From Bacillota bacterium (GTDB lineage Bacteria > Bacillota > Sulfobacillia > JABLXB01): a DNA stretch of 64,000 nt. The stretch lies in assembly GCA_013178305.1 (NCBI GenBank), contig JABLXB010000007.1:186001-250000 (forward strand). Reading direction: 5' to 3'. A model generated the notes under the pieces. The model did not search any database, had not been told where the DNA came from, and worked only from the letters and a program-made list of their open reading frames with translations. Made by a program: the position numbers and the translations under genes. Position 1 is the stretch's first letter; each line of letters begins with the position of its first letter. Below, piece by piece: positions 1 to 64,000 of this stretch.

Positions 1-84
1 ACGAACGACTACGAGGTCGCCATCGAAGAAGGCGCGACGATCGTGAGGATCGGCACGGCGATCTTCGGACCGAGGCTCGCATAG
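1..84 (+). CDS. YggS-family PLP homeostasis protein, C-terminal end only
   Basis: The window opens inside a gene whose last 27 codons read IEEGATIVRIGTAIFGPR near the end, before a TAG stop at 82-84. This matches the C-terminal signature of YggS/YlmE pyridoxal-phosphate-binding proteins, in which an acidic-Glu-Gly-Ala segment is followed by R-x-G-x-A/T-x-F-G. YggS proteins bind PLP and affect PLP and amino-acid homeostasis without a defined reaction. In Firmicutes the gene usually lies in the ylm cluster upstream of divIVA, which agrees with the next gene. Only the tail is visible, so the assignment rests on this motif and on synteny. Confidence 0.75.
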   Translation, partial: TNDYEVAIEEGATIVRIGTAIFGPRLA

Positions 85-163
85 TCCGCGCGCCGGAGCG
101 AGGAAGGATTTAGCAGAAACCTGTCGAAACCGCTGGATGGACTGGAAATCTGGAGGTGCGCGT

Positions 164-631
164 ATGCTAACACCCCTCGACATCCATAATAAGGAATTCA
201 GGAGGGGGTTTCGCGGTTACAGCGAGACTGAAGTGGACGAGTTCCTCGACGAAATCGTCCGCGACTTTGAAGTCCTCCTGAAAGAAAACGCCGAGTACAA
301 GCAGAAGATCGAGGACCTGGAGGAGAAGGTCGCACATTTCAGGCTCATCGAGGATACGCTGAATAACACGCTGGTAGTGGCGCAACGCACGGCCGAAGAG
401 GTAAAGAACAACGCCCACAAGGAAGCGGAGATCATTGTCCGCGATGCGGGCGCGCAGGCCGACAAGATAATCGAGGAGAACCAGCTGAGGGTCCGCCAGA
501 TCCACGCGCAGTACCAGGATCTCAAGCACGAGGTGGAGGTCTTCAGGGCCAGGATGAGGGCGCTCCTGCAGTCTTACCTCGATATCATCGACAGGGAGGA
601 GCCTCTCACCGAAGAGCGAGCAGGTGAGTGA
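164..631 (+). CDS. divIVA: DivIVA family cell-division/polarity protein
   Basis: A 155-residue protein beginning MLTPLDIHNKEFRRGFRGY, the conserved DivIVA N-terminal domain that binds negatively curved membrane. A long heptad coiled coil follows (about residues 30-140). DivIVA marks poles and septa and recruits division, chromosome-anchoring and wall-growth factors. The ATG at 164 is preferred because GGAGG at 152-156 is correctly spaced and the family motif begins there; an in-frame upstream ATG at 137 lacks such support. The gene overlaps the following DUF167 gene by 8 bp. SepF and YggT genes, which often separate yggS from divIVA, are absent between 84 and 164. Confidence 0.95.
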   Translation: MLTPLDIHNKEFRRGFRGYSETEVDEFLDEIVRDFEVLLKENAEYKQKIEDLEEKVAHFRLIEDTLNNTLVVAQRTAEEVKNNAHKEAEIIVRDAGAQADKIIEENQLRVRQIHAQYQDLKHEVEVFRARMRALLQSYLDIIDREEPLTEERAGE

Positions 632-953
632 ATCCAGGCTGGCGATCCCGGGTCTGAAGGACGTGGCCGGGGGAGCCGAACTGACGGTGAGAGTGCAGCC
701 GGGCGCGTCGCGAAACGACCTGTCGGTTACCGGAGGCCAGGTAAGGTTGCGGGTCACCGCGCCGCCCGTGGAGGGACGGGCCAATGAGAAAGCCGTCGAG
801 GCGCTCGCCGCGTTCCTGGGATTGCGCAACTCCCAGGTCGAACTGGCAAGGGGGACCGCGTCGAGGACCAAAGTGATTAGAATCCGCGGAATTACCGCCT
901 GCGACCTCGAGCGCAGGCTTGTACGCTTTTTGAAGGACGAATCGGGGAGCTGA
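624..953 (+). CDS. DUF167 (YggU-like) protein
   Basis: A 109-residue protein with the DUF167 signature: a V-x-V-x-P-G-A-S-x-N segment near residue 25, then [18 protein letters not shown] at about residues 46-63, then a G-x-x-S-R-x-K-x-x-x-I segment near the end. The biochemical function of this family is unknown. The GTG start lies inside the end of divIVA, suggesting translational coupling, and ileS starts five bases after the stop. It is therefore the middle gene of a divIVA-DUF167-ileS operon. The C-terminus carries a short extra charged tail. Confidence 0.85.
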
Positions 954-958
954 GCACA

Positions 959-3745
959 GTGAAGTACGACGAAACCCTGAACCTGCCGAGGACCTCGTTT
1001 CCCATGCGCGCCAACCTGCCCGCCAGGGAACCCGAGATCCAGAATATGTGGAATCGGGCCGGCATCTACCACCAGGTGGTCGAGGCGCGCAAGGGGCGGC
1101 CCAAGTTCATACTGCACGATGGTCCGCCGTACGCCAACGGCGATATCCATATCGGGACGGCGCTCAACAAGATTCTCAAGGACATCCTGGTCAAGTTCGC
1201 CACCATGGACGGGTATGACTCGCCGTACGTCCCCGGCTGGGACACGCACGGGCTACCCATCGAATTGCAGGCGATCAAGGCGCTAGGGCTGGACAGGAGC
1301 AAGATCGGCCCCGTCGACCTGCGCAAGCGGTGCGCCGAGTTCGCCCTCAAATACAAGGACATACAGAAGGAACAGTTCAAGCGGCTCGGGGTCAGAGGCG
1401 ACTGGGAGAACGCGTACCTCACGTTGAGCCCGGCATTTGAAGCCGAGCAGGTCAAGGTATTCGGCGAGATGGCCAAGAAGGGGTACATCTACAAGGGGCT
1501 GCGGCCGGTTTACTGGTGCCCCTCGTGTGAAACGGCCCTCGCCGAGGCGGAGGTGGAGTATCAGGACGCGAAGTCGCCTTCGATATACGTGAGTTTCCCC
1601 GTGGAGCACGGGAAGGGCCTTCTCCCGGACGACGCGGCGGTGGTGATCTGGACGACCACCCCGTGGACGCTGCCCGCCAACCTCGCGGTATGCCTCCACC
1701 CGGAGTTCGACTACGCGCTGTACCGCACGGAGAAGGGCCGGTTCCTGATGGCGTCGGGACTGGTCGAGAAGGCGATGAAGGATATCGGGTTCGCAGCGTA
1801 CGAGGCGGAGGAGACGTTCAAGGGCATCGAACTCGAGGGCGTGACTCTCCGCCACCCGTTCGTCGACGGCCGCATCGTGCCCGTCGTCCCCGGCGACCAC
1901 GTGACGCTGGCTGAGGGCACGGGGTGCGTGCACACGGCCCCCGGTCACGGCCACGAGGACTTCGAGATCGGGAGGAAGTACAACCTCGGCGTGCTGCAAC
2001 CGCTGGATGGAAAAGGCGTATTCACCGAAGAGGGCGGCAAGTTCGCGGGCTTGCACTACGACAAGGCCAACAGGGAGATCGTCAAAGAGCTGGAGGATCG
2101 CGACCGGTTGCTCAAGTTCGGGTTCATCCAGCACCAGTACCCGCACTGCTGGAGATGCAAGAAGCCGGTGCTGTTCAGGGCTACCGAGCAGTGGTTCGCC
2201 TCGGTGGAGAAGTTCCGCGACGAGGCGCTGAAGGCGGTCGGATCGGTGAAGTGGATCCCCGCCTGGGGCGAGGAGCGGATGTCCAACATGATCAGGGAAC
2301 GCGCCGACTGGTGCATATCGCGCCAGCGCGTTTGGGGTGTGCCGATCCCGATATTCTACTGCGAGGACTGCGGCGAAATCCTGGTCAACGACGAGACGAT
2401 CCAGGCCGTGTCCGACCTGTTCGCCCGCGAGGGCTCGGATGCGTGGTTCCTCAGGGGAGCCTCCGAGATACTGCCGCCCGGTGTCAAGTGCAAGTGCGGC
2501 GGTACGCGGTTCACGAAGGAAAAAGACATAATGGACGTGTGGTTCGACTCCGGATCGTCGCACGCTGCCGTCCTCGATCACCGGCCGGGACTCACCTGGC
2601 CGTGCGACGTGTACCTCGAGGGGAGCGACCAGCATCGTGGATGGTTCCAATCGTCGCTCCTCACGGCTGTCGCCACCCGCGGACGCGCGCCGTACAGGCA
2701 GGTCGTCACGTGCGGCTTCGTCGTCGACGGCGAGGGCCGCAAGATGTCCAAGTCCCTCGGGAACGTCATCGCCCCCGCCAGGGTCATCGACCAGTACGGG
2801 GCCGACATATTGAGGTTGTGGGTGGCCTCCTCGGACTACAAGCAGGACATCAGGGTGTCGCCGGACATCCTGGCGCAACTCGCAGAGGTGTACAAGAAGA
2901 TACGCAACACCATAAGGTACCTGCTGGGTAACCTGTACGACTTCGACCCGGTGAGGGACCGCGTGGGCAAGGCCGAGATGCTGGAGATAGACCGGTGGGC
3001 GATGCACCGGCTGCACAGGCTGATCCAGCGGGTGGGCGAGGCCTACAGGGATTACGAGTACCACCTCGTGTACCACGACATACACAACTTCTGCGTCCTG
3101 GACATGAGCGCTTTCTACCTCGACGTCCTCAAGGACCGCGTGTACACCTTCGGCGCCGCTGATCCGAGGCGGCGCGCGGCGCAGACTGTGATGCATGAGG
3201 TGGCCGTGGCCCTGATCAAGATGATAATGCCGGTACTTACGCACACCGCGGAGGAGGCGTGGCAGCTCGTCCCCAAGGCGCCGGGTGAGCCGTGGAGCGT
3301 GAACCTGGTAGAGTGGCCGGAGGTCAACGAGGAGTTCATCGACGACTCCCTCGGGGACAGGTGGGAGAAGGTCCTGTCGGTTAGGGAGATGGTCTCCAAG
3401 GCGCTCGAGATGTCGAGGGCCAGGAAGGAGATTGGGTCCTCGCTCGAAGCGTGCGTGGAACTCTACCCGGATGACGGGTCCTCCGCGGAGTTCCTCAAAG
3501 AGTGGCTGGGCGAGCTGCCCACGATCTTCATCGTCTCGCAGGTCAGGCTGCACGAGGCCGGCGAGGCGGTCCCCGCGGAGGCCGTCAGGTTCGACGGGGG
3601 ACCTGCGGTGATGGTGAGCCGCGCCCGCGGGGTGAAGTGCGAGCGGTGCTGGAACTACTCCGAGACGGTGGGGACTGACGCCGGGCACCCCACCATATGC
3701 GGAAGGTGTTCGGACGTGCTGAAGGAGCATTTCGCCGCCAGATGA
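959..3745 (+). CDS. ileS: Isoleucyl-tRNA synthetase
   Basis: A 928-residue class I aminoacyl-tRNA synthetase that charges tRNA-Ile with isoleucine in the cytoplasm. The HIGH-type motif ([10 protein letters not shown]) lies near residue 58 and the KMSKS motif ([10 protein letters not shown]) near residue 593. The CP1 editing domain lies between them, and an anticodon-binding domain and C-terminal zinc site (CERCWNY...CGRC) follow. An internal Cys cluster (YCEDCG and CKCGG) occupies the place seen in Firmicute enzymes. The GTG start has GGGGAG ten bases upstream. No T-box leader is possible here because the gene follows DUF167 by only five bases. The stop overlaps the ATG of the next transporter gene. 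Confidence 0.97.
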
Positions 3746-5532
3746 CGCGGGATTTACTCGACGCCGGCTCTGGCCGGCGGCGCGGTATTATGGGGCGACT
3801 CGTGCGGGATGCGGTATTCCTCGCGGGGGTCGCCCTGTTGATCTTCGTCCTCTACGCGACCTTCAAGCCGCCCCGCGGGGCCGGCGTTGTGATGCCGGTG
3901 GGTGCGCGCCGGCTCCCCGTATATGCCCTGTTCTCGTTCATGAGGATGCTCGCCGCATACGTGTTTGCATTGGTTTTCTCACTCGTGTACGGGTACCTCG
4001 CCGCCACGAGGCAGCGGCTCCAGCGGGTGATGCTTCCCCTGCTCGACGTTATGCAATCCGTTCCGGTGCTCGGATTCTTTCCCGCGGCGGTGTATTTCTT
4101 CGTCTCTCTCTTCCGCGGATCCCGCCTCGGTATCGAGGCCGCCTCGGTTTTCCTGATATTTACCAGCCAGGTCTGGAACATGACGTTCGGGGTATACGAG
4201 TCGCTGACGACCATCCCCGCGGACCTCCTTATGGCCTCCCGGGCTTACGGCCTCGACGGCCCGCTCAGATTGAGAACTCTGATACTCCCCGCCTGCGTCA
4301 CGAAGCTCGTATACAACAGCATGCTCTCGTGGGCCGGGGGCTGGTACTTCCTGATAGCGTGCGAGATAATCGCGCTCGGGCCGGTAAACGTGACGCTCCC
4401 CGGCCTCGGGAGTTTCCTGATCGGCGCCGCCGAGTCGGGTGATTTCCCGATGCTGGTATGGGGCCTTACCACGCTGGTGTTCTTGATATGGCTCCTGGAT
4501 TACGCGGCCTGGCGCCCCCTCGGCGTGTACGCCGAGAGGTTCAAGTACGAGTACGGCGGCGGCGCCCCGTCGGGCCGCTCGGCGATCGGCGGATTCAGGG
4601 GCTGGAGGCGCTGGCCGTTCAACGTCATCGGCAGGGCGCTGGCGGTCCTGTTCTACAAGGTCATGTTCAGGGTGTTCGGATTCGGCGCCGGCCTGTCGCG
4701 GGCGATCGCGTCGGTGGGGGGTCGCGTCGCGGGGGCCGGTGGTCCGGGGGACGGCCACGAGGCAGCCGCGCGCCCTGCCAGGGTCAGGATACTCCAGGCC
4801 ACCGGCCTGCTCATCGCCGCCGCCGTTGCGGGGCGGGTCCTGTATTTGTTCTGGTCGGCGATCAAGCCGCCGTGGCCCCCGGAAGCTTCGTCCATACCGC
4901 TTGCGCTGGCGGCTTCAACGCTCAGGTTGGCGGCGGCCTACCTGATTTCGCTGGCGTGGACTCTCCCCGTGGCTTTATGGATCGGGAGGAACGAGAAGGT
5001 GTACGCCAGGTTGATGCCGGTGTTCCAGGTGGTCGCGAGCGTGCCGGCGACCGCGCTGTTCCCGTTCATAATACTCCTGATTGTCAGGACTACGGGCAGC
5101 ATGGGGGTCGCCTCGGTGATACTCGTCCTGACGGGTATGCAGTGGTACCTGCTGTTCAACCTCGTGGGGGCAGTGAGGGCGATCCCGGTCGACCTGTTGT
5201 CCGCCGCCAGGGCGTACGGCATCACTGGATGGCTGTACGTCAGGAGCGTGCTCGTTCCCGCGCTGTTCCCGTCGCTTGTGACGGGCAGCATAACCGCGTG
5301 GGGCGGAGGCTGGAACGCGCTGATAGTTTCGGAGTACGTCGTGTACGCCGGGCGCACCTTCGAGTCGTTCGGCATCGGGGCGCTCCTCGACAGGGCCACC
5401 TACGTGACCGGGAGCCTGCAGATGATATGGCTGAGCCTGGCGGCGATGGTGACGCTGGTGGTCACGTCGAACAGGCTCCTGTGGCGGCCGCTCTACGATT
5501 ACGCGGCGCGTCGCTACAGGATAGAATATTGA
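3742..5532 (+). CDS. ABC transporter, duplicated permease subunit (COG4986-like anion type)
   Basis: About 596 residues containing two complete membrane permease modules in one chain. Each has several hydrophobic helices and a cytoplasmic loop of the binding-protein-dependent permease type: one around residues 150-210 ([21 protein letters not shown]) and one around 490-530 ([20 protein letters not shown]). A polar linker of about 100 residues joins them. This architecture matches NitT/TauT-related 'duplicated permease' transporters whose substrates are poorly defined anions. The ATG at 3742 overlaps the ileS stop (ATGA); a second in-frame ATG at 3790 lies closer to the first helix and could be the true start. 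No substrate-binding protein is encoded nearby. Confidence 0.85.
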
Positions 5533-5574
5533 GTGTGCTGAAATAAGCCCGCGGAGCGGGCGGGGGGCGTTTTC

Positions 5575-6330
5575 GTGGCGCTTCTGGAGATCCGTGACGT
5601 CAGGCGTACGTTCGTTGAAGAGGGACGGAGCATCGAGGTCCTGGGCGGGGTCAGCCTCTCCGTGGACGAGGAGCAGTATGTCTCGATAGTCGGGGCGTCC
5701 GGCTCGGGGAAGAGCACGCTCCTGAGGATGGTGGTCGGCATCGACGACCCCTCGTCGGGGACCATCCTCTACCGCGGCAACCCGGTGCACGAGGCTGCAG
5801 AGTCGGGCAGGATCGCCATGGTGTTCCAGTCGTTCGCGCTGTTCCCGTGGCTGACCGTCATGGGCAACGTCGAGGTCGCGCTCGAGGCCAGGGGTGTTGA
5901 ACCCGGGAAGCGGAGGCAGATTGCGGACAGGTACATCGACAAGGTGGGACTCGACGGTTTCGAGGAGGCGTACCCGAGGGAGCTCTCGGGCGGGATGAAG
6001 CAGAGGGTGGGCATCGCCAGGGCGCTCGCCGTGGAACCGGAGCTCCTGTGCATGGATGAGCCGTTCTCGGCGCTCGATCCGCTCACCGCGCAGGGCCTCA
6101 GGGAAGAGGTGCTGAGGCTGTGGAATGACGACTCGCTCCCGGTGTCCAGTGTAATCATGGTCACTCACTCGATAGACGAGGCGGTGCTGATGAGCGACAG
6201 GGTGATCGTGCTTTCGCGCCGCCCCGCTGCCGTGGCGGCGGATATCAGGATTGACCTGCCGCGCCCCAGGTCGATAAAGGACCCGGCCGTGCAGAACGTG
6301 ATAGACGGGGTTTACTCTTATATCCTTTAG
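5575..6330 (+). CDS. ABC transporter ATP-binding protein (NitT/TauT-like)
   Basis: A 251-residue ATPase with Walker [10 protein letters not shown] near residue 41, a Q-loop ([11 protein letters not shown]) near 82, signature [15 protein letters not shown] near 138, Walker [13 protein letters not shown] near 160 and an H-loop near 196 (VTHSIDEA). It presumably energises the duplicated permease encoded 42 bp upstream. The sequence after the H-loop is short, so this ATPase lacks the C-terminal AAA-associated domain often fused in related systems. That domain appears as the separate next gene. GTG start. Confidence 0.92.
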
Positions 6331-6401
6331 GACCACGTAGGCCTGCGTCAGGGCTGCGTGTCAGGTTGCACCAGGTTGCGCAAGATCAGGGGGATTCGCA
6401 G

Positions 6402-6890
6402 ATGACAGTTCAATTTTTACCGGCCGTGCCGCTCGGTAAGGTCATCGGGTTCCTGGAGATACTCGACGACCTGGGCGGGCGCGAGGACGTCTACCGGGCG
6501 GCGACATCACTCCAGATGGAGCTCGATGACATACTCCCGGTTATAGAGGCTGGGCGCATCCTGGGGCTCATGCGCATTGAGAGGGGCGACGTGGAGATCA
6601 CGGACGAGGGCGCGCGGTTCCTCATGTCCGACATCAACACGCGGAAGCGGCACATCTGCCTGCGCCTCGAGGAGATCGGCCTGTTCAAGGAGCTCGTGAG
6701 TATACTCCGCTCGCGCAGGAACGGGAGGATCCCCCGCACCGCCTACCTTTCACGGGTGCTGGAGGGGCTCTACTCGCTCGAGGCGCGGGACCTTCTCCAC
6801 ACCATGATAGACTGGGGACGCTACGCCGAGCTCATCGGCTACAACGAGGACACCGACGAGATCTACCTCGACCAGCCGATTACGCTGTAG
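6402..6890 (+). CDS. AAA-associated C-terminal domain protein (stand-alone)
   Basis: A 162-residue protein resembling the 'C-terminal AAA-associated domain', normally fused to ABC ATPases of the nitrate/sulfonate/anion type. Visible features are an N-terminal helix-turn-helix-like portion (KVIGFLEILDDLGGREDVYR, residues 12-31), a segment ending in an E-G-A-R-F motif near 69, and an acidic C-terminus. The start is taken as ATG 6402 because AGGGGG lies about eight bases upstream; a TTG at 6366 is in frame. With the permease and ATPase it forms a three-gene transporter unit, and it may act as a regulatory or sensing domain for the ATPase (inference). Confidence 0.7.
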   Translation: MTVQFLPAVPLGKVIGFLEILDDLGGREDVYRAATSLQMELDDILPVIEAGRILGLMRIERGDVEITDEGARFLMSDINTRKRHICLRLEEIGLFKELVSILRSRRNGRIPRTAYLSRVLEGLYSLEARDLLHTMIDWGRYAELIGYNEDTDEIYLDQPITL

Positions 6891-7127
6891 GGGATGGCGC
6901 CGCGTGGTTCTCGCGGGTCGGTATTGTTTCAACGGGTTCGAGCGGAGACGGGAAGAGGCTGACTTGATACATACGGGCTGACACGGGCTGCCCGACTTTC
7001 AGCAGCACCTTCTCAGCCATAATCGCGATCTTCCGGTCAGATTCGTGCGTTAGAATAGCAACCGGGGAGCGTTAAGCAATTCGCTCGCTGGGGACATTAG
7101 GTCTGCGGGTATTGCGGAGGTGTGGGC

Positions 7128-7439
7128 ATGGCCGGTTCGCGCGGAGACGAAGGCGGAGAAGCGCTGAAGGCGCTCAACCACCGGCTGGATCAGTTCGCGC
7201 AGTACATGGAGAAGATGAAGCTGGCCGAGTACGTTGACCTCCTGCACGACACGAAGAGACTCCTGTGGGTGAACTTTATCGCGGGACTCGCGCGCGGCGT
7301 CGGAATGGCTATAGGGTTTTCTCTGCTTGGCGCCGTGATCATCTACGTGCTGACGAGGACCTTCTGGTGGAACCTGCCCGTGATAGGTGGGTTCATCGCG
7401 CAGATCGTGAGGATCGTTCAGACCCAGTTGGCCCGGTGA
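7128..7439 (+). CDS. DUF5665-like small membrane protein
   Basis: A 103-residue protein with an amphipathic N-terminal helix (LNHRLDQFAQYMEKMKLAEYV) followed by a hydrophobic stretch at about residues 50-80 that includes a Gly-rich helix (FIAGLARGVGMAIGFSLLG). This layout resembles DUF5665 proteins, whose function is unknown. ATG 7128 has GGAGG seven bases upstream and is preferred over an in-frame GTG at 7122. The 237 bp upstream hold no convincing gene. The YteA-type gene follows after 24 bp, suggesting co-transcription. Confidence 0.7.
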   Translation: MAGSRGDEGGEALKALNHRLDQFAQYMEKMKLAEYVDLLHDTKRLLWVNFIAGLARGVGMAIGFSLLGAVIIYVLTRTFWWNLPVIGGFIAQIVRIVQTQLAR

Positions 7440-7463
7440 GGATCGGGATACGGAGGTGGGGTA

Positions 7464-8150
7464 ATGGACCCTCTTAACGCCAGGCAGCAGCTGCTGGCCC
7501 AGGAGGCCCGGCTGGTGCGCCAGATCGAGAGCCTGAATGAGGGCGGGCTTCTGCAGGGGGCGAAGGACGGAATCCAGGAGCTGTCGCTTTACGACAATCA
7601 CCCGGCCGACGTCGGCTCGGAGACGTTCGAGCGCGGCAAGGACCTCGGCCTGAAGGACAATTTGAAGATAATGCTTCAGAAGACGAGGGAAGCCGTCAGG
7701 AGGATAGACGAGGGCACCTGGGGGTTCTGCGAGCGGTGTGGCAGGCTGATCGACTCCGCCAGGCTCGAGGCGATGCCCATGACCACCGTCTGCCTCGACT
7801 GCAGGAAGGAGCAGGAGGCCGATCCCAGGGTGTCGTCGCGGCCCATTGAGGAACAGGTGATCAAGCCGCCGTACGGGTACAGGCACGGCGAAAAACGGGA
7901 CGTGGTCGCGTATGACGGGGTGGACACGTGGGAGGACGTGGCGCGGCACGGTTCGTCGTATTCCCCGCAGGACCAGCCAGGGTCCATCGACTACGAGTAT
8001 ATCTTCCTGGAGGAGGAGCCGGACGACGGGATCGTCGAGGGTGTTGAGGGGGTGATCGGTGAGGACCACGACGTCATAACCGACCACACGAGGAAGCGCC
8101 GCGCTCACGAGCGCAGGGGGATGCACGACACACCCGGCCCGCTCCAGTAA
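7464..8150 (+). CDS. TraR/DksA-type zinc-finger protein, YteA-like
   Basis: A 228-residue protein with a coiled N-terminus and a DksA/TraR C4 zinc finger near residues 91-112 (GFCERCGRLID ... CLDC). A long acidic C-terminal region rich in Asp, Glu and Gly follows. This matches the YteA sporulation-associated family more than short DksA proteins because the zinc finger is followed by about 110 residues. DksA relatives bind the RNA polymerase secondary channel; YteA proteins are less well understood. ATG start with GGAGGTGGGG upstream. It precedes lspA by about 70 bp. Confidence 0.8.
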   Translation: MDPLNARQQLLAQEARLVRQIESLNEGGLLQGAKDGIQELSLYDNHPADVGSETFERGKDLGLKDNLKIMLQKTREAVRRIDEGTWGFCERCGRLIDSARLEAMPMTTVCLDCRKEQEADPRVSSRPIEEQVIKPPYGYRHGEKRDVVAYDGVDTWEDVARHGSSYSPQDQPGSIDYEYIFLEEEPDDGIVEGVEGVIGEDHDVITDHTRKRRAHERRGMHDTPGPLQ

Positions 8151-8190
8151 GGTCACCGGTCATGCGGGCTGGATTCGCCCTTCCGGCGCG

Positions 8191-8199
8191 TGCTAGAAT
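8191..8199 (+). promoter_or_regulatory. Possible extended -10 promoter for lspA
   Basis: TGCTAGAAT is an extended -10 element (TGn followed by TAGAAT). No good -35 hexamer lies 17 bases upstream. Transcription would start only about 15 bases before lspA, so the match may be coincidental. Confidence 0.3.
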
Positions 8200-8220
8200 G
8201 AACGCGGGAGGGTGAAGGTA

Positions 8221-8666
8221 TTGCAGATCCTGGCGACCGGGGCAGTCGTTTTCCTGCTTGATATGATAGCGAAGAAAGTAGTGCGCACCCTGATGACTCC
8301 GAACCAGTCGATCCCGGTAATCCCCGGCGTGTTTCACCTTACTTACGTCCTGAATCCCGGGGCCGCATTCGGCCTGTTCGCGCAGAGGACGAACTACTTC
8401 ATCGCCGTGAGCGTGGTGGTGATCGCGCTCATCCTGCTTTTTGGGAACAGGCTCGCGAGGGGGAACCGAGTCCTCCAGGCCGGTTTCGGCCTGATGCTCG
8501 GGGGCGCCGTGGGTAACCTCGTCGACCGCGTCGTGGCCGGGAAGGTCACCGACTTCATGGATTTCCGCATCTGGCCCGTGTTCAATGTCGCCGACGCTTC
8601 AATAGTGATAGGCGTCGGTCTTTTCGCGCTCGACGCCTTCTTCGGGAAGGACTCACGGGGACAACG

Positions 8667-8670
<4 letters not shown>
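8221..8670 (+). CDS. lspA: Lipoprotein signal peptidase (signal peptidase II)
   Basis: About 149 residues with four hydrophobic segments and the two catalytic aspartate motifs of this aspartyl protease: GNLVDRV in the middle and FNVADASI near the C-terminus. The enzyme cleaves the signal peptide of prolipoproteins in the cytoplasmic membrane after lipidation. TTG 8221 is preferred because GGGAGG at 8206-8211 lies nine bases upstream; an in-frame GTG at 8212 directly abuts that Shine-Dalgarno. The stop overlaps the rluD start (ATGA), the usual lspA-rluD arrangement. Confidence 0.93.
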
Positions 8671-11978
<3,308 letters not shown>

Positions 11979-12001
11979 GAGCGACCCTCCTTCGCAGCCC
12001 A

Positions 12002-12030
12002 AGTATACTACAGGCTTTGAGGGCGGGCAA
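12002..12030 (-). promoter_or_regulatory. Sigma-A-type promoter of rqcH
   Basis: On the minus strand TTGCCC (12025-12030) and TATACT (12002-12007) are separated by exactly 17 bp, placing the start of transcription near 11995, just upstream of the rqcH Shine-Dalgarno. The hexamers match consensus at four and five positions. Confidence 0.55.
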
Positions 12031-12057
12031 AACTACGGAGGAAACGGCGCGGGGACG

Positions 12058-13188
12058 ATGAACTCTCACGGCGACTTCGAATGCCAGGACCGGGAAGTGG
12101 GGTTCCCTGCAGTGGACGAATGGGCAAGGGCTGCCGGGCTGCTGGCGGCGCAGCCGGGGGTCGCCATGCTAATCGGGGCTCCCAACAGCGGAAAGACGAC
12201 CTGCGCGACGCTCCTGGCCAGCGTGTGCGCTGACCGGGGCCGCCCGACCGCTCTGGTCGATTCGGACATCGGCCAGTCCGACATCGGGCCCCCCGGCACG
12301 ATCGGGCTGGGCCTGGTGACCGCACCCCTGCGACGTATGAGGGACGCGACCCTGGCGGCGGCGTACTTCGTTGGCTCGAATTCCCCCGCCGGCCACGTGC
12401 ACTACATGGTCGTCGGCGCCCGCCGCATGGTGGACAGGGCGCGCGAGCGCGGGGCTGAGGCCGTGATCGTGGATACCACCGGCACTGTCCACGGGTGGTT
12501 CGCCCGCGAACTCAAGCAGGCCAAATTCGATGCAGTACGCCCCAGATACGTCATCGGCCTTCAGGCTTCCCGCGAGATCGAGCACTTGCTGGCGCCGTTG
12601 GAGCGCTGCGGCGCCGCCACGGTTCTGAGGCTCCCGGTGTCGCCTGAAGTTCGGTTGCGCTCCCGGGAGGAAAGGCGTATGTTCAGGGAGCGCGCATTCC
12701 GCGAGCATTTAGCGCCCACCGTGCGCAACACCCTGTCGTTCAGGTCCGTCCCTTTCCTCAGGACGTTCCTCGGTTGCGGGAGGGACCTCACAGAGGCACG
12801 CCTGTCCGGGATCTCCTCTACGCTGGGGGTGACAGCCCTGTACGCGGCGGCTGTCCCCGGCGGGCTGTTCGTCGTGGGCCAGTGGGACAGGGAACCCGAC
12901 GCCTTGCGCCTGAAAGACATCGCGCTGTCCGAGTCGGGCGCCCCCGGTTTCGTGCACCTGGTCCGCGATGAGAGTTTCAGGAGCCTCCTGGTGGGACTGC
13001 TGGACGCCGCCGGTGAGTTTCTCGCCGAGGGGATCATCGAGAGTATCGATTTCGAACAGCGGGCCGCGACTATTGTTTCGTGCCTGGACGCGGAGCGGTT
13101 CTCCCGCGTGGGCTCGGTCGTGCTGGGTGCGCTGAAAGTCGCACCCGATGGCAGGGAATTAGGGAGGATATCGCCCTCCGACGTATAA
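12058..13188 (+). CDS. Clp1/Grc3-like P-loop polynucleotide kinase family protein
   Basis: A 376-residue protein with Walker A GAPNSGKTT near residue 40 and the motif DSDIGQSDIGPPG near residue 70. The latter is characteristic of the Clp1/Grc3 polynucleotide 5'-hydroxyl kinase family. The C-terminal portion is a beta-rich region of unclear role. Eukaryotic and archaeal relatives phosphorylate RNA 5' ends in tRNA and rRNA processing; bacterial versions are little studied, so the substrate is inferred. It is divergent from rqcH. The ATG has only a weak Shine-Dalgarno in the correct position (GGGG at 12051-12054; GGAGG is 16 bases away). Confidence 0.75.
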   Translation: MNSHGDFECQDREVGFPAVDEWARAAGLLAAQPGVAMLIGAPNSGKTTCATLLASVCADRGRPTALVDSDIGQSDIGPPGTIGLGLVTAPLRRMRDATLAAAYFVGSNSPAGHVHYMVVGARRMVDRARERGAEAVIVDTTGTVHGWFARELKQAKFDAVRPRYVIGLQASREIEHLLAPLERCGAATVLRLPVSPEVRLRSREERRMFRERAFREHLAPTVRNTLSFRSVPFLRTFLGCGRDLTEARLSGISSTLGVTALYAAAVPGGLFVVGQWDREPDALRLKDIALSESGAPGFVHLVRDESFRSLLVGLLDAAGEFLAEGIIESIDFEQRAATIVSCLDAERFSRVGSVVLGALKVAPDGRELGRISPSDV

Positions 13189-13284
13189 CAAACGGTGGGA
13201 AAAGCAAGGGCTGTGGGCGGGCGGCGCTGCAGGTAACGGGCTCCTCCCGCCCGGGCCCAGGTCGGTGACGGGGGAGGGATATAC

Positions 13285-13392
13285 ATGGCAGTCTGGCGTT
13301 GTTCCGGTTGTGGTTACGAAAAAGACGCGAGGTGCAAGCCCCAGAAGTGCCCCCAGTGCGGTGGAAAAGGCACCTTCGCCAAGAAGGAGTAA
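13285..13392 (+). CDS. RCKP-type rubredoxin-like small protein
   Basis: A 35-residue protein with two CxxC knuckles, CSGCGYEKD and CPQCGG, separated by the RCKP signature (DARCKPQK). This fits the RCKP-type rubredoxin-like domain, expected to bind iron or zinc through four of its five cysteines. ATG 13285 follows GGGGGAGGG. It ends nine bases before dapF and is probably transcribed with it. A role in electron transfer is an inference from family resemblance only. Confidence 0.75.
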   Translation: MAVWRCSGCGYEKDARCKPQKCPQCGGKGTFAKKE

Positions 13393-13401
13393 GGGGTAGC
13401 G

Positions 13402-14265
13402 ATGCACTTCGTCAAAATGCACGGGTGCGGCAACGATTACATATTCGTGGACTGCTTCCGTGAGGGAGAGGACCACGACTGGCCGCGCCTCGCGAAGGAG
13501 ATCTCCGACCGTCATTGGGGGATCGGGTCGGACGGACTCATCCTGGTGATGCCGCCCCATTCCGGGGATGCCGATTTCCGGATGAGGATGTTCAACTCGG
13601 ACGGCAGCGAGGGCGAGATGTGCGGGAACGGCATTCGCTGCTTCGCCAGGTACGTTTTCGAACACGGCCTCACCCGGAAGACGCATCTGGAGGTCGAGAC
13701 CCTGGCGGGGATGATCCGGCCGGACTTGATCCTGCGGGATGGCTCAGTCACCGCGGTGCGGGTGGACATGGGAGTCCCGTCGCTCAGGCGGGAAGACATA
13801 CCCATGCAGGGTGAGCCCGGATCGAGCGCCCTCGGAGAAACGCTACTGGTGAAAGGGAAGCCGTACACGTTCGGGGCGGTCTCGATGGGCAACCCGCACT
13901 GCGTCATCTTCGTCGAGGACGTGGCGGGTGTGCCGCTCGCAGAGATTGGACCGGTTATCGAGAACCTTCCCATGTTTCCCCGGAGGACGAACGTCGAGTT
14001 CGTGCAGGTGCTGGGCAGGGAACTACTAAGGATGAGGGTGTGGGAGAGGGGAGCGGGTATCACGATGGCGTGTGGCACGGGGGCCTGCGCATCCGCCGTG
14101 GCCTCGCACAAGATGGGATTCACCGGCAACCACACGCAGGTCGTTGCCGATGGCGGGACTCTCGAGGTGGAGTGGGCGGGCAACGGGCGCGTGTACCTGA
14201 CGGGCCCCGCTGAGAAGATATGCACCGGCGTGTTCACCCGGTGGAAGGAGGACCAGAAGAGTTGA
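13402..14265 (+). CDS. dapF: Diaminopimelate epimerase
   Basis: A 287-residue enzyme converting LL- to meso-diaminopimelate for peptidoglycan and lysine. Both catalytic cysteine motifs are intact: SEGEMCGNGIRCFARY near residue 75 and MACGTGACAS near residue 222. The N-terminus MHFVKMHGCGNDYI is the standard family start. The last codon overlaps the TTG start of dapL (TTGA), so the two enzymes acting in sequence are translationally coupled. Confidence 0.96.
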   Translation: MHFVKMHGCGNDYIFVDCFREGEDHDWPRLAKEISDRHWGIGSDGLILVMPPHSGDADFRMRMFNSDGSEGEMCGNGIRCFARYVFEHGLTRKTHLEVETLAGMIRPDLILRDGSVTAVRVDMGVPSLRREDIPMQGEPGSSALGETLLVKGKPYTFGAVSMGNPHCVIFVEDVAGVPLAEIGPVIENLPMFPRRTNVEFVQVLGRELLRMRVWERGAGITMACGTGACASAVASHKMGFTGNHTQVVADGGTLEVEWAGNGRVYLTGPAEKICTGVFTRWKEDQKS

Positions 14266-15431
14266 AGAAGGCCGAGAGGATCAAGAGCATTCCTCCGTAC
14301 ATGTTCGCCGAGCTCAGCAAGCGCGTCGCGGCGAAGCGGGCGACAGGGGCGGACGTAATCGACCTCGGGATCGGCGACCCCGACAAGCCGACGCCCAGCT
14401 GGGTAATAGACCGCCTCAACGCGGCGGCGCAGAACCCTTCTACCCACCACTATCCGCCGTACGAGGGCGACAAGGAGTTCAACTCGGAGGTCGCTCGATA
14501 CTACAAGAAGCGGTTCGGCGTGAACCTCGATCCCTCCAGCGAGGTGTTCATGGTATCGGGCTCCAAGGAGGGTATAGCCCACCTGATCTGGGCGTTCGTC
14601 GACCCCGGCGATTACGCGCTCGTGCCGGATCCCGCCTACCCGGTGTACCGCATACAGACCCTGCTGGCTGGCGGTGTGCCATTCCAGATGCCCCTGACCA
14701 GGGAAAACGGCTTCGTGCCGGACCTCGGTAAGATCCCCGAGGACGTGGCCAGGCGCGCCACCGTGATGTTCCTCAATTTCCCGGGAAACCCGACGGCGTC
14801 CCACGTGGAGAAGGAATTCTTCAAGGACGCGGTCGCGTTCGCCAGGAAGCACGACATAGCCCTCGTCCACGACGCGGCATACGTCGAGATGACGTTCGAC
14901 GGCTATGTGGCGCCCAGCATCCTGGAGGTCGATGGAGCCAAAGACATCGCCGCCGAGTTCTACTCGCTGTCGAAGCCGTTCAACATGACCGGCTGGCGTA
15001 TCGGGGCCTGCGTAGGTAATAACGAGATCGTCTACAAGGGGCTCGGCATAATCAAGACGAACACGGATTCGGGCCATTTCGTGGCCGCCCAGAAGGCGGG
15101 CATCGAAGCCTTGCGCCACGACCCGGAGGGGTTCGTAGCCGGGATGAACAAAATGTATGCGGCGCGCCGGAACGCCCTGGTGGATGGCCTTAATGCGGCC
15201 GGCTGGAACTTGACCAGGCCGAAAGGGACGTTCTACGTGTGGGCGCCGGTTCCCAAAGGTTACACCTCGGCCGACTTCGCCCTGCTCCTCCTGGAGAAGG
15301 CGGCGGTGGTGGTCGTCCCCGGCACCGGATACGGGCAATTCGGCGAGGGTTACGTGAGGATTGCGCTGACTGTCGAGGAGGACAGGCTCCGCGAGGCGGT
15401 GCGGAGGATAGTCGACCACGTGAGGGTCTGA
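14262..15431 (+). CDS. dapL: LL-diaminopimelate aminotransferase
   Basis: A 389-residue class I/II PLP aminotransferase that makes LL-diaminopimelate directly from tetrahydrodipicolinate, bypassing DapC/D/E. The PLP lysine lies in SKPFNMTGWRIG near residue 240, and an N-terminal VIDLGIGDPDKPTP segment forms part of the active site. The TTG start at 14262 uses GGAGG at 14247-14251 ten bases upstream. Its position directly after dapF supports DapL over a generic aspartate aminotransferase and indicates the DapL variant of the lysine pathway. Confidence 0.92.
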   Translation: MKKAERIKSIPPYMFAELSKRVAAKRATGADVIDLGIGDPDKPTPSWVIDRLNAAAQNPSTHHYPPYEGDKEFNSEVARYYKKRFGVNLDPSSEVFMVSGSKEGIAHLIWAFVDPGDYALVPDPAYPVYRIQTLLAGGVPFQMPLTRENGFVPDLGKIPEDVARRATVMFLNFPGNPTASHVEKEFFKDAVAFARKHDIALVHDAAYVEMTFDGYVAPSILEVDGAKDIAAEFYSLSKPFNMTGWRIGACVGNNEIVYKGLGIIKTNTDSGHFVAAQKAGIEALRHDPEGFVAGMNKMYAARRNALVDGLNAAGWNLTRPKGTFYVWAPVPKGYTSADFALLLLEKAAVVVVPGTGYGQFGEGYVRIALTVEEDRLREAVRRIVDHVRV

Positions 15432-15464
15432 GGCAGGCGTTCCGCGCGGGGCTAGCCTGCGATC

Positions 15465-15494
15465 TGGACCCGTCACGCTTTTCGTGGGTATAAT
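15465..15494 (+). promoter_or_regulatory. Sigma-A-type promoter of the glucan operon
   Basis: A perfect TATAAT at 15489-15494 with TGGACC 18 bp upstream (15465-15470, four of six consensus positions). It lies 62 bp before the debranching enzyme start and just ahead of a leader hairpin. Confidence 0.6.
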
Positions 15495-15505
15495 CGTGGG
15501 TTGCA

Positions 15506-15553
15506 GCGACCACCCTAAAACCATTGGCTGACGATGTGTTTCGGGGTGGTCGC
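15506..15553 (+). promoter_or_regulatory. Leader inverted repeat upstream of debranching enzyme
   Basis: GCGACCACCC (15506-15515) is the exact reverse complement of GGGTGGTCGC (15544-15553), with a 28-base loop. It begins about five bases beyond the expected transcription start. Its right arm covers the GGGGTGG that would serve as ribosome binding site for the TTG at 15556. A regulatory hairpin or an operator are both possible. Confidence 0.5.
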
Positions 15554-15555
15554 TC

Positions 15556-17841
15556 TTGCTTGGTGTAATCGGTGCCGCGAGGTCGGGCGAGAGCCGTACC
15601 ATCCCCGCTCTGCTTACCGGCTCCCTCGAGATGGATTCCACGCGCGAGTGGCTGGCCTCGAACGGCCTGGGCGGGTGGGCCTCGTCCACCGTGGCCGGCG
15701 TGAACACCAGGCGGTACCACGGGCTGCTCGTGGCGGCGACGCGACCTCCGGCCGGACGCGTGCTGCTCCTGTCGAAGGTGGAGGATAGGGCCATCCTGGG
15801 CGGAGTCGATTATCACCTGTCGTCGAACTTCTACCCCGGGGTCGTCCACCCCGACGGTTACTCTCGCCTGACCGCGTTCGAGATGGCCCCGTTTCCCATC
15901 TACACGTACGAATTCGGTGGGGCGGTGCTTACGAAAGAGATCGTTCCCCTCCACGGCCGCAACGCGATGCTCGTCCTATACACCGTGCTGGAGTCGCGTA
16001 GCCCGGTTACGCTTCACCTGGAACCCCTCGTGAACAATCGCGATTATCACGGCATTACATCCAGGCCGGGCTGGGATTTTGCGAAGGAAGCCCTGCCCGC
16101 ACCGGCGGACGTGCGCAGGGGAGCGCTCGGGTCGGCGGGTGTACTGGTCTCGCCTCCCTGGGGTGGCGTTTCTCTTTCGCTGTGGCTTATCTCCGGGGGG
16201 CGTGACGAGCCGCCGGCGCGTACTCCAGAATACTCCGCCCGCGGGGTTTGGTATCGCGACATGGAGTACCCCGCCGAGCGGGCGCGTGGTTTGGAGTTCA
16301 GGGAGGACCATTACTCGCCGGGCGTGTTCTCGGTGGCCCTGGAGCAGGGCGAGCTGGCAGGGCTGTATGCTGCAGCGATAATGCCGGGGGAGGCGTGGGC
16401 CGGCGCCGGCCGCTGTGCGGGCGAGGCCCTGCCCGGGGGCTTCGTCCCGCCGATCGGCCTGCGCGAGACCAGGGTCGAGGAGGCTGCAGCCCTTCGCCGG
16501 CGGACGTCGCTCGATAAGGCGGTGTTCGACGTCGTTGCCGAGCCTTCACGGGATCCTGAATTCGAGACAGCGTTGGCCGGGGCGGCCGATTCGTTCATCG
16601 TCACCGCGCCGGACCCGCGAGGCGCGGCGCTGGGCTCCACGCGGCGCCTCGCGACGACGCCTCCCCAGAATCCCGCGCGGCGCTCCGCGAAGACCCCATC
16701 CCCGAGTTCCATAATCGCCGGATACCACTGGTTCGAGGAGTGGGGGCGGGACGCCTTCGTTTCTCTGCCGGGCCTGTGTCTCGTCACCGGGAGGTACTCC
16801 GAGGCCAGGTCGGTGATCGCCCATTTCGCCGGCTACGTCAGGGACGGGCTTGTCCCGAACCGTATCCCTGCGCCCGGGAGGGAGGCGGAATACGGCTCGG
16901 TCGACGCTTCGCTGTGGATGGTCTACGCGCTGTGGAAATACCTGCAATACACGTCGGATATGGAGTTCGCGGCTGAAATGCTCGGCGTGGTGACCGGGAT
17001 CGTCGACGCCTACCTCGAGGGGACGCGGTTCGGCATCCGCGCCACGCCCAATGGCATGCTCTGGCAGGGCGAGCCCGGCATGCAGATCACGTGGATGGAC
17101 GCCAAAGCCGGCGATCGCGTGGTCACTCCGCGGACCGGCTGGGCGGTGGAGGTCAACGGCCTCTGGTACAACGCCCTCCAGGTCGCGTCGGCGCTATGCC
17201 GCGCGTTCCCGGAGAGCCCTGCGAACGTGGCGCGGGCGGAGAGATATGCCTCGACCGCCCGCCTGATGAAGAAGTCGTTCGACTACCTGATGCTCGACCG
17301 CCGGCTCGGGTACGCCGTCGACGTCCGCGACGGGCATGGGCCGGATAGGAGCCTCCGGCCCAACCAGCTGATATGCATGTTCCTGCCTTTTCCGGTGATC
17401 GACGCGGAGGCGGCGCAGCCCGCGCTGCGCGTCATTATGGACCGGCTGCTCATCCCGACCGGCGTGAGGACGCTCGACCCCGGCGACCCGCGCTACAGGG
17501 GCCGGTATTGCGGAGGTGTAACCGAGAGGGACGAGGCGTACCACCAGGGGACCGCGTGGGCGTGGCTCATGGGACCGCTGATAACGGCGCTGCGCAGGGC
17601 GGACGGGTACTCGGAGCGGTCAAGGGCGCTGGCCGGCCGCCTGCTCCACCCGTTCAAGGCGCACCTCTACGAGGCCGGCCTGGGAACGGTGTCGGAGGTC
17701 TTCGACGGCGACCCGCCGCACGCGCCGGGTGGATGCATTTCGCAGGCCTGGAGCGTGGCCGAGATTTACCGGGCGTACGTTGAGGAATACTTGGAAGCGG
17801 GGCCGCCGCATGGCTCCATCGCCCACGCCGACCGCGGGTGA
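15556..17841 (+). CDS. Glycogen debranching enzyme (amylo-alpha-1,6-glucosidase type)
   Basis: A 761-residue enzyme with the bacterial/archaeal GDE N-terminal domain (REWLASNGLGGWASSTVAG and NTRRYHGLLVAA in the first 60 residues) and a C-terminal (alpha/alpha)6 catalytic domain. The latter carries FEEWGRDAFVSLPGLCL near residue 400 and DASLWMVYALW near residue 453. It should hydrolyse alpha-1,6 branches of glycogen-like glucans in the cytoplasm. The TTG start at 15556 places the conserved motif about 30 residues in, as in relatives; ATG 15631 is an alternative. The last 108 bp are repeated at about 19021-19131 (see the pseudogene fragment), so the present 3' end may be a duplicate. Confidence 0.88.
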   Translation: MLGVIGAARSGESRTIPALLTGSLEMDSTREWLASNGLGGWASSTVAGVNTRRYHGLLVAATRPPAGRVLLLSKVEDRAILGGVDYHLSSNFYPGVVHPDGYSRLTAFEMAPFPIYTYEFGGAVLTKEIVPLHGRNAMLVLYTVLESRSPVTLHLEPLVNNRDYHGITSRPGWDFAKEALPAPADVRRGALGSAGVLVSPPWGGVSLSLWLISGGRDEPPARTPEYSARGVWYRDMEYPAERARGLEFREDHYSPGVFSVALEQGELAGLYAAAIMPGEAWAGAGRCAGEALPGGFVPPIGLRETRVEEAAALRRRTSLDKAVFDVVAEPSRDPEFETALAGAADSFIVTAPDPRGAALGSTRRLATTPPQNPARRSAKTPSPSSIIAGYHWFEEWGRDAFVSLPGLCLVTGRYSEARSVIAHFAGYVRDGLVPNRIPAPGREAEYGSVDASLWMVYALWKYLQYTSDMEFAAEMLGVVTGIVDAYLEGTRFGIRATPNGMLWQGEPGMQITWMDAKAGDRVVTPRTGWAVEVNGLWYNALQVASALCRAFPESPANVARAERYASTARLMKKSFDYLMLDRRLGYAVDVRDGHGPDRSLRPNQLICMFLPFPVIDAEAAQPALRVIMDRLLIPTGVRTLDPGDPRYRGRYCGGVTERDEAYHQGTAWAWLMGPLITALRRADGYSERSRALAGRLLHPFKAHLYEAGLGTVSEVFDGDPPHAPGGCISQAWSVAEIYRAYVEEYLEAGPPHGSIAHADRG

Positions 17842-17987
17842 GGCCGATCGCGCAGGACATCTCACCTGCCACGCCCTCTTTCTATCCATACAGCGGCACT
17901 CGATTACCCTCAAGAGGGTTTAGCCATGCGGTTAGAGAATAGGGACAATGGGGCGCTGGGTTTGGCTGGGAAGAGGAAGTGGTTAGC

Positions 17988-18731
17988 GTGTCGCTGGAAG
18001 TCAAGGTTGACGTCCTGGGACAGGAAGTCGCTGGCCTCACTGAGAGAGTGGATGGCCTCACTGACAGGGTCAACAGTCTCACTGAGAGAGTCGATTGCCT
18101 CACTGAGAGAGTGGATGGCCTCACTGACAGGGTCAACAGTCTCACTGAGAGAGTCGATTGCCTCACCGAGAGAGTGGATGGCCTCACTGACAGAGTCAAC
18201 AGTCTCACTGAGAGAGTCGATTGCCTCACCGAAAGGGTGGATGGCCTCACTGACAGGGTCAACAATCTCACTGAGAGAGTCGATTGCCTCACCGAAAGGG
18301 TGGATGGCCTCACTGACAGGGTCAACAGTCTCACTGAGAGAGTCGATTGCCTTGCAGACAAGGTCGAGAATATGGCGGATAACCTCGCACGGGTGGAGAG
18401 TCTCGCCCAGAAAGCCCTTGCCGTAGCCGAGAAGGCTCTCACCGTAGCCGAGGAAGCCCTCGCCGTGGCAAAAGAGGCCAGGAACGAGGCGCGCGAGGCG
18501 AAGGATGAGGCCAGGCGTGCAAGGGTTCTCATGGAGCAGACTGACAAGACCGTCCACCTGATCCTTGAGAACCTGACGACGTTCCTGGAGAGAACGGATC
18601 TCATGTCCAGAAGAATGGACGAAGCGGAAGAGACTTGTGAACGCAGATACATGGAGATGAGGGCCGGAATTCACGGGTTGGACAAACGCGTTACGAAGGT
18701 GGAACATATCCTTCAGATACGAAAACGCTAG
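17988..18731 (+). CDS. Hypothetical heptad-repeat coiled-coil protein
   Basis: A 247-residue protein that is almost entirely coiled coil. After MSLEVKVDVLGQEVAG it has fifteen 7-residue units of the form LTERVDG/LTDRVNS/LTERVDC, arranged as five near-identical 21-residue blocks. Alanine/glutamate heptads follow (VAEKALT, VAEEALA, VAKEARN) and then an irregular coiled tail. There is no signal peptide or transmembrane segment. GTG 17988 is preferred because GAGG at 17973-17976 is 11 bases upstream; GTG 17979 is in frame but too close. Function is unknown. Repeat structure, base composition and flanking duplicated sequence suggest a mobile or recently expanded locus. Confidence 0.65.
   Translation: MSLEVKVDVLGQEVAGLTERVDGLTDRVNSLTERVDCLTERVDGLTDRVNSLTERVDCLTERVDGLTDRVNSLTERVDCLTERVDGLTDRVNNLTERVDCLTERVDGLTDRVNSLTERVDCLADKVENMADNLARVESLAQKALAVAEKALTVAEEALAVAKEARNEAREAKDEARRARVLMEQTDKTVHLILENLTTFLERTDLMSRRMDEAEETCERRYMEMRAGIHGLDKRVTKVEHILQIRKR
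18036..18350 (+). repeat. Five tandem 63-bp repeats (15 x 21 bp) in the coiled-coil gene
   Basis: Three related 21-bp units (ending GTGGATGGC, GTCAACAGT and GTCGATTGC) form a 63-bp block repeated five times with only scattered base changes. Block length is a multiple of three and of a heptad, so copy number can change without frameshift or loss of heptad phase. The opposite strand and other frames stay open, creating long shadow reading frames. Confidence 0.95.
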
Positions 18732-19020
18732 CCGAATGATATCCGAATGAATATCCGAATGACAGGAATCCTCCACCCGGACCGACCAGAAAAATCCGGG
18801 TGCACGCCTTCCATTAGCTGCTGGCGCCGACGCTGAGTGCGCTATTGTGCCGGCGGTTGCCAAGTTAGTACCAGAAATCATAGCCCCGAAACCCCTGTCC
18901 CATCTGGATTTTCGTCTTTGCCTGCGGTATAACCCGGAGACTCATGCTGGTAGCATGAAAGTCCTATAGCAGGCCAATTCTACCAACAGGCGTGCTGCCT
19001 TCGCACCGCTTCCGTACCGT
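18732..19020. other. Non-coding stretch after the coiled-coil gene
   Basis: No convincing gene. It begins with three close copies of ATCCGAATGA-like sequence (18732-18762), then an 8-bp inverted repeat (CACCCGGA 18774-18781 / TCCGGGTG 18795-18802, loop 13) that could end the coiled-coil transcript. A small hairpin CATGCT-GGT-AGCATG lies at 18943-18957. It is lower in GC than its surroundings. Confidence 0.6.
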
Positions 19021-19131
19021 AAATCCCAGGCGCGGAGCGTCGCCGAGATTTACAGGGCGTACGTTGAGGAATACTTGGAGGCGGGGCCGCCGCGCGGCCC
19101 CTTCACTCCCGCCGGTCCGGGCGGAGGATAG
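19021..19131 (+). pseudogene. Duplicated 3' end of the debranching enzyme gene
   Basis: This stretch repeats the 3' end of the debranching enzyme gene (about 17734-17841). Over 17750-17810 versus 19034-19094 only about four of 61 bases differ, and similarity continues more weakly to both sides. In the same frame it encodes SVAEIYRAYVEEYLEAGPP and ends with TAG at 19129-19131. No start codon or catalytic domain is attached. The glycosyltransferase gene follows 29 bp later, a natural operon spacing, so this copy may be the original gene end, separated from its body by the segment carrying the coiled-coil gene. Confidence 0.75.
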
Positions 19132-19160
19132 TCACGGAGGAACAAGACGGAGGCACAGAG

Positions 19161-20426
19161 ATGAGGGTCCTGATGATCTCCTGGGAGTACCCGCCGAAGA
19201 ACGTCGGCGGGCTGGCCAGGCACGTGTGGCACCTGTCGAAGGCGCTCGCCAGGCGCGGCGTTGAGGTACACGTCGTGACGGTGGGCGATGAGTCACTCAA
19301 GCAGAGACAGGACGACGGCGGCGTGCGCGTTCACCGCGTGGTCCCATACCGCCTGAGCCCGCCCGAGTTCGTCCCGTGGGTGCTCCAACTCAACGTGAGC
19401 CTTCTGGAGCGTGCGGTGTCCGTGCTGAACGACCTGGATGGGGTGGACCTGGTCCATTGCCACGACTGGCTCGGCGCGTTCGCCGGAAGGGCGCTCAAAC
19501 ACACGTACAGGGTCCCGCTCATCGCGACGATACACGCCACCGAGCACGGGAGGCACCAGGGCCTGCACAACGCGTGGCAGCGGTACATCGGGGACGTGGA
19601 ATGGTGGCTGACCTACGAGGCCTGGAGGGTCATCTGCTGCAGCCAGTACATGCAGGGCGAACTGCAATCGGTGTTCCAGTTGCCTGCCGACAAGATCAGG
19701 GCGATAAGAAACGGCGTCGACCCCGCCGAGTTCGAGACCAGGAGTAACCGGAAGAGGGAGGAATTCGCCCACCGGTCCGAGTCGATCGTGTTTTTCGTGG
19801 GGCGGCTCGTGCCCGAAAAAGGAGTGCAGGTACTGCTGGACGCGATCCCCGAGGTGAGGAAGGTCAAACCGATGACCAGATTCGTCATCGCCGGCACGGG
19901 GCCGAGCGAATCCTGGCTCAAGGCGAAGGCGTACCAGATGGGTGTCGCGGACCAGGTCAGATTCACCGGGTATATAGACGACCCCGTGCGCAACAGCCTG
20001 TACTCCTGGGCAGACGTCGCTGTGTTCCCGAGCACTTACGAGCCGTTCGGCCTCGTCGCTCTCGAGGGTATGGCCGCGCGGTGCCCGGTGATCGTGGCGG
20101 ACTGCGGGGGCCTGTCGGAGACGGTCGAGCACGGGGTAGACGGCCTCAAATGCCGCGTGGGCGATTCGGGTAGCCTTGCCGCTGAGATCCTGCACGTGCT
20201 GTGCGATGCACAGTACGCCGGCTACCTGAGAGACAACGCTTATAAGAAGGTGACCATGGACTACACCTGGGGCGGCGTCGCGGACGAAACGCTGTCGGTG
20301 TACTCAGAGGTGCTGAACGACCACCGCAGGAGCCTCTGGAAGAGCGAGGCCGCCGGGTTGAGGCTACCGAAGCCGTTCGCCCTGACCAGGGCGTTCATGG
20401 AGTGGGGAAGGTACAGTCGCGCGTAG
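19161..20426 (+). CDS. GT4-family glycosyltransferase (glycogen-synthase-like)
   Basis: A 421-residue GT-B enzyme. The N-terminus [22 protein letters not shown] is typical of glycogen-synthase-like GT4 proteins; [11 protein letters not shown] lies near residue 95. The C-terminal donor-binding half contains [10 protein letters not shown] near residue 212 and the E-x7-E motif [13 protein letters not shown] near residue 293. Between debranching and branching enzymes it is a good candidate for the chain-elongating alpha-glucan synthase, though donor sugar and acceptor are inferred. ATG start with GGAGG seven bases upstream. Confidence 0.82.
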
Positions 20427-20476
20427 TGAGGCTACGTTCAACCATACACATCAACTTGCCGGGGGGTTCCGCAACT

Positions 20477-22900
20477 GTGAAAGCCGTGATCATGGCCGGG
20501 GGAGAGGGCTCGCGTCTTCGCCCACTCACGTGCAACAGGCCGAAGCCAATGGTCCCCGTGGTCAACGCTCCGATACTGCAGCACATCCTCAATCTGCTCA
20601 AGGCGCACGGTATCACCGACGTCGTGCTGACGCTTCAGTTCATGCCCACGGCGATCATGAACCACTTCGGGGACGGCTCCGGACTGGGGATGAGGATGCG
20701 CTACGTGGTTGAGGACTCACCGCTGGGGACCGCGGGCTCCGTCAGGAACGCGGCGCGCCTCCTGGACGAGCCGTTCCTCGTGTTGAGCGGCGACGCCCTG
20801 ACCGACTTCGACCTCACGCGCCTGTATGAGTACCACGTGAGCACGGGCGCGAAGGCCACCCTGGCGCTGACGCGGGTTTCCAACCCCGTTGAACTCGGGA
20901 TCGTGATCACCAACCCCGACGGTTCCATCAGGAAGTTCCTCGAAAAGCCCTCGTGGGGCGAGGTATTCAGCGACACCGTGAACACCGGCATCTACGTGCT
21001 CGACCCGTCTATACTGCAGAAGGTCCCGGAGGGAAGACCGTTCGACTTCTCGAAAGACCTGTTTCCGACGCTCCTGGCATCGCGAGAGCCCATGTTCGGC
21101 CTGGTACTCGATGGCTATTGGTGCGACATCGGCAACCTGGAGCAGTACGTCCAGGCGCAGATCGACGCCATGGATCGCAAGGTCAACCTCGCCATTCCCG
21201 GTAGCGGGACTTCGCAGGGGGTCTGGGTATCGGGCGAAGCCGCGATCTCACAGGGGGCGGTGGTCATCCCTCCGGTGGTGATCGGCGACGGCGCACGGAT
21301 AGCGCCCGGCGCGGTTGTGGGCCCGCACACGGTGGTCGGAAGGGGCTCTCAGGTCTGTGCGGGGGCGTCGCTCCGGCGGGCGGTGCTATGGGACGGGGTA
21401 TTCGTGGGCGAGGGCTGCGAGGTCCGCGGTGCGGTGCTCTGCGACAGGGTGCAGGCCAAGCCGAACGCGAAGGTGTTCGAGATGGCCGTGGTCGGCGATG
21501 ACACTCGGGTCGAGGAGCGGTCCGTAGTAAAGCCGGGCGTGAAGATATGGCCGAACAAGATCGTGGGCAAGGCAGCCACGGTGCACGAGAGCATGGTCTG
21601 GGGGAACGTGGCCCCGATTTCGCAGGTCAAGAGCCTCGGACTGGCAGGGCTGCCCAACACCGACGTTACCCCCGAAGCAGTCACCCGCATGTGCGCCGCG
21701 CTGGGCGGCGCCCTGGGCGGGAAGGGGACGGCTGTGGTGGCGGCGGACTCGCGTACGGCGGCGCAGATGCTGAGGCAGGCCGCGGCGTGCGGGTTCACCT
21801 CGTCCGGCATGGACGTCATCGACCTCGGGCTGGGTATGCCCCCCATCATCAGGTTTGCCGTCCGGCTCCTCGGGGCCCAATGTGGGGTTGCCGTCAAGCG
21901 CGGTGTCTCCGGCGACGATTCCGTCGTAGTCGAGATATACGACTCGCGCGGCGTCAACCTGCCCGCGGACATGCAGAGGAAGGTCAACCATTCACTGGCG
22001 CGGGGCGACTTCGGCAGGGTGCCATCGGAGTCCATCGGCCGAGTGACCTTCTGCCCGTCGGTCGTATCCGACTACCTGGGGAATATGTCGGAAGGTCTCG
22101 ACGCCGATGCGATTCGCACCCAGGCGCTGCGCCTCTATGCTGCCGTCCCCGCCGAGGCCGAAGACCTGGTCGACATGGCCGGCGAGAGATTTGGGTTTGA
22201 AATCAACGTCACCGGCGGGGCAGGCGATGTGGAGGCTCTCGTCGGAAGCGACGGCGCCTCGGTGGGCGCAGTGTTCGGGCCGACGATGGAGTCGGTGTCC
22301 CTCGTCGACGAGACGGGAAGGGTCATCGCCGGCGTCGCGCTTCATGCCTTGCTGCTTCGCGCGCTCCTTGAAACCCGCCCGGGATCCACAGTCGTCGTGC
22401 CGGCCAACTTCCCCGGGTACGCCGAGGAACTGGCTCGGGTTCTGGGTGGCCGCGTTGTACGCTCCAAGACCTCGGTCCCCGCCCTGATGTCCAAGATGCT
22501 GGAGCACTCGGAGAAGTCGGGTTCGCCCCAGTTCAGGGTGTGGTTCGACGGCCTGAGCTGTCTGCTGTGGCTCCTGGAATGGCGCGGGCACAGCGGCGCG
22601 ACCTTCGCGGAGCTGTCCGGGGCGGCGCCGGGCACCATTGTGGCCGCCAGGACGGTGCACTGCCCCTGGGAGGCCAAGGGCCGCGTGATGCGAACGCTGG
22701 TCACGACCCTACCACACGACGACGAGGTCCCTGAGGGCGTCAGGCTGAGGCAGGAGCGGGGCTGGTCGCTCATACTGCCCGACGAGGACGAACCGGCGTA
22801 TCACGTGTACGCCGAGGCTGCCTCGATGGAGGTTGCGTCGGAGATAGCGGAGTCACTCGCCCGCAAGGTCGCTGAACTGAGGGATACCGGGAAAGAGTGA
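20477..22900 (+). CDS. Sugar-phosphate nucleotidyltransferase fused to degenerate phosphomannomutase-like domain
   Basis: An 807-residue protein with three parts: an N-terminal nucleotidyltransferase ([29 protein letters not shown]; residues 1-230), a hexapeptide left-handed beta-helix (about 250-360), and a C-terminal phosphohexomutase-like region (about 385-807). In the last part the phosphoserine loop (TASHNP in active enzymes) is replaced by KRGVSGDDS near residue 474, and the metal-binding DGDxDR loop by a GPTMES segment near residue 600. The mutase is therefore probably inactive. The N-terminal part should make an NDP-sugar; nucleotide and sugar cannot be read. GTG start with GGGGGG ten bases upstream. 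Confidence 0.83.
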
Positions 22901-22926
22901 CAACGGGGCGGCATGGACCGCCACCC

Positions 22927-24528
22927 CTACCCAAATACCCTGTAATCCATGTCCGGGAATATGTTATCCTTCGCCTCCACCCGCGGCAGCCACCCGTCCT
23001 CGTACAGCAGGCCCTCCGCGGCCGGGCCCTCCGATAGACAATCGAATATCTTCGTGAAGCGGCCGAGGTGCCCTGTGAGGCGCTTCACCGCGTACTCGGT
23101 CACGGTGCCCGTCTTGAGGATGAAAGGCCAGTCGCTCGCCTGGGCGAGCAGCAGCTCCCGTCCGGCCTGGTTGAGCGCGCGGCGCGTGGGCTCCCCGGCG
23201 TCGTGGTACCTCCGCGCCAGTGTCGTCATTCGTTCGGCGGCCTTGTGCAGGTGGCGCCAGATCCAGTCATTGCTGCCCTCCAGCCATACTTCGTTGTATC
23301 CCCTGAACCCCCAGCTCGACATCGGTGGCTGGCACGGCTGGTTCACGGGGTACATCGCCAGGTAGTCAGATGGGGTCGCCAGCCGGATCTCGTCCTGAGC
23401 GTACGCCGTCTTCCGGATGAGCAACTCGAGCCACTGTATCCCCTCAAACCACCAGTGCCCGAACAGCTCGGCGTCATAAGGACACACGACGATGGGCACG
23501 TGGTCCATCGCTTTTGACCAGTATTCGGCCTGCTTCTGCCTGTTGAACATGAAGTTGCCGGCGTGCACGGCCGCGCGCTCTCGCGCTATGTCCGGGACAT
23601 AGGGCTCCTTGTATCCCGAGTCCTTGCCGGTTATGCGGAAGTACTTGATCCCGGTGTTCGCCCTGGCGCCGTCGCCGGGGAGGTACCGCGAGACGTAATC
23701 CCAGTCCAGGTCGTACCCGATATCTCTGTAGAACTCGCGGTAGTTCGGGTCACCGGGATAGCCTTCCTGGGCGCTCCAGACCTGCTTGGAGCTGTCCGTG
23801 TCGCGGCCGAACGCGACCACGCCCGATGGGCACTCCACCGGCGCAAAGCACGCGTACCTGGGCCGCGGGGTGGCGTGCAGTACCCCGTGGGACTCGAGGA
23901 TCACGTATCGCACGCCCAGGCGCGCCAGGTGCTCGTCGTGGCCGGGGCTATAACCGCATTCGGGTAACCAGAAACCCGCGGGCTTTCGCCCAAACACCCG
24001 CTCATATAGCCTGACGCCCACTTCCATCTGGGCGCGGACCGCCTCGGGGTTGAGGTCGAGCAGCGGGAGGAACCCGTGGGTCGCGGCGCTGGCCAGGATC
24101 TCGATCCGCCCCGCGTCCTGCAACTCGCGGAAAGCGCGGACGAGGTCGGTGTGGTACGTGTCCTCGTAGACCCGCCGCACGCGGAGGAATTGCCTCAAGT
24201 ACATCTCGGCCAGGGGCCGCAACGTGGCGTCGTGCTCGAGCCGGATGACTTCCCTCTGCGCCAGCTCTATGAGCCTGGCCAGGTGGCGTGAATAACGCCG
24301 CCTGAGGAGCGGGTCCATCATCATCGAGAGCAGCGGTGGAGTGAGGGAGATGCTGATCCGGCCCGGGACGCCCTCCGACTCGAGCCGTGTGAGGGCGTCC
24401 ACGAGCGGGACGTAACACTCCGTCATCCCCTCGAAGAACCACCACTCCTCGCGGAAATCCTCGTGTTCGGGGTGGCGTACGTACGGGAGGTGCGCGTGAA
24501 GGATTATACTCACAAGACCTTTAAGCAC
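22927..24528 (-). CDS. GH57 alpha-glucan branching enzyme (DUF1957 type)
   Basis: A 533-residue GH57 protein beginning near LVSIILHAHLPYVRHPEHED, the standard start of the DUF1957 branching-enzyme group. The catalytic nucleophile Glu lies in FWLPECGYSPG (about residue 195) and the acid/base Asp in CPYDAELFGHWWFEG (about residue 355). The C-terminal helical DUF1957 domain includes SSWGFRGYNEVWLEGSNDW. It should transfer alpha-1,4 segments into alpha-1,6 branches, complementing the GT4 synthase and debranching enzyme. GTG 24528 is the likely start; an in-frame GTG lies five codons later. The gene is convergent with the nucleotidyltransferase gene (26 bp gap). Confidence 0.9.
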   Translation of the reverse strand: MLKGLVSIILHAHLPYVRHPEHEDFREEWWFFEGMTECYVPLVDALTRLESEGVPGRISISLTPPLLSMMMDPLLRRRYSRHLARLIELAQREVIRLEHDATLRPLAEMYLRQFLRVRRVYEDTYHTDLVRAFRELQDAGRIEILASAATHGFLPLLDLNPEAVRAQMEVGVRLYERVFGRKPAGFWLPECGYSPGHDEHLARLGVRYVILESHGVLHATPRPRYACFAPVECPSGVVAFGRDTDSSKQVWSAQEGYPGDPNYREFYRDIGYDLDWDYVSRYLPGDGARANTGIKYFRITGKDSGYKEPYVPDIARERAAVHAGNFMFNRQKQAEYWSKAMDHVPIVVCPYDAELFGHWWFEGIQWLELLIRKTAYAQDEIRLATPSDYLAMYPVNQPCQPPMSSWGFRGYNEVWLEGSNDWIWRHLHKAAERMTTLARRYHDAGEPTRRALNQAGRELLLAQASDWPFILKTGTVTEYAVKRLTGHLGRFTKIFDCLSEGPAAEGLLYEDGWLPRVEAKDNIFPDMDYRVFG

Positions 24529-24553
24529 TTGGCGGCCGCCTTTCCTACCTGTT

Positions 24554-25237
24554 CTACTTGTTGTTGCCCGTCTTGACGAATTCCGGCGAGCTCGGGCCCG
24601 CTCCGCCGTAAAGCCCCGTCCAGCCAATGGGCGGCCATTCCGCCGACATTGCATCCGACACGCCTGCCGGAGGGGTCAACACCACGTTTGACCGCGCCAT
24701 CGGCACGAACCTGCCCCACCGGCTGAGCCGTCCGATCTCGGCGTAGTAAGTGTGGGCGGGCGTCGCCAGGCCGAGGTACCAGCTATCCGATTGATCGGTG
24801 AGCCGGATGTCCTGGTGCATGCGCTGTCCGCCGGTGATGTCGTATAGTCGCAGCACCGGCACCGTCTCCATAAGCTCGACGCCGTCCTCGCGCGAGCGTG
24901 CCTGTTGCCACTCTGGCTGGACCTCCCAGTAGGCGTACAGCCAGTTCGGATCGCGAACCATCAATGCGACCCGGTTGTCACCGTACCTTGATGGGACGGA
25001 GTACTCGGTTACGGCGGGGGTTGTAACCTGAGGGGCGAGCTCTTCGGCGAACTCCGTGTCCTCAAGGTGTTCCGGCGTGCGTTCGGGCTTGCGGACTGGT
25101 CCGCGAACCGGCCTGCCGAGTGGCGGCAGGGGCCTCCGGTCGGGCGAGGCGCGCATGCCAAGACGACCGCGCGCTGAGGCGACGGCGATGAACAGTACGG
25201 CGAGCAAAGCGGCCGCGAGCAGAGCAAAGAGCTGCAT
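24554..25237 (-). CDS. DUF4912 protein with N-terminal membrane anchor
   Basis: A 227-residue protein. An N-terminal hydrophobic helix (MQLFALLAAALLAVLFIAVAS) is followed by a basic, Pro/Arg-rich linker. The DUF4912 domain starts at about residue 80 with PSRYGDNRVALMVRDPNW and LYAYWEV. DUF4912 is often found next to GH57 branching enzymes and other glucan genes; its function is unknown, but it resembles carbohydrate-associated beta-sandwich domains (inference). It lies 25 bp upstream of the GH57 gene in the same direction, so the two are probably one operon. ATG 25237 has GGGGG upstream and places the helix at the N-terminus. Confidence 0.8.
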   Translation of the reverse strand: MQLFALLAAALLAVLFIAVASARGRLGMRASPDRRPLPPLGRPVRGPVRKPERTPEHLEDTEFAEELAPQVTTPAVTEYSVPSRYGDNRVALMVRDPNWLYAYWEVQPEWQQARSREDGVELMETVPVLRLYDITGGQRMHQDIRLTDQSDSWYLGLATPAHTYYAEIGRLSRWGRFVPMARSNVVLTPPAGVSDAMSAEWPPIGWTGLYGGAGPSSPEFVKTGNNK

Positions 25238-25324
25238 ACTAACCCCCTTCCGGTGAGAGATTGTTTGAGAAAGCCACGTTTTCAATATGGAGTAATCGCG
25301 ATCCTTTTATACGGGAGGTCTGAG

Positions 25325-27274
25325 GTGGCAAGAGCGCTAACCCTTGGTAACGGGCGCCTTACCGTCAACTTCGATTCGCGCCTCGTGCTGCGGGAACTCT
25401 ACTTCCCACACGTTGGAATGTTCAGCCACGTCGAGGGCAGGAGAAACATGATCGGTGTGTGGGAAGGCGGGCGCTTTGCCTGGATCGACGCCGATTCGTG
25501 GAACCGGTCGATCCGGTATCGCGAGGACACGATGGTATCGGAGTGCAGGGCCGTCAATCCCGGCCTGGGCGTTGAGCTGAGCATCACCGACTGCGTTCAT
25601 TATCGCGAAAACATTTTCCTCAGGCGTATCACCGCGCGCAACGCTTCGGCCGCAGCGCGCCAGGTAAGGCTATTCTTTGTAAACGACCTGTGCATCAACG
25701 AGTCGGACATCGGGGACACGGCGTACTACGACCCGGACTCCGGCTCGATCGTCCACCACAAGCGCGGGCGCTTCTTCTGCTTCGGCGGCCGCGCCCACGG
25801 CGGAGGGTTCAGCCAGTTCACCGTCGGGAAGAAACGGTTCGGTGGCGCGGAGGGGACGTGGCGCGACGCCGAGGACGGCTGCCTCGAGGGCCACAGCGTC
25901 TCTCACGGATCGGTCGACAGCACCGTGTCGTTCTGGCTGGACCTCGGACCTTACGTTGAGGCTACGGTACATTACTGGATGTGCGTCGCTGACGGCGCCG
26001 CCGAGGCTATGCGGCTGAACGCCCTCGTGACCTCCACCGGGGCGGACGACCTGATCGAGGAGACTGCTACCTACTGGAAACGGTGGCTGGCGCGCGCGCC
26101 TCTGAAAAGGTCCGACCTCTCGGATGGGGCCGCGGCGTGCTACCGCCGGAGCCTCCTGCTCACGCGGGCCGCCCTGGACCACGGGGGTGGGGTGCTGGCA
26201 TCCACCGACCTCGACATCATGATGACCAACCGCGATCATTACAGCTACGTGTGGCCCCGGGACGCCGCGCTGGCCGCGCGATCGCTGGCGCTGGCGGGTT
26301 ATCCCGAGTGCTCGAGGGCATTCTTGCAGTATGCTGCGCGTACCGTCACCGACCGCGGGTTCTTCTGGCCGAAGTACCACGCCGACGGGACGGTGGGGTC
26401 GAGCTGGCACCCCAGAGAGGGGCCGTTCCTCCCGGTCCAGGAGGACGAAACGGGGCTCGTGGCTTTTCTCGCCGGCGAACACCTCCGCCTGTTCGGCGAC
26501 GTCGAATTCCTTTCGCGTGTTTACAGCGACCTTGTCAAGAGGATTGGTGTGTTTCTGTCGGAGTATAGAGACGACCGCGCCGGACTCCCGCTTCCCAGCC
26601 ACGACCTGTGGGAGGAGCGCCGCGGGGTTTTCATCTGGACCTGTTCGGCGGTATACGCGGGCTTGAAGGCGGCGGGCGACCTCGCGTCCGTGTTCGAACC
26701 GGCGGTCGCGGCGCGGTTCTACCAGGCTGCGGCGGAAGTGGGCCGCGCCGTGCGCTCGAACCTCTACAGCCCGAGGGCGGGACGGTTTGTGCGCGGCTTT
26801 CTCCTCGAAAGCGATGGCTCGTGCCGCATCGATCACACGATCGAATCGAGCGCGTATGGAGTCGTGCTGATGGGGGTGCTAAATCCCCTTTCTGACGAAT
26901 CGATCGCCACGATGAACGCTATCCGGGAGAGCCTGTGGATAAAGACGGGCGTCGGCGGCGTGTGCCGTTATCCCAACGACTGGTACTTCCGGGTAACGCA
27001 CGATCCCTCGACGCCGGGTAATCCCTGGTTCGTATGCTCGCTCTGGCTCGCTTCGTGGCACATAGCAGCCGCGCGAAGCCTGGACGACCTGGAGTTCCCC
27101 AGGACCGTGCTGGAGTGGGCGCCCGCGCACGCCCTGGAGACGGGGATAATGTCCGAGCAACTCCATCCATTTTCGGGCGAACCGCTCTCCGTGGCGCCGC
27201 TCACGTGGTCGCACTCGACCTACGTGAACGCGTTCCTCGATTACGAGGCCAAGTGGCTGAAGCTATCAACCTAG
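25325..27274 (+). CDS. GH15 glucoamylase-like glycoside hydrolase
   Basis: A 649-residue protein of the glucoamylase/trehalase GH15 clan. An N-terminal beta-sandwich domain begins ARALTLGNGRLTVNFDSR. An (alpha/alpha)6 catalytic domain contains YSYVWPRDAALAARSLALAG near residue 316, the general-acid region DLWEERRGVF near 430, and the general-base region SEQLHPFSGEPLSVAPLTWS near 618. Such enzymes release glucose or trehalose from alpha-linked saccharides. No signal peptide is present, so action is probably intracellular. The GTG at 25325 has GGGAGG six bases upstream, preferred over the GTG-like start at 25253. Divergent from the DUF4912/GH57 pair. Confidence 0.87.
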   Translation: MARALTLGNGRLTVNFDSRLVLRELYFPHVGMFSHVEGRRNMIGVWEGGRFAWIDADSWNRSIRYREDTMVSECRAVNPGLGVELSITDCVHYRENIFLRRITARNASAAARQVRLFFVNDLCINESDIGDTAYYDPDSGSIVHHKRGRFFCFGGRAHGGGFSQFTVGKKRFGGAEGTWRDAEDGCLEGHSVSHGSVDSTVSFWLDLGPYVEATVHYWMCVADGAAEAMRLNALVTSTGADDLIEETATYWKRWLARAPLKRSDLSDGAAACYRRSLLLTRAALDHGGGVLASTDLDIMMTNRDHYSYVWPRDAALAARSLALAGYPECSRAFLQYAARTVTDRGFFWPKYHADGTVGSSWHPREGPFLPVQEDETGLVAFLAGEHLRLFGDVEFLSRVYSDLVKRIGVFLSEYRDDRAGLPLPSHDLWEERRGVFIWTCSAVYAGLKAAGDLASVFEPAVAARFYQAAAEVGRAVRSNLYSPRAGRFVRGFLLESDGSCRIDHTIESSAYGVVLMGVLNPLSDESIATMNAIRESLWIKTGVGGVCRYPNDWYFRVTHDPSTPGNPWFVCSLWLASWHIAAARSLDDLEFPRTVLEWAPAHALETGIMSEQLHPFSGEPLSVAPLTWSHSTYVNAFLDYEAKWLKLST

Positions 27275-27395
27275 CCGGTCTACCGCTCGATCCAACTCAT
27301 TACACCGTGCGCGCGGGGGACAATACTGATAGGTCCCGGGGAGCGGTCGTTTTCAAGCGATCGCCACCCGGCTAAAAAGGAGGCGGTGTACGCGA

Positions 27396-27701
27396 ATGAT
27401 AGCCGATGATAGGGTTTGGGTCAGGCCTGTGCCGGCAGTGAAGAACCAGAAGGCCGAGATGGGCTACAAGGGGCTCCTCGCGAACTCGGGCGCCGACGCG
27501 GTCTGGGCACACGTCGGGTTCGACGGCTGGAAGAACATCCATACGATACCGATGATGAAACGAGGAGACGGTAGCTTCACCTGCGACATCACCTGCCAGG
27601 GCGACCGGCAGATGAACTTCTGCTTCAAGGACTCGGCGAATCACTGGGATAACAACAGCGGGTGGAACTGGTCCTGCGACATCAAGTCAAACCACTCGTG
27701 A
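27396..27701 (+). CDS. Stand-alone starch-binding-type carbohydrate-binding module
   Basis: A 101-residue protein consisting essentially of one beta-sandwich module resembling CBM25/CBM53 starch-binding domains. Key features are the aromatic-rich AVWAHVGFDGWKNIHTIPM and the NHWDNNSGWNWSCDI segment, whose Trp and Asn residues form the sugar platform in these families. No signal peptide or catalytic domain is present. In this context it may bind intracellular alpha-glucan. The ATG is 12 bases after AAGGAGG. Confidence 0.8.
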   Translation: MIADDRVWVRPVPAVKNQKAEMGYKGLLANSGADAVWAHVGFDGWKNIHTIPMMKRGDGSFTCDITCQGDRQMNFCFKDSANHWDNNSGWNWSCDIKSNHS

Positions 27702-27727
27702 CAGGCCTGAACTGAACGGGGGAGGGA

Positions 27728-27759
27728 GAGAGACCGGTGCCTCAGGCGACCGGTCTCTC
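27728..27759. terminator. Bidirectional terminator-like inverted repeat
   Basis: GAGAGACCGGT (27728-27738) and ACCGGTCTCTC (27749-27759) form a perfect 11-bp stem with a 10-base loop between convergent genes. The right arm encodes the last residues of the oxidoreductase. There is no clear T tract on either side. Confidence 0.45.
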
Positions 27760-29031
27760 GAACACCCCTTCAAGCCCCTCAGCTCGCACGCGCGCACCGA
27801 TCTCCTCGCGGTCCGTCGTGTAAAGTCCCCTCTGTTTCATGCGCTCGAAGAAGCTCGCTCCGGCAAACGTGAGCGTTCGCGGGAAGCCGCTCGAACCCGC
27901 AAGCTCATCCTGCGCCATGGCGATGAAATCGCCGATCGCCGTATTCCTTCCGAGTACCAGCAGTCCCTTGCCTGCGGCGCGGGCCGCCGCGTTCCTGCCT
28001 GCCAGCGCCCCGGTAACGATCGCCTCGGTGTGACCGACGTACGGCCCCGACTTTTCCCCGCAGCAGAACAGGTTCTCCAGGGCCCCCACCCGGAGCGACT
28101 GGTCGCGCTCGGCTATGCACGTATACCTTATGGAGTTGCCCTTGCCCCCCGCCAGCGGTTCCGCGTACCTTGCCCGCTCGAAACCCGGTATCGTCCTCAG
28201 GTCGTCGAGCGGGAAGTAGGGGGACATCAGTTTGCCGTACCCGTTGTCCAGGATTATGAGGTTCTCGGCGTACGGCCCGAGCGCATACTGCTGGCACGCC
28301 TTGCTCGCGAGTTTGGACCTGTTGATGAGTTCTTCGGGCAGGGGGACGACCACGACCCCATCGCGGTCGAGCGTCTTGACGATGTCAGCAGCCAGCGAGC
28401 CCTTGACCAGGTCGCAAGACCCGCTGAACACCCCGGGCTCCGGCCTCTGCCCGGTTACGGCGAACTCCCTGGCCCCGGAGAGGCGAGCGAGCCCCTGTCT
28501 GGGTCCGAAGCTGGGGCAGCGGAATATGCACATCGCGCAGCCATTGCCGTACTTGGCGCACGAACCCATCGGGCCGGCGCTGCCGGTAGCGTCCACGAAC
28601 GCGCCCGCCTCCCAGGCCTCGCCGTCGGCTGTCGCGACCGACCTGACGTTCTCGCCGTCTACCTTGACCGAGATGATCCTGCACTGGGTGAAGACCTGAA
28701 CACCCGCGGCGGAGAGTGCCTGCCTGACCGCCGGCTCGATACGCGTGACGTCGTACAGGCTCGCGTGCTTGTGGCCGGGGAACTCTATTCCGCGGTGACG
28801 GGAGTTGTCGTCAGCCACTGCGAACAGGTCGCCCGCCCCCATCGCCGCCGCCTCTTCCGCCGCGGTGTACCTCCCGTTGTTGCGCATGATCCCGCCAGAG
28901 AGGCCGGCCCCTAGGAGCATGTCGGTCCTCTCCAGGAGCGTCGCCCGCGCCCCGGCCTTCGCTGCCGCGAGCGCCGCCGAGCACCCGGCCCAGCCGCCCC
29001 CGACAACCACGACCTGCAATTCCCCTGTCAT
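27742..29031 (-). CDS. FAD-dependent oxidoreductase, GidA-related, uncharacterised
   Basis: A 429-residue flavoprotein with the dinucleotide-binding motif VVVVGGGWAGCSAALAAAKAG at the N-terminus and a second nucleotide-contact region ENLFCCGEKSGPYVGHTEAI near residue 320. A distinctive Cys cluster, CAKYGNGCAMCIFRCPSFGPR near residue 158, could be redox active or bind an iron-sulfur centre. It belongs to the broad FAD_oxidored/GidA-like group, but I cannot assign a substrate. It overlaps the upstream PyrK-like gene by 4 bp and probably forms a complex with it. Confidence 0.75.
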   Translation of the reverse strand: MTGELQVVVVGGGWAGCSAALAAAKAGARATLLERTDMLLGAGLSGGIMRNNGRYTAAEEAAAMGAGDLFAVADDNSRHRGIEFPGHKHASLYDVTRIEPAVRQALSAAGVQVFTQCRIISVKVDGENVRSVATADGEAWEAGAFVDATGSAGPMGSCAKYGNGCAMCIFRCPSFGPRQGLARLSGAREFAVTGQRPEPGVFSGSCDLVKGSLAADIVKTLDRDGVVVVPLPEELINRSKLASKACQQYALGPYAENLIILDNGYGKLMSPYFPLDDLRTIPGFERARYAEPLAGGKGNSIRYTCIAERDQSLRVGALENLFCCGEKSGPYVGHTEAIVTGALAGRNAAARAAGKGLLVLGRNTAIGDFIAMAQDELAGSSGFPRTLTFAGASFFERMKQRGLYTTDREEIGARVRAEGLEGVFERPVA

Positions 29032-30011
29032 GGGCTATGTTCACCCCCTGTAGAAAAGGCGACGTCTTCCGGATTGACCGCGGCCTTGCACGCCCTCGTC
29101 CATAGGCTGGACTTCGTGGAAATGCCGCAACCCCCGCACACACCGTCTCCGCAGCACATCACCGAGTTGTTCGATGCGGTGAGCTTCGCTCCGGAGCCGG
29201 CCTCGCGGATGGCTGCCAGCAGCGCCCGGTGCTGCGAGTCCGGGCCGGAGCTGTGAACCAGGTCGAAGCCGCCCTCTCTGATGAGCCCTACGAGTGTCTT
29301 CACCTGGTCGGGACCTGCCCCAGGGGACTCCACCACCGGAACCCCAAGGCGCCGCATGTCCGGCTTGGCAAACACCCCGTCCACCAGGTCTCCAGACGCC
29401 AGCGCTGCGGTTACGCGGTTGTTCTTCCTCAACAGGTAGGACGCAACATGGACCGCCGGTCCCTGGCCGATGCCCCTCGCGACGACCAGCGCGTGCGAAT
29501 TCCGGAGCCGCCTCAGCCGCTGCGACCCCAGCACGCCGTTCCAGTACGGCCCCCTTGCCAGCAGAAAATCCCTTGACCTGTCGAGCGCCTTTGTCTTCGG
29601 ACCCATGACCTGCACGGCGAACCTGGCGCTTTCCCAGTCGACGTCCATTACCGAAATCGGCGCATTGAAACACTGCCGGGTGCCCGGGGGGCGCAGGAAT
29701 AGAAAAGCCCCCGGCTCACTCAACTCGTTTACGAGGTTGCGGGGGACGCCCAGCGTAAATACGGTTAGTCTACCGCTTCTGAAGACGTCCTTTATGGCCA
29801 TCTCATACTCGGGCCTGGGTGGGAGGGGTCGTTTCCCGGCCCAGAGGTATTCCGAGTAGACGCACACACCGGACCACGCGCAGTCGCACAGCGCCTCGCC
29901 CCTTAGTAGGGAGCAAGTTATGCATTCCCCCAGATCGGCCAGTACGCAGGGGCAGAACTGGGAACCTGCGTCGCTGCAAACCGAGGTGCCCTGACTGGAA
30001 GACAAAGCCAC
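29028..30011 (-). CDS. PyrK-like FAD/NAD-binding iron-sulfur electron-transfer protein with extra N-terminal Cys domain
   Basis: A 327-residue protein. The middle resembles the ferredoxin-reductase-like dihydroorotate dehydrogenase electron-transfer subunit; the C-terminus carries the 2Fe-2S ligand pattern CCGDGVCGGC with a later Cys (TRACK). The first 55 residues hold eight cysteines (C12, C20, C22, C30, C33, C42, C44, C50), including CPC, CITC and CDC patterns, suggesting an additional metal centre. No pyrD is nearby, so a pyrimidine role is unlikely; electron transfer to the partner flavoprotein is a fair inference. GTG 30011 or TTG 30005 may be the start; TTG has better spacing from GGGGGG. 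Confidence 0.72.
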   Translation of the reverse strand: MALSSSQGTSVCSDAGSQFCPCVLADLGECITCSLLRGEALCDCAWSGVCVYSEYLWAGKRPLPPRPEYEMAIKDVFRSGRLTVFTLGVPRNLVNELSEPGAFLFLRPPGTRQCFNAPISVMDVDWESARFAVQVMGPKTKALDRSRDFLLARGPYWNGVLGSQRLRRLRNSHALVVARGIGQGPAVHVASYLLRKNNRVTAALASGDLVDGVFAKPDMRRLGVPVVESPGAGPDQVKTLVGLIREGGFDLVHSSGPDSQHRALLAAIREAGSGAKLTASNNSVMCCGDGVCGGCGISTKSSLWTRACKAAVNPEDVAFSTGGEHSP

Positions 30012-30120
30012 ACCCCCCTCTGCGTGCTCCCACCCTAACCTATGTCTCTACCGTTGACCCTGTTACAGCGTGCCTGTTGGGCATATACATTCAGAGACGC
30101 GACGTTGGAGGAGTGCCACA

Positions 30121-31083
30121 ATGAGAAGCCGCACGGCCTCAAGGACGGCCGCAGGACTGGTCACGCTGATCTCTCTGATCACGTTGTTCGCGCTGATACC
30201 CACGGTCAGGGGATGCGCCCCCGCGCTCAGGGCGTGGAGAAAGAAGCAGCCAACCAGTCAGACAGTCATCCACCTGGCGACGGAAGACCTCAAGTACCTG
30301 GTCCCCGTCACAGTGGAACTTCCCAAGGGGGATGCCATGGCCGATGCGGCAAGGCTTGTCATTGAGTGGGAAGGGGCCGGGCCGCTCCGGTCGCCATTCC
30401 CGCCGGGTAGTCGCTTCAAGTCGCTCAAGACCGACGGCTCGTCGGCCGTGGTTCGCGTGGCGGTCCCGCCGGGTGTTCCCGGTTCGGAGAGCCTTCCCCC
30501 TGGTGGAGCCCCCCTCGACCGGCTGGCTGCGGATGCTTTGTTCTGGACGCTGACGGGGTTTGACGGCGTGCGACATATAACCGTTGAGGGCCTGGGCAGT
30601 CCCGTCTCGTCGCCGCGCCCGGCATTCGTCAACCACGATGGTTCGCCGCCTGTGGAGGCCAGCATGAAGGTGGTGTTGTGGTTCGGTTACAGGGGCGCTT
30701 ACCTGGTCCCGGTCACCCGGTTTGTCCCCAGGACCCTCAACCCTCACAAGAGCGCCATAGAGCACCTGCTTGCAGGTCCACCCCGGGATGGGGCGCTCGA
30801 GAAGACGATCCCCGATGGGGTGAAGGTGCTGAGTGTGACCCTGAAAAGCGGTGTGTGCACTGTAGACCTGTCGGATGAGTTAGCGAAGGTGCGTGCGGAG
30901 GGAGAGCAGGCCGAGCGAATGGTGATCCAGTCGATTGCGCTCACGCTGACCGAATTCATCGACGTGTCCTCTGTCGAATTGGCGTTGGCGGGGAAAAGGG
31001 GCGGGACGCTGGGCAATTATACCGCATCCGGCAGGCCGTTGAGCAGGCCCGTTATTAATCCCCTGCCAGCGAGGCCAAACTAG
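30121..31083 (+). CDS. GerMN-domain protein, likely lipoprotein
   Basis: A 320-residue protein with an N-terminal hydrophobic signal ending near IPTVRGC (a lipobox-like cysteine, though Arg at -2 is unusual). Two GerMN-like domains follow, about residues 45-165 and 180-300, the second with SAIEHLLAGPPRDG and SGVCTVDLSDEL. GerMN domains occur in spore germination protein GerM and related envelope proteins and bind unknown ligands. ATG 30121 has GGAGGAG seven bases upstream. It is transcribed away from the flavoprotein pair and precedes yicC. Confidence 0.82.
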   Translation: MRSRTASRTAAGLVTLISLITLFALIPTVRGCAPALRAWRKKQPTSQTVIHLATEDLKYLVPVTVELPKGDAMADAARLVIEWEGAGPLRSPFPPGSRFKSLKTDGSSAVVRVAVPPGVPGSESLPPGGAPLDRLAADALFWTLTGFDGVRHITVEGLGSPVSSPRPAFVNHDGSPPVEASMKVVLWFGYRGAYLVPVTRFVPRTLNPHKSAIEHLLAGPPRDGALEKTIPDGVKVLSVTLKSGVCTVDLSDELAKVRAEGEQAERMVIQSIALTLTEFIDVSSVELALAGKRGGTLGNYTASGRPLSRPVINPLPARPN

Positions 31084-31180
31084 TGTTGGCTTTCGCAGGA
31101 ATTTGGCAGCTTGAGGGCGAATGGAGGCAGGCGGTGAAGCCGGGTTGTATCAGTGCCGGAAAAGGCGGGGGAATCGGTTC

Positions 31181-32059
31181 GTGGCCAGAAGCATGACCGG
31201 ATTTGGTAGAGGCAATTCCGATGGGCCACGTTACCGCGTCCGGGTGGAAATCAAGGCGGTCAACCACCGGTACCTGGAGGTGGCGCCGAGGATCCCGAGG
31301 GTGGCTGCCTCTCTCGAAGACAGGCTCCGGAAGGCGGTACAGGCGAGGGTCGAGCGTGGGCGGTTCGACGTGTTCGTCGATGTGAATCCCGCGGAAGACG
31401 CGGGCAAGCAGGTAAAGGTTGACAAGGCCCTGGCATTGGCATATTATAGTGCATTGAAGGATATGCAGGATGAACTGGGAATATCCGGAAGTGTCGAGGT
31501 TTCGTTGCTGGCCGGACTCCCGGGGGTATTGAGCCAGGCTGAGGCCGAGGAAGATTCGGCGCTTCTCTGGCAGTCTCTCGAACGGGCGTTGGAGGCCGGA
31601 CTCGATGGCATTATCGCAATGCGTGAGAGAGAAGGAGAAACGCTCAGCCGGGACATAATCTCGAGGATCGATAAAGTTGGCGCGCTCGTCTCGGAGATCA
31701 AGGCGAGGGCGCCTGTCATGGTGGAGCAATACCGGCGTAAGCTCGACAGCCGAATCAAGGAACTTCTCCCCTCCGATGCTCTTGACGAAATGCGCTTGGC
31801 TATGGAAGTGGCCTTATACGCGGACAGGGTCAACATCGACGAAGAAATCGTCCGCATAACAAGTCACCTTGAACAGCTGAAAGACGCCTTGAGAACGGAC
31901 GGTGCGGTTGGCCGGAAGATGGATTTCATCCTCCAGGAAATCAACCGTGAGATAAACACAATCGGCTCCAAGGCGGCCGACACGCACGTCGGAAGCGTAG
32001 TAGTCGAGGTCAAGAGCGAACTCGAGAAGATCAGGGAACAGGTCCAAAACATCGAGTAG
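31181..32059 (+). CDS. yicC: YicC-family protein (endoribonuclease-related)
   Basis: A 292-residue protein with the N-terminal YicC signature RSMTGFGRGNS and a C-terminal DUF1732 region ending FILQEINREINTIGSKAAD. YicC/YloC proteins are conserved and reported to have RNA-cleaving or RNA-decay functions. The GTG at 31181 has GGGGG about eight bases upstream; a later ATG at 31193 is possible. It begins the conserved yicC-mihF-remA-gmk-rpoZ-coaBC series. Confidence 0.9.
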   Translation: MARSMTGFGRGNSDGPRYRVRVEIKAVNHRYLEVAPRIPRVAASLEDRLRKAVQARVERGRFDVFVDVNPAEDAGKQVKVDKALALAYYSALKDMQDELGISGSVEVSLLAGLPGVLSQAEAEEDSALLWQSLERALEAGLDGIIAMREREGETLSRDIISRIDKVGALVSEIKARAPVMVEQYRRKLDSRIKELLPSDALDEMRLAMEVALYADRVNIDEEIVRITSHLEQLKDALRTDGAVGRKMDFILQEINREINTIGSKAADTHVGSVVVEVKSELEKIREQVQNIE

Positions 32060-32079
32060 GAAAAGGGGAGGGGACTGTA

Positions 32080-32391
32080 GTGGCTTTACCGGAGTTGACG
32101 GCTAAGGAGAAGAAGGCAGCGCTTGAGAAAGCCCAGGTCATGAGGAAGAAGCGCAGTGAACTGCGCGCCGCCCTCAAGAAGGGGACGGTCGACTTCGGCA
32201 AGGTGCTGGATGGGGACGACGAGATTACCGCAAGGATGAGGGTGGCCTACTTGCTCAAGTCTTTGCCGAGGGTAGGCAAGGTAAAAGCCCAGAAGATCAT
32301 GGAGGAAGTCGGCATCGACGAGTCAAGGCGTGTGCAGGGTCTCGGCAAGCGCCAGAAGGAAGCGCTACTCGCGAGGCTCGGCAAGAAGTAA
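32080..32391 (+). CDS. Actinobacterial-type integration host factor (mIHF)-like protein
   Basis: A 103-residue basic protein. The N-terminal helix (LTAKEKKAALEKAQVMRKKRSEL) and the helix-two-turns-helix core (YLLKSLPRVGKVKAQKIMEEVGI) match the mIHF family, unrelated to HU/IHF. It binds DNA as a nucleoid-associated protein. The family is found in Actinobacteria and also in high-GC clostridia, where it lies between yicC and remA as here. The GTG is preceded by GGGAGGGG. Confidence 0.88.
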   Translation: MALPELTAKEKKAALEKAQVMRKKRSELRAALKKGTVDFGKVLDGDDEITARMRVAYLLKSLPRVGKVKAQKIMEEVGIDESRRVQGLGKRQKEALLARLGKK

Positions 32392-32406
32392 TTGGGAGGT
32401 AGGCGG

Positions 32407-32676
32407 ATGGACATCAAGTTGATCAACATTGGTTTCGGTAACATCGTCTCGGCAAACAGGATCGTGGCCATCGTAAGCCCCGAATCCGCCCCCATAAAGA
32501 GGATTATCACCGAGGCGCGTGACCGGGGGATGTTGATCGACGCCACGTACGGCCGCCGTACAAGGGCCGTCATTATAACGGACAGCGACCACGTGATCCT
32601 GTCCGCAGTCCAGCCGGAAACCGTCGCAAACAGGCTATCCAGCAAGGAACCAGAAGACATAGTCGAAGAAGAGTAG
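32407..32676 (+). CDS. remA: RemA/DUF370 extracellular matrix regulator
   Basis: An 89-residue protein with the RemA motifs [21 protein letters not shown] and [21 protein letters not shown]. In Bacillus, RemA is a DNA-binding activator of biofilm matrix genes. ATG 32407 follows GGGAGG by seven bases. The C-terminus has a short acidic extension (EPEDIVEEE). The gene sits immediately before gmk, the conserved arrangement. Confidence 0.93.
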
Positions 32677-32686
32677 GCGGTAGGGG

Positions 32687-33289
32687 ATGTGTGACGCAGG
32701 ATCCGGTGAGGGCCTGCTCGTGGTGATGTCCGCTCCGTCTGGCGCTGGGAAGGGCACGCTTCGTCGTGCCCTTATTGATGACCATCCGGAGATAGTGTTC
32801 TGCCCATCAGTCACCACCAGGCAGGCTCGCCCCGGCGAAAGGGATGGCGTGGACTATCACTTCGTCGGTGTGAGCGAATTCGAGGAGATGGTGGTCGCCG
32901 GCCGTTTCGCCGAATGGGCGCGCGTGTACGGCAACCTCTACGGAACCCCGAGGGAGACGCTGGACAACTTGCTGGCGAGCGGGGTGACCGTGCTGGTGGA
33001 GAAGGACGTGCAGGGCGCCATCGCTCTCAAGAGGCTCTACCCGGAAGGCATCTACGTGTTCGTGCTACCCCCGTCCTTTGAGGAGCTCAAGAGAAGGATG
33101 AGGGCGAGGGGCACGGAGACGGAGGCGGACGTCGAGAGGCGGCTGGAATCATACCCGGGCGAATTGCAGTACGTAGGGCAATACGACTACGTCATCGTGA
33201 ACGAGGACCTCGGGCGCGCAAAAAAGGACCTCGAGGCGATAATACTCGGTGAGAGGGCCCGGAGGTGCGGCTGTCGTGCCGGGTCCTGA
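32687..33289 (+). CDS. gmk: Guanylate kinase
   Basis: A 200-residue P-loop kinase phosphorylating GMP to GDP. Walker A is SAPSGAGKGTLRR near residue 15, and the GMP-binding region includes SVTTRQARPGERDGVDYHFV. The start carries eight extra residues ahead of the core (MCDAGSGE). The position between remA and rpoZ is standard. Confidence 0.95.
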   Translation: MCDAGSGEGLLVVMSAPSGAGKGTLRRALIDDHPEIVFCPSVTTRQARPGERDGVDYHFVGVSEFEEMVVAGRFAEWARVYGNLYGTPRETLDNLLASGVTVLVEKDVQGAIALKRLYPEGIYVFVLPPSFEELKRRMRARGTETEADVERRLESYPGELQYVGQYDYVIVNEDLGRAKKDLEAIILGERARRCGCRAGS

Positions 33290-33317
33290 GGGTTGTAAGG
33301 AGGTTAAGGGTCACTCA

Positions 33318-33647
33318 ATGCTTTACCCGTCTTTGGACACACTCATGAGGATGGTAGATTCAAAGTACACTCTCGTGGTTACCGCCGCCAAAAGAGCGCG
33401 GGAAATCACCGAGGGCAAAACGTATATCGAGGACATCGGCTCGGTCAAGCCGGTCACGATTGCGTTGCACGAGATCGCGGAGGGACGCGTGACCTACGAG
33501 AGGGTCCGGGCCGCCGGAGGCCATTCGGCGGTTGCTCTGGCATCAGAGCCGGCGCCGGAGCCCGCAACTGAGCCGGAGTCCGCCGAGCCGGTCGGGGATA
33601 CTGGTCCGGAGCCAGGCCCAGAGCAAGGTTCGGAGCAGGGGTCGTAA
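33318..33647 (+). CDS. rpoZ: RNA polymerase omega subunit with acidic tail
   Basis: A 109-residue protein. Residues 1-70 are the omega fold, with YPSLDTLMRMVDSKYTLVVTAAKRAREI and an ALHEIAEGRV segment. The last 40 residues are a Pro/Glu/Ala/Gly-rich tail (repeated EP pairs) not found in minimal omega proteins. Omega helps assemble and stabilise RNA polymerase. ATG 33318 is supported by AAGGG seven bases upstream. Confidence 0.92.
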   Translation: MLYPSLDTLMRMVDSKYTLVVTAAKRAREITEGKTYIEDIGSVKPVTIALHEIAEGRVTYERVRAAGGHSAVALASEPAPEPATEPESAEPVGDTGPEPGPEQGSEQGS

Positions 33648-33658
33648 CGGCGCCTGTA

Positions 33659-33677
33659 ATCAGGCTACCCGCCTGAT
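33659..33677. repeat. Hairpin between rpoZ and coaBC
   Basis: ATCAGGC (33659-33665) and GCCTGAT (33671-33677) form a 7-bp stem with a 5-base loop. No T tract follows, so a role in partial termination or RNA stability is uncertain. Confidence 0.4.
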
Positions 33678-33704
33678 CCGGCGTATTCATCCGGGGTGAT
33701 TCAA

Positions 33705-35000
33705 GTGCTTGAAGGGCGACGCGTCGGCCTTGGGGTCAGCGGGGGAATCGCGGCGTACAAGGCGCTCGACCTGTGCAGCCGTCTCAGGCAGATGGGCGCG
33801 GAAGTCCAGGTGGTGATGACTGAGAACGCGACCAGGCTTATCGCGCCTCTCGCGTTTCAGACGCTGTCCGGGAACCCCGTCATCCACGCGATGTTCGATG
33901 AACCCGCCCGCTGGAACGTCGAGCACATCGCGTTCGCACAGTGGGTCGAGGTGATGGTCGTCGCGCCCGCCACAGCCAACGTGATCGGGAAGGTCGCGGC
34001 GGGGATCGCCGACGACTTCCTGACCACCTCGATCATGGCTACCAGGGCGAAGGTGCTGTTTGCGCCGGCCATGAACTCGGCGATGTACGAGAACCCCATC
34101 GTGCAGTCGAACATCGAGAGGCTTCGTTCGCTGGGCTACGAGTTCATCGAGCCCGAGAGCGGCTGGCTGGCGTGCGGCGAGTCCGGCAAGGGCCGCCTGG
34201 CGCCGGTGGAGGACATCGTTGACAGGATCGTGCGGGTGCTCGGCGCCGGCGCCGCCGCCGGCGGGGACGCTGTGGCCGGCGGTACGAAGGGAGCGACTGC
34301 GCCGGCGGGGACTGTGGCGACTGGTGTCCCGGTGGTGGCCGCAGACCTGCGCGGCAAGACGGTCATGGTGACCGCGGGGCCTACGAGGGAGTACTTCGAC
34401 CCCGTGAGGTATATATCCAACCCATCCTCCGGCAAGATGGGCTTCGAGATCGCCCGCGAGGCCCGCGACCGCGGCGCACGCGTCATCCTCGTGAGCGGCC
34501 CCGTGTCACTGGAGCCGCCCGCCGGTGTCGAGTACATCCCCGTCGTCACCACTGCGGAAATGAGGGACGCGGTGATCTCGCGGCTGGAATCCTGCGACGC
34601 CCTAATCAAGTCAGCGGCCGTGTGCGACTACCGGCCGGCCGTCATACACGACAAGAAGATCAAGAAGGACGGGCGCGGCCTGGACATTCACTTTGAGCCC
34701 AACCCCGATATCCTCTTCGAGGCAGGACAAAGAAAGGGTCGCACGATACTTGTGGGGTTCGCCGCGGAGACGGATAACCTCGTCCCCAACGCCGTGGCGA
34801 AGATACGCAAGAAGAACCTCGACCTCATCGTGGTCAACGACGTCACTCAACAGGGCGCCGGCTTCGGCACGGACACCAACGCCGCCAAGATCATCGACCC
34901 CGAGGGTAATGTACACGAAGTGTCGCTCACCTCGAAGCGGGAGATGGCGCGGATCATCGTCGACCGCGTGGCCGGTCTGCTAAAAACCTGCGGAGAATGA
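33705..35000 (+). CDS. coaBC: Bifunctional phosphopantothenoylcysteine decarboxylase/synthetase
   Basis: A 431-residue coenzyme A enzyme. The CoaC flavoprotein half (residues 1-180) has GVSGGIAAYKALDL, APATANVIGKVAAGIADDFL and the active-site SGWLACGESGKGR. The CoaB half (residues 210-431) has TAGPTREYFDPVRYISNPSSGKMG. A Gly/Ala/Thr-rich linker of about 30 residues joins them. It makes 4'-phosphopantetheine in two steps. GTG 33705 is preferred over GTG 33696, which overlaps its own GGGG Shine-Dalgarno. Confidence 0.95.
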   Translation: MLEGRRVGLGVSGGIAAYKALDLCSRLRQMGAEVQVVMTENATRLIAPLAFQTLSGNPVIHAMFDEPARWNVEHIAFAQWVEVMVVAPATANVIGKVAAGIADDFLTTSIMATRAKVLFAPAMNSAMYENPIVQSNIERLRSLGYEFIEPESGWLACGESGKGRLAPVEDIVDRIVRVLGAGAAAGGDAVAGGTKGATAPAGTVATGVPVVAADLRGKTVMVTAGPTREYFDPVRYISNPSSGKMGFEIAREARDRGARVILVSGPVSLEPPAGVEYIPVVTTAEMRDAVISRLESCDALIKSAAVCDYRPAVIHDKKIKKDGRGLDIHFEPNPDILFEAGQRKGRTILVGFAAETDNLVPNAVAKIRKKNLDLIVVNDVTQQGAGFGTDTNAAKIIDPEGNVHEVSLTSKREMARIIVDRVAGLLKTCGE

Positions 35001-35147
35001 TCGGGGCCTACCTTGTCATCCCACCGATACCCGAGCGTCGTGGGCTTGCCCATGCATGTGACCTTCCTGCTGCCGGGCCGGTTCACCCGCTTTACTTACC
35101 ACATCGGACGCCACTTCTTGTCTTTGGACCGCCGGGGAAAACCGTTG

Positions 35148-35176
35148 CACATCGGATTGACATAAGTCATAAGATA
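35148..35176 (+). promoter_or_regulatory. Sigma-K-like promoter of SPOCS gene 1
   Basis: CACA at 35148-35151 and CATAAGATA at 35168-35176, separated by 16 bp, fit the sigma-K consensus mACm-N16-CATAnnnTA exactly. Transcription would begin about 25 bp before the start codon. A TTGACA at 35157-35162 lies inside but has no well-spaced -10. Confidence 0.6.
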
Positions 35177-35208
35177 TGGTGACCCCAGGGAGAAAGGAGG
35201 TCAAGACA

Positions 35209-35703
35209 ATGGCGAAGGTTCAGATCGTTGGACTCGCAGACCCCGCGACTTATCCCGTCGCTCCAACCATGTTCACCCAGATTGCCCTAGTTGACACGCT
35301 GGTTGCCTCTGAGTTGAAGCCCCCGATAGAACAGCTGATCACGGTCTTCATCGATGTGTCCATTGATTCGGTGCGCATAGTCCAGACGCCGATAGGGACC
35401 TCACTAGGTGGGCAGATCCTGTTGGGGGCCAAGGCGGTCATCGAAGGGACGGTCAACCAGAAGATGACGTATGTCGCGGCGGCGCCCGATCAACCGGTCC
35501 ACGCCTTCGAGGGAACCATCCCGTTCAGTACTTTCATAGTGGTTCCCCCGACGGTTGGTGGCATACCCATCGTGGACCTGTTGGGTGCGATCAAGGTAAC
35601 CCCATTTATTGAGGACGTGTTCGTAAATGTCACCTCGCCCAGGTCGGTATTCAAAAATGTCATTCTGTTCTTGAATCTGACGATTGCCACTCCGCTGCCC
35701 TGA
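35209..35703 (+). CDS. SPOCS (DUF3794)-domain protein 1
   Basis: A 164-residue protein with the SPOCS/DUF3794 pattern: PIEQLITVFIDVSIDSVRIVQTP at residues 44-66, then a beta-rich AVIEGTVNQKMTYVAAAPDQPVHA segment. SPOCS domains occur in spore-coat and coat-associated proteins such as SipL. The ATG has AAAGGAGG eight bases upstream. Its paralogue lies convergently at 35870-36388 and shares N-terminus (VQIVGLADP), length and domain order. A sigma-K-like promoter supports mother-cell expression late in sporulation. Confidence 0.78.
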   Translation: MAKVQIVGLADPATYPVAPTMFTQIALVDTLVASELKPPIEQLITVFIDVSIDSVRIVQTPIGTSLGGQILLGAKAVIEGTVNQKMTYVAAAPDQPVHAFEGTIPFSTFIVVPPTVGGIPIVDLLGAIKVTPFIEDVFVNVTSPRSVFKNVILFLNLTIATPLP

Positions 35704-35756
35704 CGGGCGTCGAGATTGGTAATGAGGCGAGAATGAGATAGCAAAAACCCGTCGCC

Positions 35757-35798
35757 TGTGGGGGAGAGCCGGCATTCGCGCCCGCCCCCTCCCCCACA
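35757..35798. terminator. Bidirectional terminator between the SPOCS genes
   Basis: TGTGGGGGAG (35757-35766) and CTCCCCCACA (35789-35798) form a perfect 10-bp stem. On the minus strand the stem is followed after nine bases by TTTTT; on the plus strand by CCCCATTTT further on. It separates the convergent SPOCS genes. Confidence 0.6.
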
Positions 35799-35869
35799 CA
35801 CTCGGAGAGACCCCATTTTCGGTCGATCCATCGAGGGAAGTGTTCGGTCCCTGGAACCGATAGGCCGGC

Positions 35870-36388
35870 CTAAGACTGTCTCGGCTTATGGGGTTGGGAT
35901 AACAAGTTGGTTATGGAGACGTCCAGGAACAGGATAATGTTCTTGAAGATTTTTCTCGGCGAGACTACATCGACAAAGACGTCCTCAACAAACGGCGTTA
36001 CCTTGAATGCTTTTAGTAGATCATTAACGGGCACACAGTTCACCGATGGTGGGATGACTACGAATGTGCTGAATGGTACGGAACCTTCGACCGCGTGGAC
36101 GGGTTGGTCTGGCTCGGAGGCCACGTAAGTGATTTTCTCGTCAATGTTTCCCTCGACCACCAGTTTACAGCCGGTCAACCGCAATCCGGAAACGGATGTT
36201 CCTACCGGGGTTTGGATTATTCTAGTCGATTTCAATGTGACATCCAGCAACACGCTGACGAGCTGCTCTATCGGAGGCTTGGGTTCAGGGACGTCTACTG
36301 TATCCATCACGGCGATCTCGGTGAACATCGTGGGAGCGATGGGGAACGACTCCGGGTCGGCCAGGCCGACGATCTGAACGTTCAACAT
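35870..36388 (-). CDS. SPOCS (DUF3794)-domain protein 2
   Basis: A 172-residue paralogue of the protein at 35209-35703. Shared features include VQIVGLADPESFPIAPTMFTE, PPIEQLVSVLLDVTLKSTRI, ITYVASEPDQPVHAVEGSVPFSTFVV and TPFVEDVFVDVVSPRKIFKN. It differs mostly at the C-terminus, which adds QPHKPRQS. The ATG at 36388 follows GGAGGGG by eight bases. It also has a sigma-K-like promoter, so both genes are probably expressed together in the mother cell. Confidence 0.78.
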   Translation of the reverse strand: MLNVQIVGLADPESFPIAPTMFTEIAVMDTVDVPEPKPPIEQLVSVLLDVTLKSTRIIQTPVGTSVSGLRLTGCKLVVEGNIDEKITYVASEPDQPVHAVEGSVPFSTFVVIPPSVNCVPVNDLLKAFKVTPFVEDVFVDVVSPRKIFKNIILFLDVSITNLLSQPHKPRQS

Positions 36389-36420
36389 GCATCCATCCCC
36401 TCCTGGCATGCTGCCACTCG

Positions 36421-36449
36421 CATAATATGAGCGTTGCCTGGAAGTGGTG
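36421..36449 (-). promoter_or_regulatory. Sigma-K-like promoter of SPOCS gene 2
   Basis: On the minus strand CACC (36446-36449) and CATATTATG (36421-36429) are 16 bp apart, matching mACm-N16-CATAnnnTA except for the last base. Distance to the start codon is similar to that of the other SPOCS gene. Confidence 0.5.
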
Positions 36450-36604
36450 CACGAACGACCTGAGCTCGTTATGTCGCGGTTCTGCGCTTCGCTGCAGGAC
36501 TGCTGTGTCCTTAAAGGGCGCCTCTTTCGGTGGCCGACTCATCTGAGTGAGGCAGGGTGGGTGGTTTTGCTGCTGAGGCCCGTCGAACGGGCCCAGTGGA
36601 ACAC

Positions 36605-37399
36605 TCACGCCTGTATTATGCCGGCGTAGGGTCCGAAGTTCTGCACGGCCCACGAGCGGGCCTGCTCTGGCCGGAGGCTTCGCCCGGAAAAGAACAGTGC
36701 CTCGACCACACGCAGGATCCACACGTCCACGGGAACGACCTCGTATTTCTGCAGACCATACAGGAGTACGCAGTCGGCAACCTTCCCGCCGACACCGGGC
36801 ACTCCCATAAGCGTGCGCCGTGCTTCTTCGACTGGCAGGCGGCGCAACCCCTCGAGGTCGAGATCACCTGAATCCACCATTCGCGCCGCGGCGCGCAGGT
36901 AGGGCGCGCGGTAACCGAGGCCGGCGCGCCTGAGATCCTCGTCGCTGGCCACGGCAAGGCGACGGGATGACGGGAATGCCCCCATGGGCGAGCACATCGA
37001 GCAGACATTGCCCACACACCGCGTGATGCGGGGGACGTTGTTGTTCTGGGAGACTATGAAGCAGACCAGCGCCTCCCACGGGTCCTGTCGTAGAACCCTC
37101 AGCCCTCGCGAGAACTCCAGCGCCGGTCTCAATTCGGGTAAACGGTCTGCGACATCCGTCCTGATTGCCTCGTAGTCCCTGTCGAGATCGAGGTAGCGGC
37201 ACACGCTCACCGCAGTGTGGCCGGCGTCTTGGCTGTCGTGCCGTATGATGAGGCCCGGACCTTCCTGCTTGAGTTGCACCGCCATGTTATCGATGTAACC
37301 AGAGAACCAGTCGCCACCCTGCGACCACCGGAAGGCCTGGCCGGACAGCAGCGTGGCAGGCAGATTGAGGTCGGAAACCGTGATCCTGGTCTCGGCCAA
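36605..37399 (-). CDS. OGG1-type 8-oxoguanine DNA glycosylase, C-terminally interrupted by TGA
   Basis: A 264-residue protein with the OGG N-terminal domain and a helix-hairpin-helix catalytic domain. The latter carries GVPGVGGKVADCVLLYG with the catalytic Lys and VPVDVWILRVVE with the catalytic Asp (about residues 210-240). The enzyme removes 8-oxoguanine from DNA by a lyase mechanism. The reading frame ends FGPYAGIIQA at TGA 36605-36607, but the same frame continues VFHWAR plus 15 residues to a second stop at 36539. The family's usual end is of the form AGxxQQYLFHYAR, so the TGA sits where a Tyr codon is expected. Catalytic residues remain present. Confidence 0.83.
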   Translation of the reverse strand: MAETRITVSDLNLPATLLSGQAFRWSQGGDWFSGYIDNMAVQLKQEGPGLIIRHDSQDAGHTAVSVCRYLDLDRDYEAIRTDVADRLPELRPALEFSRGLRVLRQDPWEALVCFIVSQNNNVPRITRCVGNVCSMCSPMGAFPSSRRLAVASDEDLRRAGLGYRAPYLRAAARMVDSGDLDLEGLRRLPVEEARRTLMGVPGVGGKVADCVLLYGLQKYEVVPVDVWILRVVEALFFSGRSLRPEQARSWAVQNFGPYAGIIQA

Positions 37400-37591
37400 G
37401 GCGGACAGACCACTCCATTCTGCGGTGGGATTCCCGCGCGGACGGCGCGGGAAGGCCGCGGGCCGGCCGCGCGCGTGCCCGGCTCGCGAGTGCCTGCAAG
37501 GCGCGCGACACGCGGCGTTCTTTCAGTCGATCATAGGAAAATGGGCGGGCGGTGTCAAACACCGTCGGCATGAGCCAAGGACGGTGACGCA

Positions 37592-40210
37592 TTGGAAACG
37601 CAGCGCCTCGTCGAGGTAGCCGTAGATATAAGGTCCCAGAGCTTCTGGGGGACGTACACATATTCAGTGCCGGGGTCGCTCGAGGGCCGTGTGACGCCGG
37701 GGTCTGTCGTCGTCGTGCCTTTTGGTTCGCGCAGGGTCAGGGGGTTCGTCGTACGATATTCGGATCTCACGCAGGCGGTTCAGCCACCGCAAACGCATGG
37801 CACGCGACACACGCCTCCGCTCGAGGGCGAGCCCCGCAGCGGGACCATGCAGGTCGCCGGCCACCAGATCAAGGGCATCATCAGCGTGGTTGAGCCGAAT
37901 CCCGCGCTAGGCCCGGAGATGATGGGACTCGCCCAGGCAGTTGCCGCCGAATACTGTAGCCCCGTCCAGATGGCGCTCCGCGCCATGCTCCCGCCGGCCA
38001 TGGCCGGGCAGAGCCGCAGGCTCGTCGGGCTGGCGGTAGACGAGGCGGGCGTGGAAGCCCTGTCGGGGCCGTTGACGCCCGCGGAGGCGAGCGTCGTGGA
38101 CCTCCTGGTGGACGAGGGTGAGCGAACGCCCGCCGAACTCGCCGAGGCGACGGGGCTCCGCGACATCGAGAGGGTGCTGAGGACGCTCAGGGTGCGGGGA
38201 ATCGTCCGCGTCGAGACGGTGTTCAAGGCGCCACGCGGGGTAAGGATGGCCTGGGAGGCCTCACTCGCGCGCGAGGTAACCCAGGAGGAACTCAGCGTAC
38301 TATCGGGTTCTGCGCCGCGCCGCGCGGAGCTCTTGAAGGTGCTTATAGCCGAAGGGCGGCCCATGGCGGCCGCGGAGGCGGTGAGGAGGTCGGGAGCTGG
38401 GCAGTCGAGTTTGAAGGCTCTCGAGAAGGCGGGCCTCGTCAGGCTCGAGCGCGTGCGGGCGAGTACGATGACGGGCACGGTGGCGGGCGCCATACTGGGC
38501 GCGTCGGTGGGCGGGGTATCGCCCGGCTCGGCAGCAGCCGCGGCCACCGGCGGGCCGGCGCCTGGCCACTCGATGACGGGACGCCTCTACCGCCCGCAGC
38601 CGCTTGGTGAGGCTCACGAACGGGTGGCGGCGGAACTCATCCAGCAGGTGCGCGACGGTGGGCGGGCTGTCCTGCTTGTGGGCGGCACGGCCGCGGAGAG
38701 GACCGGCGTCTATGCTGCGATAGTGGATCAACTGGCGCGCGGCGGCCGGAACGCGATCGTCCTGGTCCCGGAGATAGCGCTGACTCCCAGGCGCAGGCTG
38801 GAACTGTCGTCGAGGTTCGCGGGCAGCGTCGTCATGCTACATAGCGGCCTGCCCGCGGGGGAACGATACGCTCACTGGAAACGAATAGCAGAAGGCGACG
38901 TCGACGTGGTCGTCGGCACGAGGTCCGCGGTGTTCGCACCGGTGCCGCGCCTGGCTGCCATCATAGTTGACGACGAGCATCACGAGGGATACAAGCAGAC
39001 CGAGGGGAGCCCGAGGTACAACGCGCGGGACGTGGCGCTCATGAGGAGTATGCGGCAGGGCGGTACGGTCATCCTGGGCAGTGCGACCCCGTCGGTGGAG
39101 TCGTACTATCACGCTTCCAACGGGGCCTATGGGATACTCCAAGTGCCCGAATCCAGCGTTCACCTCCGCCCGGCGTGCCATACTGTCGACATGAGGGAGG
39201 AACTGAAGCGCGGCAACAGGTCCCTACTGTCGCTCAAGCTCCAGGACGAGGTTCACTCGGCCCTGTCGAGCGACAAGCGCGCTGTCCTGTTTCTGAACAG
39301 GAGGGGCTTCTCGTCGTTCGTTCTCTGCAGGGAATGCGGTTTTAGCCTGCGCTGCCCCAACTGTGACGTGACGTACACGTACCACCGCCCGGGGGTGCTG
39401 AAGTGCCACTACTGCGGCCACGAGGAACCTGCCCCTGACGTCTGCCCGAAGTGCGGCGGGAGGCGGGTGCGCCCCTTCGGGGCGGGCACGCAGCGGGTCG
39501 AGGAAGAGGTCCGCAGGCTCTTCCCGGACGCGCGCGTGGTCAGGGTCGACCTCGACACGGCTTCGCGCAGGTCGTCGTACGATGCGCTTGTCAGGGGATT
39601 CGCGGAAGGCAAGGCAAACGTCCTGGTCTGTACGCAGATGGTCCTCGGAGATGAGGGCCTCCCGCACGCCGCAGTGGCCGGCGTACTCTCGGCCGACCTC
39701 ACGCTGAACCTGCCGGACTTCCGTTCGGCGGAGCGTACGTACCAGCTCCTCTCCCAGGTGATAGCGATCTCGGGCGGGCCGGAGAGTGGCGTCGCAGTCA
39801 TACAGTCGTACGACCCATCACACTACTGTATACAGGCGGCCTGCACGGGCGATTACCGATCGTTCTATACGTCCGAGATCGAGGGCAGGCGCGAATCCGG
39901 CTACCCGCCATTCGGTCACCTTGCGAATGTCGTGATATGGAGCCCCGGCGATGCCGTGGCCAGGGCGCTGGCGAAGGATGCCGCTAGACACCTTCGGACG
40001 CATGGCGGCGGGGGTTTCGAGTTACTCGGGCCGGGCCCCGCGCCATTCCCAAAGCTGAGAGGGTGGTCCAGGTGGCAGATGCTCATGAAAGGGCCGTCGA
40101 GGATCGTGCTGGCTGAGGCGGCGAGGGGCCTATCGCAGGCGCTCGAACGAAAGGTGCGCGCCGCGAGATCGAGGCTCACGGTAGACGTCGACCCGGTGTC
40201 GATGCTATAG
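37592..40210 (+). CDS. priA: PriA primosome protein with degenerate helicase motifs
   Basis: An 872-residue PriA homologue in the standard place before def-fmt. The N-terminal 3'-end-binding domain, winged-helix region, eight zinc-ligand cysteines (CRECGFSLRCPNC ... CHYCG ... CPKCGG) and C-terminal domain are recognisable. The ATPase motifs are altered. Walker A GxTGSGKT reads GGTAAERT (residues 364-371), so the Lys is Arg. DEEH reads DDEH (460-463). The QVxGRAGR motif VI reads QVIAISGG (722-729), losing both arginines, and the KGxDFP segment is GDEGLP. It is therefore probably a non-helicase loader. The TTG start has AAGGA upstream. Confidence 0.9.
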   Translation: METQRLVEVAVDIRSQSFWGTYTYSVPGSLEGRVTPGSVVVVPFGSRRVRGFVVRYSDLTQAVQPPQTHGTRHTPPLEGEPRSGTMQVAGHQIKGIISVVEPNPALGPEMMGLAQAVAAEYCSPVQMALRAMLPPAMAGQSRRLVGLAVDEAGVEALSGPLTPAEASVVDLLVDEGERTPAELAEATGLRDIERVLRTLRVRGIVRVETVFKAPRGVRMAWEASLAREVTQEELSVLSGSAPRRAELLKVLIAEGRPMAAAEAVRRSGAGQSSLKALEKAGLVRLERVRASTMTGTVAGAILGASVGGVSPGSAAAAATGGPAPGHSMTGRLYRPQPLGEAHERVAAELIQQVRDGGRAVLLVGGTAAERTGVYAAIVDQLARGGRNAIVLVPEIALTPRRRLELSSRFAGSVVMLHSGLPAGERYAHWKRIAEGDVDVVVGTRSAVFAPVPRLAAIIVDDEHHEGYKQTEGSPRYNARDVALMRSMRQGGTVILGSATPSVESYYHASNGAYGILQVPESSVHLRPACHTVDMREELKRGNRSLLSLKLQDEVHSALSSDKRAVLFLNRRGFSSFVLCRECGFSLRCPNCDVTYTYHRPGVLKCHYCGHEEPAPDVCPKCGGRRVRPFGAGTQRVEEEVRRLFPDARVVRVDLDTASRRSSYDALVRGFAEGKANVLVCTQMVLGDEGLPHAAVAGVLSADLTLNLPDFRSAERTYQLLSQVIAISGGPESGVAVIQSYDPSHYCIQAACTGDYRSFYTSEIEGRRESGYPPFGHLANVVIWSPGDAVARALAKDAARHLRTHGGGGFELLGPGPAPFPKLRGWSRWQMLMKGPSRIVLAEAARGLSQALERKVRAARSRLTVDVDPVSML

Positions 40211-40284
40211 TGTGGGCGGTGAAACCGGGAGGAATCAGGGGCGCGAGTTGACTTTTCTGCCAGGAAGGGCACAGGAGGGCGTAG

Positions 40285-41742
40285 ATGCCGCTTCTTGACA
40301 TCAGGAAAGATGGGGACCCCGTGCTTCGAGTCAAGACGAAGCCGGTCAAGAATCTGAACGCCTCAACGAGAAATCTAATCGAGGACATGGTGGACACCAT
40401 GCGCTCGGCCCGCGGCGTGGGCCTTGCCGCCCCCCAGGTGGGCGTCTCCAAGAGGATAATAGTGATCGAGACCGACGAGGCCCTCTACGAGTTCGTCAAC
40501 CCGGAGATCACGTCGGAAGATGGGTCTGAGACCGCCATAGAAGGGTGCCTGAGTGTGCCCGGGGTCGTCGGCGAAGTCGAGCGGGCGGCGAAGGTACGGG
40601 TCAAGGGACTCGACAGGGATGGCAGGACCGTGTGGGTGGACAGCGAGGGGCTGCTTGCCCGCGTGCTCCAGCACGAGATCGACCATCTCGAGGGCCTGCT
40701 GTTCACCGACAAGGCCTCAGCCACGTACGAAACCAGGCCCGACCCCGAACTCGCATCGGCGAGGCGGCTCAGAGTGGTGTTCATGGGGACCCCCGATTTC
40801 GCGGTCCCATCGTTGATAGCGGTGCTACGCGACGCGCACGAGATACTGGCCGTGGTCACGCGCCCTGACAGGCCGCGCGGTCGCGGGCTGGAACTGTCGC
40901 CGTCGCCGGTCAAACAGTCGGCGGTCAAGCACAGGTTCCCGGTGGTGCAGCCGTCGACGTGCAGGTCCCCTCAGTTCGTCGAGTGGCTCAGGGACGTGAA
41001 ACCCGACGTGATCGTCGTCGTGGCCTTCGGCCAGATACTCCCACGCGAGGTGCTGGAGATCCCCTCGCTGGGGTGCATAAACGTGCACGCGTCGCTCCTC
41101 CCGAAATACCGCGGCGCGGCGCCCATCAACTGGGCTCTCATAAGGGGCGAGCGGGTTACGGGAGTCACCACGATGTACATGTCGGAACGCCTTGACGCGG
41201 GCGACGTCATACTGCAGAAAGAGGTCGCGGTCTCGCCCGACGACAACGCGGGGACGCTTCACGACAAGTTGAAGCATGAGGGTGCGGATCTGCTGACCGT
41301 GACCCTCCGGCTCCTGGGCGCGGGAAAGGCGCCGCGCGCCCCGCAGGACGAGTCGCAGGCGACATTCGCTCCATCATTGACTTCCAAAGACGAGGTGATA
41401 GACTGGAACCGGCCTGCCGGGGACATCCGGAACCACGTGCGCGGCATGAGCCCCTGGCCGGGGGCGCATACTGTCAAGGATGGCAGGAAGATCAAGGTGC
41501 TGGCCGCCACCGTCCTGGATTCCGCGGGGACCGAGATTCATCACTTATTGAGGCGTCAGCCTGAGGGGGCCGGGCGCGCGGGCCTCGTACTCGCGGCCGA
41601 CGAGACAAACGGCCTCGTCGTGCAGGCGGGGGAAGGGCTCGTACGCCTGGACGAGGTACAACCCGAGGGTGGGCGCAGGATGCCGGCGGCGGACTACCTG
41701 AGGGGCGCGCGACTGGCCCCTGGGGATGTCCTCGGAAGATAA
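40285..41742 (+). CDS. Peptide deformylase-methionyl-tRNA formyltransferase fusion
   Basis: A 485-residue chain joining two enzymes normally encoded separately as def and fmt. The N-terminal 150 residues are a deformylase with all three motifs (GVGLAAPQVG, EGCLSVPG, QHEIDHLEG) that bind the metal. After a linker of about 15 residues (ATYETRPDPELASA) comes a formyltransferase with RRLRVVFMGTPDFAVPSL and HASLLPKYRGAAPINWA. One enzyme formylates initiator Met-tRNA and the other removes the formyl group from nascent chains. The frame is continuous, with no stop or restart visible between the parts. Confidence 0.9.
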   Translation: MPLLDIRKDGDPVLRVKTKPVKNLNASTRNLIEDMVDTMRSARGVGLAAPQVGVSKRIIVIETDEALYEFVNPEITSEDGSETAIEGCLSVPGVVGEVERAAKVRVKGLDRDGRTVWVDSEGLLARVLQHEIDHLEGLLFTDKASATYETRPDPELASARRLRVVFMGTPDFAVPSLIAVLRDAHEILAVVTRPDRPRGRGLELSPSPVKQSAVKHRFPVVQPSTCRSPQFVEWLRDVKPDVIVVVAFGQILPREVLEIPSLGCINVHASLLPKYRGAAPINWALIRGERVTGVTTMYMSERLDAGDVILQKEVAVSPDDNAGTLHDKLKHEGADLLTVTLRLLGAGKAPRAPQDESQATFAPSLTSKDEVIDWNRPAGDIRNHVRGMSPWPGAHTVKDGRKIKVLAATVLDSAGTEIHHLLRRQPEGAGRAGLVLAADETNGLVVQAGEGLVRLDEVQPEGGRRMPAADYLRGARLAPGDVLGR

Positions 41743-41761
41743 ACCTCACGGAGGGATCGGG

Positions 41762-42442
41762 ATGTTCTTCGATAGTGCGTACATCATGCTGGTGCTCCCG
41801 GCTCTCTTGTTCGCGCTGTATGCGCAATCAAGGGTCAGGGGCGCGTTCGGACGCTACTCCAGGTATCGCGCTACCAGCGGCAAGACGGGCGGCGAGGTTG
41901 CCTCGGAGCTCCTCAGGTCGGCGAGGCTGGACGACGTTCGTGTGGAGAGGATTCAATCGTCCCTGGGCGACCACTACGACCCGCGCACGCGCGTGCTGAG
42001 GTTGTCACCGCAGGTGCACGACAGCCCGTCTGTCGCCGCGCTCGGGGTGGCCGCGCACGAGGTCGGTCACGCGCTACAGCACGACCTCGGCTACACTCCA
42101 CTGGCGATAAGGAACACGGTGCTTCCCGTGGCCCAGCTCGGGTCGAACGCGGCGTGGCCACTGTTCCTGCTGGGGTTCCTTTTCAGGATCCCCGCGCTGA
42201 TGGACCTCGGGATACTGTTCTTCTTCGCCGCGGTGCTGTTCCAGGTAGTCACACTGCCGGTCGAGTACAACGCGTCCAGCAGGGCCATGGCGTTGCTGGC
42301 CGGCGGCGGCTACATCTCCACGGCGGATGCGAGGCCGGTGCGCGAGGTGCTCAACGCGGCGGCGCTGACCTACGTGGCTGCCACGGCGATGGCGGTGGCT
42401 CAGCTTGCGAGGCTGTTGATCCTCCGCAACCGTAGAGACTAG
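41762..42442 (+). CDS. YugP-like membrane zinc metallopeptidase
   Basis: A 226-residue membrane protein with an N-terminal helix, the zinc-binding HEVGHALQH motif near residue 100, and two or three C-terminal hydrophobic segments (WPLFLLGFLFRIPALMDLGILFFFAAVLFQ). This matches the PF04298 (YugP) neutral zinc metallopeptidase family. The substrate is unknown. ATG 41762 with GGAGG seven bases upstream is the clear start, although the frame is open from 41726. It lies between def-fmt and rsmB as in many clostridia. Confidence 0.9.
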   Translation: MFFDSAYIMLVLPALLFALYAQSRVRGAFGRYSRYRATSGKTGGEVASELLRSARLDDVRVERIQSSLGDHYDPRTRVLRLSPQVHDSPSVAALGVAAHEVGHALQHDLGYTPLAIRNTVLPVAQLGSNAAWPLFLLGFLFRIPALMDLGILFFFAAVLFQVVTLPVEYNASSRAMALLAGGGYISTADARPVREVLNAAALTYVAATAMAVAQLARLLILRNRRD

Positions 42443-42467
42443 GTTCAGACCTCGAGGATTGTAGGGA

Positions 42468-43895
42468 TTGGCTTTGGGCTTGTCTTCGGCGAGGGATGTG
42501 GCCCTGAACGTGCTCCAGAGGGTTGACGTGCACGGAGCGTACGCGGACATATCCCTCGATTCTTTTCTAACCAGGTTCTCCCCGAGCCCGCCCGACAGGG
42601 CGCTGGCGACGGAGCTGGTCTACGGCGTCTGCAGGCGGAGGAATAGCCTCGACTGGGCGGTCGAGTCGGTGAGTTCGAGGCCTGTTTCGAAGATGACGCC
42701 GTGGGTGAGGAACGCGCTGCGTATGGGGGCGTACCAGCTACTGTACCTCGACCGCATACCCGCCGCCGTGGCCACCAGCGAGACCGTCGATCTCGTGAAG
42801 AAATACGGACACGCGGGGACCGTGAAATTCGCCAACGCGGTCATGAGGGCCCTGGCATCGAGGGTCCGGCAGCTGAGGGCGGAGTTGACCCCGGCTACGG
42901 TCGCGGAAGACGCCACGGTCGCCACCGGCGTGGCCGGCGCGCCCATCACCCCGGACGTCAGGCGGCTTTCGCTCGTTTACTCTCACCCCGAGTGGCTGGT
43001 GCAGCACTTCATTGAGGAGCTCGGTATGGCCGGGGCGATGGCGTTCATGGAGTCCGACAACTCGGTCCCTCCGCTTGCCGTGAGGGCGAACACGCTCAGG
43101 ATTACGGTGGACGGGCTCAGGGCCAGGCTCGCGACCGAGGGAATCGATGCGGAGCCGTGCAGGTACGCGCCCGACGGGCTGGTGATAGCGCCCGGCGCGC
43201 CCTATGCGGTGCTTTCGGCGCACCGAGATGGCCTGATGCAGGCGCAGGACGAGGGGTCGATGCTCGTCGCGTACGCACTGGAGCCGAGGCCCGGCGAGTT
43301 CGTGGTGGACGCGTGCGCGGCGCCCGGGGGCAAGACGACTCACGTTGCGCAGCTCATGCGGAACCGCGGGCGTATCGTCGCCTGTGACATACACCTGCAG
43401 CGCCTGGGACTCGTCCGGGAGCTCTGTGACAGGCTGGGGGTCACGATAGTCGAGGAACTCGCCTGCGACAGCCGCGACCTTGGATCGTGCCTGGGCGGGG
43501 GCACCGAGGTCGACAGGGTGCTGGTCGACGCGCCGTGCACGGGCCTCGGCACACTCAGACGCAGGCCGGACGCCAGGTGGAGGAAGGAAGCGCGGGACGC
43601 AACGCGTATGGCGGAACTGCAGCTCGGGATTCTACTGTCGGCCGCCAGATGTCTCCGGCGGAGTGGCGTCCTCGTATACAGTACGTGCACCATCGGGAGG
43701 ACCGAGAACCAGGACGTGATCGAGGAGTTCCTGAAGCGGGAACCGCAATTTGTGGTTGACGACGTGAGGCCTGCGTTGCCGGCTGCGCTGCGCGGCGACG
43801 TTTCGCCGCGGGGCTGGTTACAGCTACTGCCGCACAGGCACGGTACGGACGGGTTCTTCATTTGCAGGCTGAGGAAGGTGTCGGCAGGTGGCTGA
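42468..43895 (+). CDS. rsmB: 16S rRNA m5C967 methyltransferase
   Basis: A 475-residue protein with an N-terminal NusB-like RNA-binding domain (about residues 6-130) and a C-terminal SAM-dependent methyltransferase. The SAM-binding VVDACAAPGGKTTHVAQL lies near residue 283, and catalytic Cys motifs are VDAPCTGLG and YSTCT. It methylates a cytosine in 16S rRNA. A 12-residue Ala/Thr/Val-rich insertion (ATVAEDATVATG) sits near residue 145. The start is TTG 42468. The stop overlaps rlmN by 8 bp. Confidence 0.93.
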   Translation: MALGLSSARDVALNVLQRVDVHGAYADISLDSFLTRFSPSPPDRALATELVYGVCRRRNSLDWAVESVSSRPVSKMTPWVRNALRMGAYQLLYLDRIPAAVATSETVDLVKKYGHAGTVKFANAVMRALASRVRQLRAELTPATVAEDATVATGVAGAPITPDVRRLSLVYSHPEWLVQHFIEELGMAGAMAFMESDNSVPPLAVRANTLRITVDGLRARLATEGIDAEPCRYAPDGLVIAPGAPYAVLSAHRDGLMQAQDEGSMLVAYALEPRPGEFVVDACAAPGGKTTHVAQLMRNRGRIVACDIHLQRLGLVRELCDRLGVTIVEELACDSRDLGSCLGGGTEVDRVLVDAPCTGLGTLRRRPDARWRKEARDATRMAELQLGILLSAARCLRRSGVLVYSTCTIGRTENQDVIEEFLKREPQFVVDDVRPALPAALRGDVSPRGWLQLLPHRHGTDGFFICRLRKVSAGG

Positions 43896-44958
43896 GTCAG
43901 GCGGCAAAGAGCGACGAACGGAGTTGCTCGGCCTCACGCTGGCCGAAGCGCGGGAATTCTTCGAGCGGTCGGGCCATCCGCCGTACAGGGCCGATCAGGT
44001 GTTCGACTGGGTTTACTCCAAGCGGCGCGAGGACCCGCGTGAGATGACGAACCTGCCGCTGGCTCTGAGGGAATGGCTCGCCGGCGCGATCGTTATCGGC
44101 CTGCCCGGGGTCGTCACGTCAACCCGTTCCCGCGATGGAGGGGCCACGAAGTACCTGTTCGGGTTGGCCGACGGCAACGCGGTCGAGGGCGTGCTGATGC
44201 GGCACGACTACGGGCTGACCGCGTGTGTGTCGTCGCAGGTGGGGTGCAAGATGGCCTGCGGATTCTGCGCGTCGGCCGCCGGCGGATTCGTGCGCAACCT
44301 TGGCGCGGCCGAGATGGTCGGGCAGGTTACGTCAATCAACCGCGCGCTCCCGCCCGATCGAAGGGTGGCGCGTGTCGCGCTTATGGGGTCGGGCGAGCCG
44401 CTCGACAACTATGCGAATTGCCTGAGGTTCATAAGGATCATCAACGAACCGGCCGGCTTGAACATAGGCATGCGCCACATCACGCTGTCGACATGCGGGA
44501 TCGTGCCCGGCATCAAACGCCTGCAAGGCGAGGGCCTGCCCATTACTCTTGGCGTGTCTCTGCATGCCCCCAACGACGAGCTCAGGTCGCGGCTCATGCC
44601 CGTGGCCGGGCAATACCCGCTCGGCGAGCTCGTGGCCACTTGCCGCGACTACGCCAATGCGACGGGCCGCCGGGTGAGCTTCGAATACGCGCTCATTGAC
44701 GGGGTCAACGATGGCCACGAGCACGTACGCGAACTCGCGCGGCTCCTCAAGGGCGGGTTGTTCCACGTTAACCTGATCCCCTATAATCCGGTCGAGGGCA
44801 GGCCTTTCAGGACGAGCCCCCCTGCTAAAGTGAAGGAGTTCATTTCGCTGCTAGAGAATATGGGGATCGCCGTAACGGTCCGCCGCGGCTTCGGCACTGA
44901 TCTGGACGCCGCATGCGGGCAGCTCAGGCGGAGGAGGGGGAGCGCCGGTGGAGTATAG
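43888..44958 (+). CDS. rlmN: Dual-specificity 23S rRNA/tRNA adenine-C2 methyltransferase RlmN
   Basis: A 356-residue radical SAM enzyme. The 4Fe-4S motif is CKMACGFC (CxxxCxxC) near residue 118, preceded by the conserved SSQVG. The C-terminal methylated Cys lies in GTDLDAACGQL. It methylates A2503 of 23S rRNA and A37 of some tRNAs. The GTG start lies inside rsmB, and the stop overlaps the phosphatase gene, so three genes are coupled here. Confidence 0.95.
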   Translation: MAESGGKERRTELLGLTLAEAREFFERSGHPPYRADQVFDWVYSKRREDPREMTNLPLALREWLAGAIVIGLPGVVTSTRSRDGGATKYLFGLADGNAVEGVLMRHDYGLTACVSSQVGCKMACGFCASAAGGFVRNLGAAEMVGQVTSINRALPPDRRVARVALMGSGEPLDNYANCLRFIRIINEPAGLNIGMRHITLSTCGIVPGIKRLQGEGLPITLGVSLHAPNDELRSRLMPVAGQYPLGELVATCRDYANATGRRVSFEYALIDGVNDGHEHVRELARLLKGGLFHVNLIPYNPVEGRPFRTSPPAKVKEFISLLENMGIAVTVRRGFGTDLDAACGQLRRRRGSAGGV

Positions 44959-45721
44959 CGCTTTCACTCACCAGGGTCTCGTCAGGCCCGGCAACGAGGA
45001 TTCCTACTGTATGGCGCGGCTGGACGGGACGCCCGGGGCCGTACTGGCGGCGGTGGCCGATGGTATGGGTGGCCACGAGGGCGGCGAGGTCGCGTCGAGC
45101 ATTGCCGTCAGCGTCACCGAGTCAGTGGTCTCGTCATCCTGGAACTCCATAAACCCCCACCCATCAAAAGACGAATACTACCTTGCGCTCGTGTTCTCAG
45201 GCGCCGTGGCGGCGAACAGGCGTGTTCACGAGGAGTCCCTCAAGCGATTCGGCAGGGCCTGCATGGGGACAACCCTTACCGTCGCCATCGTCAAGGGAGA
45301 CATGCTGTACGTCGCTCACGCGGGGGACAGCCGCGCCTACGTGGCCAACGGCACCGAGATCCGCCAGATCACGGACGATCACTCGCTAGTGGGCGAGATG
45401 GTCCGTGGCGGGGACCTGACCGAGCGTGAGGCAATGATACATCCGAGCAGGAACATACTCACCAATGCCCTGGGCACCAGCGAAGAACCAAGGGTCGACC
45501 TGTACAAGGCGAAACTGTCCACCGGGGATACGGTAATCCTATGTACAGACGGGCTGACGAATCTGGTCTCCAAAGAGGAAATCCAGCGCGCCGTCAACAC
45601 GACCGCGTCGCTTGACGACCTGGTGAGGGCGCTAGTTGAGCTTGCGAACTCCCGCGGGGGATACGATAATACGACCGTTGTGGCCATCCGGAGCACGCAA
45701 GGGGGTGAGCTCTCGGCGTGA
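44948..45721 (+). CDS. PP2C-family serine/threonine phosphatase (Stp/PrpC)
   Basis: A 257-residue PPM-type phosphatase with the metal-binding motifs VRPGNEDSYC near residue 11, VADGMGGHEGG near 36, HAGDSRAYV near 122 and a late DNTTVV. It should reverse phosphorylation by the PASTA kinase encoded next, a common pairing. The GTG start overlaps rlmN by 11 bp, and the last codon overlaps the kinase start (GTGA). Confidence 0.95.
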   Translation: MEYSAFTHQGLVRPGNEDSYCMARLDGTPGAVLAAVADGMGGHEGGEVASSIAVSVTESVVSSSWNSINPHPSKDEYYLALVFSGAVAANRRVHEESLKRFGRACMGTTLTVAIVKGDMLYVAHAGDSRAYVANGTEIRQITDDHSLVGEMVRGGDLTEREAMIHPSRNILTNALGTSEEPRVDLYKAKLSTGDTVILCTDGLTNLVSKEEIQRAVNTTASLDDLVRALVELANSRGGYDNTTVVAIRSTQGGELSA

Positions 45722-47586
45722 CGATGATAGGCAGGGTACTCGGGGGGCGGTACGAGATCCTCGAGAAGGTGGGCGGCGGCGGGATGGCCGTCGTGTACAA
45801 GGCCTACGACAAGTACCTGAACAGGAGCGTTGCGGTCAAGGTCCTGCGCTCGCAGTACGCGAGCGATGAGGACTTCGTAAGGCGCTTCAAGAGGGAAGCG
45901 CAGGCCGCGGCCAGCCTGTCACACCCCAACATCGTCAACATCTTCGACGTTGGGGAGATAGACGACACCTACTACATCGTCATGGAGTACGTCGAGGGCA
46001 GCACCCTCAAGCAGGTGATCAACTCAAAGGGCCGGCTGGCCCCGGTGCAGGCGCTGAGGATCGCCCACCAGATATGCGAGGGCCTGGAGCACGCGCACCG
46101 GCGGCACGTCATCCACCGCGACATCAAGCCGCAGAACATCCTGATTGCCCGGGACGGCCGGGCCAAAGTCACGGATTTCGGCATAGCGCGCGCAGCCACG
46201 GCCTCTACCGTAACTCACACGGGCACGGTCATCGGCTCGGTGCATTACTTCTCGCCCGAGCAGGCGAGGGGCGGGTTCACCGGCGAGCGCTCGGACGTCT
46301 ACTCCCTCGGCGTCGTCATGTACGAGATGGTCACGGGCAAGGTCCCGTTCCAGGGGGACAGCCCGATCAGCATCGCCCTGAAGCACATGCACGAGGAAAT
46401 CGAACCGGTGAAGAAGGTTACACCGGACGTGCCGGACAAGGTCGCGCTGATCATATCGAGGGCGCTGCGTAAGAGCCAGTCCGACAGGTACCAGACGGCC
46501 TCCGACATGCTCAGGGACATCCGGGAGGCGATGGCCTCGATGGGCGAGTCGGCCATCGCTGTCACGGCGGACACCGGACTGACGGATCCGGAAGAGCCGG
46601 AACCCGAGGAGGACCGCCAGGCCACGCGGGTCAAGATCAGGCGGAGGCGGAACTTCGGCTGGCTCAAGTGGCTCATCCCGCTCGTCATGCTCGCCGGCAT
46701 TGGGGGATACGGCGCGTGGACGATCATGAACTGGATGAACGTCCCGCCGGTCGAGGTCCCGCCGGTCGTCGGTAAGACCCTGAGCGAGGCGGAAAGGATA
46801 ATCCTCGACCGCGGGCTGGTTCCATCGGTGGTGGCGGAAAAATACGATGACAAGACGCCGGTCAGCCACATAATATCCCAGATGCCCGAGGCGGGGGAGA
46901 GCGTGAAGGCCGGGAGGACCATCAGCCTCGTGGTGTCCAAGGGTCAGGAGTTCACGCTGGTGCCCGATATAACAAACAAACCGCTACGCGACGCTGAAGT
47001 GCTGCTGGCGACGGCAGGTCTGGACGTCGGGGCGGTCAGAATGATCTACCACGCGACCCTTCCCGAGGACACGATAATCTCTCAGAATCCGCGGAAGGAC
47101 ACGCGAGTTACCAAAGGTACGCTGGTGGATGTCGATATCAGCAAGGGCCCCGAGCCCGCCGCGGTAGCGGTCCCGGATTTCGTGGGCGAGTCCGTGCAAT
47201 CGGCCGTCCAGAGGATAGCCTCACTCAACCTGGCGCAAGGCACGATCACCGAGAAAGACTCGCCCGACCCCGCGGGCCTCGTCATCTCACAGGACCCGCC
47301 GAAGGGCTCCGAGGTAAGGCAGGGCACGGCGGTGAATCTGGTTGTGAGCCGGGGGCCGGGATCGACCCAGGTGAGAAAGAACACCATCGAGATCGAGGTG
47401 CCGGACCGGCCGGTGCCTGTCGACGTGAAGGTCACCGTGGAGGACCAGTCCGGAGTAAGGCTTGTTTACAGGGCCAAACACGAACCGAAGTCCAAGGTGC
47501 AGGTCGAAGTCTATTGGCAGGGTCCCGAGGCGAAGGTCAGGATATTCTTCGACGATATCCTCTCGAGGGACCTGGTGCTCAAGTAG
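45718..47586 (+). CDS. PASTA-domain serine/threonine kinase (PknB/PrkC)
   Basis: A 622-residue membrane kinase. The cytoplasmic kinase domain (residues 1-275) has the P-loop GGGGMAVVYKA, VAVKVLR with the catalytic Lys, HRDIKPQNIL and DFGIARA. A transmembrane helix follows at about residues 318-338 (WLIPLVMLAGIGGYGAW), then three extracellular PASTA domains (starting VPPVVGKTL, VPDITNKPL and VPDFVGESV). These kinases sense muropeptides or lipid II and control growth, division and germination. The last 75 residues form an extra beta-rich C-terminal region. Confidence 0.95.
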   Translation: MTMIGRVLGGRYEILEKVGGGGMAVVYKAYDKYLNRSVAVKVLRSQYASDEDFVRRFKREAQAAASLSHPNIVNIFDVGEIDDTYYIVMEYVEGSTLKQVINSKGRLAPVQALRIAHQICEGLEHAHRRHVIHRDIKPQNILIARDGRAKVTDFGIARAATASTVTHTGTVIGSVHYFSPEQARGGFTGERSDVYSLGVVMYEMVTGKVPFQGDSPISIALKHMHEEIEPVKKVTPDVPDKVALIISRALRKSQSDRYQTASDMLRDIREAMASMGESAIAVTADTGLTDPEEPEPEEDRQATRVKIRRRRNFGWLKWLIPLVMLAGIGGYGAWTIMNWMNVPPVEVPPVVGKTLSEAERIILDRGLVPSVVAEKYDDKTPVSHIISQMPEAGESVKAGRTISLVVSKGQEFTLVPDITNKPLRDAEVLLATAGLDVGAVRMIYHATLPEDTIISQNPRKDTRVTKGTLVDVDISKGPEPAAVAVPDFVGESVQSAVQRIASLNLAQGTITEKDSPDPAGLVISQDPPKGSEVRQGTAVNLVVSRGPGSTQVRKNTIEIEVPDRPVPVDVKVTVEDQSGVRLVYRAKHEPKSKVQVEVYWQGPEAKVRIFFDDILSRDLVLK

Positions 47587-47590
47587 GAGG

Positions 47591-48481
47591 GTGGGGTCGG
47601 CGAACACCGGCAGGGTGATAAGGTGTCACTCCAACTTCTTCGACGTCCTGCTCGACGGAGAGGTAGTGCGCTGCGTACTCCGTGGGCGGCTCAGGCTGGA
47701 GCGCAGCGAGGTACTCGCCGGTGACTGGGTCGAGACCGTGGGGGCCCGGGACGGGTCCCACGTAATCCAGCGAGTGCTGGAACGAAAGAACGAGCTCGCG
47801 CGCCCGCCCGTCGCGAACGTGGACATGCTCCTCGTGGTGTTTACCCTGAGACAACCCCCTTTGAACCTCGCCATCGTGGACAGGCTCCTCGTCCTCGCGG
47901 AGGAATGCGGGCTCGAGGCGGCGTTGTGCATGAACAAGGCCGACATATACAGCCCTGACGAGGTCAGTCCCGTGCTGAACTCTTACGCTGCGACACCGTA
48001 CAGGCTGATCGTCGCCAGCGCGCGCACGGGGCAGGGTGTCGCCGAGGTGCGAGACGCTCTGAAGGACAAGGTCTCGGTGCTGGCGGGGCAATCCGGCGTG
48101 GGGAAATCGAGCATCCTGAACGCCCTGATACCGGGGATGGGGCGTGAGACCGGGGAGGTTAGCAGGAAAACCGGCCGGGGCCGCCATACCACAAAGGGAG
48201 TCGAGCTGCTGGTGCTTCCAGCCGGCGGGTTCGTGGCGGACACGCCGGGTTTCGCAAGACTCGAACTCGAGGCTGTGGACAAATCCGCCCTGGTGGGGAG
48301 GTTCCCGGAATTCGAGGCGTTCCAGGGCATGTGCAGGTTCTCCAACTGCGTGCACCGTCAGGAACCCGGGTGCGCCGTCAAGGAGGCCGTCGTGGCCGGC
48401 CGGATAAGTGCCTCGCGATACGGCAACTACGTACTCATGCTGGACGAGGCGGAGATGAAGGAAGACCGGAGGTATCGTTGA
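47591..48481 (+). CDS. rsgA: Ribosome small subunit-dependent GTPase RsgA
   Basis: A 296-residue circularly permuted GTPase that assists late 30S maturation. An N-terminal OB fold (RGRLRLERSEVLAGDWVE) precedes a GTPase core in the permuted order G4 (MNKAD), G1 (AGQSGVGKSS) and G3 (DTPGF). The C-terminal zinc finger contains CRFSNCVHRQEPGC. The exact start is uncertain: GTG 47591 lies directly behind GTAGGAGG, and GTG 47615 is a later option. Both leave the OB fold intact. Confidence 0.92.
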   Translation: MGSANTGRVIRCHSNFFDVLLDGEVVRCVLRGRLRLERSEVLAGDWVETVGARDGSHVIQRVLERKNELARPPVANVDMLLVVFTLRQPPLNLAIVDRLLVLAEECGLEAALCMNKADIYSPDEVSPVLNSYAATPYRLIVASARTGQGVAEVRDALKDKVSVLAGQSGVGKSSILNALIPGMGRETGEVSRKTGRGRHTTKGVELLVLPAGGFVADTPGFARLELEAVDKSALVGRFPEFEAFQGMCRFSNCVHRQEPGCAVKEAVVAGRISASRYGNYVLMLDEAEMKEDRRYR

Positions 48482-49158
48482 TGTCGGAAGCCAGTGCAAG
48501 GCCGGTTAAGGTGGCGCCGTCGGTGCTCCTCTGTGACTACGGGCGCCTCGCGGACGAGATAGCGAGCGTGGAGGCGGCCGGAGCGGACCTCCTGCACCTC
48601 GACGTGATGGATGGCAGGTTCGTCCCGAACATCACGTACGGCATGCCCATAGTCGAGGCGATAAGGAAGTCCACGCGTTTGCCGCTCAACACACACCTCA
48701 TGATAGTCGATCCCGGGCGGTTCGTAAGGGAATTCGCGGACCTGGGCTCCGACATAATCACGGTACACGTGGAGGCCTGCCTCCACCTCGACAAAACTCT
48801 CAGGGACATCAGGGAGTGCGGGGCGAAGGCGGGCGTGGCGATAAGCCCCGCGACGCCGGTTTGCGCGATAGAGGAGGTCCTGCCGCTGATCGACGCTGTG
48901 GTAGTCATGAGCGTCAACCCCGGGTTCGGGGGGCAGAAATTCATCGAGGGCGCGGTCGACAAGACCAGGCGCGTGGCGAAGATGGTGGCGGGAATGCCCG
49001 TCGAGATCGAGGTGGACGGCGGCGTGAGCGTCGAGACGGCGAAGCGGGTGTGGGATGCGGGGGCAACGGTGCTGGTGGCGGGGTCTGCCGTTTTCCGCCG
49101 GCCCGACAGGAAGGCCGCCATCGAAGACTTGCGGCGCGCCGCGATCGCCGGCCTGTAG
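48481..49158 (+). CDS. rpe: Ribulose-phosphate 3-epimerase
   Basis: A 225-residue TIM-barrel enzyme interconverting ribulose 5-phosphate and xylulose 5-phosphate. Diagnostic segments are VAPSVLLCDYGRL at the start, HLDVMDGRFVPNITYG near residue 40, VMSVNPGFGGQKFI near residue 143 and the phosphate-binding VDGGVS. ATG 48481 is preceded by GGAGG with eight-base spacing and overlaps the last base of the rsgA stop. Confidence 0.96.
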   Translation: MSEASARPVKVAPSVLLCDYGRLADEIASVEAAGADLLHLDVMDGRFVPNITYGMPIVEAIRKSTRLPLNTHLMIVDPGRFVREFADLGSDIITVHVEACLHLDKTLRDIRECGAKAGVAISPATPVCAIEEVLPLIDAVVVMSVNPGFGGQKFIEGAVDKTRRVAKMVAGMPVEIEVDGGVSVETAKRVWDAGATVLVAGSAVFRRPDRKAAIEDLRRAAIAGL

Positions 49159-49173
49159 CAGGGGGTGCAGTGT

Positions 49174-50082
49174 ATGCCGGGGTCGAACAGGACGATGAGG
49201 TCCTTACTGCTCGTGGTCGTCGCCGTGATCATATTCGCGAACTTGTTGTTTCTGGAGGTGGCCCAGTGCGTGGAGGGGACCACCCTGAAGCCCGCCTTCA
49301 TCCTCGGAGTGCTGGACCACCCCGCGTTCTACCAGAAGGCGCGCGACGTGGTTGTCACGGAACTCCTGCAGTCGTTCGGCGCGATACCCGCTGAGGCTCG
49401 CCGCATACTTCAGTCCGCGATGTCCGAAGCGATCACACCGGAACTAGTCCGCGAGCAGGCCGCCGTGCTCGTGCCCGTGGCCCTGAAGCTGCTAAAGGAC
49501 CCCGCGGCGAAACCTGAGCTCAACGTTGACGTGACTCCATTCAAGACTGCCATCACCCGGGTCGCCGCGAGACAGCCGGCGATCGTGGCTGCGCAGGTGT
49601 CCAGGGCGACCCAGGCCCTACCCGACGGGATCGACCTGGTCAAACAGCTCATGTTGAACCCGGCCGAGGTATCGGCAATACTAGGGCGGTATCAGGATTT
49701 CCGGCAGGACGTCTCAAGATCGATCATGTTCCTGGGACTGGCCGTCATCACTTGCGTGTTGTTGGCTGGCCGCCGCGGTTGGGGGCCGTGGCTGGGAGCG
49801 CCGGTGCTTCTGAGCGGCGTTTCGGTTGCGGGCATGGCCTCGCTCGGGCGCGCGCTGATCAGCGCGCAGGTGTCCGCGGTCGTGGCAACAGCCGTCAAGC
49901 GGGTCCCCACGATCGGCCCCAGCCTCGACCCCACGATCACGGGCGCCCTTGCTGAGAACGCCGTCGCCGGTTTCTCGAGGGCGCTGTTCCTGACGGGGAC
50001 CGTGGCTGCGGTTGCGGGCCTTGCACTCGTCGCGGTCTGGGCCGCCGTGAGCAGGTCCGAGCGGCAGGCGGCCGCCCGTTAA
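49174..50082 (+). CDS. Hypothetical membrane protein
   Basis: A 302-residue protein that I do not recognise. It has an N-terminal hydrophobic helix (RSLLLVVVAVIIFANLLFLEVAQ), then a predicted extracytoplasmic helical region of about 150 residues without Cys clusters, and three C-terminal membrane helices (about residues 180-200, 207-228 and 263-290). Size and topology suggest an envelope protein. ATG 49174 follows GGGGG by eight bases; GTG 49165 is an in-frame alternative. It probably belongs to the rpe transcript, whereas ribU downstream has its own promoter. Confidence 0.65.
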   Translation: MPGSNRTMRSLLLVVVAVIIFANLLFLEVAQCVEGTTLKPAFILGVLDHPAFYQKARDVVVTELLQSFGAIPAEARRILQSAMSEAITPELVREQAAVLVPVALKLLKDPAAKPELNVDVTPFKTAITRVAARQPAIVAAQVSRATQALPDGIDLVKQLMLNPAEVSAILGRYQDFRQDVSRSIMFLGLAVITCVLLAGRRGWGPWLGAPVLLSGVSVAGMASLGRALISAQVSAVVATAVKRVPTIGPSLDPTITGALAENAVAGFSRALFLTGTVAAVAGLALVAVWAAVSRSERQAAAR

Positions 50083-50089
50083 GTCATGG

Positions 50090-50118
50090 TTGACCTGCGT
50101 GGAACAGCGGTGTATACT
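50090..50118 (+). promoter_or_regulatory. Sigma-A promoter of the FMN riboswitch/ribU unit
   Basis: TTGACC (50090-50095) and TATACT (50113-50118) are spaced by exactly 17 bp. Each matches consensus at five positions. Transcription would begin near 50125, just ahead of the riboswitch. Confidence 0.8.
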
Positions 50119-50140
50119 CTCGCTTGAAAAGTGAATACTC

Positions 50141-50281
50141 CTTCGGGGCCGGGTGAGAGGCGAGAGCCTTAATTCCCGACCGGCGGTGATGCCCCTGGTG
50201 GGACTAGCGCCGCGAGCCGTGTGTAGCGGCAGACAACGGTGAGAAGCCGTGGCCGACAGTACAGTCTGGATGGAAGAAGGA
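50141..50281 (+). ncRNA. FMN riboswitch (RFN element)
   Basis: Conserved RFN segments appear in order: CTTCGGGGC at the 5' arm, TTCCCGACCGGCGGTGATG in the middle, an AGCCGTG region, and GCCGACAGTACAGTCTGGATG followed by GAAGAAGG at the 3' arm, which pairs with the 5' CTTC. The P2 hairpin is lengthened by GAGGCGAGAGCCTT. The element binds FMN and represses ribU, encoded 84 bp downstream. Confidence 0.95.
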
Positions 50282-50302
50282 TGGTATGGTGTTTGTCGTT
50301 TC

Positions 50303-50328
50303 GGCCCCGGAGACTATTCCGGGGCCTT
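50303..50328 (+). terminator. Riboswitch expression-platform hairpin
   Basis: GGCCCCGG (50303-50310) and CCGGGGCC (50319-50326) form an 8-bp stem right after the RFN element, followed only by TTGCGCG. The GGGGCC of its right arm also matches the riboswitch 5' arm, fitting a terminator/antiterminator switch, though the T tract is weak. Confidence 0.6.
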
Positions 50329-50364
50329 GCGCGTGCCCCGGGGATGAAGGGGAGGCGCGTGGAA

Positions 50365-50901
50365 ATGCGTGGAGACGTTACCGTCAAGAGGATCGTGCGA
50401 GTGGGATTCCTGGGCGCGGCGGGAGCGCTGCTCATGCTGGCCGAATTCCCGATCCTGCCCTCGGCGCCCTATCTGAAGTGGGATGCGGGCGATGTGCCGG
50501 CATTGCTCGGCGCGTTCGCGATGGGACCGGTCGTGGGGGTGGTCATCGAGCTGGTGAAGAACACGGTGTGGCAGCTGACCGGCAAGAACGCCACCGGCAT
50601 CGTCGGGTGGACGGCCAACTTCCTTGCCGGAGCGTCGCTCTGCCTCTCGGCGGGCATCGTGTACCGCTCCTGGCGAACGAAGGCGGGGGCACTCGCGGCT
50701 ATGGTGGTGGGGGCGCTGGTGATGACCGCGGTGATGACGGCGGCGAATGCGCTCGTGTTCTTCCCGCTATGGGGGATCAAGGGCGACGCGGTCGGCAAGA
50801 TGCTGGTCACGGCCTCGATCCCGTTCAACCTGTTAAAAGGACTGCTTACGTCGGTGATAACGTTCGTCATGTACAAGAAGGTCAGATCGTATCTCGTGTG
50901 A
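50365..50901 (+). CDS. ribU: Riboflavin ECF transporter substrate-binding subunit RibU
   Basis: A 178-residue membrane protein with about five hydrophobic segments. It resembles ECF S-components (LAEFPILPSAPYLKWDAGDVPALLGAF near residue 26, GKNATGIVGWTANFLAGASL near 75). Control by an FMN riboswitch makes riboflavin the likely substrate. It needs the shared ECF energising module, which is not in this window. ATG 50365 follows GGGGAGG by nine bases; in-frame ATG 50344 has no suitable site. Confidence 0.9.
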   Translation: MRGDVTVKRIVRVGFLGAAGALLMLAEFPILPSAPYLKWDAGDVPALLGAFAMGPVVGVVIELVKNTVWQLTGKNATGIVGWTANFLAGASLCLSAGIVYRSWRTKAGALAAMVVGALVMTAVMTAANALVFFPLWGIKGDAVGKMLVTASIPFNLLKGLLTSVITFVMYKKVRSYLV

Positions 50902-51008
50902 GGTTGTGTCAGGTCGCGTGATCTCGCGTGCCTTGCCCCGCGCGGACGGCGGTGCGGGCGCGGCATCGCCGCGGCTACGGGGCTTGTGCAGGCTTGTGCA
51001 GCTTGCGC

Positions 51009-51037
51009 TTGAAGGCCGGCGCCGGACGTGATAATAT
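51009..51037 (+). promoter_or_regulatory. Probable promoter of rpmB
   Basis: TTGAAG (51009-51014) and TAATAT (51032-51037) are separated by 17 bp; an overlapping GATAAT at 51030-51035 is closer to -10 consensus with 15-bp spacing. Confidence 0.45.
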
Positions 51038-51096
51038 CATCCTGTTGACCTTGAGGGGCCGGTTTAGACGGCCGCGATCTAGTGGAGGTGCCTCTG

Positions 51097-51288
51097 GTGG
51101 GCCGGAAGTGCGAGCTGTGCGGCAAGACCGTTAGTGTGGGACACAGTGTGAGTCATTCGAACATAAAGACCAAGCGTACGTGGTCTCCGAACATCCAGCG
51201 GGTGAGGGCGCTCGTAAATGGAGTCCCGCGGAGGCTGTATGTGTGCACGAAGTGCCTCAGGGCCGGGAAAGTCACCCGCGCCGTTTGA
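51097..51288 (+). CDS. rpmB: 50S ribosomal protein L28
   Basis: A 63-residue protein with MGRKCELCGKTVSVGHSVSH at the N-terminus and a second CxxC (CTKC) at the C-terminus, the zinc-binding C+ form of L28. GTG 51097 gives the family start and follows GGAGG by eight bases; GTG 51082 would add MEVPL. It is monocistronic, between its own promoter and a strong terminator. Confidence 0.96.
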   Translation: MGRKCELCGKTVSVGHSVSHSNIKTKRTWSPNIQRVRALVNGVPRRLYVCTKCLRAGKVTRAV

Positions 51289-51348
51289 CGTAGGGCTTGC
51301 ACCAGCGTGCCGGCCGGCGAAGTTCGAACGACCAGTCTGAATGACAGC

Positions 51349-51374
51349 GAGGCCGGGACTCAAATCCCGGCCTC
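51349..51374 (+). terminator. Terminator of rpmB
   Basis: GAGGCCGGGA (51349-51358) and TCCCGGCCTC (51365-51374) make a perfect 10-bp stem with a 6-base loop, 61 bp after the rpmB stop. The downstream run is short (TCGACGTTTCC). Confidence 0.65.
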
Positions 51375-51514
51375 TCGACGTTTCCTGGCGCCGGGCGCAG
51401 GCTATTTTGGCCGCTTTCGCGCAAACATCACCGACATCGACTGCACGACCACCCCCAGGGGCCTGGGTAACCGGAAAACGTAAACCTTCAACTCTCGGGA
51501 CCCCCTTTCAGCAT

Positions 51515-51700
51515 TCATGGTTTGGAGTACATCACCGCTCCCAGCCAGGCCAGTCCCGCGCCGGCCACGGATAGCCACACCCAGAACGGGACGTTTTTCA
51601 GGAGCACGATGGCGCCTATGAGCACGAGGAAAGCCCCCATCGTCTTGCGCTGGGTCTTATCCCCGCGGAGCCTCGGGACCAGCCTGCGCTTCAGGCGCAT
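51515..51700 (-). CDS. Small two-helix membrane protein
   Basis: A 61-residue protein with a basic N-terminus (RLKRRLVPRLRGDKTQRK) and two hydrophobic helices (GAFLVLIGAIVLL; VWLSVAGAGLAWLGAVMY). I do not recognise the family. ATG 51700 follows GAGG about ten bases upstream. It is divergent from asp23; a TATAAT on the minus strand (51753-51758) could serve its promoter, but no good -35 pairs with it. Confidence 0.6.
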   Translation of the reverse strand: MRLKRRLVPRLRGDKTQRKTMGAFLVLIGAIVLLKNVPFWVWLSVAGAGLAWLGAVMYSKP

Positions 51701-51863
51701 CGTGTCCACACCTCGCGCCAATGATCACCGCGCCGCCAGCGCGCGGCGTTGTATTATATTCGCGCTCCGGGATCGGTGACGCACCGCGCGTGGGTGCTCC
51801 GCCGTCACGACGCCCGCCCTTCTCCAGTGCTGACGCGCGGGGCTGGGAGGAAAACTACGGGAA

Positions 51864-51878
51864 GGAAAGAATCTTTCC
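51864..51878. repeat. 15-bp palindrome upstream of asp23
   Basis: GGAAAGAATCTTTCC is a perfect inverted repeat (6-bp arms, 3-base centre) about 39 bp before the asp23 start. It could be an operator or a small hairpin in the leader. Confidence 0.35.
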
Positions 51879-51916
51879 AGCGTTTAAGGGGTCTCGGCTC
51901 TGGGAGGCTTTGGGAC

Positions 51917-52276
51917 ATGGACAGGGAAACCTCCAACCAGTTCGGAAGGCTCGTACTGTCCGAGGAGGTCATAGCGACGATCGCGGGCGTGGCGGCGACC
52001 GAGTGTTACGGCATCGTCGGCATGGCCTCCCGCAGGGTTGCCGACGGGATCGCGGAGCTCCTCGGACGCGAGAACCTCGCCAAGGGCGTCGAGGTCACGC
52101 TCGACGGTAACAAGGTAAACATCACCCTGAACGTCATCGTCGGTTACGGCGTGAGGATTTCCGAGGTTGCCCGCAACGTCATCGACAAGGTGAAGTACAC
52201 GGTTGAGGGCGCTACCGGCCTCGCGGTGACCAGGGTCAACATCAACGTGCAGGGTGTGAAAGTTAACCGCAAGTGA
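51917..52276 (+). CDS. Asp23/YloU-family alkaline shock protein
   Basis: A 119-residue Asp23 protein: GRLVLSEEVIATIAGVAATECYGIVGMA near residue 10, GVEVTLDGNKVNITLNVIVGYG near 58 and a final VNINVQGVKV. Family members associate with the membrane and cell-envelope homeostasis. ATG 51917 follows GGGAGG by nine bases. Directly upstream of the FakA-like gene, as in other Firmicutes. Confidence 0.93.
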   Translation: MDRETSNQFGRLVLSEEVIATIAGVAATECYGIVGMASRRVADGIAELLGRENLAKGVEVTLDGNKVNITLNVIVGYGVRISEVARNVIDKVKYTVEGATGLAVTRVNINVQGVKVNRK

Positions 52277-52292
52277 GGAGGCCGCCGTTTAG

Positions 52293-53975
52293 TTGGATTC
52301 CGCGGTTATAGAAGGATCGGATTTCAAGAACCTGATGAGCCGCGCGTCGGCAGTTCTCGAGGAGAACAAGGCGGCGGTCGATGCCTTGAATGTGTTTCCA
52401 GTGCCCGACGGTGACACGGGCACGAACATGTGCCTTACGATGAGGGCCGCTGTCGCCGAAATGCAGAAAAGCGCCTCGACCGGCGTCGGCGACCTTGCCG
52501 ACGCGGCCGCGATGGGGTCGCTCATGGGGGCGCGGGGGAACTCCGGGGTCATCTTGTCGCAGATATTCCGCGGGATAGCGAAGAGCCTCAGCGGCAAGCA
52601 TACCGCCTCGGCACCGGACATCGCCCGGGCCCTCCAGGAGGGCGTGGCGACCGCATATAAGGCCGTCATGAGGCCGGTTGAGGGAACGATCCTCACGGTC
52701 GCGCGCGAGGCCGCCGTGGCGGCGTTGACAGCCAGCAAGCAGGGGGGCGGCGTTACGGCGGTGTGGGAAGCCGCCCTGAAGCGCGCTGAGTGGATCCTCG
52801 AACGCACGCCGGACATGTTGCTCGTACTGAAGCAGGCGGGCGTGGTGGACGCCGGGGGCAAGGGGCTGGTGTACATCTTCACGGGCGTCGTTGAGGCGTT
52901 GCGTGGGACCAGGGTGGACCGCGCCGCCGGGAGAGTCGGGGTGGAGGCGGGGCCGCAACCGGCGGTCAGGCTGCGCGCCACTGAGGCCCATATCACCGGG
53001 AAGATGGGGGACATCAGGTTTCCCTACGACACGCAGTTCCTGGTGAAGGGCAGCGACTTGAACACGGACGATATCCACAAACGCCTGGACCCGCTCGGCG
53101 ACTCGCTGCTCGTGGTAGGGGGCGGGGGCGTCGTCAGGGTGCACATCCACACGGCGAACCCGGGGCGAGTGCTGGAGGCATGCCTCGACTACGGCGCACT
53201 GAGCGGCGTGACCATAGACAACATGCGCGAACAGCACGAGGCATTCGTGAGCGGCCAGGGGCCTACCGCGGAGGCGGGCGGGGACGGACACGGTCCGGTG
53301 GGTCCGGCAGCGGGCCGCGCCGCGGCGGGTGTCGTCGCCGTGTCGTTCGGCAAGGGGCTTACGGAAATATTCAAGAGTCTCGGCGCGCACGAGGTCATCA
53401 ACGGCGGGCAGACGATGAACCCGAGCACCGAGGACGTACTCAACGCGATTCGAAGGGTGCCTGCCGAAAAGGTCATCATGTTGCCCAACAACGAAAACAT
53501 CATTCTCAGCGCCAAGCAGGCGAAAAAGCTGTCCGGGACCAAGGTGTACGTCGTGCCTACGAAGACCATACCGCAGGGGATAGCCGCGCTCCTCGCGTTC
53601 CAGGAGGACGCCACGATGGAAGCGAACCTGCGCAGGATGGCCAAGGCCGTCCGGCAGGTGAAGACGGGCGAGGTCACTTACGCCGTCAGGAACAGCAAAG
53701 TCGGCGGCGTCGAGATAAACTCCGGCGACGTACTCGGGATTTGGGACGAAAACATCGCCGTGACGGGGAGCTCGCCTGATGAGGTGCTCGTCGAACTCGC
53801 CGAGCGGATGGTCTCTCCCGATGACGAGATCCTGACCGTGTTCTACGGGGACCTCGTCGAGCAGAGTCAGGCCGAGAAACTGGCAGGTACCCTCCGCGAG
53901 CGATTCCCCGCGCTGGAAGTCGAGTTCCAATTCGGCGGTCAGCCTCTTTACTACTACATCATGTCGATCGAGTAG
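52293..53975 (+). CDS. DAK-domain fatty acid kinase subunit (FakA/YloV)
   Basis: A 560-residue protein. The N-terminal DhaL-type ATP-binding domain carries NVFPVPDGDTGTNM near residue 32 and MGARGNSGVILSQIFRG near 76; a C-terminal region (FakA central and C-terminal domains) includes LPNNENIILSAKQA near residue 398. FakA phosphorylates fatty acids bound to FakB for incorporation into phospholipid. No fakB is in this window. A Gly/Pro/Ala-rich insertion sits near residue 330. TTG start 11 bases after GGAGG. Confidence 0.92.
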   Translation: MDSAVIEGSDFKNLMSRASAVLEENKAAVDALNVFPVPDGDTGTNMCLTMRAAVAEMQKSASTGVGDLADAAAMGSLMGARGNSGVILSQIFRGIAKSLSGKHTASAPDIARALQEGVATAYKAVMRPVEGTILTVAREAAVAALTASKQGGGVTAVWEAALKRAEWILERTPDMLLVLKQAGVVDAGGKGLVYIFTGVVEALRGTRVDRAAGRVGVEAGPQPAVRLRATEAHITGKMGDIRFPYDTQFLVKGSDLNTDDIHKRLDPLGDSLLVVGGGGVVRVHIHTANPGRVLEACLDYGALSGVTIDNMREQHEAFVSGQGPTAEAGGDGHGPVGPAAGRAAAGVVAVSFGKGLTEIFKSLGAHEVINGGQTMNPSTEDVLNAIRRVPAEKVIMLPNNENIILSAKQAKKLSGTKVYVVPTKTIPQGIAALLAFQEDATMEANLRRMAKAVRQVKTGEVTYAVRNSKVGGVEINSGDVLGIWDENIAVTGSSPDEVLVELAERMVSPDDEILTVFYGDLVEQSQAEKLAGTLRERFPALEVEFQFGGQPLYYYIMSIE

Positions 53976-54068
53976 ATACACATCGAGCAAATGTCCATCG
54001 AGTAAAGCCGGTAAGGCCAGCAATACCCCCGGTAGGCGGAGCTCGAAGAGCCACAAGGAGCGACGCGC

Positions 54069-56138
54069 GTGCCCGAGCGAGGTCTGGACACCAGCATACA
54101 GTACGTCCGCGGAGTCGGCCCCGGCAGGGCCGCACTTTTCGGCAGGCTCGGCATCTCCTCGGTCCGCGACATCCTCAATTATTTTCCCGTCCGCCACGAC
54201 GACAGGACCCACATCGCACTCATCGCCCACCTGGAGGACGGCGCTATCCAGACCTTTAAAGGGCTGGTCAGGGGCTCGTCGGACTCGCGCCCCCGCCGCG
54301 GGCTCGTCGTCACGAGAGTGGCCGTGAGCGACGGTAGCGCCGTCGCCCACCTCATGTGGTTCAACCAGCCATACATGGGCAAGCGGTTCAGACCTGGGAC
54401 GTGGTTCATATTTACGGGCAAGGTGGAGCGCAAGTACGGCCGCATCCAGGTCACGGGCGTGGAGTACGAGGAGCTCGGCCGCGACGACCAGACGAACACT
54501 GGCTGCCTGGCCCCGATATATGGCTTGACCGGGGGGCTCAGCCAGCGGACCGTGCGGGCGGTGGTGAGGGCGGCTCTCGACCAGTTCAGTCAGCAGATCG
54601 GTGACACCCTGCCCGCGGCCATAAGGGCGTCGAGGGGCCTCGTGGAACTGCGGCAGGCCTACGAGGGGATCCACTTCCCCGGTACCCAGGAGGCGCTGGT
54701 TTCGGCCAGGCGCCGGCTGGTGTTCGACGAGTTCTTCTACCTGCAGGTAGCGCTCGCGTGGATCCGGAAGCGAAACTCGTCCAGCCGGAGGGGAGTAGCC
54801 CACGCCCCTCCGGGGAGCCTGGTCCGCTCAGTGCTGCGTGGCTTGCCCTTCAAACTTACACGGGCGCAACTCAAGGTGCTCGCCGAAATCGGCGCCGACC
54901 TGGAAAGCCCGGTGCCGATGAACAGGCTGCTGATGGGCGACGTTGGGTCCGGCAAGACGGTGGTGGCTGCGCTCGCCCTCGCAAGGGCTGTGGAGAGCGG
55001 GTACCAGGGTGCTCTCATGGCGCCTACCGAGATCCTTGCCGAGCAGCACTACGCCAACCTCGAGCGGCTGCTGGGGCCCGCCGGAATTCGTGTAGTGCTG
55101 CTGTCGGGCGGCCAGGCACCCTCCGAGAGGGAGGCCGCCATCCGCGCGTTGTCGGTGGGAGACGCTCACGTCGCGGTGGGCACCCATGCGCTGATCCAGG
55201 AGGGCGTGGATTTCAAGGCGTTGAGCCTGGTCGTCACCGACGAACAGCACAGATTCGGCGTCAGGCAGCGGGCGGCGTTGCGGGCTAAGGGCATCATGCC
55301 GGACGTCCTCGTCATGACCGCCACGCCCATACCTCGTACTCTCGCGCTCACCGTGTTCGGCGACCTCGACGTCTCCGTCATCGACGAGTTGCCGCCGGGC
55401 CGCAAGCCCATCAAAACGATGTGGAGAAAAACCGATAACAGGGAGAAGGTCTACGGCTGGCTCCGTGGACAGGTTGACAGGGGGAAGCAGGCCTACGTTG
55501 TATGCCCGCTGATCGACAACTCCGAGGCGGTGTCGGCCCAGGCGGCGACAGAACTCAGGGGAGAACTCGCGCGCGGGGCGCTGGCCGGCATCGAAGTCGG
55601 GCTGCTACACGGCCGCATGAAGGGAGACGACAAACGATCCGCAATGGATTCATTCAAGTCCGGCCGAACGCGCGTGCTGGTGGCGACCACCGTGATCGAA
55701 GTGGGTGTGGACGTCCCGTCGGCCACCATCATGATCGTCGAGGGGGCAGAACGCTTCGGCCTCGCCCAGCTCCACCAGCTCCGCGGCCGCGTGGGTAGGG
55801 GGGGCGAGCAGTCTTACTGCGTGCTGCTGTGCAATGCGTCAACCCCCGAGGCCGAGCGCCGCATGGACGTGATGGCCTCCACCACCGACGGCTTCAAGAT
55901 CGCCGAGGCCGACCTCGAGATGAGGGGCCCCGGCGAGTTCTTCGGCGTCAGGCAGCACGGCCTTCCGGACTTCAGACTCGCCAACCCCGTCCGCGACCTC
56001 CCGGTGCTGGAGGAGGCGCGCGGCGAGGCATTCCGCATCGTGGAAGGGGACCCGCCGCTCGAGGAAGCCCCATATGCCGCGATCAGGATGGAGGTCGCCA
56101 GGAGGTTTTCCGACCTCGGGCTGTTCAAAGTCGGCTAG
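54069..56138 (+). CDS. recG: ATP-dependent DNA helicase RecG
   Basis: A 689-residue helicase that reverses stalled forks. The N-terminal wedge/OB region occupies about residues 1-250. Helicase motifs are intact: Walker A GDVGSGKTVVAALA near residue 290, DEQHRFGV near 392, TATPIP near 418 and QLRGRVGRG near 572. This contrasts with the degenerate motifs of PriA in the same region. GTG start with AAGGAG eight bases upstream. Convergent with gpr. Confidence 0.95.
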   Translation: MPERGLDTSIQYVRGVGPGRAALFGRLGISSVRDILNYFPVRHDDRTHIALIAHLEDGAIQTFKGLVRGSSDSRPRRGLVVTRVAVSDGSAVAHLMWFNQPYMGKRFRPGTWFIFTGKVERKYGRIQVTGVEYEELGRDDQTNTGCLAPIYGLTGGLSQRTVRAVVRAALDQFSQQIGDTLPAAIRASRGLVELRQAYEGIHFPGTQEALVSARRRLVFDEFFYLQVALAWIRKRNSSSRRGVAHAPPGSLVRSVLRGLPFKLTRAQLKVLAEIGADLESPVPMNRLLMGDVGSGKTVVAALALARAVESGYQGALMAPTEILAEQHYANLERLLGPAGIRVVLLSGGQAPSEREAAIRALSVGDAHVAVGTHALIQEGVDFKALSLVVTDEQHRFGVRQRAALRAKGIMPDVLVMTATPIPRTLALTVFGDLDVSVIDELPPGRKPIKTMWRKTDNREKVYGWLRGQVDRGKQAYVVCPLIDNSEAVSAQAATELRGELARGALAGIEVGLLHGRMKGDDKRSAMDSFKSGRTRVLVATTVIEVGVDVPSATIMIVEGAERFGLAQLHQLRGRVGRGGEQSYCVLLCNASTPEAERRMDVMASTTDGFKIAEADLEMRGPGEFFGVRQHGLPDFRLANPVRDLPVLEEARGEAFRIVEGDPPLEEAPYAAIRMEVARRFSDLGLFKVG

Positions 56139-56190
56139 ACCCCTGGGTGTGGCGGCCGGCGACCGCCCGGCGCTGTCGCGCAGCACCGCT

Positions 56191-57225
56191 CTACCGCAGG
56201 TAGTCCATTACCTCGCTCTCCTCGATGCCGGGGTGAAGCGCGCCGTTCAGCCCTCCCCCGATCACCTTTGCCACCTCTTCGATGTACATGTCGATCTCCT
56301 TGGGTGTGACCACGAGGTTGCCGACGACCCCGCTCAGCACTTCCTGTATGAGATCCCTCTTATTGATGGCCGCGAAGGGCTGCATGAACCTCATGTACTG
56401 TACCTGCTGGGCCATCGTGCGCGTCAGGAGGTCGATCGTGTTCGCGGCAATCGTAACCGCGTGGACCACCGTTGGCACGCCGACCGCGATGACGGGGATG
56501 CCTATGGTCTCGCGGTTGAGCCCCGGACGCTTCGTCCCGAGCCCGGACCCGGGCCGGATTCCCGTATCAGCTATCTGTATGGTAGTCATGATTCGCTCGA
56601 CGTCCATCGCCGCGAGCGCGTCTATTGCGATTATCGCGTCGGGTTTGAGGTTCTGGATGATGCCGTGGATTATCTCGGTCGTCTCTATCCCTGTGATCCC
56701 GAGCACGCCCGGCGACAGGGCGGATACCGGGCGAAGGCCCTGTACGAGGTCGGGAGGCAGGAATTCGCCAAGGTGTCTCGTGACCAGCACCTTCGATGCG
56801 ACCCTCGGGCCGAGCGAGTCCGCTATGGCCCTCCAGTTTCCGAGGCCGACCACGAATACGTGGGCGGGTCCCGGCAGGGGCAGGATCCTCTGCAGCTCCT
56901 GCGCTATTACCTGACTCACTTGCTGGCTGTAGGCGGGGTTGCGGTGCTTGAGGTGGGGGGCCTCGATTGTGATGTAATTCCCCGGGGCCTTTCCGATGTT
57001 CTGCGAACCCATGTCGGTAACGTGGACCCTCGTGATCGAAATGCCTTCCAGAGAGGCCTCGTCAACGGTGACACCCGGCACGTCGCCGCCCGTCTGGCCC
57101 CTCAGCCGCTGTGTGGCCTCGATGGCGAGGTCGGTCAGCAAATGGCCTTCAATCTCGAGAGGGTTGCAGGTAGACTCGTTTCCGGCGGAACGACCGCCGG
57201 TGCTCTGTCCGTCAGCTGGGGGCAT
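56191..57225 (-). CDS. gpr: Germination protease GPR
   Basis: A 344-residue spore-specific protease that degrades small acid-soluble proteins at germination. Diagnostic parts are VFVVGLGNWRAIADSLGPRV near residue 125, DAIIAIDALAAMDVERI near 201 and IPVIAVGVPTVVHA near 245. The ATG at 57225 has AAGGTGG nine bases upstream; the N-terminal propeptide region is Gly/Ser-rich and poorly conserved. Its presence strongly supports a spore-former. No rpsT, its usual divergent neighbour, is present. Confidence 0.95.
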   Translation of the reverse strand: MPPADGQSTGGRSAGNESTCNPLEIEGHLLTDLAIEATQRLRGQTGGDVPGVTVDEASLEGISITRVHVTDMGSQNIGKAPGNYITIEAPHLKHRNPAYSQQVSQVIAQELQRILPLPGPAHVFVVGLGNWRAIADSLGPRVASKVLVTRHLGEFLPPDLVQGLRPVSALSPGVLGITGIETTEIIHGIIQNLKPDAIIAIDALAAMDVERIMTTIQIADTGIRPGSGLGTKRPGLNRETIGIPVIAVGVPTVVHAVTIAANTIDLLTRTMAQQVQYMRFMQPFAAINKRDLIQEVLSGVVGNLVVTPKEIDMYIEEVAKVIGGGLNGALHPGIEESEVMDYLR

Positions 57226-57263
57226 TAGTCGATCCCACCTTGTCACATTAATGGAGGAGAGCC

Positions 57264-57467
57264 GTGCAGTATCGTCGAATCATGGGTCGGTTTCGCTTCC
57301 CCACGGCGCTTCTCGGGACTCCCACCCACAGAAGTAGAAAAAAGTGCGTTGCGCTAGTGAGGCGCAACGCCATGGGAGAGGAGAAACCGGAGGAAGAGCC
57401 TATGGGGGAGGGTTTTCGACATCGGATAGTGCGTCGTTCACTGGTGCATCCAAGACTCTCGCGGTGA
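57264..57467 (+). CDS. Doubtful small basic protein
   Basis: A possible 67-residue product, basic and without recognisable domain. The GTG start follows GGAGGAG by about five bases, a good site. Against it: no homologue known to me, a large inverted repeat inside the frame (57346-57370), and no clear promoter. It may instead be spurious. Confidence 0.25.
   Translation: MQYRRIMGRFRFPTALLGTPTHRSRKKCVALVRRNAMGEEKPEEEPMGEGFRHRIVRRSLVHPRLSR
57338..57370 (-). terminator. Minus-strand intrinsic terminator
   Basis: GCGTTGCGC (57346-57354) and GCGCAACGC (57362-57370) form a perfect 9-bp stem with a 7-base loop; on the minus strand the stem is followed two bases later by TTTTTT (57343-57338). No minus-strand gene is evident to its right. 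Confidence 0.7.
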
Positions 57468-57555
57468 CTATTGTTTTCGACAGTGTAGGATAATATGCAC
57501 GTTTTGGAGAAATCGCTGGATCAAATTGAAATCCCGGCAGCTAGGGGGATCAAGG

Positions 57556-58101
57556 GTGAGGATAGCGGTTTGCCCCGGCAGTTTCGACCCGATTACGTGC
57601 GGGCATCTCGACGTCATCGCACGGAGTGCCCCGCTCTTCGACCGTCTCATCGTGACGGTTTTCGTGAACCCCGTGAAGAAGCCGCTGTTCACGGTCGAGG
57701 AACGGGTGGAGATGATAAGGGAGGCCGTCGAGGGCCTCCCGAATGTCGAAGTAGATTCGTCGGACGGGCTACTCACCGAATATGCCCGGCGCAGGGGCGC
57801 GTGCTGCATCGTCAAGGGGCTGCGCGCGGTCTCGGATTTCCTGTTCGAATTCCAGATGGCGATGGTCAACAAGTACATATCCCCCGAGATCGAGACTGTG
57901 TTTGTGATGACGTCGGCGAAGTACTCATATCTCAGCTCCAGCATAGTGCGCGAACTTGGACAGTTCGGCGGCACACTGAAAGGATTAGTTCCGCCAGGCG
58001 TCGAAAAGCGGGTGAGGGATAAGTTTACCGTGGATTATGACGGGTCCCGCGGTTCGGGAGGCGATTCGTTTGGATGCACTGGCCCTTCTGGACAGGCTTG
58101 A
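57556..58101 (+). CDS. coaD: Phosphopantetheine adenylyltransferase
   Basis: A 181-residue nucleotidyltransferase for the penultimate coenzyme A step. It has the GSFDPITCGHLDVI motif with the T/HxGH-type site, and a late SAKYSYLSSSIVREL segment. GTG 57556 has GGGGG seven bases upstream; the in-frame ATG at 57526 adds ten residues without support. The C-terminus is about 15 residues longer than usual and overlaps the next gene. Confidence 0.94.
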   Translation: MRIAVCPGSFDPITCGHLDVIARSAPLFDRLIVTVFVNPVKKPLFTVEERVEMIREAVEGLPNVEVDSSDGLLTEYARRRGACCIVKGLRAVSDFLFEFQMAMVNKYISPEIETVFVMTSAKYSYLSSSIVRELGQFGGTLKGLVPPGVEKRVRDKFTVDYDGSRGSGGDSFGCTGPSGQA

Positions 58102-58546
58102 AGCACTGATCTCAGAATCCGCCAGGGTACCCCTCACCAACAAGGTTATCATCAATGAAGACGACGTCTACGCGCTGATCGACGATCTGAGGGCCACCAT
58201 TCCCGAAGAGGTCAAGCAGGCCAAGTGGGTTGTCAAGGAGAGGGATCGCCTGCTTGAAGAGGCAAGGAAGGACGCCGAGGGGATCGTCAGGGATGCCCAG
58301 TCACAGGTCGCGCAGATGATCGACGAATCTTCGATAACGGCCCAGGCGAAGACCCAGGCCGACGAGGTGGTCGCCCACGCGCGGAGACTGGCGCAAGAGA
58401 TCCGCCAGGGCGCGAACGAGTACGCCGCCACCGTCCTTGAAAAACTCGAGTCGCACCTGGCGCGCACTGTGGACACGGTCCGCGCCAGCAGGGCGATGTT
58501 GTCAGGGGAAACTGCGGCACCGCACTCCGCAGTGGACGACAAGTAA
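58070..58546 (+). CDS. Coiled-coil protein resembling ATPase subunit b/E-type stalks
   Basis: A 158-residue, charged helical protein. A segment near residue 30 (KVIINEDDVYALIDDLRATIP) is followed by a long continuous helix rich in Glu, Lys and Ala (KWVVKERDRLLEEARKDAEG ... QVAQMIDES). Similar proteins lie next to coaD in other clostridia, sometimes annotated as ATPase-like; no function is established. TTG 58070 has GGGAGG eight bases upstream; ATG 58037 is an upstream in-frame alternative that would overlap coaD by 65 bp. A strong terminator follows. Confidence 0.75.
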   Translation: MDALALLDRLEALISESARVPLTNKVIINEDDVYALIDDLRATIPEEVKQAKWVVKERDRLLEEARKDAEGIVRDAQSQVAQMIDESSITAQAKTQADEVVAHARRLAQEIRQGANEYAATVLEKLESHLARTVDTVRASRAMLSGETAAPHSAVDDK

Positions 58547-58579
58547 AGAAGTGCTCCTCGCAGTGGAAGACCGCGAAAG

Positions 58580-58615
58580 ACCGCCCGGCAAGCACGTTGC
58601 CGGGCGGTTGGTTTT
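58580..58615 (+). terminator. Strong intrinsic terminator
   Basis: ACCGCCCGGCAA (58580-58591) pairs with TTGCCGGGCGGT (58597-58608), a 12-bp stem with a 5-base loop, followed by TGGTTTT. It ends the coaD transcript. Confidence 0.88.
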
Positions 58616-58661
58616 GTCGACACCCCCGGACAGCTCGCGCGTGGAACACATTATGTCGACA
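58615..58661. promoter_or_regulatory. Paired TGTCGACA palindromes upstream of the SLH protein
   Basis: TGTCGACA occurs at 58615-58622 and 58654-58661. Each copy is itself palindromic, and their starts are 39 bp apart. They lie between the coaD terminator and the GerMN-SLH gene and could be operator sites. Confidence 0.35.
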
Positions 58662-58768
58662 CTGCGTCCATTGAAAAGAATGAACCGCGTGCCGCCGCAA
58701 TATGAGGTAGTCGGCGGTATGCGCCTGGACCGGATGGGTATCCGGCGTATATCAGAGGGGGGTTCCCT

Positions 58769-60154
58769 ATGAGGTTCCTGAAGAGGAGACTGGCACCGGT
58801 CGTCCTGATCGCATTCTTAATTTGCACGGTGATGGCGGGCCCCGCGGCCGCGGAACCGGAGGTGCGCCTCACCACGTATTTCACGCTGAGCACTGAAGAC
58901 CAGTTCTACCTGGTCCCGGTCGAGCTTTCCGTGCCGCAGACGGCCCGTCGGGCCGAGAAAGCGCTCGAACTGCTGATCTCAGGGCCACCCGCCGGCGGTC
59001 CGCTGTACGGACTCCTGCCGAAGAACACACGCCTCCTGGGCTACAGGCTCGAAAACGGCACGGCCTATGTCGACTTCAGCCGCGAGATAATGGAGGCGAA
59101 CGTGGGCTCCTCCGGCGAGGCGCTGCTGATCGACTCTATCGTGCTCACGCTCGCAGAGTTCCCTGGTGTGAAGCGCGTGCAGATCCTCGTCGAGGGCAAG
59201 CAGCCGGGGTCAATCGGCGGCCACATCGAGATCACCGGCCCCATTTCCACGGAAAACGCATATCAGAGGTCCAGGTTCATGGGGTTCGCCGACGCCGCAG
59301 GTCACTGGGCCGAGGGTGAGATCACCGCTTTGTACGCCGCGGGGATCCTGGCGGGTTTCCCCGGGGGCGGGTTCCGTCCCGAGGACACGGTGACGAGGGC
59401 GCAGTTCGTGAAGATGGCAGTGAAGGCGGCGGGGATCGAGGAACCGCGGGGCGGGGCCGCGCCGGGGGGCGCCTCAGGCGTGATGGTGGGATTCACGGAT
59501 GTGCCCGCCGGCGCGTGGTACTGGTCGTACCTCGAGGCGTCCGTGGGCCACGGGATAGTGGTTCCCGGCGACTACGGCGGGGTTTTCGGGGCCGACACGC
59601 CGATCACCAGGCGTGAGGTAGCGATAATGCTGGTACGCGCCAGAGAGCTCGAGCAGCAGGCTGCGGACCGGCGCGGCGCTTCCCTGCCGTTCGCGGATAC
59701 CACATCGCAGCCGGACTGGGCCAAGGGGTACCTCGCCGTGGCCCTGGAACAGGGCCTGATCAAAGGGTATCCCGGTGGCACGTTCAGGCCTTATGGACAC
59801 CTGACCCGCGCCGAGGCGGCCGCCGTCATAAGCAGATTCATGGGGCTTGGCGGGCCAAACGTATTCTTGTTGGCTCCCGCTGGCGGCTCGCGCGTCAAGG
59901 ACAGGGTGTTGGTCTTCGGTGTGGCGCGCGTCTTCGAGGCGGCTATGGAGGTGCGTCTGAAGGACGGCGACAGGGTAGTTAGACAGGTCTTCACGACTGC
60001 CACAGAGGGTGCGCCCGGGTGGGGTGCGTACGCGGCCATCCTCAACATCCCATCCGGGGCGTCCGGCACCTTGACAGTCGAAGCGTTGACGCACAGCCCC
60101 AAAGACGGCTCGGAGCAGGATGTAATCTCCCGGCAGGTCAGCGTCGAGCGTTGA
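58769..60154 (+). CDS. GerMN-SLH-Gmad2 surface protein
   Basis: A 461-residue exported protein. It has a signal peptide with cleavage near AGPAAA (residue 27), a GerMN domain (about residues 35-155, ELLISGPPAGG and TAYVDFSREIM), three S-layer homology repeats (about 170-370; e.g. GFADAAGHWAEGEITALYAAG, ITRREVAIML, YPGGTFRPYGHLTRAEAAAV), and a C-terminal Gmad2-type beta domain. SLH repeats should attach it to secondary cell-wall polymer. ATG 58769 follows GAGGGGGG. Together with the GerMN protein at 30121 it suggests an envelope/germination role, not proven. Confidence 0.88.
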   Translation: MRFLKRRLAPVVLIAFLICTVMAGPAAAEPEVRLTTYFTLSTEDQFYLVPVELSVPQTARRAEKALELLISGPPAGGPLYGLLPKNTRLLGYRLENGTAYVDFSREIMEANVGSSGEALLIDSIVLTLAEFPGVKRVQILVEGKQPGSIGGHIEITGPISTENAYQRSRFMGFADAAGHWAEGEITALYAAGILAGFPGGGFRPEDTVTRAQFVKMAVKAAGIEEPRGGAAPGGASGVMVGFTDVPAGAWYWSYLEASVGHGIVVPGDYGGVFGADTPITRREVAIMLVRARELEQQAADRRGASLPFADTTSQPDWAKGYLAVALEQGLIKGYPGGTFRPYGHLTRAEAAAVISRFMGLGGPNVFLLAPAGGSRVKDRVLVFGVARVFEAAMEVRLKDGDRVVRQVFTTATEGAPGWGAYAAILNIPSGASGTLTVEALTHSPKDGSEQDVISRQVSVER

Positions 60155-60210
60155 GCGCTTCCGGCTAAACGGCCGGCCGGCCCGCAGGCCGCCTGGCCGG
60201 CGCCAGGCTA

Positions 60211-60244
60211 ACCGCCCCCGTGAACATCCCCGGGGGCGGTTTTC
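60211..60244 (+). terminator. Strong intrinsic terminator
   Basis: ACCGCCCCCG (60211-60220) pairs with CGGGGGCGGT (60231-60240), followed by TTTCG, 57 bp after the SLH protein stop. Confidence 0.85.
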
Positions 60245-60377
60245 GCTTCCGGGAGGATTTGCCTGCAGGGGCGTTGAACGGGAGATAACCATCTGAGCGG
60301 CCGGCCACGCGCCGGCCGCGTGCTCCACGTTTCTGGACAGACAACAGTCATTAGACCGGGCTACGGGGGGTAGGGAT

Positions 60378-61805
60378 TTGTCGGCCAAAGGGTACGCAAA
60401 GGTAACCGGCACAGTGGTTTCCGAACTCAGGCGGATCTGCGGGGACCGCAACGTCATATTCGGCGACGAGCAGGGGCTCGTTCCGTACGCCAGCGACGAA
60501 TCGGGCAAGGAGTATTTCGCCATGCCGGAGGTGGTAGTAAAGCCGCAGGATGCCCAGGAGGTCGCCGCAGTGCTGAGACTGGCAAACGAGGAGCTGGTGC
60601 CGGTAACCCCCAGGGGCGCTGGCAGCGGGCTGGCCGGCGGAGCGATCCCGCTCTACGGGGGGATCGTGCTCTCCACAGAGCGGATGCAGCGGGTACTTGA
60701 GATCGATTCCGCAAACATGGTCGCAGTGGTGGAGCCGGGGGTAATCACAAACGACCTGTGCAAGATGGTCACGGAGAAGGACCTGTACTACGCCGGATAC
60801 CCGATGAGCCTCGAAACCTCCACCATCGGCGGCAACGTCGCGTGCAACGCCGGCGGCGGCACCGTGATCAAATACGGGAACACCGGCCACCACGTTCTCG
60901 GCCTGGAGATAGCGCTGCCATCGGGCGAGGTGCTCGATCTCGGCGGCAAGCGACGAAAGGACGCCAACGGTTACAACCTCGTTCAGACTGTCGTGGGCTC
61001 CGAGGGCACCCTGGCGGTCATCACGAGGGTCATCCTCAACCTGCTTCCAGCGCCGGGCCCGAGAGCGAGCCTGCTCGCCGCGTTCTCCACGGTAGGCGAT
61101 GCGGCCTCCTCGGTGTCCCAGATTATCACGGCCCTCAGGAATCTGCCCGTGTCGATCGAGTTCATGGACAGGGCTACCGTCGACGCGGTCTCCAGGTTCC
61201 TGAACGACAGGCTTCCCTCCCAGGACGAGACCGAGGCGTACCTCCTCGTGCAGGTCGAGGGCGCCACGGAGGCCGAGATGGAGAGTATGTACGAGACCGC
61301 CGGTGAGACGGCGTTCAACGCGCAGGCCATCGAGGTGTTCATTATGGACGACCGGCCGAAGGTCGAGCGCGTGTGGAAGTTCAGGCAGAGTGCGCTGGAG
61401 GGACTCAGGGCGATAGACCCGACGCTCCACAGCGAGGAGGTCGTCGTGCCCACGTCATTCGTCCCTCAGGTCTGCGGGAATATTAGAAAGATATGCGCCA
61501 GGGAGAAGGTAGTCTGCGGCGTTCACGGCCACATAGGTGACGGCAACCTTCACCTGGGGATTATCCGCCCGGAGCATCTCAGCCCCGAGCAGTGGAAGGA
61601 GAAACGCCGCGCGATCATGGCCGAGATCTACGAGTCCACGAAGGAGTACGGCGGGGCCATCAGCGGTGAGCACGGCGTTGGTTTTGTCCGGCTTGAGTTC
61701 GAGAAGATGATGAAGAAGCCGGCCGAGTTCGATCTCATGAGGCGGCTGAAGGCGGCCTTCGACCCGAACGGTATCCTGAACCCGGGGAAGGTGTTCCCGG
61801 AGTAG
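60378..61805 (+). CDS. GlcD-type FAD-binding 2-hydroxyacid oxidase/dehydrogenase
   Basis: A 475-residue VAO/PCMH flavoprotein. FAD-binding segments are TPRGAGSGLAGGAIPLYGG near residue 75 and STIGGNVACNAGGGTVIKYG near 151. The C-terminal FAD-oxidase domain has CGVHGHIGDGNLHLGI near 380 and ending FDPNGILNPGKVF. Relatives oxidise glycolate, lactate or other 2-hydroxy acids; the partner iron-sulfur subunit (GlcF) is not adjacent. TTG start with GGGGGGTAGGG upstream. Convergent with truncated ylbJ. Confidence 0.88.
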   Translation: MSAKGYAKVTGTVVSELRRICGDRNVIFGDEQGLVPYASDESGKEYFAMPEVVVKPQDAQEVAAVLRLANEELVPVTPRGAGSGLAGGAIPLYGGIVLSTERMQRVLEIDSANMVAVVEPGVITNDLCKMVTEKDLYYAGYPMSLETSTIGGNVACNAGGGTVIKYGNTGHHVLGLEIALPSGEVLDLGGKRRKDANGYNLVQTVVGSEGTLAVITRVILNLLPAPGPRASLLAAFSTVGDAASSVSQIITALRNLPVSIEFMDRATVDAVSRFLNDRLPSQDETEAYLLVQVEGATEAEMESMYETAGETAFNAQAIEVFIMDDRPKVERVWKFRQSALEGLRAIDPTLHSEEVVVPTSFVPQVCGNIRKICAREKVVCGVHGHIGDGNLHLGIIRPEHLSPEQWKEKRRAIMAEIYESTKEYGGAISGEHGVGFVRLEFEKMMKKPAEFDLMRRLKAAFDPNGILNPGKVFPE

Positions 61806-61829
61806 AAGAGCCCAGGACAGATCGTTTGA

Positions 61830-62804
61830 CTACCGCCGCGGCCTCGAGTGACCGAAGTACACCAGCCGTGGAACCGGGGGCCGCGCGAGCGCCAGGATGA
61901 GGCCACAGAGCAGCAGAATGACCGAAAGCAGGCCGAACCTTACGCTGAAGTGCTGCAGGCGGGCCGCCCAGGCGTACAGCGCCGGGGCACCAGCAGGGGC
62001 TGCAGCCGGCGGGATGGGCGCGAAGACCGGCGCCAGCCTGGCCATTGCGGGCCACGCCGGTCCCATGATCAGCAACGTGCACGCGGCCGCCAGCACGGCG
62101 TGCAGGAACCTCGCGAACACGTAGGTCCCCATTCGAATGTCTGTCCCCTGAGTCACCGCCGCCACCTGCGCGTGGACTGATAGGCCGCTCCAGGCGATTA
62201 CCGCGCTTGCCGCCATCACTCGGTCGACCATGGGGACAGCCGCCTGGCTCGCCGCCTGCGTCCCCATCGTTATCTCGAACACCCCCTTGACCAGCGAAGG
62301 AACGACGGCTGCGTTCCATTTCAGCGGCGCGAGGGCTAACGCGAGCGCGGCGGAGATGGTGTCCACGGCGCCTACTATGCTCAGGATGCGGATTATTACG
62401 GAGAAGAGTATTATGAAGCCGCCTATGAGCAGGAGCGAGTTGATGGAGTCCCTGATGGCGTCGCCCATGATCTTCCCGAATGGCCTGCCGTCCTTTTTCC
62501 TGGCGCCGCTCATCACGTGGAACGCCCGCAGCAATATGTTGCCCCTGTACGGCGACTCCAGCGGCCGGCTGACGTCGTGGCCCCGACCGAAAATGCCGAG
62601 GAGCAGGCCGACCATTATTACTGACACGTAGTGCGCGGCCACTATGATGAACCCTACGGAGATGTCGTTGAACATCCCGACGGCTACAGCTCCCGTCATG
62701 AACAGGGGATCTCCGATGTTAACACGGTTAAATATATTGCCATGGAGGCCATACCTACCGACACTGACTACCGCTGAGTGGGGGCCGGTCCTGCCGGCTG
62801 GCAT
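61830..62804 (-). pseudogene. ylbJ: Truncated sporulation membrane protein YlbJ (5' half missing)
   Basis: The frame encodes 324 residues. From about residue 27 onward it matches the C-terminal half of YlbJ/nucleoside-recognition (Gate) membrane proteins: VNIGDPLFMTGAVAVGMF, AHYVSVIMVGLLLG, LLLIGGFIILFSVIIRIL and WSGLSVHAQVAAV. Complete YlbJ proteins are roughly 400 residues and have an N-terminal Gate domain that is absent here. The first 26 residues do not resemble the family, have no Shine-Dalgarno and are read from structured DNA. I infer loss of the 5' half at about 62720-62735. YlbJ is needed for spore-coat/cortex assembly in Bacillus. Confidence 0.75.
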
Positions 62805-63054
62805 CCGTTTACCCGCGACGGATCAGGGTCCTCCGAGCTTTTCAGCATCATCGGCGCTTTTACGGATTCCCCTGCGTGTCCTCATCGGTTTCTCACCGAG
62901 ACCACGCTGCCCCACATTACTCAGTGAAGTTAGAGGGTCGGGTTTGCACCCGGTCCATCGTGGTTGGCAGGCTCAGTCTGACCGGCGGAGGCTAGAGCTA
63001 CCCATGCGTTGCCATGCCGCCGGTGTCATCTTAGCATGAGCGGTTCCACGATGG
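62784..63054 (-). ncRNA. Candidate large structured RNA (mobile ribozyme remnant or unknown ncRNA)
   Basis: A roughly 270-bp non-coding stretch densely filled with nested inverted repeats. These are CCATCGTGG/CCACGATGG (62955-62963/63046-63054), GCTCA/TGAGC (62971-62975/63037-63041), CCGGCGG/CCGCCGG (62982-62988/63017-63023), CGGGT/ACCCG (62939-62952), GCGTG/CACGC enclosing TCGGT/ACCGA (62874-62907), CCGA/TCGG enclosing GCT/AGC (62833-62854), ATCCGT/ACGGAT (62803-62823) and GCCGG/CCGGC (62784-62798). On the minus strand two loops are the GNRA tetraloops GCAA and GAAA, so that strand is preferred. I cannot match it confidently to a known RNA. Confidence 0.45.
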
Positions 63055-63215
63055 CTACTGGTTGGCGGGGGCGGACCGCCTTAGGGCCGGTCCCGGGGAA
63101 CGGGCAGGGGAAAGCGGTCGTCAGTCAAATACTACCATGCAGGAATGGGTTCAGCCCGGTCCCAGGTTGGAATCTCCACCGCCGAACGCCTCAAGGAAAT
63201 CGAGGAGTTGAGGAC

Positions 63216-63536
63216 ATGGCTGCTCAGCAAACCCAAAAGCTGATCTGTGAGATCGCCGGGAAATACGCAGAGGTGCTGCGACGTAAGATACGGCTATCCC
63301 GTCTCTACGTATGTGGCTCTTACGTAACTGGCGAACACGACGATGATAGTGACATTGACATTGCGGTGGTAGCTGACGGCTTGACCGGCGACGTCATCGA
63401 GGACACCTTCACTCTTATGAAGCTGCGTCGCGAGGTGGATATGCGCATAAAACCGCATCCGTTCTTGACATCCGAGTTCACAGAGGAGAACCCGTTGGCG
63501 CGTGAAGCAATGCGCACGGGGATACGGATAGTCTGA
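63216..63536 (+). CDS. Small nucleotidyltransferase 1 (MNT-type)
   Basis: A 106-residue minimal nucleotidyltransferase with the pol-beta motif GSYVTGEHDDDSDIDIAVV (GS-x9-DxD) near residue 38 and a later DMRIK containing the third acidic residue. Such proteins occur as MntA antitoxins that AMPylate HEPN toxins, or alone. ATG 63216 follows GGAG by eight bases. No HEPN gene is adjacent. The upstream 160 bp hold only a short doubtful frame (63145-63243, 32 residues). Confidence 0.82.
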   Translation: MAAQQTQKLICEIAGKYAEVLRRKIRLSRLYVCGSYVTGEHDDDSDIDIAVVADGLTGDVIEDTFTLMKLRREVDMRIKPHPFLTSEFTEENPLAREAMRTGIRIV

Positions 63537-63571
63537 TTCTTCGTTAGGCCGACGACGGAGGAGACAAGGCG

Positions 63572-63898
63572 ATGGCTCGAGTCGATGCTGTGACCGAGGC
63601 GCGTGCTCGTCGTGCGATTGAGGTCCTGTCGCGCAGTTCCAAGGTCGCCGCCGCGTATCTATTTGGTTCGCACGTTGACGGGACTGTCCATCCATGGAGC
63701 GATATCGATCTGGCTGTATTCGTAGAGAACCTGGACACACTCGATCTTTGCGATCGGGCTCGTGTCGCCGCGAGAGTCCAGAAAGAGGCCGGGGATGAGG
63801 TAGACATTCACCTGCTGCCGGCTGAAGACCTCATGCAAGGAGATCCCGCAGGTTTTTCCGCCTGGGTTCTTACTCATGGCGTCAAGATACGGCTGTGA
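63572..63898 (+). CDS. Small nucleotidyltransferase 2 (MNT-type)
   Basis: A 108-residue nucleotidyltransferase with GSHVDGTVHPWSDIDLAVFV near residue 32 and EVDIHLL near 77 completing the acidic triad. It follows the first nucleotidyltransferase by 35 bp and has GGAGGAG upstream of its ATG. The two share fold and motif but are not near-identical, so this is not a recent tandem duplicate. Partner toxins, if any, would lie outside the window. Confidence 0.82.
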   Translation: MARVDAVTEARARRAIEVLSRSSKVAAAYLFGSHVDGTVHPWSDIDLAVFVENLDTLDLCDRARVAARVQKEAGDEVDIHLLPAEDLMQGDPAGFSAWVLTHGVKIRL

Positions 63899-63929
63899 CC
63901 ACGTGTCTACCAAGCGGGAGGGTCGGATT

Positions 63930-64000
63930 GTGAACGACGTGAGAGTTGAGGTCGTCGAGGTCAAGGGGGACTGTTCGGCCGGCCTGAAGGTCGGCGACGG
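63930..64000 (+). CDS. Start of a TIGR04076-like protein
   Basis: The first 23 residues (MNDVRVEVVEVKGDCSAGLKVGD) match the N-terminus of TIGR04076-family proteins, which have a V-x-x-V-K-G-x-C-x-x-G-x-K-x-G-D pattern. GTG 63930 follows GGGAGG by eight bases. The gene runs off the window; function unknown. Confidence 0.6.
   Translation, partial: MNDVRVEVVEVKGDCSAGLKVGD

Follow-up and report, generated by a model that had tools for sequence, protein, structure and literature searches.

The window, that is, the whole stretch of 64,000 nucleotides analysed here, carries a priA gene whose coordinates and frame, as given in the earlier note, proved correct on re-reading (Table 1). The reading frame is uninterrupted, its GC content by codon position (0.69/0.52/0.81) is of the coding type, and in a family profile search the ORF matched the priA model TIGR00595 with 493.6 bits, compared to a cut-off of 230.35. 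Specifically, the product displays the domain order of PriA: a 3'-end-binding domain, two RecA-like lobes, an eight-cysteine zinc-binding domain and a C-terminal domain. The gene is flanked by coaBC upstream and by def-fmt, rsmB, rlmN and the genes for a PP2C phosphatase and a PASTA Ser/Thr kinase (PknB) downstream, a neighbourhood usual for Firmicutes. The genome (G000; 3.37 Mb, 22 contigs) was also searched for a second PriA, a check proposed in the earlier note, and none was found, the window gene being the only copy.

Two similar genes on opposite strands and an OGG-type glycosylase gene lie between coaBC and priA. On the other side, a single ORF encodes a fusion of peptide deformylase with methionyl-tRNA formyltransferase; def and fmt lie near each other and in one frame in the relative L032, and the def and fmt matches of three loci of family f27 (L115–L117) share a common frame too.

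Table 1. Features of the priA region and recG in the window (positions of the whole stretch).
Feature	Position	Strand	Remarks
Gene similar to the next	35176–35703	+	175 aa
Gene similar to the preceding	35870–36409	-	179 aa
OGG-type glycosylase gene	36605–37399	-	
priA	37592–40210	+	872 aa, TTG start; probable PriA pseudohelicase; sole PriA of the genome
3'-end-binding domain	37592–37906	+	residues 1–105; Asp12, Gly37, Pro43 and Phe44 kept in all degenerate PriAs
Q-motif, Gln lost	38615–38617	+	His342; 97% of degenerate PriAs (lineage-weighted) lack the Gln
Motif I (Walker A), degenerate	38672–38713	+	LLVGGTAAERTGVY; Arg370 (AGG, 38699–38701) replaces Lys
Motif II (Walker B)	38969–38980	+	DDEH, residues 460–463; Asp in place of the catalytic Glu461; Glu462 unchanged
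Motif III, intact	39071–39103	+	ILGSATPSVES
Motif IV region, intact	39290–39307	+	FLNRRG
Cysteine-rich zinc domain	39326–39454	+	Cys579, 582, 588, 591, 605, 608, 618 and 621 all present
Motif V, degenerate	39626–39664	+	VCTQMVLGDEGLP; intact form VGTQMxAKGLDFP
Motif VI, degenerate	39755–39778	+	QVIAISGG; intact form QVxGRAGR; both Arg-finger positions lost
C-terminal domain	39869–40207	+	60% identical to degenerate G002; 25–40% to intact PriAs, a normal level
def-fmt fusion	40285–41742		485 aa; def 1–155, fmt 162–477
recG	54069–56138	+	intact by family score (TIGR00643, 733.8 bits, over cut-off)

None of the signatures of an active SF2 helicase (Walker A GxxGSGKT, DEEH, KGxDFP, QVxGRAGR) is present in the window PriA. 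Its Walker A motif reads GGTAAERT, where active PriAs follow the GxxGSGKT pattern, and LGDEGLP stands at the AKGLDFP of motif V in intact PriA. The four readings of the earlier note (GGTAAERT, DDEH, GDEGLP and QVIAISGG), including the Lys to Arg change at codon 370, are thus borne out, as are its statements that the zinc cysteines and the DNA-binding domain are kept. The claim that all key motifs are lost is instead an overstatement, since Ia (LVPEIALT), Ib (VVGTRSA), III (GSATPSVES) and IV (FLNRRG) are intact, while the loss of the Q-motif glutamine had been missed. Taken as a whole, an otherwise conserved PriA with degenerate motifs I and II and a Lys to Arg replacement corresponds in sequence to the Deinococcus-type pseudohelicase.

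The concentration of the changes was measured on 30 ATP-motif and 84 other core positions, chosen for a conservation of 93% or more among 47 intact PriAs. The window PriA differs at 15 of the former, where every intact PriA differs at three at most, and at nine of the latter. Across the five degenerate families described below, lineage-weighted, 20 of the 30 ATP positions are lost versus 13 of the 84 others (Fisher p = 4e-7, on positions that are not strictly independent and with motif limits drawn by hand). In the same way, intact G021 is 95% identical to Bacillus atrophaeus at the catalytic positions and the window PriA 36%, whereas outside these positions the window protein and that of B. 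atrophaeus show ordinary levels of identity. The eight zinc cysteines are kept in all 24 degenerate PriAs.

The AlphaFold2 model of the window protein (mean pLDDT 76) finds PriA structures as its best PDB fold matches, and the alignment with 8fak (Z 30.5, rmsd 3.3, 633 residues) predicts a PriA fold from end to end. No difference in P-loop secondary structure was seen between this model and that of an intact-PriA control, in which the helix start is identical. The prediction therefore gives no support to a collapsed P-loop, and the models speak neither for nor against loss of the nucleotide site.

The census of the class, which includes Thermaerobacter and Sulfobacillus, covered 154 genomes; outside the degenerate set, motifs were read in about 44 genomes and the remaining PriAs were judged intact by their high family scores. 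Degenerate PriAs were found in five families: that of the window (f1), f25, f27, f40 and f6, the last with 13 genomes read for motifs. In f1 they include G002 (JANLGA010000039.1) and G001, whose PriA is cut to a fragment by the end of its contig. PriA is intact in G023, which we take to be Symbiobacterium thermophilum. It is also intact in Thermaerobacter marianensis (G043; PMC3035304) and Sulfobacillus acidophilus (G033; PMC3558970).

On an rpoB+rpoC tree (2341 columns) three changes of PriA state are needed, the strongly supported branches alone force three, and no bootstrap tree accommodates a single change; one origin, or the transfer of a single degenerate priA, was rejected (AU p = 5e-5). 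The PriA tree built without the motif columns needs three changes too, with weaker support (its well-supported branches force two), so that the pattern is not explained by the transfer of a single degenerate gene. Because a joint regain of four motifs is not credible, these changes represent at least three independent losses, in f1, in f25 and in the group f27, f6 and f40, the last accounting for one or two. Of the alternatives raised in the earlier note, convergent or lineage-wide loss, both apply: the loss is family-wide in the window's family and recurrent in the class.

Beyond the class, a phylum sample of 398 genomes yielded five full-length outliers, four from family f106 and one from f179. 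The motor motifs are lost at L217, L215, L218 and L214 (G355, G517, G470 and G227; Halanaerobium family) and at L220 (G532; f179), with P-loop replacements that differ among them. G355 is the cultivable Halanaerobium praevalens (PMC3156398), and a genome from another genus of its family (G395) has an intact PriA. Judging from taxonomy, the losses in the Halanaerobium family and f179 would be separate from those in the class, which brings the separate losses in the phylum from at least three by tree to probably five in all. Two low-scoring candidates, G398 and G347, were rejected as contig-edge fragments of intact PriA. In addition, L124, L125 (family f8) and L128 combine an intact Walker A with DECH, DEAH or DEQH in motif II and a motif III ending in PDVVD or PDLST, a possible partial drift of the motifs.

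Within the class, the Walker A lysine position holds Lys in all 47 intact PriAs and Arg in all 24 degenerate ones that were aligned, as well as in the G001 fragment. The P-loop residues flanking Arg370 vary widely among the degenerate proteins, and in f6 and f40 the loop is one residue shorter. As Arg370 is strictly kept while its neighbours drift, it is probably under selection. As a first step, Lys to Arg is readily reached (AAG to AGG). It is no universal route, given that outside the class G470 has Asp, G532 has Val and G517 retains Lys in a wholly changed loop. All degenerate PriAs of the class keep an acid at position 460 and Glu at 462 in motif II, with which Arg370 could perhaps form a salt-bridge lock. 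Two further positions changed in parallel. Thr443 occurs across the degenerate lineages (Ser in two f6 genomes) where intact relatives have Ala or Pro; being present in active E. coli-type PriAs too, it is not inactivating alone. Arg/Lys563 likewise arose in parallel in all degenerate lineages, with the exception of G002.

The candidate partners were compared across families. DciA occurs in f1, the window genome included, and in f6, f27 and f40; it was not found in f25, Halanaerobium or f179, each of which has a DnaD-domain protein. The helicase loader is therefore rejected as the cause of motor loss, degenerate PriA occurring alike with either. Across the class, DciA and the DnaD-type domain hardly ever occur together (127 and 17 of 154 genomes, respectively), and only the window genome was seen to have both (G000:C1:1076632 and G000:C12:5791); its DnaD-domain gene lies on a contig of 14 kb, perhaps as part of a mobile element.

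In E. coli, recG phenotypes are suppressed by loss of the PriA helicase. RecG, which the earlier note had described as intact in the window, a reading borne out by the family score, is a candidate alternative fork remodeller. It is kept in f1, f6, f27 and f40 and apparently absent from f25, and several families without RecG have intact PriA, so that its absence is rejected as the cause of motor loss as well. RecG appears to be missing in a scattered way in the class, with Mfd-level matches only in f25, f36, f37, part of f38 and f43. No full-length RecQ was found in the window genome. In conclusion, none of the compared partners (DciA, DnaD, RecG) explains the motor loss.

An artefact of sequencing, assembly or alignment, the danger to which the earlier note had itself pointed, might be suspected in a window drawn from a 22-contig assembly. 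Nevertheless, two other genera of the same family, from independent assemblies (including JANLGA010000039.1), are degenerate at the same places, and sequencing error is thereby excluded; changes of this kind recur in about 20 more genomes, and full-length colinear homology would not survive a frameshift. An artefactual origin is barely credible. Decay of priA under relaxed selection would account for the disappearance of the consensus from four motifs, but we consider it very unlikely, as the loss is concentrated in nucleotide handling and the frames are open in every degenerate genome with a complete locus. Moreover, dN/dS (Nei–Gojobori) is 0.23 for the window gene against G002 (dS 1.6, near saturation) and 0.09–0.35 in ten other degenerate pairs, equal to that of intact PriAs (0.18–0.35 in six pairs). 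The degenerate priA is maintained by purifying selection and is not a pseudogene. Together with the invariant zinc cysteines, these values support the earlier note's proposal of selection for a non-hydrolytic function.

A protein so maintained might still bind ATP, hydrolysing it weakly or using its binding alone as a switch, with Arg370 on the phosphates. Arg is a conservative replacement that all degenerate copies in the class share, and the retained acids 460 and 462 leave room for some residual nucleotide binding. This explanation is unlikely all the same, since most lineages have also lost the glycines of the P-loop, the Gln of the Q-motif, the Lys of motif V and the Arg residues of motif VI, all of which are changed in the window, the f6 and f40 P-loops are shortened, and K230R on its own abolishes both ATPase and helicase of E. 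coli PriA, leaving primosome assembly and cell viability (PMC4504706). At least as unlikely is that PriA has left replication restart for a new role, such as a scaffold in repair or a loading factor at origins. With the motor gone, and function in these lineages read from sequence, there would be room for such a role; it is opposed by the retention of the fork-binding and zinc residues, the lack of any further PriA in the genome, the conserved place of the gene among coaBC, def-fmt, rsmB, rlmN, PP2C and PknB, and the behaviour of Deinococcus radiodurans PriA, which is roughly equal to the E. coli protein in binding ssDNA and forks and also binds DnaB (PMC4504706). We therefore favour, with a probability of about 0.82, the explanation that the window gene makes a PriA pseudohelicase, which binds forks and helps to reload the replisome without unwinding.

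By analogy with D. radiodurans PriA and E. coli K230R, this pseudohelicase would recognise the fork and act as a platform for helicase loading. A lagging strand lying over the loading site would be cleared by another enzyme, such as RecG or a PcrA-type or RadA-type helicase; alternatively, restart would be limited to forks with a lagging-strand gap. Arg370 would hold the lobes in a fixed shape in place of the nucleotide, perhaps paired with the acids 460 and 462. More tentatively, and at somewhat less than even odds, we propose that PriA has repeatedly turned from a motor into a static fork-recognition and loading platform across the Bacillota, and that the one route taken convergently in the class was a Lys to Arg structural lock, newly selected rather than a relic.

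PriA pseudohelicases are an already known kind. No report of PriA motor loss in Bacillota was found in a literature search whose scope left subscription journals mostly outside, and, as far as searched, the occurrence in Bacillota, the repeated losses in closely related bacteria and the constraint on the Arg are new. The need for the PriA motor in restart has been described as unclear (PMC10804225), and our data suggest that it is dispensable more often than thought. Several losses beside motor-keeping relatives provide natural before-and-after pairs, which separate fork recognition and loading from unwinding and make it possible to look, by comparison, for whatever has taken the place of the motor. 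The invariant Arg is a testable single-residue prediction, and cultivable members such as H. praevalens exist.

Among known systems, the earlier note had pointed to actinobacterial PriA as the precedent. Degenerate PriAs do have a precedent, and the best one lies in Deinococcus-Thermus (PMC4504706); in the literature searched the actinobacterial protein is described only as smaller and very divergent (PMC1193525), and the window PriA, set against it by this description and by model scores, matches weakly, far below the cut-off of every PRK14873 model. Bacillus subtilis-group PriAs (L033–L045) are orthologous, with 36–37% identity over the length and the same domain order and zinc cysteines; Bacillus restart proceeds via DnaD/DnaB/DnaI (PMC10804225), whereas the window genome has DciA. 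E. coli K230R carries Lys to Arg at the same Walker A position, but it is a single laboratory substitution, and the natural degenerate PriAs have lost the surrounding catalytic residues as well. D. radiodurans PriA, with undetectable ATPase and negligible unwinding (Lopper 2015, PMC4504706), is like the window protein full-length, degenerate in motifs I and II and marked by the identical Lys to Arg change, an Arg found across Deinococcus-Thermus PriAs. In the window PriA motifs V and VI and the Q-motif are also seen to be lost, and DNA binding, an activity measured in D. radiodurans, is here read from the conserved residues. Lopper et al. viewed Deinococcus-Thermus as an exception (PMC4504706), and the loss described there is phylum-wide, while here it appears sporadically, amid close relatives whose PriA is intact; the two belong to different phyla, which points to an independent origin.
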